Notes under the pieces: model-generated
Told to the model about the DNA's origin: nothing
What the model saw: only the letters and a program-made list of their open reading frames with translations
Databases searched by the model: none
Made by a program: the position numbers and the translations under genes
Shown here: positions 1-33,113 of the stretch, in pieces
Layout: each line of letters opens with the position of its first letter
How positions within the stretch are numbered: the stretch's first letter is position 1
Assembly (NCBI GenBank): GCA_947627155.1
Contig: CANQUX010000019.1
Location: 1 to 33,113 of the forward strand
Length of the DNA stretch: 33,113 nt
Direction: 5' to 3'
Origin: an uncultured Alphaproteobacteria bacterium
Lineage (GTDB): Bacteria > Pseudomonadota > Alphaproteobacteria > CAAHEQ01 > UBA3637

Positions 1-77
1 GATAATGAAACCTACTATGTATCAGATGAAACAATGACATGGTGGAGCGCTCAAAATTACTGTCAAGCCCTTACGCG
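1..77. repeat. Terminal inverted repeat, left copy
   Basis: Bases 1-77 are identical to the reverse complement of 33037-33113; base 78 is the first mismatch (T against C). Both copies lie in the CTLD coding region of two paralogous genes. Similarity continues with few differences to about base 155 and then decays. Confidence 0.95.
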
Positions 78-462
78 TACAACAGATTGCGGCGGTAACA
101 TGGTGAGTTGGAGCAAACTCAATTTGCAATGCGACAATGAAATTGTGGTAAAGGACGGTAAGTGCGGTGATACGAATTGTGCCCATACTCTTTGTGATGA
201 TAATCAACCCCAAACTTGTAAACAAGGAGACGCGGCATTTTGCAAAAAAGATGCTGACATATCAGGCAGTTTAGAAAACATTCCGGACAAATTGAAAGAG
301 TTGCAAAGAACATTTAATGATTCCACGAAATGTATTTGGTTGGCTGACGGTAATTCTCCTTGTTTTGCATGGATTTTACAACCAAATGGCTATATTTATG
401 CTCGCCCGCGATATTTCGGCAAAATCAATCTAATAAACGACGGCCATGCCTTTTGTTATTAA
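1..462 (+). CDS. CTLD-like surface protein, C-terminal part (5' truncated by window edge)
   Basis: The frame is open from base 1 (it begins DNETYYVSDETMTWW), so the true start lies outside the window and the Met at 34 is internal. The visible 153 residues carry a C-type-lectin-like pattern: WWSAQNYCQAL near the start, an LVS-like stretch replaced by NMVSWSKLNLQC, a Cys-rich middle, then PCFAW, NGYIYARPRYFG and a terminal HAFCY, which resembles the closing FICE of CTLDs. The same order of landmarks ends the 443-aa pilin-like protein at 3833-5164 and the truncated gene at 32640-33113. By analogy the missing N-terminus is probably a pilin-like membrane anchor with Cys-rich modules. A role in ligand binding at the cell surface is inferred only. 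The fold assignment rests on motif spacing, not on a profile search. Confidence 0.7.
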   Translation, partial: DNETYYVSDETMTWWSAQNYCQALTRTTDCGGNMVSWSKLNLQCDNEIVVKDGKCGDTNCAHTLCDDNQPQTCKQGDAAFCKKDADISGSLENIPDKLKELQRTFNDSTKCIWLADGNSPCFAWILQPNGYIYARPRYFGKINLINDGHAFCY

Positions 463-531
463 CAAACATCAGCCAATAAAAAAATCTCACCGCGGCAATT
501 TTGCCCGTGCCGTTCTTAAAGCCGCCATCGA

Positions 532-1638
532 TTACGACTTTGTTCTTTCCGTCATCAGATTTTGCTTTTCTTGGGGCGTTAAAAACGGTTGAATTTGCGT
601 TAAAACTTTTTTTCGATCCGCCGGAAGCATTTTTTGATACACCGATGCCAGTGAATGACAGAATCGCAGCTTGTTTAAAAAATCTTTATCACTTTCAAAC
701 CACTTGACAATTTGCGCCGATGTTTTTTCATCTGCTTGAAATAAACTCTGTTTCAAAAGCGCGGCAATTTCAGTCAATTTTCGTTGTTTGGCAATCAACA
801 GAGGCGTTTCACCCGTGTGAGAAATAACATCGATTTGCGCGCCGTTTTCAATAAGCGTTTTGACAAGCTTGACGTTTCCGCTTCGAACGGCTGCTGATAA
901 AGGCGTTTCGCCTTTGCAATTCACAACATTTACATCGGCGCCTTTTCTGAACAACGCCGGAACAACTTCATGCATTTCCGGACGGGATAAAGCATAAAAC
1001 AAAGCCGTTTGTCCGCTTTTATCACTTAAATTCACAGCACTGCCGGCATGCAGCAAACAATAAACAACCGCCGGCGTGCCGAATTGAAGCGCATAAGTTA
1101 AGGCATTTTGCCCCGAATTGTTTTGCAAATGCACGTTTGCCCCTTTTTGAAGCAAAAATTCAACCGTTTTGAGTTGATTATTTCCCGCGGCGCGCATTAA
1201 CGCCGTTATGCCGTGCGGCCCGGGCCTGTCAACGGGAATGTTTTGCTTTAAAATTTCATCAACAATTTTCGTCATGCCCAGACCGGCGGCAACAAGAAGC
1301 GGATGACTGCCGCGCACATTCGCCGGTTCCGCCTGACAGCCCTTTTGAAGAAGCATAAAAGCTTTATTTTCCTGATTGGCATAGAGCGCCGTCATTAAAA
1401 GCGTGTTTCCTTTTGCATCGGACATGGTTAAATCGGGATTTTTATTGAGAAACAGTTGAAACATTTGATCATCTTGTTTTTCAATCACGTTTTTCAACAA
1501 ATGATATTCCGTTTCTTCATTGAAACAGGCCGCCACATCATTTTCGGCCAAAAAAGTTTTTACGGCGTGATAATCTTTTCGCTGAACGGCGGTTAAAAGT
1601 TGCTGCTGCTTCAATTTTATGAATAACTGCCGAATCAT
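532..1638 (-). CDS. Ankyrin-repeat protein, 368 aa
   Basis: The protein has no signal peptide or membrane segment and consists of about eight ankyrin repeats, between roughly residues 45 and 300. Typical repeat signatures are visible: GNTLLMTALYANQ, GITALMRAAGNNQLKTVEFLLQKGANV, GQNALTYAL, GQTALFYAL, GETPLSAAVRSGNVKLVKTLIENGAQI and GETPLLIAKQRK. Ankyrin arrays bind proteins; the partner cannot be told from sequence. The first 40 residues are basic and helical, and the C-terminal 70 residues are helical without repeats. The ATG at 1638 follows an AAGGA motif about 8 bases upstream. It converges on the partial gene at 1-462 and is one of three unrelated-length ankyrin proteins in the first 9 kb. 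Confidence 0.9.
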   Translation of the reverse strand: MIRQLFIKLKQQQLLTAVQRKDYHAVKTFLAENDVAACFNEETEYHLLKNVIEKQDDQMFQLFLNKNPDLTMSDAKGNTLLMTALYANQENKAFMLLQKGCQAEPANVRGSHPLLVAAGLGMTKIVDEILKQNIPVDRPGPHGITALMRAAGNNQLKTVEFLLQKGANVHLQNNSGQNALTYALQFGTPAVVYCLLHAGSAVNLSDKSGQTALFYALSRPEMHEVVPALFRKGADVNVVNCKGETPLSAAVRSGNVKLVKTLIENGAQIDVISHTGETPLLIAKQRKLTEIAALLKQSLFQADEKTSAQIVKWFESDKDFLNKLRFCHSLASVYQKMLPADRKKVLTQIQPFLTPQEKQNLMTERTKS

Positions 1639-1809
1639 TTTTTCTTTCCTTGAAAAGTTTATTCGCCCGAATATTATTCTTAATCTATATCACAAAAAAG
1701 TTTTAATATCAAGCATTTTTTGTGTGACAAATGAACAGCTCACAAAAAACCGAGCGGTTTTGCAATTGATTTTAAAAAAAATAAAAAGCGCGTTTATAAA
1801 AAACGGTGT

Positions 1810-2133
1810 TTAGGCCGCTTCAATGGCCGGCAGTGCCAATTTTTCAACAGGTTTGACACCGGCAAAATATTCACGCACAACGGCATTACCCTGCGCCTCA
1901 ACAATCAACACGCTGGAGGCTTTTAACAAAGCCGTTCGCACCATGGGGTGAATATAATCAAGCACAACCGTATGCGTTGCGTTGCGATATAACAGAGCGT
2001 GTTCACCGCCGTCATAAGCAATAACGGGTTTTTCTTCGCTGTCAATGCGCGCGCGAATAATAATCAGCAATTCGCCGGCAGGATTACGCAAAACTTCAAA
2101 CTTTTTTTCTTGTTCGGTTTTTAATGTTTCCAT
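1810..2133 (-). CDS. Small hypothetical protein, 107 aa
   Basis: I do not recognise this family. The protein is soluble, with a charged N-terminus (METLKTEQEKKFEVLR) followed by what look like beta strands (ELLIIIRARI, KPVIAYDGGEHALLYR, HTVVLDYI) and an Ala/Val-rich C-terminal half. The start at 2133 has an AGAGG motif at a normal distance. Codon use matches that of its neighbours. It lies upstream of the ankyrin gene at 532-1638 on the same strand with a 171-base gap, so co-transcription is possible. No catalytic motif is evident. Confidence 0.65.
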   Translation of the reverse strand: METLKTEQEKKFEVLRNPAGELLIIIRARIDSEEKPVIAYDGGEHALLYRNATHTVVLDYIHPMVRTALLKASSVLIVEAQGNAVVREYFAGVKPVEKLALPAIEAA

Positions 2134-2384
2134 GGATAACCTCTTTTTTTCTGTTCTTTTATTATTTCATAAAATCTTTTTAAAAGCAAGTATTTAATCG
2201 CATTTTGTTGTGACAAAAAAATAGCGGAATAAAAAAAATAAGCAAAAGCAAAGGGATAATTATTGAAAAAAATCTTAAAAAAAGCTTTAAAAATGCCTGA
2301 CTTTCGGTTGTTTTTTTGAAAATTATCATAAAAAGGGCATTATTTTTTCCGGAAAAAGATGTCGGAATCATTATTTTGTGTCCC

Positions 2385-2650
2385 GTTTCGGGCGGAAAAA
2401 CGAGGGGCGATGGGGGAGGTGGGGAGATGACGGAGGCGAGGGTGTATGTGCCGCGGGTGTGTGGGTGTGGTGAAGAGCGGTGGGGCGGGGCAAGTGGTAG
2501 CGGAAGGCTGGCGACAGGGTGGGCAGGAAAACGGCGGCGGGGTGGCAAGGAGCAGGCAGGCGAGAGCCGGGAAGAACGGAAAAAAACGAGATGCCTTATC
2601 GGCGGTGAACGGCTTAAATAAGCGGAAACGAAAGCCCGAGCGGGGAAAAT
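2385..2650. other. G-rich, purine-biased island, no convincing gene
   Basis: This part of the 585-base gap between the 107-aa gene and tRNA-Pro differs sharply from its AT-rich surroundings. The plus strand is dominated by G and A with very few C. At 2390-2424 four G-runs (GGG, GGGG, GGGGG, GGGG), separated by 11, 4 and 4 bases, could form a G-quadruplex. A small CCCG-TTT-CGGG hairpin lies at 2382-2392. Open frames exist on both strands, but they are low complexity (Gly/Arg or Pro/His/Ser) and lack ribosome binding sites. The remainder of 2134-2384 is plain AT-rich DNA. Confidence 0.7.
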
Positions 2651-2680
2651 AAAAAAATAGGCTTGTTTTTAAAAAATCAC

Positions 2681-2707
2681 TTGACAAACGGCGAAAAGAG
2701 GTATAAA
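2681..2707 (+). promoter_or_regulatory. Sigma-70 promoter for tRNA-Pro
   Basis: TTGACA at 2681-2686 and TATAAA at 2702-2707 are 15 bases apart; TAAAAA two bases later gives 17. Transcription would start a few bases before the tRNA. Confidence 0.75.
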
Positions 2708-2718
2708 AAGCTTGCTAT

Positions 2719-2795
2719 CGGAATGTAGCTCAGCCTGGTAGAGTACTACGTTCGGGACGTAGGGGCCAAGGGTTCGAATCCCTTCATTCCGACCA
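2719..2795 (+). tRNA. tRNA-Pro (anticodon CGG)
   Basis: This is a 77-base cloverleaf. The acceptor arm CGGAATG pairs with CATTCCG. The D arm is GCTC..GTAC-like. The anticodon stem CTACG/CGTAG encloses the loop TTCGGGA, giving anticodon CGG, which reads CCG. The T arm carries GGTTCGAATCC, and the discriminator A is followed by an encoded CCA. The gene has its own promoter and terminator, so it is a single transcription unit. Confidence 0.97.
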
Positions 2796-2803
2796 TTCAA
2801 AAT

Positions 2804-2835
2804 AAAGCGGATACTTTAAAGTGTCCGCTTTTTTT
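2804..2835 (+). terminator. Intrinsic terminator after tRNA-Pro
   Basis: AAGCGGATAC and GTGTCCGCTT pair across a TTTAAA loop and are followed by a T-run, 8 bases after the tRNA. Confidence 0.9.
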
Positions 2836-2912
2836 GATGCTCTTTTTTGCTGCTTTATAAAATTTACGCCTGATGATAATTTTTTTGCGGGTATACTCGC
2901 TTTCTTTCTTAA

Positions 2913-2967
2913 TTTTCGGCGGGAAGTGCCGGCTCGTGGAATATGCGCCGGCGCGGTGTGCCGAAAA
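2913..2967 (+). repeat. Palindromic repeat family A, copy 1
   Basis: An outer stem TTTTCGGC/GCCGAAAA encloses an asymmetric internal loop (GGGAAGT against GCGGTGT) and then an inner stem GCCGGC/GCCGGC. The loop sequences are the same in copies 2 and 3, while the terminal loop differs. Confidence 0.9.
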
Positions 2968-3005
2968 TAAAGCGATTCGGTGCAAAAAATAAGTTTGCTG
3001 TAAAC

Positions 3006-3075
3006 TTTTTCCCTCTATCGGCGGGTGTGATGCGCCGCGAAAAGGGGCGCATCGCTATGGGCCGATAGGGGAAAA
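3006..3075 (+). repeat. Palindromic repeat family B, copy 1
   Basis: The outer stem CCCTCTATCGGC pairs with GCCGATAGGGG. The conserved internal loop is GGGTGT against GCTATGG. The inner stem GATGCGCC/GGCGCATC differs from that of copy 2 but stays fully paired. Confidence 0.9.
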
Positions 3076-3145
3076 CGGACGGCAGGAAAGAGAAAGATTG
3101 CTAGTATTTCTTCCCCTCTCAATTTGCAGACGATAACTCCTTTCT

Positions 3146-3208
3146 CTTATTTTCGGCGGGAAGTGCCGGCTCGTGGAACGTGAGCCGGCGCGGTGTGCCG
3201 AAAATAAG
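3146..3208 (+). repeat. Palindromic repeat family A, copy 2
   Basis: The 12-bp outer stem CTTATTTTCGGC/GCCGAAAATAAG carries the same internal loop as copy 1. The inner stem GCCGGCTC/GAGCCGGC closes the 9-base loop GTGGAACGT. Confidence 0.92.
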
Positions 3209-3276
3209 AAAGGCAGAGAAGCAAAAGCGGCGTATTTATTTAATATATCACTCTATTATTTGTATGAGGCACACTC

Positions 3277-3348
3277 TTTTTTCCCTCTATCGGCGGATGT
3301 GACAGACGGCATTTTGTCGTCTGTCGCTATGGGCCGATAGGGGAAAAA
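3277..3348 (+). repeat. Palindromic repeat family B, copy 2
   Basis: The outer stem and internal loop match copy 1 (GGATGT against GCTATGG). The inner stem is GACAGACG/CGTCTGTC, a compensated replacement of the inner stem in copy 1. Confidence 0.92.
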
Positions 3349-3371
3349 ATAAATGATGCAAATTTTTCTGC

Positions 3372-3400
3372 TTGACATTGTTTTTGAGTGCCTTTATACT
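3372..3400 (+). promoter_or_regulatory. Consensus sigma-70 promoter of the structured RNA
   Basis: TTGACA at 3372-3377 and TATACT at 3395-3400 are separated by exactly 17 bases. The predicted start is near 3407. No credible reading frame begins before the terminator at 3594. Confidence 0.85.
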
Positions 3401-3406
3401 CAAAGG

Positions 3407-3620
3407 CAAGGCAAGTGATGTGTGCCCCGAGGCATGACAACCTCTTTAAAGGTATCCTTGAAAAAGGATAAATATTTGCGCCTTTTTTTGATATTGTCAA
3501 AAAAAGGAGACGGTTACAAGACCGGAAGGTAGTAAAATAAGCCTTTTGGTCAATATACTGCGCTATTTCCTTTAAGTAGTTGTCAACTTCCGGTCGCCTC
3601 TCATCAAGGCGATTTTTTTT
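3407..3620 (+). ncRNA. Unidentified structured RNA, about 214 nt
   Basis: The element is bounded by a consensus promoter and an intrinsic terminator and contains no plausible gene. It can fold into a long rod. UGACAAC (3435-3441) pairs with GUUGUCA (3579-3585), GCGC (3478-3481) with GCGC (3560-3563), AUAUUG (3491-3496) with CAAUAU (3551-3556), and AAAAGG (3502-3507) with CCUUUU (3542-3547). A side hairpin AUCCUU-GAAA-AAGGAU also forms. The tip, ACAAG-ACC-GGAA-GGU-AGUAA, resembles SRP RNA domain IV, but two normally invariant bases differ. GACCGGAAG (3520-3528) can instead pair perfectly with CUUCCGGUC (3587-3595), which would break the rod. Candidate identities are a divergent SRP RNA, a 6S-like RNA, or a novel regulator. 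None is secure. Confidence 0.65.
3594..3620 (+). terminator. Intrinsic terminator of the structured RNA
   Basis: TCGCCT and AGGCGA pair across a 7-base loop and are followed by eight T. Confidence 0.88.
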
Positions 3621-3625
3621 GAATA

Positions 3626-3654
3626 TGCATCAAAAAAACGTACGTTTTTTGCAA
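3626..3654 (-). promoter_or_regulatory. Decayed divergent copy of the pilin promoter
   Basis: On the minus strand TTGCAA (3649-3654) is followed by a 17-base spacer that contains a perfect AACGTACGTT palindrome. The -10 position reads GATGCA instead of TATACT. It lies 119 bases from the plus-strand promoter at 3774, mirroring the 118-base gap between the functional divergent pair at 9475-9650. It looks like a relic, or an operator that has been kept without a promoter. Confidence 0.6.
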
Positions 3655-3702
3655 CACTTTTTTTGCATTTTTTCAAAAAAAATTTATTTGGAGGTATTTT
3701 TA

Positions 3703-3807
3703 ATGAAATATCAATTGGTTATAGCAAGGCCATTTTACCAAAATTTGAGGGTAATTTTACCCCTGAATCCGCGTTGCATTAAAGGTACGTTTAATTTATA
3801 CAATTGA
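3703..3807 (+). CDS. Possible 34-aa small ORF, doubtful
   Basis: An ATG at 3703 follows a strong GGAGG motif 7 bases upstream and opens a 34-codon frame (MKYQLVIARPFYQN...NLYN). Its last 11 codons run through the pilin promoter at 3774-3802. The equivalent stretch upstream of the pilin gene at 9766 is non-coding. No homology is recognised. It could be a leader peptide, but chance is more likely. Confidence 0.25.
   Translation: MKYQLVIARPFYQNLRVILPLNPRCIKGTFNLYN
3774..3802 (+). promoter_or_regulatory. Promoter of the large pilin-CTLD gene with shared operator core
   Basis: TTGCAT (3774-3779), a 17-base spacer containing GGTACGTTT, and TATACA (3797-3802). The same arrangement drives both small pilin genes (9475-9503 minus and 9622-9650 plus). 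Confidence 0.8.
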
Positions 3808-3832
3808 AATATAGAACACGGGAGGAAGAACC

Positions 3833-5164
3833 ATGAAAAAACAATTAAAACAAATTCAAAATCAAGCCCAGGAAGGGCGCAGTATGGTTGAAATGCTCGG
3901 CGTTTTGGCAATCATCGGCGTTCTGTCAATCGGTGGCATTGCCGGATACAGAATGGCGATGAATCGATATCAGGCGAATCAAATTGCGAATGAAATCAAT
4001 CTCATGCGTACCGATGCAAAAATGAAAGTTGCCCGCGGCGTGGAATTATTGCTCGGTTCGCCGTACGATGACGAAAAGCATTTGAATTTTAATGCAAATT
4101 ATGGCGTTGAGGTTAAATTTGAGGAGATAGAAACAGACACGCCGGGTGAAACGGAAAAAGGTTATTCGTTTACGTTATCAAACATTCCTGATGGGGTATG
4201 TAGGCCGTTAGTGACTTTATTAGACAACATGGACGACACGGCTGATATAACAATAGGTGGCAAAAGTTATTATGATGAGAATGCGAGTGAGGATTTCTGC
4301 GGTGAAACGAATGAAGTAATGGTCGCCTTTTCAACCAAAGACATAGGCGGTGTGAGCGGCGGAAGCAGCAATCCGGAGGAACCGGAGCCGGAATGCAATG
4401 ATGAAACGTGTCTGGGAGGAACGTGTAATGAAGGAGTGTGCAAATGCAATGACCCCACTGAATATTGGACGGGTTACGGGTGCACAGCCTGTCCTGAAGG
4501 GGCGCGACAAGAAGATGGAACGTGTAAATGCACGGAAGAAGGGAGCCATTTAAAAGGCAGCGCGTGCATCACGTGTCCGGCAGGTGTTGCAGAATGGAGT
4601 GATGCGGTGGACGATTGCGTTTGTAAAGAAGCCGGCAAATTATGGACCAGTGACGGAAAATGCATTGATAATGTGTGCAATAATGGACAACCTTGCCCTG
4701 ATGATGAGGACGGTAATCCGCAATATTGTTATATGAGTAGTATTTCTTGCGATAAAGGGGTTCCGAGCGCAAGCAGTGGTACATGCACGTCGGTAACAGA
4801 GGGCAGTTATCGCGAAGTAACAGTAACAAATGGTACAGGTACAAAAACGATTTATGTGTCAAAATCAAGTAGTTTGAATTGGTGGGCAGCAGATGCCTTT
4901 TGCCAAGCATTAGGAAGGAAATTAGGCAAGCCTATTCACTTGGTGAGTGTAGGAGATTTGGGGTGTCCAAAAAGCAATGCTTCCTCTTGCCCTGATAACT
5001 CCTATGGCAAGTCATTGGCAAATCAATTGCGCATTAATGATTATGGGTGGACAAGTACAACCGTAAGTAGTACTCCCTGCAGAGCGTACAACGTCAGCCT
5101 TGACTTTGGTGACGTCTACGACCACGCTCGCTACAGCTTCCACACCTTCGCCTTCTGTGAGTGA
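3833..5164 (+). CDS. Pilin-like, Cys-rich, CTLD-like surface protein, 443 aa
   Basis: Residues 1-14 form a short basic leader. The prepilin peptidase site is G/RSMVE, with Gly at -1 and Glu at +5, followed by a hydrophobic N-terminal helix to about residue 45. Residues 45-175 form a pilin-like head with two Cys. After a Ser/Pro/Glu linker (175-187), residues 188-310 are a chain of Cys-rich, EGF-like modules (CxGGTCNEGVCKC and similar). Residues 320-443 are CTLD-like, with WWAADAFCQALG, LVSVGDLGC and a final AFCE. A GGAGG motif precedes the ATG by 8 bases. Type IV pilin-type proteins are processed and assembled in the inner membrane; this one would display a binding domain. The last stretch (5075-5164) has a distinct codon style. 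It sits between oppositely oriented A repeats. Adhesin function is inferred. Confidence 0.85.
   Translation: MKKQLKQIQNQAQEGRSMVEMLGVLAIIGVLSIGGIAGYRMAMNRYQANQIANEINLMRTDAKMKVARGVELLLGSPYDDEKHLNFNANYGVEVKFEEIETDTPGETEKGYSFTLSNIPDGVCRPLVTLLDNMDDTADITIGGKSYYDENASEDFCGETNEVMVAFSTKDIGGVSGGSSNPEEPEPECNDETCLGGTCNEGVCKCNDPTEYWTGYGCTACPEGARQEDGTCKCTEEGSHLKGSACITCPAGVAEWSDAVDDCVCKEAGKLWTSDGKCIDNVCNNGQPCPDDEDGNPQYCYMSSISCDKGVPSASSGTCTSVTEGSYREVTVTNGTGTKTIYVSKSSSLNWWAADAFCQALGRKLGKPIHLVSVGDLGCPKSNASSCPDNSYGKSLANQLRINDYGWTSTTVSSTPCRAYNVSLDFGDVYDHARYSFHTFAFCE
5075..5164 (+). other. Candidate hypervariable tail (DGR-like variable region)
   Basis: From TAC at 5087 to TGT at 5158 all 24 codons end in C or T (19 in C, 5 in T). 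Codons immediately upstream are mixed and AT-ending. The encoded tail (YNVSLDFGDVYDHARYSFHT...) forms the last strands of the CTLD-like fold, which is where DGR variable regions sit. The GC shift continues past the stop codon. No template repeat or reverse transcriptase is present in the window. Confidence 0.4.
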
Positions 5165-5203
5165 GGCCGGCTTTTGAGAGGACGAAGCCATCGCCCCTCC
5201 CGA

Positions 5204-5237
5204 TGCCCCGCCTTTACGGCTTCCATTCAGCGGGGCA
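5204..5237 (+). repeat. GC-rich hairpin downstream of the candidate variable tail
   Basis: TGCCCCGC (5204-5211) pairs with GCGGGGCA (5230-5237) around an 18-base loop. No T-run follows, so it is not a standard terminator. A weaker GGCTT/AAGCC pair lies at about 5169-5189. Confidence 0.6.
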
Positions 5238-5248
5238 CCTCTCCTCTC

Positions 5249-5303
5249 TTTTCGGCACACCGCGCCGGCTCACACTTCGCGAGCCGGCACTTCCCGCCGA
5301 AAA
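5249..5303 (-). repeat. Palindromic repeat family A, copy 3 (inverted)
   Basis: On the minus strand it reads as the family A consensus: TTTTCGGC, GGGAAGT, inner stem GCCGGCTC/GAGCCGGC, GCGGTGT, GCCGAAAA. Only the apical loop differs from copy 2. Confidence 0.92.
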
Positions 5304-5350
5304 TAAGAGAGAGAAATTATCACCTGCGAATGGGAAAAAAATAAAATCAG

Positions 5351-5412
5351 CTTTAATTCTGCCTCCGCGCCGGCGCATATTCTTCGCGCCGACACTTCCC
5401 GCCGAAAATAAG
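5351..5412 (-). repeat. Palindromic repeat family A, copy 4 (inverted, decayed arm)
   Basis: The arm GCCGAAAATAAG and the CTTCCC loop are kept at the right end, and the inner stem is now GGCGC/GCGCC. The left arm reads CTTTAATTCTGCC and has lost much of its pairing. The rest of the 5165-5497 gap holds copies 3 and 4 and AT-rich sequence with no gene. Confidence 0.75.
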
Positions 5413-5497
5413 AAAAAAAGCAAATACAGTTACCCCCAAAAAAAATATCAGTCAAAAATAAGAGACTGTGCCGAAATGATAGCTTTTCTATCTGTTT

Positions 5498-5719
5498 TTA
5501 AGCATAACGCCTGTTTCCCTTTTCCTTGCGAATGGCCGAAACCGTGCCGCTTTTTTCCATTTCTTCGGCAAATTGGCGCGCGTTATCGTTTTGGCCGGTA
5601 TAATAAATATTGATTGTGATTTTCATGGGATTCTCCTTTATTTCCTGCGCAAAACAATTTAAACACACCGTGCATAAACAAAAAGCCCCTAAAAAAACGC
5701 ATTTTCTTGCCTTTTTCAT
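5498..5719 (-). CDS. Exported, truncated monooxygenase-like (ABM-type) protein, 73 aa
   Basis: Residues 1-24 look like a signal peptide ending near NCFA/QE. Residues 32-73 (MKITINIYYTGQNDNARQFAEEM and onward to GNRRYA) resemble the start of small putative quinol / antibiotic-biosynthesis monooxygenases, which usually run about 100 residues. The frame stops just after the GNxRY motif and neither other frame continues the domain, so the protein lacks over half of that fold. There are two good in-frame starts: the ATG at 5719 with AAGGAGG, and an ATG at 5626 with AAAGGAG that would give a 42-aa product without the signal. It is either a degraded gene or a small exported protein of new function. 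Confidence 0.55.
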   Translation of the reverse strand: MKKARKCVFLGAFCLCTVCLNCFAQEIKENPMKITINIYYTGQNDNARQFAEEMEKSGTVSAIRKEKGNRRYA

Positions 5720-5760
5720 ACGTGCCTCCTTTTTTGAAACATCAGTTTCTGCAAATCAAT

Positions 5761-7245
5761 TTAATTTTCGCGCGTGCGTTCCTTGTCTTTCGGCTTTAAT
5801 TCTGCCTTTTGGGAAGCAATCAGCTTGGCCATATGATGATCGGACGCCGCATTTAACTTTTTCATAAACGCTTGCTGATATTCAACGGGTAAATGCTTTA
5901 ATGTGAGGTTAACATCTTGAATCACGTTGTTTTTAAAGGTATTGAAGCGCTTTTCATATAATTTTTGTTGATGCGTTAACACATCGTTCAAATCGGCACC
6001 GGCCTCTAACAAAGATTGCGTTATTTCCTTGTTTTGGCCGTTCAAAGCCATCAATAACGGCGTTTCGCCGGCCGCATTTGTTAAGCTTAAATCGGCTTTT
6101 TTCAAAAGGGAAGATAATATTTCCCGCAACGGTTCATCTAATGTTTTTTCTTGCCGCTCCTGTTGAATGAAAAGCATTAAAGGCGTGCTGCCTTTTTCAA
6201 AGCCTTTTTCATATTTCACATTCAAATCGGCGCCGGCATTTATCAGCGCACGGGTAATATGCACCAGGTTTTCATATATGGTATTATTGATTGTGTTAAA
6301 ACAACGCCGAAACTCGGGAATCCAATAATTTTCACTTCGCATAAACTGATTAAAACGTCTTTGCGTATGAATTAAAATTGGCACAATATATTGAACGGGT
6401 GTCAATCCTGCCGCGTTTTGATGAGTCACATCGGCGCCGGCTGAAATGAGCGATTGAACAATTTTTGCAAAAGAGGGGTGCTCATAGTTATGCGCATTTT
6501 TAAGCAAAGAGGTGAGGGGCGTATCTCCCTGATTGTTTTGCGTGTTAACATTCGGCTTTGTGTTTAATAAGGCTTGCACCCGTTCCGTTATATCATTTTC
6601 ATTAACTTCCGGCTCCAAACGTTTGTGTTGCCAGCCGAAAAAATCCAAAGTGAGCAAATCAATATGTTTCTGTCCGTAACATTTTTTAATGAAGCCGTGA
6701 AACACCGTGTTTTTGTTGTTGCATTCATAATCAATCTGTTCGGGAAACTGTGTCAGCGCCTCTACGGCGGTTGGTGTGATTCCTTCAATGGTGTGATAAT
6801 TTGTCCACAAAGAAAGGAAGTTGTGATTGATTAAAAAGTTAATATCTTTTTCTTCGCTCAACATACCTGATAATTGCGGCTGCAACACTTTATTCCATTC
6901 AATCAACTCGGAATGCGAGTCAAGCACATGATGCCGAAAAAGCAGCTGCGTCAATTCTTCATAAGGATTGGGCACCAAATAGCCGGATTTTTCATGCATC
7001 CATTTTTTATAAAGCGTGCCTTGAATGAGTTTTTCTTTTTCCGTTGCGGATAAATCATGAAATTGATAGGGAAATTTATTCAAAACTTCTTGCAGCCGAT
7101 GCAGGCGATAGCCCACATCAATGCTAAACTTTTTGTTGGCGCCGGGCAGAAAGAGAAAAGGCGAATGCATTTTGCCGTCATTAAAAACAGCCAGAATATT
7201 TTTCACGAAAGCCGCTGTTGATTTTCTGTTCAAAAGATTTAACAT
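5761..7245 (-). CDS. Ankyrin-repeat protein, 494 aa
   Basis: The frame is open further upstream but would then run through the RNase P RNA. The ATG at 7245, preceded by AGGAG, is therefore chosen (MLNLLNRKSTAAFVKNILAVF). The N-terminal half (to about residue 225) is a helical region without clear family motifs. Ankyrin repeats follow at roughly 225-450: NTQNNQGDTPLTSLLKNA, ADVTHQNAAGLTPVQYI, GADLNVKYEKGFEKGSTPLM, NAAGETPLLMALNGQ and GADLNDVL. The C-terminal 60 residues are helical and charged. It is read away from rnpB. A protein-protein interaction role is inferred from the family. Confidence 0.88.
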   Translation of the reverse strand: MLNLLNRKSTAAFVKNILAVFNDGKMHSPFLFLPGANKKFSIDVGYRLHRLQEVLNKFPYQFHDLSATEKEKLIQGTLYKKWMHEKSGYLVPNPYEELTQLLFRHHVLDSHSELIEWNKVLQPQLSGMLSEEKDINFLINHNFLSLWTNYHTIEGITPTAVEALTQFPEQIDYECNNKNTVFHGFIKKCYGQKHIDLLTLDFFGWQHKRLEPEVNENDITERVQALLNTKPNVNTQNNQGDTPLTSLLKNAHNYEHPSFAKIVQSLISAGADVTHQNAAGLTPVQYIVPILIHTQRRFNQFMRSENYWIPEFRRCFNTINNTIYENLVHITRALINAGADLNVKYEKGFEKGSTPLMLFIQQERQEKTLDEPLREILSSLLKKADLSLTNAAGETPLLMALNGQNKEITQSLLEAGADLNDVLTHQQKLYEKRFNTFKNNVIQDVNLTLKHLPVEYQQAFMKKLNAASDHHMAKLIASQKAELKPKDKERTREN

Positions 7246-7340
7246 TTTATTCTCCTGTGATGAAAGAAATTTTTTCTTCATTGTAGAGAGATTTTCTTGA
7301 TAAGTCAACGAAAAAACGCGCGCAAAACAGAGAAAAAGTG

Positions 7341-7715
7341 TCAGATAATCTGTAAGCCGGGTTTTGTTGAAGATAATCATTCGTCTGGAATAAACATTAC
7401 TGCTTATTTCGAGCGACCTACCTCTCGTCGGCAGAGCGGGAACGCTCCTTTTTACAACAAAAATGTTGTCCGTCATATTTTGGTCTTGCTTCCGATAGGG
7501 TTTTTCCTGCCGCCTTAATTGCTTAAAGCGCGGTGAGCTTTTACCTGCGCCGTTTCACCCTTACCGATAAGAATATCGGCGGTTTATTTTCTGTGACACT
7601 TTCCCTCGGGTCGCCCCGGCCGGACGTTATCCGGTATCGTGTTCCCGTGAAGCCCGGACTTTCCTCCGATGCGCGTGATGGTTAAAATGCACCGGCGATT
7701 ATCCGATTATCTGAC
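7341..7715 (-). ncRNA. rnpB: RNase P RNA, bacterial type A
   Basis: This is the catalytic RNA that trims 5' ends of tRNA precursors. On the minus strand the ends pair (CAGATAATC with GATTATCTG). The conserved block GGAGGAAAGTCCGGGCTTC is present. CGGCAGGAAAAACCC, the AGAGGTAGGTCGCTCG region and a 3' AACCCGGCTTACAG segment are also visible. The length of about 375 nt is normal. A consensus promoter lies just upstream. Confidence 0.95.
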
Positions 7716-7722
7716 GAAAAAA

Positions 7723-7752
7723 AGTATATCAAAATAATGTTTCTTTGTCAAC
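7723..7752 (-). promoter_or_regulatory. Promoter of rnpB
   Basis: On the minus strand TTGACA (7752-7747) and TATACT (7728-7723) have a 17- to 18-base spacer, ending 8 bases before the RNA 5' end. Confidence 0.88.
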
Positions 7753-7798
7753 AGTCTTTTGAAAATGAAAAAAAATAAAGGGCAAGTGTTTTTTTTGC

Positions 7799-7827
7799 TT
7801 GACTTTTGTCAATTTTTACGGTAAATT
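7799..7827 (+). promoter_or_regulatory. Promoter of the 316-aa ankyrin gene
   Basis: TTGACT (7799-7804), 17 bases, TAAATT (7822-7827). The ATG follows 46 bases later. Confidence 0.65.
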
Positions 7828-7872
7828 AGCTTTACATTTGTGTTAAACAAAATTTTATGAAAGGGGCAACAA

Positions 7873-8823
7873 ATGATAAAAGAAAATATGCAAAAGGCGG
7901 CCGATGCGGTGCATTCGGTGTTGAGTCAAGTGCGCAACAAAGCGGGTTTATGGATGAATCGCGTGTCGGAATGGCTGGAAACAAGTGATATGGCCTGTTT
8001 TCAGGCAGCGGATAAAAATGATTTGCCGCATTTAAAAGAATTGCTTGAAAATTATGATAAAAGTGTGGATATTCAAGAACCGGAGGGCGGCGAAACGCTG
8101 TTAATGGCGGCGGTGTGTCAAAATAATAAAGAAATGGTTGATTTTCTGCTCTCTCAAGGGGCGTCGGTCAATCTTCAAAACGATGCGGGTGAAACGGCGC
8201 TGGTTTATGCCGTTGAGCGCGATTGTCTGCCCATTGCCGATGCGTTGTTGAAAGCGGGCGCTAAAACTGATATTGAAGATAAAAAAGGCTATACACCGGT
8301 GATGCATGCTTTAAAGAAAGGTGCCCAAAAAATGATAATGCTTTTGGCTTTGTATGATAAAAACTTAATGGAAATCAGCGGGTTAAGGAATAAAACAACA
8401 GTAAGTACGCCGTCTTATGAAGAAACAATGGCTCAAACGGAGGCGTTAATCAATGCCGTTTTAAGTCAAGATGAAAAGCAGGTGCAAAAGTTGCTTGATG
8501 AAAAAGTGAACGTGAATGCCGGTGATCAAAACGGTATAACGCCGCTTATGTTTGCCGTGCAAACGCATCAAATTCGCATGGTGGAACAGCTGCTTCGGGC
8601 AGGGGCCGATGCGCAACAAAGAAGTTTTAAAGGTGAGCGCGCCATGGATTTTATCACATCTTATCTGCCGTGGACGGAAAAGGAAAAAATGATTCGTGTT
8701 TTAATCACGCCGCCTGCGAACGATTCCGGCACCGCGCAACCGAAAAACGCCAAAAAAGTGGCAACGCAAGGCGCTTCGCGCGGAACGGCTCGGAAAAAGC
8801 AGGCCGTTCGTCAAAAATCGTAA
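7873..8823 (+). CDS. Ankyrin-repeat protein, 316 aa
   Basis: An N-terminal amphipathic helix (to about residue 35) precedes ankyrin repeats: GGETLLMAAVCQNNKEMVDFL, NDAGETALVYAVERD and KKGYTPVMHAL near residues 70-160, then QNGITPLMFAVQTHQIRMVE near 225-265. The block between (about 160-205) is non-repeat. The last 40 residues are basic and Ala/Lys/Arg-rich (NAKKVATQGASRGTARKKQ), suggesting nucleic-acid or membrane-surface contact, which is inference. AAAGGGG precedes the ATG. It has its own promoter and ends at a bidirectional terminator shared with the pilin gene at 8930. Confidence 0.88.
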   Translation: MIKENMQKAADAVHSVLSQVRNKAGLWMNRVSEWLETSDMACFQAADKNDLPHLKELLENYDKSVDIQEPEGGETLLMAAVCQNNKEMVDFLLSQGASVNLQNDAGETALVYAVERDCLPIADALLKAGAKTDIEDKKGYTPVMHALKKGAQKMIMLLALYDKNLMEISGLRNKTTVSTPSYEETMAQTEALINAVLSQDEKQVQKLLDEKVNVNAGDQNGITPLMFAVQTHQIRMVEQLLRAGADAQQRSFKGERAMDFITSYLPWTEKEKMIRVLITPPANDSGTAQPKNAKKVATQGASRGTARKKQAVRQKS

Positions 8824-8875
8824 AGGTTTTTGGTGCCGGGCTTTTAATTTTTGAGTTCGGCTTTGAAATAGCTTT

Positions 8876-8914
8876 AAAAAAACGGAGCAGGTTAAAAATC
8901 TGCTCCGCTTTTTG
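8876..8914. terminator. Bidirectional terminator
   Basis: CGGAGCAG pairs with CTGCTCCG, with A-run and T-run flanks on both sides. It can end the ankyrin gene (plus) and the pilin gene (minus). The same stem ends the other pilin gene at 10233. Confidence 0.88.
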
Positions 8915-8929
8915 TTGGTATGCCAAGCA

Positions 8930-9361
8930 TTAGCTCTGTTTGAATTCAATATCAGACATTGTGCCACCGGTACATGCTTCGTTTTTACCCAAAATGCTGG
9001 CCGCAGCTTTGCAAACAGCATCAGACGGGAATGTAATGTCTAATTTAACCGAATTATCATCAATTTGCGCATTGTTAATTGTAGCACCGCCGTTTGTTTT
9101 AGAAGACGTAGAATTATCTGTTAATCCCGCATCTTTTAATGAAGGGGCTGAGTAGCTGTTGTTTCCCGTGGCTAATGCCGTTTGTTTACCTGCATATAAA
9201 ACAACAGCATATTTATTTGCCATATCCAAAGCTTCATTCGCCCGATAGCGGTTCATTGCCATAGAGTAGCCGGCAATACCGCCGATTGATAAAACGCCGA
9301 TAATGGCTAAAACGCCGAGCATTTCAACCATTGACCGACCAGATTCTTGAGTTTTTTTCAT
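8930..9361 (-). CDS. Small pilin-like protein, 143 aa
   Basis: The leader MKKTQESG is followed by the cleavage context G/RSMVE and a hydrophobic helix to about residue 40. A head of about 100 residues contains two Cys (VCKAA...EACTGG), likely a disulfide loop near the C-terminus. It is nearly identical to the divergent gene at 9766 over the first 50 residues, then diverges (52AVVLYAGKQTALATG against AVILFAGKQTAVATG). The RBS context AAAGGACAAGACC-ATG is identical in both genes. Type IV pilin-like proteins are matured by a prepilin peptidase and built into pili or pseudopili; no assembly genes are visible beside it. Confidence 0.9.
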   Translation of the reverse strand: MKKTQESGRSMVEMLGVLAIIGVLSIGGIAGYSMAMNRYRANEALDMANKYAVVLYAGKQTALATGNNSYSAPSLKDAGLTDNSTSSKTNGGATINNAQIDDNSVKLDITFPSDAVCKAAASILGKNEACTGGTMSDIEFKQS

Positions 9362-9383
9362 GGTCTTGTCCTTTCGTTATGTT

Positions 9384-9408
9384 ATTTTTCCGCTTCCTAA
9401 GCGAAAAA
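9384..9408 (-). promoter_or_regulatory. 5'-UTR hairpin of the minus-strand pilin gene
   Basis: TTTTT-CGCTT-type arms pair with AAGCG-AAAAA around a short loop about 25 bases before the start codon. A hairpin of different sequence occupies the same place in the plus-strand pilin leader (9716-9740). Confidence 0.5.
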
Positions 9409-9474
9409 ATTTGAGTTTTTAAGGCTTTTTATAACCTTTATTTGTTTGGAAGAAAAACATTTCCTCCACTATCT

Positions 9475-9503
9475 AGTATAAAAAAAACGTACGATTTTTG
9501 CAA
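9475..9503 (-). promoter_or_regulatory. Pilin promoter with shared operator core (minus)
   Basis: On the minus strand TTGCAA (9503-9498) is followed by a 17-base spacer containing CGTACGTTT and then TATACT (9480-9475). It is divergent from the promoter at 9622. Confidence 0.85.
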
Positions 9504-9621
9504 CACTTTTTTTTAAAATTTTTAAAAAATTTTTATTTTTTCTGAAAAATCTTTATTTTCAACACGTTGTACCTTGGTTAGTCGGTTAAAAATAAGTGCT
9601 TGAAAACTATCGAAAAAATCG

Positions 9622-9650
9622 TTGCATTAAAGGTACGTTTTTTTTATACT
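9622..9650 (+). promoter_or_regulatory. Pilin promoter with shared operator core (plus)
   Basis: TTGCAT (9622-9627), a 17-base spacer containing GGTACGTTT, TATACT (9645-9650). The -35 and first half of the spacer match the promoter at 3774 exactly. Confidence 0.87.
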
Positions 9651-9715
9651 ATGTAAGGAAGGAAAAATTTCTTTCCGATACGAAAAAAAGGTGTAAAAAC
9701 CTTAAAAAAGTATTG

Positions 9716-9740
9716 TTTTCTTCTTCGGGGAAGAGGAAAA
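9716..9740 (+). promoter_or_regulatory. 5'-UTR hairpin of the plus-strand pilin gene
   Basis: TTTTC..TTC and GAAGAGGAAAA arms pair around a GGG loop, 26 bases before the ATG. It is the positional counterpart of the hairpin at 9384-9408. Confidence 0.5.
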
Positions 9741-9765
9741 CCACATTAATTGAAAGGACAAGACC

Positions 9766-10209
9766 ATGAAAAAAACTCAAGAATCTGGTCGGTCAATGGT
9801 TGAAATGCTCGGCGTTTTAGCCATTATCGGCGTTTTATCAATCGGCGGTATTGCCGGCTACTCTATGGCAATGAACCGTTATCGGGCGAATGAAGCTTTG
9901 GATATGGCAAGTAAATATGCCGTTATTTTGTTTGCGGGTAAACAAACTGCCGTAGCCACGGGAAACAGCGACTACAAAATCCCTTCGTTATATGGTGCCG
10001 GCTTAGGAACAGATAAGAACAAGACTTCAACCACACCCGGCGGTGCTACAATTGCAACACCTTCAACCATTGCTGATGATGCCACGGAAATTTCTTTGGA
10101 TATTACTTTCCAATCAGATGGTGTTTGCCGCGCCGCAGCCAGTATTTTGGGAGTAGACGGCACATGCACCAGCAATCAACTTACAGGCGTTAAATTCAAA
10201 CAAAGCTGA
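9766..10209 (+). CDS. Small pilin-like protein, 147 aa
   Basis: It is a paralog of the gene at 8930-9361 with the same leader, cleavage site and hydrophobic helix (residues 1-50 almost identical). The head has two Cys (GVCRAA...GTCTSN) and ends FKQS like its partner. The two genes are divergent, so their near-identical first 150 bases form an inverted repeat around a shared 400-base regulatory region. GAAAGGACAAGACC precedes the ATG. Both could be major or minor subunits of one fibre. The divergence of the heads after residue 55 suggests different contacts or antigenic forms, which is inference. Confidence 0.9.
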   Translation: MKKTQESGRSMVEMLGVLAIIGVLSIGGIAGYSMAMNRYRANEALDMASKYAVILFAGKQTAVATGNSDYKIPSLYGAGLGTDKNKTSTTPGGATIATPSTIADDATEISLDITFQSDGVCRAAASILGVDGTCTSNQLTGVKFKQS

Positions 10210-10232
10210 TGCTGAACACATAACCCAAAAAG

Positions 10233-10264
10233 CGGAGCAGGGGTTTATCTGCTCCGTTTTTTTT
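10233..10264 (+). terminator. Terminator of the plus-strand pilin gene
   Basis: CGGAGCAG pairs with CTGCTCCG around an 8-base loop and is followed by eight T. Confidence 0.92.
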
Positions 10265-10341
10265 AAGCTTTTTTAATGTTGATAAAGCTTTCGGCAGTTT
10301 TGTTTTTCCCGTTTTTCAGATTTTTTTCGCTTTTTTTCTTT

Positions 10342-11175
10342 TTAAACGCGTTCTTTTTCAAGCTTTTGCACCTGCACATCGGCGGCCACTTTGTCAATGA
10401 GCGCCTGAACATATTGCTCTAAAGGCTGATTTTCCCGATAATCGGCCGGCAGTAAAATATGAACCCGATCATCAACGGCCAAATGCCGCGCCGTTTCTTT
10501 GCCTGCTTTCTTTTGCGGATTATAAACCGCTATGGCATGCCCCCCGTGTTCTTTCACAATGCGCATACAGGGAACATCGGTATCGCCGTCACCGATATAA
10601 ATCATATGCGTAAAAGGAACAGCCCGATCCGGCTCGGGAATCAGCTTGTTAATGCTTTCATCATCGGTAATATCTTCACATCCTTTGTTAATGCGAAACA
10701 AAAATTGCGTTTTACTGGTGTAATTCAATACAACGGCCGGCCAAATCGGGTGATTGTCGGCATCATATAAAAACGATGAAGCAAAAATGTTTTGAAACTC
10801 TTTGGCAATGCCCGTTCCCTCAATCATTTCTTTTAAGCCCGAGGAAATAATATAATGCTTCATATGAATGCCTTTCAAAGCCGCATAAGCGTTTATGCGT
10901 TGAAACCAATCGGTCACGCCGGCATAGAATTGAATGTTTTTCCCGAAGTTTTGAAAGGCTTTTTTGGTCAGATTTATCTTTTTTTCGCGCGCCCGATCTA
11001 AAATTAAATACATGTAAGAGGCAATTTTATCCATTTGCTTTTGCGTGGCCAATCGGTTGGATTCTTTCCAAAAATCCGCCGAATTTTCACCCAGCGTTTT
11101 TAAACAGTCATATTCCTGCATATTCCCGATAATGAGCGTTTCGTCAAAATCGTAACAAATAGCCATATCCGTCAT
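10342..11175 (-). CDS. HAD-superfamily phosphatase-like hydrolase, 277 aa
   Basis: HAD motif I is DFDET (Asp9 nucleophile and Asp11 acid/base). Motif II is ISSG near residue 112, the conserved Lys lies in the TSKTQFLF region, and motif IV is IGDGDTDVP near residue 195. The layout resembles phosphoserine-phosphatase-type HAD enzymes, but the substrate cannot be named. There is no signal peptide, so it is cytosolic. AAGGAG lies about 9 bases before the ATG. The gene starts 15 bases after thyA and is probably the third gene of a folA-thyA-HAD operon. A link to nucleotide metabolism is suggested only by position. Confidence 0.82.
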   Translation of the reverse strand: MTDMAICYDFDETLIIGNMQEYDCLKTLGENSADFWKESNRLATQKQMDKIASYMYLILDRAREKKINLTKKAFQNFGKNIQFYAGVTDWFQRINAYAALKGIHMKHYIISSGLKEMIEGTGIAKEFQNIFASSFLYDADNHPIWPAVVLNYTSKTQFLFRINKGCEDITDDESINKLIPEPDRAVPFTHMIYIGDGDTDVPCMRIVKEHGGHAIAVYNPQKKAGKETARHLAVDDRVHILLPADYRENQPLEQYVQALIDKVAADVQVQKLEKERV

Positions 11176-11190
11176 GATGTGCGCTCCTTT

Positions 11191-11976
11191 TTATACCGCC
11201 ACCGTTCCCGAAAGAACCGGGTGACATTGATAGTTTTGTAATTCAAAATCTTCATAGCAAAAAGAATCGATATCTTTCACTTGCGGGTTTATTTTCATAT
11301 GCGGTAAAGGATAGGGCGTGCGCGCAAGCTGCGTTTGAACCTGCTCAAAATGATTGTGATAAATATGCGCATCACCGAGCGTGTGAATAAATTCACCCGG
11401 CCGAAAACCCGTAACCTGCGCCACCATCATGGTGAGAAGTGCATAAGAGGCAATGTTAAACGGCACGCCTAAAAACATATCGCACGAACGCTGATAAAGT
11501 TGACACGACAGTTTGCCGTTGGCCGTGTAAAATTGAAAAAAAGCGTGACACGGCGGTAACGCCATTTGGTTAATTTGCGCCGGATTCCACGCCGTGACAA
11601 TCATACGTCGGTCATTGGGGTTTGTTTTTAAGCGCTCAATCACATCTTTTAATTGATCAATGCCTTCGCCGTTAAAATTGCGCCATTGCGCACCGTAAAC
11701 CGGCCCCAAATTGCCGTTTTCATCAGCCCATTCGTTCCAAATGCGCACGCCGTGTTCCTGCAAAAAGCGAATGTTGGTGTTTCCCGAAATAAGCCATAAA
11801 AGTTCGTAAATAATTGACTTTAAATGCACTTTCTTTGTTGTGACCAACGGAAAGCCTTGCGATAAATCAAACCGCATTTGCGCCCCGAAAACGCTGCGTG
11901 TGTCAATGCCCGTGCGATTGGGCTTATCAACGCCCGTTTCATAAATATGTTTGAGTAAATCTAAATATTGTTTCAT
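11191..11976 (-). CDS. thyA: Thymidylate synthase, 261 aa
   Basis: It converts dUMP to dTMP using methylene-tetrahydrofolate, releasing dihydrofolate. The ATG at 11976 ([13 protein letters not shown]) with GGAG 8 bases upstream is chosen over an upstream in-frame ATG at 12027 that would overlap folA; this matches the usual ThyA N-terminus and length. Landmarks: [11 protein letters not shown], the catalytic Cys143 in [30 protein letters not shown], and the C-terminal GTVAV. The partner enzyme dihydrofolate reductase is encoded just upstream, a common pairing because ThyA generates its substrate. Confidence 0.97.
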
Positions 11977-11992
11977 TTTTTTCTCCGAACGG

Positions 11993-12565
11993 TTAGCTGT
12001 TATCGGCAATGCGCCGCCATAAATCAATGGTTGTTTGTAAATGATGCGCCGTGTTCTTTTTGAGCCGTAAAGTCACCAACACATTATCTTCAATTAAAGA
12101 TTTTTCATAGGTGGTATAATGCTTATTCATAAATTCAACACACGGCGTTACATCAATACGCTCGCCCACAAGATCGGTGTTCATTTCGCCCAAATAACAA
12201 CAATCGATAATATAGTCGGGCGCTAAATTAATATCGGATAAAAACAAACGATATATACCCGATCCGCCCGAAATGTAAACTTCTTCCGAGTCGGGCAGCT
12301 GCGCAAAATAATGAACATCTCTTACCAGGCGGTGATTTTTTTGATCGGCCACTTCATAAGCCTTGTCAAACGATAAGACATAAATTTTTCGATCGGGTAA
12401 CGTGCGATTGGGAAAGGTTTCATAGGTGTTTTGCCCCACAATAATGCTGTGCTGCGCCGTGACGCGATGAAAACGCTTGAAATCGCTTTTAATGTGCCAC
12501 GGAATATTTGGCCCGATACCGATAACGTTATCGCCGTCATGCCGACACCAGATAACTGCTTTCAT
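11993..12565 (-). CDS. folA: Dihydrofolate reductase, 190 aa
   Basis: It reduces dihydrofolate to tetrahydrofolate with NADPH. Visible features are the substrate loop [17 protein letters not shown] with the conserved Asp, VGQNTYETF near residue 42, the cofactor-binding region DRKIYVLS and [13 protein letters not shown] near residue 98. At 190 residues it is somewhat longer than the usual 160, mostly through a C-terminal tail after [16 protein letters not shown] precedes the ATG, and a good promoter lies at 12586-12614. It is followed within 16 bases by thyA. The C-terminal tail is not recognised. Confidence 0.93.
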
Positions 12566-12585
12566 TTGTTGCCTCCTTTTTTCCC

Positions 12586-12614
12586 ATTCTAACCGATTGA
12601 ATATGATTTGTCCA
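12586..12614 (-). promoter_or_regulatory. Promoter of folA-thyA-HAD
   Basis: On the minus strand TGGACA (12614-12609), 17 bases, TAGAAT (12591-12586), about 20 bases before the folA start. Confidence 0.75.
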
Positions 12615-12629
12615 TAAAAAAAGAGAGAC

Positions 12630-12658
12630 TTGATTTATTTTTTCGAATGCGTTATAAT
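12630..12658 (+). promoter_or_regulatory. Promoter of the 65-aa membrane protein
   Basis: TTGATT (12630-12635), 17 bases, TATAAT (12653-12658). Confidence 0.8.
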
Positions 12659-12680
12659 AAACGATAAAGGATCAAAAAAA

Positions 12681-12878
12681 ATGAAATTATTTTTTACCGT
12701 TGTTATTTTAATGATGATTATCAAAGGGGTTTCTTATATTGTTGCCCCGAAATTCGTTAAAGGGTGCGCCGAAAAATTAGTCGGTACGCCCGAAATGCAA
12801 ATTGTGACGTTCGGCTGGATTTTGGTTCTGTGCGCTGCCGCGGCATGGCTCGGCATTGTGCGGCATATGATGGAGTAA
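12681..12878 (+). CDS. Small membrane protein, DUF2065-like, 65 aa
   Basis: The start at 12681 (MKLFFTVVILMMIIKGV) has AAGGA about 9 bases upstream and lies after the promoter; a longer in-frame start would begin inside it. Two hydrophobic segments (residues about 2-17 and 40-58) flank a short polar turn, APKFVKGCAEKLVGTPEMQ. The pattern of a first helix, a P-x-x-x-x-x turn and a glycine-rich second helix resembles DUF2065 (YjeT) inner-membrane proteins, whose function is unknown. It is monocistronic, and no partner is suggested by context. Confidence 0.7.
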   Translation: MKLFFTVVILMMIIKGVSYIVAPKFVKGCAEKLVGTPEMQIVTFGWILVLCAAAAWLGIVRHMME

Positions 12879-12944
12879 GCAACGTTTTTCCCTGCCGTTC
12901 GATGCAGGAAATCGGTTCGATTGCATTGATGACTTAAAAACGGT

Positions 12945-14846
12945 TTATAATACCGGCAAACACTGTATATTTTTAGTTTTCAGCTTGCGACACGCTTGAG
13001 AGGCCTGCTGATTGCTTTGAAAACCGTAAATGCGCGCCCGAAAGATATTGTTGCTTTGCGTGACTTTAACAACGGTATTGTCAAAATGCCCCGCCCGCTG
13101 CGCTTTTTCGGCTTGCGTTTGCGCCCGGTTCATATTGGAAAATGCACCGACTTGAATACCCCATTTACCGGGCTTTTTCTTTTCGACTTTCGGTGTTTTG
13201 GGGGCCGGTTGTGGCGCCGGTGTCGGTTCGGCAGCTTGTTGGAGGGCTTGTTGGGGGGCAGGTGTCGGTTCGGTGGCTTGTTGTGGCGCCGGTGCTGCCG
13301 TCGGAGCCGAATCCGGCGTGACGGTCGGTTCGGCAGCTTGTGCCGGTTCAGGCGTTTGTGCCGGTTGTGCCGGTTGCGTTGAGGCCGCTGCTTCAGGCGC
13401 GGCGGGTTCTGTCGCTACGGGTTCGGTTGGCGCCGGCGTTTCAGGAGCGGCGACCGATTCGGTTGATACCGGTGTTTGTGTGACGGTTGTTTCAGGCGCT
13501 GCCGGCGCTTGTGTCGGTGCGGGAAGTGTTGATTCAGGTGCTGCCGGCGCGGGAAGGGTTGATTCGGGCGCGGCCGGTACTTCGGGAGCTTGTGTCGGTG
13601 CGGGAAGGGTTGATTCGGGCGTTGCCGGTACCGCTGCGGGTTCGGTTGATGCCGGTGTTTCAGAGGCTTCGGGAGGCGGTGTTTGGGCAACAGGAAGTTC
13701 TTTTTTCTGTTCCGCTGCCGATTCTGCCGCTTTCGTTGTTTCTACCGTCGGCGGTGTGGCTTTTTCTGCCGATTCGATCGGCTTTTCTGCTACGACTGCC
13801 GCTTGCGGCGCTTCGCTTTCCTCCTGATTATTATCACCTTGCTCTATTTCTTCCTCAACCGGCGCTTTCGCTTGCGCAACGGTTTTGGGCTTTGATAAGG
13901 TGTTAATGCGGGCTTTGGCAACGCTGTCGGATTGTTTTTTCGTTGAAGCCAGTCGCTTTTGCATAATCTTTAAATATTTTGTCATATTCGGCTTTTGAAC
14001 CGAATTGTTTAAAGAAGCATATTTTCCTTGATTTTTTAATTTTTGTAACACCGAGCGCGGTTTTTGTGTTGCCGTAAAGCCGCGATCCAACAATCCCATA
14101 ACCTGTTTATCGCGAATAGCGCCTGTTTTTTGCCCGATAACAACCGACACCAGCCGATTGTTTTTCCGTTTTGCCGTTGAAATAATATTATAACCCACGG
14201 CGGCCACATAACCGGTTTTTAACCCCTCCGCACCGGCATATTTTTGCGTGACGCGATTGTGTGTTTTATATTCCTTTCCCCGATACCAAAAATTTTCCTT
14301 TGAAAATAACTTATAATATTGCGGGAAATGATTGATTAAAGCAATGGTTAAAACCGCCATATCCCGTGCGGTTGTGACTTGTTCGGGATGATGCAGACCG
14401 GAGGCGTTTCGAAATTGCGTGTTCTTTAAACCCAATTGATGGGCAACTTCCGTCATCATTTTGGCAAAATCGGCTTCCGAGGGCGCCAACGCTTCCGCCA
14501 ACACAACGGCGGCATCATTCGCCGATTTGATAATTAACGCCATAACGGCATCTTTCACCCGAATGGTATCGCCCCGCTTTAAAAACATTTTGGAGCGCGG
14601 TTGTTTGGCCGCATGTGCCGAAATCGGCAATCTGTCGTCCATTTTGAGTAAGCCGTTTTCCAAGGCATTGAAGGTTAAATATAACGTCATTACTTTTGTT
14701 AAAGAGGCCGGATATTGCCGCACGGAAGCATTTTTCGATTCATAAATCAACCCGCTGGAGGTATCGGCAACCAAAGACGATACCGCACTTTCGGCATTGG
14801 CCGCCCAGCCGAAAACGAAAAAAAACAATAAAATAAATAAACGCAT
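12945..14846 (-). CDS. D-alanyl-D-alanine carboxypeptidase with C-terminal SPOR domain, 633 aa
   Basis: This exported penicillin-binding protein trims the terminal D-Ala of peptidoglycan stem peptides. A signal peptide (1-18, ending WAANA) precedes a peptidase S11 domain (about 20-270) with all three active-site motifs: SLTK (Ser48-Lys51), SAN (108-110) and KTG (210-212). Residues 310-550 form a very long Pro/Ala/Glu/Thr linker with recurring APEST, TPAP and TQAP units. The last 75 residues are a SPOR domain (WGIQVGAFSNMNRAQ...ARIYGF...), which binds denuded glycan at division sites. GAGG precedes the ATG. The linker is unusually long and compositionally repetitive, so its length may vary between strains. 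DacA-type function is secure; septal targeting is inferred from SPOR. Confidence 0.93.
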   Translation of the reverse strand: MRLFILLFFFVFGWAANAESAVSSLVADTSSGLIYESKNASVRQYPASLTKVMTLYLTFNALENGLLKMDDRLPISAHAAKQPRSKMFLKRGDTIRVKDAVMALIIKSANDAAVVLAEALAPSEADFAKMMTEVAHQLGLKNTQFRNASGLHHPEQVTTARDMAVLTIALINHFPQYYKLFSKENFWYRGKEYKTHNRVTQKYAGAEGLKTGYVAAVGYNIISTAKRKNNRLVSVVIGQKTGAIRDKQVMGLLDRGFTATQKPRSVLQKLKNQGKYASLNNSVQKPNMTKYLKIMQKRLASTKKQSDSVAKARINTLSKPKTVAQAKAPVEEEIEQGDNNQEESEAPQAAVVAEKPIESAEKATPPTVETTKAAESAAEQKKELPVAQTPPPEASETPASTEPAAVPATPESTLPAPTQAPEVPAAPESTLPAPAAPESTLPAPTQAPAAPETTVTQTPVSTESVAAPETPAPTEPVATEPAAPEAAASTQPAQPAQTPEPAQAAEPTVTPDSAPTAAPAPQQATEPTPAPQQALQQAAEPTPAPQPAPKTPKVEKKKPGKWGIQVGAFSNMNRAQTQAEKAQRAGHFDNTVVKVTQSNNIFRARIYGFQSNQQASQACRKLKTKNIQCLPVL

Positions 14847-14935
14847 TTTTACCTCGCTTTGTGAAGAGTATACAGATAAAACCTTAACAGATGATAAACA
14901 AAGCCTCTTTTTTTATATGAATTTTAGAATATTCG

Positions 14936-14963
14936 TTGATTTTTTTTGAAATCGGCATATTAT
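14936..14963 (+). promoter_or_regulatory. Candidate uvrC promoter
   Basis: TTGATT (14936-14941), 16 bases, TATTAT (14958-14963). With normal spacing transcription would begin at or next to the ATG at 14970. Confidence 0.45.
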
Positions 14964-14969
14964 AACCGT

Positions 14970-16787
14970 ATGGAGGTTAAACAAAAACAACGGGGCGCGG
15001 CGCTCTTGCGCCAAAAGCTCAAAAAAATGACACATAAAGCCGGTGTTTATCGCATGCTCGATGAAAACGGCACGGTTTTATATGTGGGAAAAGCCAAAAA
15101 CTTAAAAAACAGGCTTACGAACTATACGCAAACGGAACGGTTGTCCGATCGTATCAGGCAAATGGTATCGAAAGTGGCCGATTTAATGGTGATTGAAACC
15201 GCCGGTGAAACGGAAGCGTTTTTGCTGGAAAACGATTTAATTAAAAAGTTTCGCCCGTTTTATAACGTGTTGTTGAAAGATGATAAAAGTTATCCCTATA
15301 TCGTGATTACCGATGAAGAAGTGCCGCGGTTATTAAAATATCGCGGCGAGCGTCGCTTAAAAGGCGCTTATTTCGGGCCGTTTCTATCGGGATTAGCCGT
15401 GCAGCAGGCTTTAAAGGAACTTCAAAAAATTTTCGGTTTGAGAACGTGTAACAATACCTATTTTTACAATCGGTCAAGGCCGTGTTTGTTATATCAGATT
15501 AAACGGTGCAGCGGGCCGTGTTGCGCGTGTATCGATTTAAAGGCGTATCAGGCAAGCGTTCGAGAAGCCAAGGCGTTTTTAAAAGGCGAAAAAACGCAAA
15601 TTCAAAAACAGTTGCAAAAACAAATGGATTTGCTTGCCGCTGCCGAAAAATATGAAGAAGCCGCCGTTATCAGAGATAAAATTTTGGCACTTAATCAAAT
15701 TCAGGATACCGATTCCGATCAAATGCCCAAGCAAACGGATATTGCCGTTTTGGCAAAAAATGACGGCAAAATATGTGTTCAGGTGTTTTTTTATCGCGCC
15801 GGCCATGCCGAAGGAAATGTGTCGCAAGTGTTTGATGAGGCGGAAGAAACTTCCGAAACGCTTTCTTCCTATTTAATGCAGCTTTATGATAAAATTCCCG
15901 CCCCGAAGCAGATTTTCTTAAATATATCGCCGGAAAAAGGCTTGCAGGAGGCACTCACCTTAAAAGCAGGTTATCCGGTGCGGTTCATCGAGCCGCCTTA
16001 TCGGGGCGGGCGGAAAAAACGGGTGGAGCAGGCCTTTCAAAATGCATTGAATACCTTGAAACGATTGGAAAATGATGCGAGCGGTCATCAGGCATGGGAG
16101 GAATTGCGCGCGTTGTTGGAAATTGATGAGCTGATTAAAGTTGAAGTGTATGATAACTCGCATTTGCAGGGAACGGCTGCCGTGGGTGCCATGATTGCCG
16201 CCGATCAAAACGGCTTTTTGAAAAAAGACTATCGGCGTTTCAACATTGATGGGACACTGGCCAAAACAAACGATGATTTCGGTATGATGAAAGAAGTGAT
16301 GAGTCGGCGTTTAAAACGCGGATTAAGCGAAAACAATTTGCCGAGTGCCATGCTGATTGACGGCGGAAAGGGGCAGCTTTCGGCGGTGTTGGAAATAATG
16401 AACGAATTAAATATTCATAATATTGCCTTGTTGGCGGTTGCCAAAGGCGTTGAACGCAATGCCGGTAAAGAAACACTGTTTTTGGGAACGCGCCCGAATG
16501 AAGAAATTCATTTGGATTTAAAAAGCAATCTCATTCATTTGATTCAGCGCCTGCGTGATGAAGCGCATCGGTTCGCCATCGGCTCGCATCGCATGCGGCG
16601 GGCGCGCAACATGTTCCACGAAACCCTGCTGGATATTGAAGGAATCGGCGAAAAGCGCAAAAAAATGCTGCTGCGTCATTTCGGTTCGCCGCGTGCCATT
16701 GCCGGTGCGTCGTTGGAGCAAATTAAGCATGTGGAGGGAATAAATGAAAAAATTGCAAAAAAAGTGTATACATTTTATCACGATTAG
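14970..16787 (+). CDS. uvrC: Excinuclease ABC subunit C, about 605 aa
   Basis: It makes both incisions around DNA lesions after UvrA/UvrB recognition. An N-terminal GIY-YIG nuclease (GVYRML, VLYVGKAKNLKNRL) is followed by a four-Cys cluster motif (RTCNN, RPCLLYQIKRCSGPCC). A UVR domain (AAAEKYEEAAVIRDKI) comes next, then the RNase-H-like second nuclease (VEVYDNSHLQG, DDFGMMKEVMSRR, LIDGGKGQLSAV) and tandem helix-hairpin-helix motifs (DIEGIGEKRKKMLLRHFG). Length is typical. The start is uncertain: no ribosome binding site precedes the ATG at 14970 or at 14946, and the likely promoter ends at the ATG, so a leaderless transcript is possible. pgsA follows after 34 bases and is probably co-transcribed. 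Confidence 0.95.
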   Translation: MEVKQKQRGAALLRQKLKKMTHKAGVYRMLDENGTVLYVGKAKNLKNRLTNYTQTERLSDRIRQMVSKVADLMVIETAGETEAFLLENDLIKKFRPFYNVLLKDDKSYPYIVITDEEVPRLLKYRGERRLKGAYFGPFLSGLAVQQALKELQKIFGLRTCNNTYFYNRSRPCLLYQIKRCSGPCCACIDLKAYQASVREAKAFLKGEKTQIQKQLQKQMDLLAAAEKYEEAAVIRDKILALNQIQDTDSDQMPKQTDIAVLAKNDGKICVQVFFYRAGHAEGNVSQVFDEAEETSETLSSYLMQLYDKIPAPKQIFLNISPEKGLQEALTLKAGYPVRFIEPPYRGGRKKRVEQAFQNALNTLKRLENDASGHQAWEELRALLEIDELIKVEVYDNSHLQGTAAVGAMIAADQNGFLKKDYRRFNIDGTLAKTNDDFGMMKEVMSRRLKRGLSENNLPSAMLIDGGKGQLSAVLEIMNELNIHNIALLAVAKGVERNAGKETLFLGTRPNEEIHLDLKSNLIHLIQRLRDEAHRFAIGSHRMRRARNMFHETLLDIEGIGEKRKKMLLRHFGSPRAIAGASLEQIKHVEGINEKIAKKVYTFYHD

Positions 16788-16821
16788 CGTATAATGAAAA
16801 AAAAATATCAAAGGACGAAAA

Positions 16822-17640
16822 ATGACACGAAAACAAATTAAAAAACAGAATAAAAACAAAACATTAACACCGAAGAAAAAAAATGATTCTTTAACCGATC
16901 CCGCTTTTAAAACGAATCGGAAAAAAGCACAAATACCCTTAAAATCTGATGCTTTGAGGGATTCTGATGCTCAAATAACGTCGCAACCGAATGATTTTTC
17001 GGAAATGAAAACAACGCTTTCGGAAACCACATCGGCTGTTGCGGCAGCCATCGCGCAAGCACCGAAGAAATTGCATAAAAAAATGAATATTCCCAATATG
17101 CTCACATTGTTTCGCATTTGGGCCATTCCCGCCATTGTGTTTACATTTTTCTTTGATACGCGCTTGGCGGCATGGATTGGAGTGGCGTTGTTTCTTTTGG
17201 CGGCCATCAGCGATTATATGGACGGTTATTTGGCACGGCATTTAAATCAATTGTCGCGATTCGGGCGGGTGTTAGATCCCATTGCCGATAAGCTGTTAAT
17301 CGGCTCTATTTTGCTGATGTTGGCCTTTACGGCGCGTTTGGGTGATTACGGTATTATTCCCGCCGTGATTATTTTGTGTCGGGAAATATTGGTATCGGGA
17401 TTAAGAGAGTTTTTAGCAGAAATTAAAGTCGGCTGTCCGGTCACGCGGTTGGCAAAATGGAAAACGGCATGTCAAATGACGGCTTTACCCATGTTAATGG
17501 TGTGTGAGCCGGCGTTCAGCGGCTTTTTATCCGATGTGTTTTATTATGTCGGGCATTTGGCGCTGTGGGGCGCGGCATTGTTAACGGTCATGACGGGGTA
17601 TGATTATTGGAAATCGGGTCGAAAATATATGGACGAATAA
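16822..17640 (+). CDS. pgsA: CDP-diacylglycerol-glycerol-3-phosphate 3-phosphatidyltransferase with N-terminal extension, 272 aa
   Basis: It makes phosphatidylglycerol-phosphate in the inner membrane. The CDP-alcohol phosphotransferase signature is intact: D131-x2-D134-G135-x2-A138-R139-x8-G148-x3-D152-x3-D156. The usual PgsA start corresponds to MNIPNMLTLFRI at residue 88. The ATG at 16822 has AAAGGA at the right distance and the internal Met has none, so the 87-residue Lys/Ser/Thr-rich hydrophilic extension is probably real and cytosolic. Its role is unknown. Four to five membrane helices follow. It lies 34 bases downstream of uvrC and ends at a strong terminator. Confidence 0.92.
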   Translation: MTRKQIKKQNKNKTLTPKKKNDSLTDPAFKTNRKKAQIPLKSDALRDSDAQITSQPNDFSEMKTTLSETTSAVAAAIAQAPKKLHKKMNIPNMLTLFRIWAIPAIVFTFFFDTRLAAWIGVALFLLAAISDYMDGYLARHLNQLSRFGRVLDPIADKLLIGSILLMLAFTARLGDYGIIPAVIILCREILVSGLREFLAEIKVGCPVTRLAKWKTACQMTALPMLMVCEPAFSGFLSDVFYYVGHLALWGAALLTVMTGYDYWKSGRKYMDE

Positions 17641-17661
17641 TGCTTTTCTGACATTCATTTC

Positions 17662-17699
17662 AAAGGCGGCTTATCAATAAATTGAAAGTCGCTTTTTTT
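17662..17699 (+). terminator. Terminator after uvrC-pgsA
   Basis: AAAGGCGGCTT-TCAAT and ATTGA-AG-TCGCTTT form a long stem ending in a T-run. Confidence 0.85.
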
Positions 17700-17721
17700 G
17701 TGTCATTTTTTGACTCAAAGC

Positions 17722-17750
17722 TTGCTTTTTGTGTGAAAATCGGGTATACT
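17722..17750 (+). promoter_or_regulatory. Promoter of the 413-aa gene
   Basis: TTGCTT (17722-17727), 17 bases, TATACT (17745-17750), 41 bases before the start codon. Confidence 0.7.
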
Positions 17751-17791
17751 GATTAAAAATCAAGTAATTAAAGAGAAAGCCCGATTGAAAA

Positions 17792-19033
17792 ATGTTTGTT
17801 AAGAATAAAACGGTTTATCATCTCTCCGTTTATGATAATTTAACCGGCCCGCGCGCGGGTTACGGGTTGAACGGAACGGGTTTTTATACCGCTGATACAC
17901 AAGAAGGGGCTTTATATTTTTATGAGTTTTGCAGTACCGAAAAAGGATTACCGAATTTCATTTTTATCAACGGAACATGGTTTAACAGCAGTTTTTATGA
18001 AGATGTGTTTTTAAAATCGCAAGGAATTATCGATGAATCAACGCCCGTGGGTAAAAAAAACGGTATGTCGTTTATGAAGATTTTAGTGAATGAATTGAAA
18101 GAAAAAGGAAACGAAGGCACTGTTTCGCGAACGGAATGGGAAAAAATGTTGGCGAATAAAAATCTTTTCGGGAATGACAGGTGGCGAACAGATCATGCTC
18201 TTCGGGCGGCGTTTTTGCAAAAATTTGCTGATGTGCCTTTGAAAGTGAAAACTGCCGAAAAATTTAATATCAGTTTATATAAAGCGGTTGTCACGGGTAA
18301 TTTTTTGCAGGCCCGTTCATTGGAAAAAAAGCGTTTAACGTTGGCAGATAACGGCTATACGGATTTTGACACGCAAACGCTGTGCAACATTATGAAACTG
18401 GATGATCCTTTCAAAAATCCGAATGCGTTTATTGAGGCGGCAAGTCATGAGGGTTCTTTGTTGATGGAAACATATGATGACTATGATAGGCAAGCCGATA
18501 AAATGCTCAATCCCTTAACGAAAAATGAGTTGCGAATTTTTAAAAACGCTTTAAATGAGTTAAATGAAGCCTCAAAACGGTGGCAAAACAGCCGGAATAC
18601 AGTTCAAAATCACTTAAATTTAATGTCTGATCCCGGCGTGTGGAATATGGATTTTGAAGTCGAGCCGTTTCACACGGAGGATATTTTGAAACGCAGTGAA
18701 TTGGAAATGAAAAACACGATTTCAAAGGCAGAAAAGGTGTTGAAATATGCCTTGTTGCATTTACCGGTAGAAAATATTTGGAAAGGTCGAAACAATCAAG
18801 AATACAGTCGGTATAATATTGATGTTTTAAATTTTGACGGTTTGATTTATAAGGCTCTTAATTATCAATCGCATTATTATATTGTGCGCAATTTAAAGGC
18901 AATTGAATTGAAGGAGGTCAAAAAGATAAATACAAACAATGATTGGCAAAAAATTAAAAAAGCCTCTCCGCAAAAGAGTTATGAAAAATGTCTTTCAAAT
19001 ACGTTCTCCCGTGAAAAAGAACATTCATTTTGA
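17792..19033 (+). CDS. Unrecognised cytosolic protein, 413 aa
   Basis: I do not recognise a family. There is no signal peptide or membrane segment. The N-terminal 90 residues are rich in aromatics and Asn/Gly (YHLSVYDNLTGPRAGYGLNG, YFYEFCSTEKG, FINGTWFNSSFYED). The middle (100-330) is helical and charged. The C-terminal 80 residues contain many Tyr/Asn (GRNNQEYSRYNIDVL, YQSHYYIVRN). The ribosome binding site before the ATG at 17792 is poor. The TGA at 19031 is followed in frame by 21 coding-like codons (KDAIDDKLKTAKLKWKMFSIF) up to a TAA at 19097, so the annotated end may reflect a recent nonsense change. It has its own promoter and stands alone. Confidence 0.75.
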   Translation: MFVKNKTVYHLSVYDNLTGPRAGYGLNGTGFYTADTQEGALYFYEFCSTEKGLPNFIFINGTWFNSSFYEDVFLKSQGIIDESTPVGKKNGMSFMKILVNELKEKGNEGTVSRTEWEKMLANKNLFGNDRWRTDHALRAAFLQKFADVPLKVKTAEKFNISLYKAVVTGNFLQARSLEKKRLTLADNGYTDFDTQTLCNIMKLDDPFKNPNAFIEAASHEGSLLMETYDDYDRQADKMLNPLTKNELRIFKNALNELNEASKRWQNSRNTVQNHLNLMSDPGVWNMDFEVEPFHTEDILKRSELEMKNTISKAEKVLKYALLHLPVENIWKGRNNQEYSRYNIDVLNFDGLIYKALNYQSHYYIVRNLKAIELKEVKKINTNNDWQKIKKASPQKSYEKCLSNTFSREKEHSF

Positions 19034-19128
19034 AAAGATGCGATTGATGATAAATTAAAGACGGCAAAGTTAAAATGGAAAATGTTTTCTATTTTTTAAT
19101 GCAAAACGATAATAGTCCGCGACAAACA

Positions 19129-19162
19129 AAAAAATGTCCGCCTTTAAAGCGGACGTTTTTTT
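19129..19162. terminator. Bidirectional terminator between the 413-aa gene and rpmJ
   Basis: GTCCGC and GCGGAC pair across CTTTAAA, with A-run and T-run flanks. Confidence 0.9.
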
Positions 19163-19175
19163 AACCCTTTCGAAA

Positions 19176-19301
19176 TTAACCCTGTTTGGCTTTTAATTTC
19201 GGTTTCAGCTTGTTAATCACGTATACCCGACCTTTGCGGCGAACAACTTTGCAGTTTTTATCCCGTGTTTTAGCTGATTTTAATGAACAACGAACTTTCA
19301 T
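19176..19301 (-). CDS. rpmJ: Ribosomal protein bL36, 41 aa
   Basis: This small basic protein of the 50S subunit reads [31 protein letters not shown], then a Lys-rich tail ending KAKQG. The 41-residue form with [12 protein letters not shown] is the one common in alphaproteobacteria. The zinc-ligand set is reduced (Cys5 and Cys17 remain), as is usual for this form. The in-frame upstream extension to 19445 is rejected because AAAGGGTCAGG sits just before the Met at 19301. Confidence 0.95.
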
Positions 19302-19378
19302 AACCTGACCCTTTCCTGCTAAAAAATTAAACTGTTGCGTTAAATTACCAAAAAAAAATTGTTTTGTCAAGCGGTTTT

Positions 19379-20875
19379 TTATTTTTTTGCGGTTTTTCGT
19401 TTGATAAAACAAAATAAAAAGATGAATCCCGTTAAAGTCAGCCACAAAACATTGCCGTAACGTGCATAAACGGTTGGCGGTAAAGCGCGCGGTAAAGAAG
19501 AATCGACAACACCCGCCTGATTTAACGGCAGTGATTTTTCAATAAGACCGTACGGGTTAATGACGGCACTGATTCCCGTGTTGGCGGCGCGTGCAACGGG
19601 TAAACCTTCCTCAACGGCACGCAACTGCGCCATTCCCAAGTGTTGATAAGGCCCCGCCGACAGGCCGTACCAACCGTCATTCGTTACATTGATAATCCAA
19701 TCGGGACGCGGCTTTTTCGGCGCAACGGCATGCGGAAAAATAATTTCATAGCAAACCGAAACGGCAGCGGGCGGGGCTTTGGGAATATGATGCGTGGTAA
19801 CGCCTTGCCCTGCAACAAAGTCACTGTCAATCGGCACAACTTTTTCTAACGGTAGCCATTGCCGCAGCGGAACATATTCGCCGAACGGCACCAGATGCGA
19901 TTTATCGACATAACCCACAATATCGGCCAGATCGTTTAACAGAAAAACGCTGTTTGCCAATTGTTTTTTGGCCTGATTAACAACGCGTAAACCACCGGTG
20001 ATTAACGTTCCGCCTTGACGAACGGCACTCATCAGGCGCAATCGTTCGTTTGTGTTCAGCTCAATTAAATAGGGAAGGGCCGATTCCGGCCAGATAACAT
20101 GGGTGATCGAGGCATTGTTTTCACGCGACAGACGCAAAAGCTTGGAAATGTTTTCTTCCCTCTTTTCGGCATTCCATTTGAGTGTTTGAGCTATGTTCGG
20201 CTGCACCAGACGCAAATGCACACCGAAAACCGATTCGTTTTGTGCCTGATATAAACGAAGCGCGCCGCCGCCCGTGATGAGAAACATTAAAAGAAGGGAA
20301 AAATAAAGCGGCTTTTTGTTCGGAAACAGCGCCGGCGATGAAAATGCAACCAATGTAACGAACGACAGTCCGTAAACCCCGAAAACGGAGGCAAATTGCA
20401 AAACATACGGATAATCCGTCCAAATCGATCCGATTAAATTCCATGGGAAACCCGTTAAAAACCAGGATCGAATCCATTCAAAAAACACAAAAAAGCAGGC
20501 AAATGTCAGCCAACGCCGAACGCCTGCCGGTACCAAGCGGGCAAACAGCGCCGGAAACAGCCAAAATAAGCCGAAAAATATGCCCATTCCCGCCAATGCC
20601 GGCGCAATGAAAATGGCAAATTGGCCGCCGTCAATCAATAAGGCATTGGCAATCCACGTCATGGAGGTAATGCCTGTGCCGGCACCGTAGCAGAAGAAAA
20701 TACCGGCCGTTTGTCTTTTGTTGATGCCGTTATTTAAGTTTTTGATTAAAAAAGAAAAAGCCAAAATTAAAATCGGGAAGAAAAAATAAGGCGCATAGGC
20801 ATAGGCGCTGAACAGCCCTAAAATAAATGATGTTAAATAAGCGTGTTTCATTATTAAACGATAAAAAGAAGTCAT
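19379..20875 (-). CDS. lnt: Apolipoprotein N-acyltransferase, 498 aa
   Basis: This inner-membrane enzyme adds the third acyl chain to bacterial lipoproteins. Several N-terminal membrane helices (residues about 10-215) are followed by a periplasmic nitrilase-like domain with the catalytic elements WPESALPYL (Glu), the Lys region [18 protein letters not shown] and [11 protein letters not shown] (Cys). A last membrane helix ([14 protein letters not shown]) and a basic tail close the protein. Length is normal. Its start codon overlaps the stop of the DUF192 gene in an ATGA, so translation is probably coupled. Confidence 0.96.
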
Positions 20876-21336
20876 GGGTTATCCTTTTGCGGCGGGCAAA
20901 TGATTTTATCACCCGATTGAATATTATTTTGGCGCACATATCCCGCATTTACTTCAATCACACCCCAAACCGGCATGGGGGTTGTGATAATTGTTTCGTC
21001 CTGCGGAACGGCATTTTCATGAATATGGACAATTTCAAATTGTTTGTTAAAAAACATCATATCCAGCGGAATATAGGTGTTTTTCATCCACATACTGCCC
21101 TTTTGAAGCGTATCGAACAAAAAAAGCATACCGTTATTTGCCGGCAATGTTTTTCGAAACATAAGCCCCAGTGTACGCTTTTGCATGGTATCGGCCACTT
21201 CCAGTTGCAAGGGAAATGAAGCCTCTTTTGTAACGATTTGACAGGTGTTGACAGGCGATTCTTTCAGAAAAAAATAGGCGGAAATTAAAAGAAAACCCAG
21301 CAGAACAATGATAAGGCGTGAAAATATTTTCATCAT
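20872..21336 (-). CDS. DUF192 family membrane-anchored/exported protein, 154 aa
   Basis: A single N-terminal hydrophobic helix (MMKIFSRLIIVLLGFLLISA) acts as signal or anchor. The DUF192 domain follows: QLEVADTMQKRTLGLMFRKTL, GMLFLFD, SMWMKNTYIPLDMMFF and GVIEVNAGYV. The family is widespread and its biochemical role is not established. The start at 21336 is chosen because it overlaps the dnaB stop as ATGA; the frame further upstream is out-of-frame dnaB. It is sandwiched between dnaB and lnt with overlaps at both ends, so its expression is tied to both. Confidence 0.85.
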   Translation of the reverse strand: MMKIFSRLIIVLLGFLLISAYFFLKESPVNTCQIVTKEASFPLQLEVADTMQKRTLGLMFRKTLPANNGMLFLFDTLQKGSMWMKNTYIPLDMMFFNKQFEIVHIHENAVPQDETIITTPMPVWGVIEVNAGYVRQNNIQSGDKIICPPQKDNP

Positions 21337-22787
21337 TTCGGAGCCTTTTGTAAATTGCCGAATTTTCCGAATTCGCCGTTGAAATAAAGCGGAACGGAGG
21401 CTGTTTTTCCGTGCCGATGTTTGGCAATAATCAATTCTGCCGTATTGAGTGATTCTTGTAACTGTTGTTGCCAAGCTTTTTCGCGTTGTTGATATTTATC
21501 GGCTGTTTCATTGGTTCGTTGAATCGGTTTATCATTTTTTAAATAGTAATGTTCGCGGAAAACAAACATCACAACATCGGCATCTTGCTCGATGGAGCCG
21601 GATTCACGTAAATCAGACAGCTGCGGGCGTTTATTATCGCGTTGTTCGACCAAACGGGAGAGCTGCGATAAAACCAAAACCGGTACATTGAGCTCTTTTG
21701 CCATAATTTTCAGCTGCCTTGTCATTTCCGAAAGTTCCTGCACACGGTTTTCCGAACGCGTGCTTGATGAAATTAACTGTAAATAGTCAATCACAATCAA
21801 TCCCAATCCCTTTTCCTTATCTCTTTTTAAACGACGGGCACGGTTTTTAATGGCGGAAACGGTAATGCCTGATGTTTCATCAATAAAGAGCGGCAGTTTA
21901 CAAAGCAAGGAAGATCCGGCCATCAATTCTTCAAATTGTTCTTCGTTAATTTTGCCGGAACGCATTTTATCACCCGGTATTTGCGCTTTGGCAGATAAAA
22001 TGCGCGAAGCCAATTGTTCGGCAGACATTTCCAAAGAGAAAAAGGCAACCGATTTTTTTTCGGCCCCTTCTTTTTTATTTTCTTCTTCAAATCGAACGGC
22101 AGCGTTATAAGCAATGGTTAATGCCATGGCTGATTTTCCCATTCCCGGGCGGCCTGCCAAAATAAGCAAATCGGAATTATGCAGACCGCTTAAAATATCA
22201 TCAACATCGGATAATCCTGTTGTAACGCCGGATAAACCGTTGGGGGAATTCATGGCCTCCTGCAAAGTTTCCATCGATGTATCCAACGCTGTTTTTAAGG
22301 CTTTCGGCCCGCCGGAAAGCTCATTGCCGACTGCAATTTCATATAATCGCTTTTCGGCCAGCTCAATTTGCCCCACCGCTTCTTCATTCGGCACAATATC
22401 AAACGCATCATTGACGATATCCGTTCCGAGCGCAATCATTTGTCTTCGAATATAGCAATCTAAAATTTGACGACCGTAATCATGTGCATTGATAATATTT
22501 GTCGAGGCAGCGGCAAGTTCAGCCAAATAGTCAGCGCCGCCAACATTTTTAAGAGCTTCATCATCTTTAAAATAAGCCTTAATGGTAATCGGGTCGGCAA
22601 TACGTCCCTGTTCAATAAATTGTCGGCAGATTTCATAAATTTTACCGTGAATCGGATTTGAAAAACACTCGGCATGCAAAAATTCCGTAACCTTTTCCAA
22701 TGCCCGATTATTCGATAAAATAGCACCCAACAATGCCTGTTCGGCTTCCAGATTTTGAGGCGGTAACCGTAACGTGTTTTCCAACAT
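21333..22787 (-). CDS. dnaB: Replicative DNA helicase DnaB, 484 aa
   Basis: This hexameric helicase unwinds DNA at the replication fork. The N-terminal primase-interacting domain (NLEAEQALLGAILSNN...) precedes a RecA-like motor with Walker A GRPGMGKSAMAL near residue 215, Walker B LIVIDYLQLI, and DnaB motifs SLEMSAEQLASRIL and DLRESGSIEQDADVVMFVFRE. No intein is present. The C-terminal IIAKHRHGKTASVPLYFNGEFGKF is typical. AAAGGC precedes the ATG. It is the first gene of dnaB-DUF192-lnt and is separated by a terminator from the operon ending at 22961. Confidence 0.97.
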   Translation of the reverse strand: MLENTLRLPPQNLEAEQALLGAILSNNRALEKVTEFLHAECFSNPIHGKIYEICRQFIEQGRIADPITIKAYFKDDEALKNVGGADYLAELAAASTNIINAHDYGRQILDCYIRRQMIALGTDIVNDAFDIVPNEEAVGQIELAEKRLYEIAVGNELSGGPKALKTALDTSMETLQEAMNSPNGLSGVTTGLSDVDDILSGLHNSDLLILAGRPGMGKSAMALTIAYNAAVRFEEENKKEGAEKKSVAFFSLEMSAEQLASRILSAKAQIPGDKMRSGKINEEQFEELMAGSSLLCKLPLFIDETSGITVSAIKNRARRLKRDKEKGLGLIVIDYLQLISSSTRSENRVQELSEMTRQLKIMAKELNVPVLVLSQLSRLVEQRDNKRPQLSDLRESGSIEQDADVVMFVFREHYYLKNDKPIQRTNETADKYQQREKAWQQQLQESLNTAELIIAKHRHGKTASVPLYFNGEFGKFGNLQKAPK

Positions 22788-22904
22788 TTTATGCCTTTCA
22801 TTTTTTAAAAGTTAATTATATATTAACTTACACGAAAAAAGAAATTTTGCAAGTAAAAAAAACGTCCCGTTTCAAAATATAGGGAGAGATAAGCCTTTTG
22901 ATAA

Positions 22905-22940
22905 CAAAAAGAGAGAAATTTTGCTTTCTCTCTTTTTTTT
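22905..22940. terminator. Bidirectional-looking terminator before dnaB
   Basis: AAAGAGAGAAA and TTTCTCTCTTT pair around TTTTGC. It ends the minus-strand operon whose last gene stops at 22961. Confidence 0.87.
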
Positions 22941-22960
22941 GAAAAAATTTGTTGAATTTT

Positions 22961-23659
22961 TTATAGTTTCGGAATTTTAATTTCGGCAATATACCCCGGT
23001 TTAATCAGCTCTTTGGCATATTTCGGATTAACCAGCCCGATGGAATAAACTTGAACGCCCATTAATTTGGCTGCTTCTTCAAAAAATTTTTCGGCAATTT
23101 TATCATAACGGGTTGAATTCATAATATAAAGCAAACAAGCTTGTCCTTTTTCGACCAAACCGCACCGCGGCATTTTGGAGGTAATGTCTTTATTTGATAC
23201 AACGCCTCTTAATCCGACGGTTTGTTGTGGTGCCGGCGCATTGTTGCCGCCCATCATATTACCGAAGAAAAAGCCGACCAATAAAGCAATAACAGTAATG
23301 AGCAAAAAGCCTTTTGTTGAAACAACGGAAGGCGGTAAATTGAATTCGGACGCAAAATTTTGTGCCGGTTGATTTTTAACATTCTGATTTGATTGAGCGG
23401 CACTGTTTTGTTGCGATTGTTGCGTGTTTTGAGGCGGCATCCCTTGTGGTTGCACAGGCCGTTGCAGGGGTTGTCCCGGGCGCATATTCGGTTGCCCCGG
23501 ACGCATATTCGGTTGACCCGAACGCATGGGTTGTCCCGGACGCATATTCGGTTGCAGGGGCGCACGTCCCGGCATCATACCGGCCGGCGGAACGGTTGCG
23601 CGTGGTGTTGTTTGATTGTTCGGCAACGGTTGTGGCGGATTTTTAGGTGGTAAAGGCAT
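22961..23659 (-). CDS. Pro-rich single-pass membrane protein, 232 aa
   Basis: The cytosolic N-terminal half is Pro/Gln/Asn-rich with degenerate RPGQPNM repeats (about residues 35-70). One membrane helix (residues about 117-140, GFLLITVIALLVGFFFG) is followed by a periplasmic domain of about 90 residues. That domain has a likely disulfide pair in RCGLVEKGQAC and a C-terminus IAEIKIPKL. The topology resembles small inner-membrane components of type IV pilus or type IV secretion machines, but I recognise no family. GGAGG precedes the ATG. It is the last gene of the five-gene operon, 2 bases after the secretin-like gene. Confidence 0.75.
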   Translation of the reverse strand: MPLPPKNPPQPLPNNQTTPRATVPPAGMMPGRAPLQPNMRPGQPMRSGQPNMRPGQPNMRPGQPLQRPVQPQGMPPQNTQQSQQNSAAQSNQNVKNQPAQNFASEFNLPPSVVSTKGFLLITVIALLVGFFFGNMMGGNNAPAPQQTVGLRGVVSNKDITSKMPRCGLVEKGQACLLYIMNSTRYDKIAEKFFEEAAKLMGVQVYSIGLVNPKYAKELIKPGYIAEIKIPKL

Positions 23660-23661
23660 TT

Positions 23662-24906
23662 TTATTTTCCTCCGATAAAGCGAATAAGTTTTAATTTCAT
23701 AATTGCCAACAATTCGGTATTCGGTTGTGTTCCGTCAGGAATTCCAATCAGAGCTAATTCATTATCAACTGCCGCATTGACCTGAAATGTTGACATTTCT
23801 CCTTTCTTTGAATCAAGGGTAATTTGTATGTCAATGGTTCCGTCTTTTCGTGTGTGCGGATAAACCAATAAAGAAAGCTGGTTTTGCATGTAAACATTGG
23901 CAGCACATTTTCCGATGTCAAATCGCATTTTCCAATTATTCGGTACAATGGCAATTCCATGGCTGACGGGGGCGACCTGATAATATTTTTGAACGCTGTC
24001 CATTAAAGCGTGGGGGTTGGTTTGGTGTCCCATGGAAAGGAGTTTACCCATTAAACCGTTATTTGAGGTGTGAATTTTATCGGCACCGAATGATTGTAAA
24101 ATTTCTCCCCAGTTGCCGGTGATATTACCGGAAGAAATTGCAAAAATTTCCGTATCGGCAATAATCAGTTGTCCGTCGGTCAGAATTTGTTTAAATAAAT
24201 CGCGAACGCGTTTTTCTTCATCTCGTTTTAAATTTAACGTAATCACGCCTGTATTCCAATTCGGATTTACGTTCTCAATGCCAGCACCGCGTAAAGCATC
24301 TAAAATTCCTAAAATAACGTAACGATTTCTAGGCAGTTTGGCTTCAAATTTACCGACACGCATTAAGTGCAAATGCTTTTGTGCGGCATCATATTTATAA
24401 TAAACATCGCCGGCCTTTGTTAATTCATCAACAACAATTGATAATTCACCGTAGATATCTTTGGCATTTAACGAAGCAAATCCTTCATCTTCCGAAAAAA
24501 CATCGATTCCCGCCTCATCAACAAGATTTTGCAAGGCTTCATCTAACGCCGTGTCTTCAAAAGAATAGCCGTTAACTTCATATCGGGGCAATTCGTCCAT
24601 TGTGTCAATATAAGTTAACTTAAAATCATCGGGACTCAAGCGAACGGAAGAAATAACTTTTTGATTGTTTAACGGATCTGTTTGACACCGAAACGGTGTT
24701 TCAACATTCAGTAAATCGACCGATCTTTTTTGCTCGGGATTGTTGATGGTAAAAACGCCGCCCATGGTTCCTCCCGTTTCGGGAATAATTAAGTCCTGCG
24801 GCGGTAAAACAATTACATCGCCTCCCGGCAAAGCAACGGATTGTGCCGAAAGTACCGCGGGAACAAAAAGTGCGGTTAATGCAAGAAAATAAGTCAGTTT
24901 CTTCAT
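23662..24906 (-). CDS. Exported secretin-like protein, 414 aa
   Basis: A signal peptide (1-21, ending VLSAQS) precedes a mature protein with an N-terminal strand-rich part holding VNGYSFEDTALDEALQNLVDEAGIDV, close to the N0/STN-type domains of secretins. A second repeat-like domain follows (RYVILGILDALRGAGIENVNPN..VITLNLKRDEEKRVRDLFKQI). The C-terminal segment (STFQVNAAVDNELALIGIPDGTQ) echoes the secretin VxVPDG strand. The long amphipathic barrel of a classical secretin is shorter than usual, so this may be a secretin-like ring or a lipoprotein-less relative of R64 PilN-type proteins. AGGA precedes the ATG. Outer-membrane or periplasmic ring function is inferred. Confidence 0.65.
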   Translation of the reverse strand: MKKLTYFLALTALFVPAVLSAQSVALPGGDVIVLPPQDLIIPETGGTMGGVFTINNPEQKRSVDLLNVETPFRCQTDPLNNQKVISSVRLSPDDFKLTYIDTMDELPRYEVNGYSFEDTALDEALQNLVDEAGIDVFSEDEGFASLNAKDIYGELSIVVDELTKAGDVYYKYDAAQKHLHLMRVGKFEAKLPRNRYVILGILDALRGAGIENVNPNWNTGVITLNLKRDEEKRVRDLFKQILTDGQLIIADTEIFAISSGNITGNWGEILQSFGADKIHTSNNGLMGKLLSMGHQTNPHALMDSVQKYYQVAPVSHGIAIVPNNWKMRFDIGKCAANVYMQNQLSLLVYPHTRKDGTIDIQITLDSKKGEMSTFQVNAAVDNELALIGIPDGTQPNTELLAIMKLKLIRFIGGK

Positions 24907-24990
24907 TTGTTCCTATCCTTTAACTGTAATATCAATCGTTCCTTTTTTGTTGTACACCATTTTTTGTGTCTTGTGAAGTGTTTTTTTTAA

Positions 24991-26430
24991 TTATGTTTGA
25001 TATGGGTCATCAATCATTTCAAAACCATCGGGTGCCGGACCCAAATATTCTTTTTGATTGCTGGTATCCACCATTCCCAACATTTTCCGTGCTTCTTCCG
25101 AATCAATTTCATCATTTACAAGCGGAGAAGCATCTGTCGGGGAATTATCATAAGCGATTTCCAAATTTTTTTCCAAAGAAACCAAACTGTTTTGCAGTGT
25201 TTTTAAGCCGTTGGGTCGCGCACTTTCCAAGGCCGGATAATAAACGGGTGAAGACAAAACTTCCTGAATGTCTTTTTTTGCCTGTTCCATGGCATCAATA
25301 AGAAAACCGTAGTGTTTGTAATTATATATTTCAATTTTGCCTAAATCAATACAACGAGCTTCAATCCAGGCATGAACGGTATTAACAAAATCAAGTTGAC
25401 GGAAAGCTTTTTTGGCTAAAAACTGTTCGTTCGATTCCGGCTCCTCCGGTTGAACTTGTTCCGCTGTGGTTGTTTCTGTGCCGTTCGGGTTGACAGAAAT
25501 CGATTGTTCCCCTTGATTATTCATATCGGGAAGAGGCGCATTTTGCGCATAGGCCGCATTCGGATCGTATGCGGCATTCGGATCGTACGCAGCGTTCGGA
25601 TCATATGCAGCGTTCGGATCATATGCGGCGTTCGGATCATATGCGGCATTCGGATCGTACGCAGCATTCGGATCATACGCGGCGTTCGGATCATATGTTG
25701 CATTCGGATCATACGCGGTGTTCGGATCATATGCAGCGTTCGGATCATACGCGGTGTTCGGATCGTATGCGGCATTCGGATCGTACGCGGCGTTCGGATC
25801 GTATGCGGCATCCGGATTGTACGCGGTATTCGGATCGTATGCGGCATTCGGATCATACGCGGCATTCGAATCACCTCCTGCGACATCCGGTTGTTGCGGA
25901 GGCATCAATGTGCTGTTTTCATTTTGTAAAGCGGTTGTATTATCAGAATACGCATAATTATTTTGCCCGTTTTCGTTTTGAGGCGCACTATTGACCGTTT
26001 CCGTATATGCTTCTTCGGTTTGTTGCGGAGTAACTGCAGAATTCTCGTTCGATACGGCAGAATAATCGGGTGAATTGGTATATTGTAATTTTTGCTTTAA
26101 TTGTTCAATGGCTTGTAATCCGGGTTCGTTAAAAAATGACAGCCAATATTCAAGCGTTGGAATGCGTTCGGATATTTGAGCAATATCCAAAGGTGTTGTT
26201 TGATTTAAATATTCCTGAACTTCTCCCCATGATAATGATGCGCCGTAATAGCGATAAACATGATCCAGCCTTTCTTTGAGCGCATCGGGGAGCGTCCCCA
26301 TAGCCTCATAAATGCCGGAAAACCAGTCCTCGCCTAATTCCTGTTGAGCCAATGAAGCAAAATTGATCATTGAATCTTGCGAACCGTCATATAAGTTCAG
26401 TGCTTCCGTTAAACGTGAAATATTCGGCAT
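24991..26430 (-). CDS. Acidic protein with 17 tandem hexapeptide repeats, 479 aa
   Basis: The helical N-terminus (1-130, with LAQQELGEDWFSGIYEAMGT) has no recognised family. A Asn/Gln-rich stretch leads into 17 copies of DPNAAY (residues about 185-295), and a helical C-terminal domain follows (EQFLAKKAFRQLDFVNTVHAW, KKDIQEVLSSPVYYPALE). There is no signal peptide or membrane helix, so it is cytosolic unless exported by a dedicated route. The start codon overlaps the stop of the 580-aa gene by one base (TAATG) with GGGGGAAG before it, so translation is coupled. The repeat region is encoded by an 18-bp minisatellite. Function is unknown. Confidence 0.75.
   Translation of the reverse strand: MPNISRLTEALNLYDGSQDSMINFASLAQQELGEDWFSGIYEAMGTLPDALKERLDHVYRYYGASLSWGEVQEYLNQTTPLDIAQISERIPTLEYWLSFFNEPGLQAIEQLKQKLQYTNSPDYSAVSNENSAVTPQQTEEAYTETVNSAPQNENGQNNYAYSDNTTALQNENSTLMPPQQPDVAGGDSNAAYDPNAAYDPNTAYNPDAAYDPNAAYDPNAAYDPNTAYDPNAAYDPNTAYDPNATYDPNAAYDPNAAYDPNAAYDPNAAYDPNAAYDPNAAYDPNAAYDPNAAYAQNAPLPDMNNQGEQSISVNPNGTETTTAEQVQPEEPESNEQFLAKKAFRQLDFVNTVHAWIEARCIDLGKIEIYNYKHYGFLIDAMEQAKKDIQEVLSSPVYYPALESARPNGLKTLQNSLVSLEKNLEIAYDNSPTDASPLVNDEIDSEEARKMLGMVDTSNQKEYLGPAPDGFEMIDDPYQT
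25558..25868 (-). repeat. 18-bp minisatellite, about 17 units, in frame
   Basis: The unit encodes DPNAAY with variants DPNTAY, DPNATY and NPDAAY. Synonymous changes (GAT/GAC-type and GCN wobble) are scattered through the array. Because 18 is a multiple of 3, all six frames stay open here, which explains several spurious plus-strand frames. Confidence 0.93.
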
Positions 26431-28172
26431 TAACTTCCCCCTTGGTTTTTCATTTCACTTTGATATTCATTACTTTGTCCCGTTTTATTCGGTAAAGGTG
26501 ATTGATTGGATGATTGTTGCGGCATACCAACCGGTTTTAAACTCGGCATTGACTTAAAACTCGGCATTTTCGGAAATTTAAATAAATTTCCCAAAGCAGA
26601 TGGTATGGGTGCTTTGGCTGATAGGTTTTTGAATGCGGAGATGGACGGCATTGTCGGTTTTAAATGATTTTCAGGTTGGCCGGGTTGATTGGGTGCGGGC
26701 ATAACGGGTTGCGGTGTTGATTGAAGGGGCGCTTCTTTTAATGGTGAGGCAGCCGGTTCTAATGGTGAAGTAGCCGGTTCTAATTGTGATGCAGCCGGTT
26801 CGTTTTGATTTTCATTTATGGTATTTGTTGTTGAAAAATTCGGTGCGTCAAAAGAAAGTTCCGGAATAATTTCCGGTGCTTCCATTGCAGATTCAAACGA
26901 TTCGGTAGGTTCGACAGTTTCTTCGGGAAGGGCAAACGAATTATCCGTAATTTCTGCCGGCGCTTCCATTGCAGACTCAAACGATTCGGCAAATTCAACA
27001 GTTTCTTCGGGAGGGGCAAACGAATTATCCGTAATTTCTGCCGGTGCTTCCATTGCAGATTCAAACGATTCGGCAAATTCAACAGTTTCTTCGGGAAGTG
27101 CAAACGAATTATCCGTAATTTCTGCCGGTGCTTCCATTGCAGACTCAAACGATTCGGCAGGTTCAACAGTTTCTTCAGGAAGGGCAAACGAATTATCCGT
27201 AATTTCTGCCGGTGCTTCCATTGCGGATTCAAATGATTCGGCAGGTTCGACGGTTTCTTCGGGAAGGGCAAACGAATTATCCGTAATTTCTGCCGGTTCT
27301 TCCATTGCAGATTCAAACGATTCGGCTGATTCGACGGTTTCTTCGGGAAGTACAAACGAATTATCCGTAATTTCTGCCGGTGCTTCCATTACAGACTCAA
27401 ACGATTCGGCAGATTCGACGGCTTGTGTTGATAATGTGTTTTCCGATAAAACAGGTTGATTATTATCCGAAGAATACAAATTATTTTGCGTTAAATCACT
27501 TGACGCTTCAAATGGTGTTAAATCAGATTGTGCGTTATTTTCACTTGGTTGATTAACATTTAAAGGTTGTTGAGAAGTAAAAGCCATATTGGGAGCGGCA
27601 TTTTGAAACGGTGGCGGTGTTGTGTCAGTAATATTATTTTTCTTTTCGGATAAAGCCAGTGCCAACTTTGAAATAGCCTTATTTTGAGCCATCATGACTT
27701 TTCTGATCAGAGCTTCTTGTGATTTTTGCCATTTGGTAAAATCTTGAACGGTCACAATTGATTCGCCGGAAGGTTTCGGTGCTGCTTCACCAAAACCTAA
27801 TGCCGTTTTATAAAAGGGAGTATCATCATCGGGAGAAGGTAAATAACCCGTATTCACGGAGGGCATAGATGACTTTTCCGCCCCTTCCTGATCATTAATT
27901 GCTTGCCCGTATGCCTGTTTTATATAGGTTAAATATTGCCGAACGGTCGGACCGCCGACAATATCTTGTAACATCATTTGAATTTCATCATTGGCTCCTA
28001 AAAGCATTTGATTATATTGCGTAACGAATTCAGGATCGAAAGATGAAAGTTGGCGAAACAGATTGACCAGCCGTTGAGCCGTCATTGCAACTTGATTATC
28101 CCGCGTTTTCTTTCGGTTTAAAAACGCATATAAAAGCTGATTATCCTGATCAAGCGGTGTACGCTCATCCAT
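26430..28172 (-). CDS. Acidic protein with 28-aa tandem repeats, 580 aa
   Basis: The helical N-terminal region (1-105, AQRLVNLFRQLSSFDPEFVTQYNQML) may be distantly similar to the N-terminus of the next gene product. A second helical block (125-180, FTKWQKSQEALIRKVMMAQNKAISK) follows, then a Gln/Asn-rich part. Residues about 250-440 hold six full 28-residue acidic repeats and one partial (EETVEPAESFESAMEAPAEI then TDNSFALP). A Pro/Gln-rich tail with basic FKFPKMPSFKSMPSLKP ends it. No membrane segment is seen. It starts 15 bases after the regulator gene with AAAGGGAA before the ATG. It may be an interaction or spacer protein; its function is unknown. Confidence 0.75.
   Translation of the reverse strand: MDERTPLDQDNQLLYAFLNRKKTRDNQVAMTAQRLVNLFRQLSSFDPEFVTQYNQMLLGANDEIQMMLQDIVGGPTVRQYLTYIKQAYGQAINDQEGAEKSSMPSVNTGYLPSPDDDTPFYKTALGFGEAAPKPSGESIVTVQDFTKWQKSQEALIRKVMMAQNKAISKLALALSEKKNNITDTTPPPFQNAAPNMAFTSQQPLNVNQPSENNAQSDLTPFEASSDLTQNNLYSSDNNQPVLSENTLSTQAVESAESFESVMEAPAEITDNSFVLPEETVESAESFESAMEEPAEITDNSFALPEETVEPAESFESAMEAPAEITDNSFALPEETVEPAESFESAMEAPAEITDNSFALPEETVEFAESFESAMEAPAEITDNSFAPPEETVEFAESFESAMEAPAEITDNSFALPEETVEPTESFESAMEAPEIIPELSFDAPNFSTTNTINENQNEPAASQLEPATSPLEPAASPLKEAPLQSTPQPVMPAPNQPGQPENHLKPTMPSISAFKNLSAKAPIPSALGNLFKFPKMPSFKSMPSLKPVGMPQQSSNQSPLPNKTGQSNEYQSEMKNQGGS
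26878..27424 (-). repeat. 84-bp tandem repeat, six full units plus a partial
   Basis: Unit starts are at 26878, 26962, 27046, 27130, 27214, 27298 and 27382, exactly 84 bases (28 codons) apart. Units are close to identical, with a few substitutions such as P/F/S in VEPAES. Confidence 0.93.
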
Positions 28173-28187
28173 CTGGTTTCCCTTTCT

Positions 28188-29177
28188 TTATGAAAATACA
28201 ATCATAACAATCCGATGCAATTTTTCAAATCGTTGTTTGGCAATCGTAAACGTTTCCGCCCGAATGGGACTTAATACGGAAATTTGTTCACTGCTTTCAT
28301 CGGTTACCGATACCGGTAAAACATCATCTTCCGTAATTTGCAATAAAGCCAAATCGCCCTTTTTGGGAGTTGTTCTCGGTGATACGACCAAAACCGAATC
28401 AACGGGAATCACATCGCCCAATGCTTGCACTTTCATTCGAACGGCATACATTTGCGGATCAAATGACATGTTGGACGGACATAAAATTGAGCCGATCGGT
28501 TGATCTTTGTTAATACGAATGGCCCCGCCTTCACGCGGAAACCCGAAAATGGGAACGGTGACCTCCTGTGAATCGGCTGCCCGCAACATAAAACGACTGA
28601 CAGGCAAATCGTTATAGCCGCCTTTGCTGGCAAAAATACCGCCTTTCCCTTCATTTTGCTTTAATTCATCTAAAGCACCGGACATATCCAATTCATAAAT
28701 TTTTAATTGTAAATCGCTTTCGGAAAAGCCCAATGCGTGCGCAATATCTTTAAACGTTTTTTCATCAACTTCGCGTTGTCCCATTTCAATACGGTGGTAA
28801 ACCGATAAGGTCATTTTGGCGCCTTTTGAAACGGTTTGCAGGGTTAATCCTTTTTGCCCTCTCAAATAGCGTAAACCCGCACCCAATGTTTTTAATCCGC
28901 TGCCGGAATTGATTTTCCGTCGCCGATCCTGTTCCCGTTTCCAAGCCTTAATCACTTCGGGTTGGGAAGATTTTTCCGACACAAACAACGATTCGGGCGG
29001 ACAATCCAAAAATTTAGAAATTTTGGCCAATTGTTCCTCATCGATTCTTCGATAGCCTTTTTCAATTTTACTGATGGCCGATAAACTCAAATTTAAAATA
29101 TCAGCCAGGCTTTTCATGGTTTTACCGCGAACGCGCCGAAACATTCTGATTTGGTTTGGGAAAATAATTTCTTCCAT
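28188..29177 (-). CDS. Double-HTH regulator with S24-like C-terminal domain, 329 aa
   Basis: Two helix-turn-helix (HTH_3/XRE-type) domains lie at residues about 8-62 (RGKTMKSLADILNLSLSAIS) and 100-155 (KGLTLQTVSKGAKMTLSVYH). The C-terminal domain (about 195-329) has the LexA/CI-type strand order (MYAVRMKV, IPVDSVLVVSP, KKGDLALLQI). At the usual catalytic site, the Ser-Met of the S24 family is replaced by LGDVIP, so self-cleavage is unlikely; the domain may only dimerise. It is the first gene of the 22961-29177 operon and is probably its regulator. Inverted repeats at 29302-29350 are candidate operators. Confidence 0.85.
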   Translation of the reverse strand: MEEIIFPNQIRMFRRVRGKTMKSLADILNLSLSAISKIEKGYRRIDEEQLAKISKFLDCPPESLFVSEKSSQPEVIKAWKREQDRRRKINSGSGLKTLGAGLRYLRGQKGLTLQTVSKGAKMTLSVYHRIEMGQREVDEKTFKDIAHALGFSESDLQLKIYELDMSGALDELKQNEGKGGIFASKGGYNDLPVSRFMLRAADSQEVTVPIFGFPREGGAIRINKDQPIGSILCPSNMSFDPQMYAVRMKVQALGDVIPVDSVLVVSPRTTPKKGDLALLQITEDDVLPVSVTDESSEQISVLSPIRAETFTIAKQRFEKLHRIVMIVFS

Positions 29178-29211
29178 GGTTTTCTCCTCATCAATTTAGA
29201 TTCTGGCTTTT

Positions 29212-29217
29212 ACTATA
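29212..29217 (-). promoter_or_regulatory. Candidate -10 box of the five-gene operon
   Basis: TATAGT on the minus strand, 35 bases before the start codon. The -35 at 17 bases upstream (TTTCCA) is poor, so activation by a protein is plausible. Confidence 0.45.
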
Positions 29218-29301
29218 CACTTATTTTAAAAAGATGGAAATAGACAAAATTGAAAAAAAGTCATTTTTTTAAAAAAAAGTGAAAAAAATGCTTTTTTTTA
29301 G

Positions 29302-29350
29302 TCAAAAAAGTAATTCCTTTGTACTTACTTTTTTGTCATTTGACAAAAAA
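29302..29350. promoter_or_regulatory. Overlapping inverted repeats, candidate operators
   Basis: CAAAAAAGTAA (29303-29313) mirrors TTACTTTTTTG (29325-29335). TTTTTTGTCA (29329-29338) mirrors TGACAAAAAA (29341-29350) across two bases. They lie about 85-130 bases upstream of the -10 box, in an otherwise gene-free 255-base AT-rich gap. Confidence 0.55.
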
Positions 29351-29432
29351 ATGCATCGCTCTGATTTTTATTTTTTATCGAATCAATCCGGAAAAATATC
29401 AGTAATGACGTATTATAAAAGATGATAGAAAA

Positions 29433-30383
29433 TTAAAACCGGCGTAAATTTTGGTATGGTTCGTCCCACGATTTCATAAAATCGGTTAAAGCGGTATCGG
29501 GTTTATCGGGCAGTGTCACGGTTAAAGTAACCAACAAATCACCTTTATCTTTAATGCCTTTGCCTTTTAAGCGTAATACTTTACCGCTGCCGGAATAGGG
29601 CGGAATATTCATTCGAACGGCGCCGAAAGGAGTCGGAACGGTAATTTTGGCACCCAAAATCGCCTCTTTCAGGCTGATGGGAACGGTTACCAGAACATTA
29701 TTACCTTCGCGCGTGTAAAGACTGCTGTTTTGAACAATAATTTTAATGAGCGCATCACCCGTGCGGCCGAAACCGGATTTTCCCTGTCCTTTTAAGCGCA
29801 AAACGGATTCGTTTGTCACACCGGCCGGAATTTTCACTTTCAATCGCTTACCGTTATCGAGTGAAACGGTTGTTTCACCGCCGGTGACAGATAAATCAAA
29901 CGGAACGGACAGATTATAGGTGATATCATTGTCAATCATTTCTTCGGAAGCAGCCGAGCGCCGTCTGCCGGATCCCGATTGCCTCATACCGAATAAATCG
30001 GAAAAATCGAATCCGCCAAATCCGCCCGATGAACTGAATCCGCCGCCGAACATGGCCGCCAAATCTTCGGGGTTGATTTGATGACCGGCATAACGGGCGC
30101 CTTGAAAGCCGTTCCCGCCGCCAAATCCGCCGGTACCGTTAAATCCGCCGCCGAACGGGGTGGGATTTCCCTCACCGTCAATTTCACCGGCATCAAAGCG
30201 CCGTCGTTTATCGGGATCGGATAACAAATCGTATGCTGCCGTAACGGCTTTGAACTTATCGGCGGCGTTTTTATCGGGATTGACATCGGGATGCAACGTT
30301 CGCGCCAATTTACGATAGGCTTTTTTTATCTCATCGGCGGTGGCTGTTTTTTTTATACCCAGTAAATCATAAGGATTGGCCAT
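29433..30383 (-). CDS. DnaJ-type co-chaperone without zinc finger (CbpA-like), 316 aa
   Basis: It stimulates DnaK ATPase and delivers substrates. The J domain (1-68) contains HPD at LARTLHPDVNPDKN. A Gly/Phe-rich linker follows (FGGGFNGTGGFGGGNGF), then the two beta-rich substrate-binding domains (TGGETTVSLDNGKRLKVKIPAGV, GDLLVTLTVTLPD). The CxxCxGxG zinc-finger repeats of DnaJ proper are absent, as in CbpA-class proteins. GGAG precedes the ATG. It stands alone and is divergent from the kinase-like gene at 30579. Confidence 0.92.
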   Translation of the reverse strand: MANPYDLLGIKKTATADEIKKAYRKLARTLHPDVNPDKNAADKFKAVTAAYDLLSDPDKRRRFDAGEIDGEGNPTPFGGGFNGTGGFGGGNGFQGARYAGHQINPEDLAAMFGGGFSSSGGFGGFDFSDLFGMRQSGSGRRRSAASEEMIDNDITYNLSVPFDLSVTGGETTVSLDNGKRLKVKIPAGVTNESVLRLKGQGKSGFGRTGDALIKIIVQNSSLYTREGNNVLVTVPISLKEAILGAKITVPTPFGAVRMNIPPYSGSGKVLRLKGKGIKDKGDLLVTLTVTLPDKPDTALTDFMKSWDEPYQNLRRF

Positions 30384-30529
30384 TTTTATCTCCGTTCTTC
30401 GGTTGATATATTATATAATCAAATTTTTCAAAAAATCTATGAAAAAAACAAAAAAAAGTATATTTTTTTGAAAAAAATAATTTTTATCTTCCGGCTGATT
30501 ATTTTCGAAAGCCGAGAATAAAAAAAAGA

Positions 30530-30557
30530 TTGAAATGTTTTTGAAAAGGCATATAAT
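30530..30557 (+). promoter_or_regulatory. Promoter of the kinase-like gene
   Basis: TTGAAA (30530-30535), 16 bases, TATAAT (30552-30557). Confidence 0.75.
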
Positions 30558-30578
30558 AAAGAAATAAAGGCAAATAAA

Positions 30579-32153
30579 ATGATATTATACGATCAGGAAA
30601 ACATTATTCAAGCCCTGTTGCAACCGGAAATTTATCCGGCCGCGTGGCATGTCTCGTCGGTGGAGTTGTTGCAGTCGCACATTGCCTTGTTGTTTCTGGT
30701 CGGTGATTATGTGTTGAAGCTCAAACGCGCGGTTTTGCTGCCGAATGTTGATTTTTCAACGCCGCAAAAAAGGCGTGTTGCCTGTGTGCGGGAAATGCGT
30801 CGCAGTACGGTTTATGCACCGCATCTGATTACGGGTATTCGTTCCGTTCGACAATTGCCGAACGGGCAAATTGTTTTGGGCGGGCAGGTCGGTGTTGAAA
30901 TCGATTCGGTTTTGGTGATGCGGCGGCTTAAAAAATCCGAAATTTTAGGTGTTAATTTGCCCGAGGCTGATTTTGATCGCTTTGAAGTGATGGATTTGGC
31001 CGAGCAGTTGGCCGATTTGCATTGCAAAGCCAAAACGTTTCGCACCAAATGGTCCTATACCGATATTCAAAACGTGATTAAAGGCATTGCCGTCAGTTTG
31101 TCGGATTTCACAACGTTTATTCCGCCGAAACGCTTGCAGGAGTTGACGCAAAAGAGTTTGCAATTTTTAAAGCGACAGGCGCCGTTGATTGCTTTGCGTC
31201 AAAAGGGCGGATATGTGCGAAAATGTCACGGGGAATTGTTGTTGAGCAACATTGCCCGAGATAACGGCAAATATTTATTTTTCAGTCCGATTGAATATAA
31301 CGAATCGCTGGATTGTATTGATACGCTTTATGATTTGGCCTCTTTATTGATGGATTTCGAACGGCGCGGATTAAGACGGCTGGCCAATATTTTATTTAAT
31401 CACTATCTGGCATATACCAATGATACGTCGGGTTATCCGTTGTTGCCGTTATATCAGTCCATGCGGGCGGCTTCACGAGCGGTTATGTGCGCGCGCAAAT
31501 CGCTTCTTGTGGCAGATAAAGAAAAAGAAGAGGCGCAAAAAAGTGCGCAACGATATTTTAATTTAGCCGTTCACTTTTTGGGTTTAAATAAGCCGGCGCT
31601 CATTGCCTGCGGCGGATTTTCGGGCAGCGGAAAATCGCGTGTGGCGCGCGAGTTGGGCGGGTTGTTAAATCCGGCGCCCGGAGCCGTTATTTTGCGCGAT
31701 GATGTGGTGAAAAAGCAAATGGCGGGTTGTCCTTTGAATGAAAAACTCTCAAAATCATATCAAACGCCGGCCTTTGAACAAGTGGTCTATGATGTGTTGC
31801 GTCAACAGGCGCAAACGGCGTTATCCGTAGGATCCGTCGTGATTATAGATGCTTTGTTTCATAACGAAAAGGAACGGAAAAAAGTGGAAAGTTTGGCGCA
31901 AAAAATGTCGGTGCCTTTTGTGGGGCTTTGGATTGAGGCCCCGCTTGATGTGCGCTTATCGCGGGTTAAGACTCGCAAGCGCAATCCGTCGGATATTCGC
32001 AACAGCGAACAGCTGGAAGAGCAATTATCGGCGCATATCGGCGTGATTGATTGGCATTGCATTAACACAAACAGGGAGCGAAACGATACCATTGCGGCTG
32101 CCGTTAAAATTTTGACGCAGGCCGGCATTGATGTTAATGAACAAAAGGAGTAA
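30579..32153 (+). CDS. Two-domain kinase-like protein (APH-like plus P-loop kinase), 524 aa
   Basis: The N-terminal two thirds (to about residue 330) have the pattern of the aminoglycoside-phosphotransferase-like COG2187 group: LLFLVGDYVLKLKRAVLLPNVDFS, KCHGELLLSNIARDN in place of the catalytic loop, and DTLYDLASLLMDFE. The C-terminal third is a P-loop kinase (COG0645-like) with Walker A ACGGFSGSGKSRVA near residue 345, and LRDDVVKK and VIIDALFHNEKER. Such fusions are common in proteobacteria; the substrate is unknown. The APH catalytic Asp region reads HGELLLSN instead of HGDLHLxN, so its phosphotransfer activity is doubtful. AAAGG precedes the ATG. The next gene follows after 2 bases. Confidence 0.82.
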   Translation: MILYDQENIIQALLQPEIYPAAWHVSSVELLQSHIALLFLVGDYVLKLKRAVLLPNVDFSTPQKRRVACVREMRRSTVYAPHLITGIRSVRQLPNGQIVLGGQVGVEIDSVLVMRRLKKSEILGVNLPEADFDRFEVMDLAEQLADLHCKAKTFRTKWSYTDIQNVIKGIAVSLSDFTTFIPPKRLQELTQKSLQFLKRQAPLIALRQKGGYVRKCHGELLLSNIARDNGKYLFFSPIEYNESLDCIDTLYDLASLLMDFERRGLRRLANILFNHYLAYTNDTSGYPLLPLYQSMRAASRAVMCARKSLLVADKEKEEAQKSAQRYFNLAVHFLGLNKPALIACGGFSGSGKSRVARELGGLLNPAPGAVILRDDVVKKQMAGCPLNEKLSKSYQTPAFEQVVYDVLRQQAQTALSVGSVVIIDALFHNEKERKKVESLAQKMSVPFVGLWIEAPLDVRLSRVKTRKRNPSDIRNSEQLEEQLSAHIGVIDWHCINTNRERNDTIAAAVKILTQAGIDVNEQKE

Positions 32154-32155
32154 AA

Positions 32156-32548
32156 ATGCATTTATTAACGGGTTCGGATATAATTGTTTCTTTCATTGTG
32201 GGCGTTGTTTTATGTCTGATTTACTTTTATTTACTCTGGCGAACCATGGGTATTGTGCGAAAATCGACTCATCCGATGATGATTTTATTCTTTTCGGGCG
32301 CTTTACGCATTTTTTTGCTGATATTTATTGCCTTGTTGTTCGCCGAGCAGAATATGGCACGGCTTTTGTTGATTTTCTGCGTGTTTATGCTCACGCGTTT
32401 TGTGTTGTTAAAAATTGCCAAGCCGGCATTTAAGCAAGAGTTTGAAAAAAGCGAAATTGTTTATCATAACGAAAAGCCGAAAGCGTTAAAAAGCGGTTTA
32501 AAAAGAAAAGGGCAGGCCAAAGCCCGCAAGAAGAGCGTTCAAAAATAA
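32156..32548 (+). CDS. AtpR / ATP synthase subunit I-like membrane protein, 130 aa
   Basis: Four hydrophobic segments are visible: IIVSFIVGVVLCLIYFYLL, MMILFFSGALRIFLLIFIALL, and a bipartite RLLLIFCVFMLTRFVLL. The pattern YFYLLWRT..., FSGALRIFLL and FMLTRFVL resembles AtpR of N-type ATPases, where the conserved Arg residues in the helices are important. A Lys/Arg-rich 45-residue cytosolic tail is unusual. AAGGAG precedes the ATG, and the gene is translationally close to the kinase gene. No other ATP synthase subunit is in the window, so the assignment is tentative. Confidence 0.55.
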   Translation: MHLLTGSDIIVSFIVGVVLCLIYFYLLWRTMGIVRKSTHPMMILFFSGALRIFLLIFIALLFAEQNMARLLLIFCVFMLTRFVLLKIAKPAFKQEFEKSEIVYHNEKPKALKSGLKRKGQAKARKKSVQK

Positions 32549-32639
32549 AAAAGTTTAAAATCACTGTTTTGTTTTTAATAAAACGAACAATTTTTTGTAC
32601 TGTCTTTTTACATAACGGATGCTTTCATTTTCTTGTTTT

Positions 32640-33113
32640 TTAATAACAAAAGGCATGGCCGTCGCTCACCAAGTTATCTCTACCGAAATATCGCGGGCGA
32701 GCGGTAACAATTCCGTTTGGTCCGATAACCCACGCATAGCAAGGATTATTTCCGTCATTAAGCCAAACAAAACTTTCGGAGTCATTGTTAAAAAACGTTT
32801 CTCGTAATGTTTTCAGTTTATCCGGAATATTTGATGAACCGCTTGTTCCGGTAGTATCTTTTTTGCAATACAAATGGATACCTTCGGCGAGACTTAATCG
32901 TTGACATTGTTTGACTTGGTGATCCAAATTACAATTTCCATCACTGCATTTACAACCATCTTGAACCACAATTTCATTGGCGCATTGTAAATTGAGTTTG
33001 CTCCAACTCACCATGTTACCGCCGCAATCTGTTATGCGCGTAAGGGCTTGACAGTAATTTTGAGCGCTCCACCATGTCATTGTTTCATCTGATACATAGT
33101 AGGTTTCATTATC
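32640..33113 (-). CDS. CTLD-like surface protein, C-terminal part (5' truncated by window edge)
   Basis: The frame is open to the window end; the Met at 33080 is internal. It is a paralog of the gene at 1-462: the first 45 residues are the same except for two positions. The middle differs (CKCSDGNCNLDHQVKQCQRL against GKCGDTNCAHTL), and the end shares DGNxPCxAW, ARPRYFG and DGHAFCY. Seven Cys in the middle suggest disulfides, consistent with an exported domain. It is the only gene after 32548 and converges on the AtpR-like gene. The start, anchor and upstream modules are missing, so full-length architecture is unknown; by analogy it is a pilin-anchored CTLD. Confidence 0.7.
   Translation of the reverse strand, partial: DNETYYVSDETMTWWSAQNYCQALTRITDCGGNMVSWSKLNLQCANEIVVQDGCKCSDGNCNLDHQVKQCQRLSLAEGIHLYCKKDTTGTSGSSNIPDKLKTLRETFFNNDSESFVWLNDGNNPCYAWVIGPNGIVTARPRYFGRDNLVSDGHAFCY
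33037..33113. repeat. Terminal inverted repeat, right copy
   Basis: Exact reverse complement of bases 1-77. Confidence 0.95.

Follow-up and report, generated by a model that had tools for sequence, protein, structure and literature searches.

The locus considered here raises the question of why a gene for a 443-residue, pilin-like protein ends in a stretch of codons unlike the rest of its own sequence, and whether that stretch is written by a diversity-generating retroelement (DGR). The gene lies in the window, the whole 33,113-nucleotide stretch of DNA that was analysed, which is contig C19 of a 1.56 Mb assembly in 32 contigs (G000, 95.83% complete). The host is probably a gut alphaproteobacterium. 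The original prediction, made from the window, held that the tail is the variable region (VR) of a DGR target gene. Feature coordinates are collected in Table 1.

Table 1. Features of the target gene and its 3′ flank, in window positions
Feature	Positions	Strand	Basis
DGR target gene, 443 aa	3833..5164	+	ORF; own-genome matches; weak Pfam matches
C-type-lectin-like domain (common to family)	4805..5161	+	alignment A1, AlphaFold model, structure matches
Variable region (VR)	5075..5164	+	paralogue tables, entropy vs real template, codon-identity jump
GGCC(A/G)GC directly after stop	5165..5171	+	common to nearly all VR genes
Hairpin, 8-bp GC stem, 18-nt loop (ATGCCCCGC...GCGGGGCA)	5203..5237	+	genome copies; fold

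The predicted run of 24 consecutive C- or T-ending codons was located at 5087-5158, behind the mixed codons CCC TGC AGA GCG with which the tail opens. Within the gene body, C or T closes 51% of the codons and C alone 20%; the corresponding values for the other genes of the window are 49% and 20%. The chance of a run of this length is ~8e-8 per position and ~4e-5 across the gene. C endings were counted in 18 of the 23 scored codons of the tail, and 0 of 20,000 synonymous resamples, drawn with the codon usage of the genes of this window, reached that count; the C excess claimed for the tail is therefore real. Related C-type-lectin-like (CTLD) genes (MTWWSAQNYCQALTR...) stand at both contig ends (34-462 and 32640-33080). 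As had been stated, the C/T-ending pattern was not found in either of them, and their codons are ordinary. Repeats like these CTLD genes at both ends may be the cause of the break in the assembly here.

The encoded protein has a type IV prepilin-like N-terminus (EGR|SMVEMLGVLAIIGVLSIGG), a Cys-rich middle and a C-terminal C-type-lectin domain ending in the VR. The prepilin-type motif is readable in the sequence as a G, an E at +5 and a hydrophobic stretch, and Pfam matches to PilS and N_methyl are weak and below the cut-off. Because T2SSE-family ATPases are encoded in the same genome, a pilus or pseudopilus could plausibly display the protein. The region 4748-5161 was modelled with AlphaFold at a pLDDT of 91.8 and a pTM of 0.85. 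Structure comparison of the model returned C-type lectins at Z about 10-11; Foldseek E-values were weak, the best (2.7e-3) being for Legionella Lcl, and the solved DGR variable proteins Mtd and TvpA were not found among the fold matches listed. In the model the tail domain adopts a C-type-lectin fold, which is completed by the VR as its last three strands, and the alternating variable residues of the VR would face outward. For these lectins we infer surface display and ligand binding. When the protein was used as the query, 109 matches were obtained in the 1.56-Mb genome, most of them covering the prepilin-like N-terminus. About a quarter of the 109 end in DGR tails, an extreme expansion of a pilin-like family.

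With the tail and its flank as DNA query, 80 matches were obtained in the genome, about 20 of which are other gene tails. A deduced template, generated from the tails by setting the variable bases to A, matched 25 places, whereas a strict IUPAC pattern of the tail gave 0 matches because too many of its bases were fixed. At least 25 dispersed genes carry the same tail pattern, or 27 including two more diverged tails (L009, L020) added by eye beyond the 25 template matches, and every tail read is the end of a gene. The original remark that the tail is specific to this copy holds only inside the window and is wrong for the genome as a whole. Codon-aligned, the tails read TCC TGC NNC GCG TAC NNC GTY NNC CTY NNY NNY GGT NNC GTC in the first half and NNC NNC NNC NNT CGC, about 4-8 NNC codons, TAC GCC TTA TGT GAG TGA GGCC in the second. 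For the gene of the window the pattern is TCC/CCC TGC NNC GCG TAC NNC GTC NNC CTT NNC NNT GGT NNC GTC followed by (NNC)3 NNT CGC NNY... GCC TTM TGT GAG TGA.

Variation in the variable codons falls on bases one and two, and base three stays nearly constant within each column. Codon bias fails to produce such fixed third bases, and an AAC/AAT template with random bases placed opposite adenine yields exactly that pattern. NNC and NNT codons can never be stops. Two linked haplotypes were distinguished among the tails, CTT NNC NNT (haplotype a) and CTC NNT NNC, which points to the use of at least two template haplotypes. The tail of the window gene is of haplotype a, with non-A changes of CCC for TCC, AGA for AAC (third base) and TTC for TTA. 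In one pair of genes, L034 and L036, which are 87% identical upstream, the VRs differ almost only at the NN positions. The tails also differ in how many variable codons they have: L074 has additional ones behind CGC, L079 contains an internal duplication, and L020 is a further case. This suggests slippage in AAC runs or the use of several templates.

The deduced template was searched in 43 genomes of the family; the template of this organism is expected to match TGCAACGCGTACAACGTCAACCTTAACAATGGTAACGTCAAC. The best match was 96% identical over 74 nt (G041:C69:843-916) and is the template repeat lying between the avd and RT genes of a genome of a sibling genus. Entropy of the own tails, scored over 54 positions by the base of this G041 template, was 1.62 bits at A and 0.35 elsewhere (p=7.6e-10). 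This is an independent test, because the haplotypes had been deduced from the tails themselves. Compared with the nearest deduced haplotype, 23 aligned own tails were changed in 51% of template-A cells and 4.5% of non-A cells, and 7 of the 23 have no non-A change across 54 nt. The concentration of differences at template adenines is the hallmark of a DGR variable region. At non-A positions the consensus of the tails is close to identical to the template, as judged against that of the sibling genus. The claim that the tail is a DGR variable region is borne out by variation confined to template-A positions and by the existence of the deduced template as a real repeat in that genus.

Cassettes were found in six genomes of the same bacterial family (G003, G001, G005, G023, G026 and G041) in the order avd-TR-RT; in three of these, G001, G003 and G005, which belong to the same genus as the host, Avd, template and RT stand in a row. 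In the complete cassette of G003, 15 of 16 mismatches between the template and the VR of the nearby target fall at template A. The corresponding count for G001 is 16 of 19, with one extra codon allowed. The RT of the relatives is homologous to the RT of PDB 8ub7, its nearest solved structure (E 2.9e-25), which we take to be the BPP-1 DGR enzyme, and also matched PHROG 1423. Their Avd matched NCBIfam NF033474 (DivGenRetAVD) at E 1.8e-12, with a score of 47.5 bits that falls short of the curated cut-off of 80; it also matched the PHROG 'Avd protein of DGR'. By these homologies the cassette proteins of the relatives are assigned as DGR proteins. The public records of the relatives are metagenome assemblies called Alphaproteobacteria, from roe deer cecum, water buffalo rectum and an isolate SIG53 (source not stated).

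One in-frame stop (TAA or TAG) is present in the RT genes of two relatives, at L105 about 1478 in G041 and in L052/L102 of G005, reflecting decaying cassettes, a strain mixture or an assembly error. A second template-like AAC-rich repeat occurs in G023 (L097 1463-1550, G023:C16), on a contig other than that of the RT and preceded by the same TTTTAAAAGGGTCAATCACC stretch as the cassette templates; it is perhaps a solitary template.

The RT relatives from phages, plasmids and viral contigs all showed less than 60% identity. The template pattern was found in GTDB genomes only in three relatives already known, neither it nor the 3′ end of the tail was found in viral contigs, and the deduced template was not found in phages and plasmids. 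No mobile carrier was therefore found.

The GC-rich sequence said to continue beyond the stop and the hairpin said to follow it are both real. The four bases of the GGCC after the stop are conserved in 25, 25, 24 and 26 of 26 copies counted, and this segment is likely to be the 3′ end of a VR/IMH-like homology. The hairpin ATGCCCCGC-loop-GCGGGGCA has 24 copies in the genome, against 0 for a reversed control, all of them 3′ of a VR gene and mostly 22-40 nt beyond the stop. It is a candidate cis-acting element of the target site. A hairpin 3′ of the VR is needed by the DGR of Bordetella phage BPP-1, and phage DGR hairpins have GC stems of 7-10 bp and a 4-nt loop (PMC3240598).

The tail at 5075-5164 is very probably the VR of a DGR target gene, one of at least 25 scattered targets that are written in trans by an RT, an Avd and a template. 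Trans action had been predicted, and fits the dispersed genes, near none of which an RT or template lies. An RNA copy of an AAC/AAT-rich template would be reverse-transcribed by the DGR RT with Avd, the adenines being misread. The cDNA would then take the place of a target gene's 3′ end, a step in which the shared 3′ sequence and the GC hairpin probably serve as guides. In this way the outward residues of the last lectin strands on the pilin-like protein would be re-drawn with no new stops, and the scaffold codons of the tail would be reset to the template. Retrohoming would take place in this organism itself. Whether the 25 or more pilin-borne lectins are under continuing trans hypermutation from at least two templates, forming a combinatorial surface repertoire and not one variable receptor, we judge to be evenly balanced. 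Such a repertoire would also involve gain or loss of variable codons in the stretch bounded by the fixed CGC and GCC TTA, possibly through slippage in AAC runs.

The template-like copy beside an RT that was to be sought in the same genome is absent from its assembly. In the own assembly (95.8% complete) no match was found to RVT_1 or a relative's RT, nor to the Avd alignment A2, and the 25 matches of the deduced template, the best at 88%, are all gene tails. RT, avd and template were likewise not found in G009, a 76% complete genome with 10 such tails. Within the genus, tails are few in the genomes that hold a cassette, and no cassette occurs in the genomes rich in tails. The diversifier therefore lies in the missing part of the genome or has been lost. 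Loss would leave the tails as static fossils of a DGR that once wrote them and whose cassette has disappeared from the lineage, a reading that shares the core claim made above and that we consider possible, if doubtful. It agrees with the lack of RT, avd and template in both assemblies, and Treponema denticola isolates with VR genes and neither RT nor template exist (PMC4891356). The pilin gene adjoining avd in sister genomes also had no match at E 1e-30 in the own genome, which prevented the demonstration of an empty cassette site, and non-A changes are numerous in some of the tails (L038, L020). Against this, every non-A site equals a template haplotype in the 7 unchanged tails although the upstream codons have drifted. 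At conserved residues, codon identity between two random own paralogues rises from 0.58 before the tail to 0.90 inside it, the jump falling at the TCC codon of the paralogues (window position 5075, S110 of the model). Haplotype a, moreover, makes up about half of the own tails and was seen in none of those of the 76% complete G009, which suggests writing since the split from G009. Several contigs of the own genome stop at or near these repeated genes. A cassette in the missing or unbinned part of the genome is on balance favoured over recent loss.

A DGR origin can also be set against explanations that need no reverse transcriptase. Gene conversion among paralogues, coupled with diversifying selection on the binding site, could draw on a big family of paralogues whose 3′ ends are homogenised and whose 3′ flanks are alike, which would allow conversion. 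It leaves unexplained why variation is limited to template-A sites with fixed third bases and why a matching template stands beside RT and avd in a relative, and it was rejected as very improbable. A last explanation, by plain codon bias or by insertion of a GC-rich repeat (a palindromic element) giving C/T codon ends by chance, has next to no probability. GC-rich dispersed repeats are indeed present downstream (5260-5413), but they start after the VR and occur away from this gene too, C-ending codons make up only 20% in window genes, and the tail encodes protein in which the lectin pattern is conserved. This explanation was rejected, as it is contradicted by the codon-aligned tail columns and by the entropy measured against the G041 template.

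The family cassettes agree with the own tails in the lectin target domain (WWxA...C, ...YALC), in the AAC/AAT template pattern and in having the VR at the 3′ end of the target gene. They differ in holding RT, Avd and template, whereas the own bin has at least 25 VR genes and no cassette; in G001, G003 and G023 a target gene is close to the cassette, and the VR genes observed in each genome were few. Of the DGRs described elsewhere, the TvpA-type element of T. denticola is similar to the trans reading proposed here, with one cassette and several remote lectin-fold targets, but has 2-7 targets per isolate of the FGE-sulfatase type, against at least 25 on pilin-like proteins (PMC4891356). The BPP-1 DGR (Mtd) shares adenine-directed change, a C-terminal lectin-fold VR and a GC hairpin 3′ of the VR, and differs in being phage-borne, with a single cis target and a hairpin with a 4-nt loop close to the VR (PMC3240598); the own hairpin agrees in place and stem but not in its 18-nt loop, and its stem begins mostly 22-40 nt beyond the stop. 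Remote variable proteins of cyanobacteria (PMC7517822) and those of Thiohalocapsa PB-PSB1 (PMC10907252) are, as here, C-type-lectin targets in dispersed paralogues with trans action. Their targets are mostly signalling or conflict proteins, many of them with local cassettes, whereas those found here are prepilin-like.

The mechanism, a DGR, is already known, and what is unusual is the target number and the pilin scaffold. The DGRs described so far mostly act on a single target or on a few. In the openly accessible literature compared, separate DGR target genes reach up to seven per genome, in T. denticola (PMC4891356), while highly repetitive templates can have from a dozen to hundreds of VR copies, one example having 21 VRs in a single gene (PMC6642488). 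A set of at least 25 separate target genes of pilin-like type, in a genome of 1.56 Mb, is a marked extension of known DGRs, for which no priority is claimed. If the reading is true, a very small genome would hold a surface repertoire with which host glycans, neighbours or phages are recognised, and would be a natural test case for the way a single DGR reaches many targets. The case also shows that tails alone suffice to recognise DGR targets and to predict their template when an assembly holds no RT.

Also observed were imperfect palindromes, GC-rich and about 50-60 nt long (CCGCGCCGGC...GCCGGCACTTCCCGCCGAAAATAAGA), at 2912-2970, 3149-3207, 5260-5308 and 5365-5413 of the window and at L010 1182-1564. 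Over 40 copies are present in the genome, some in rows about 105 nt apart and often near VR genes.
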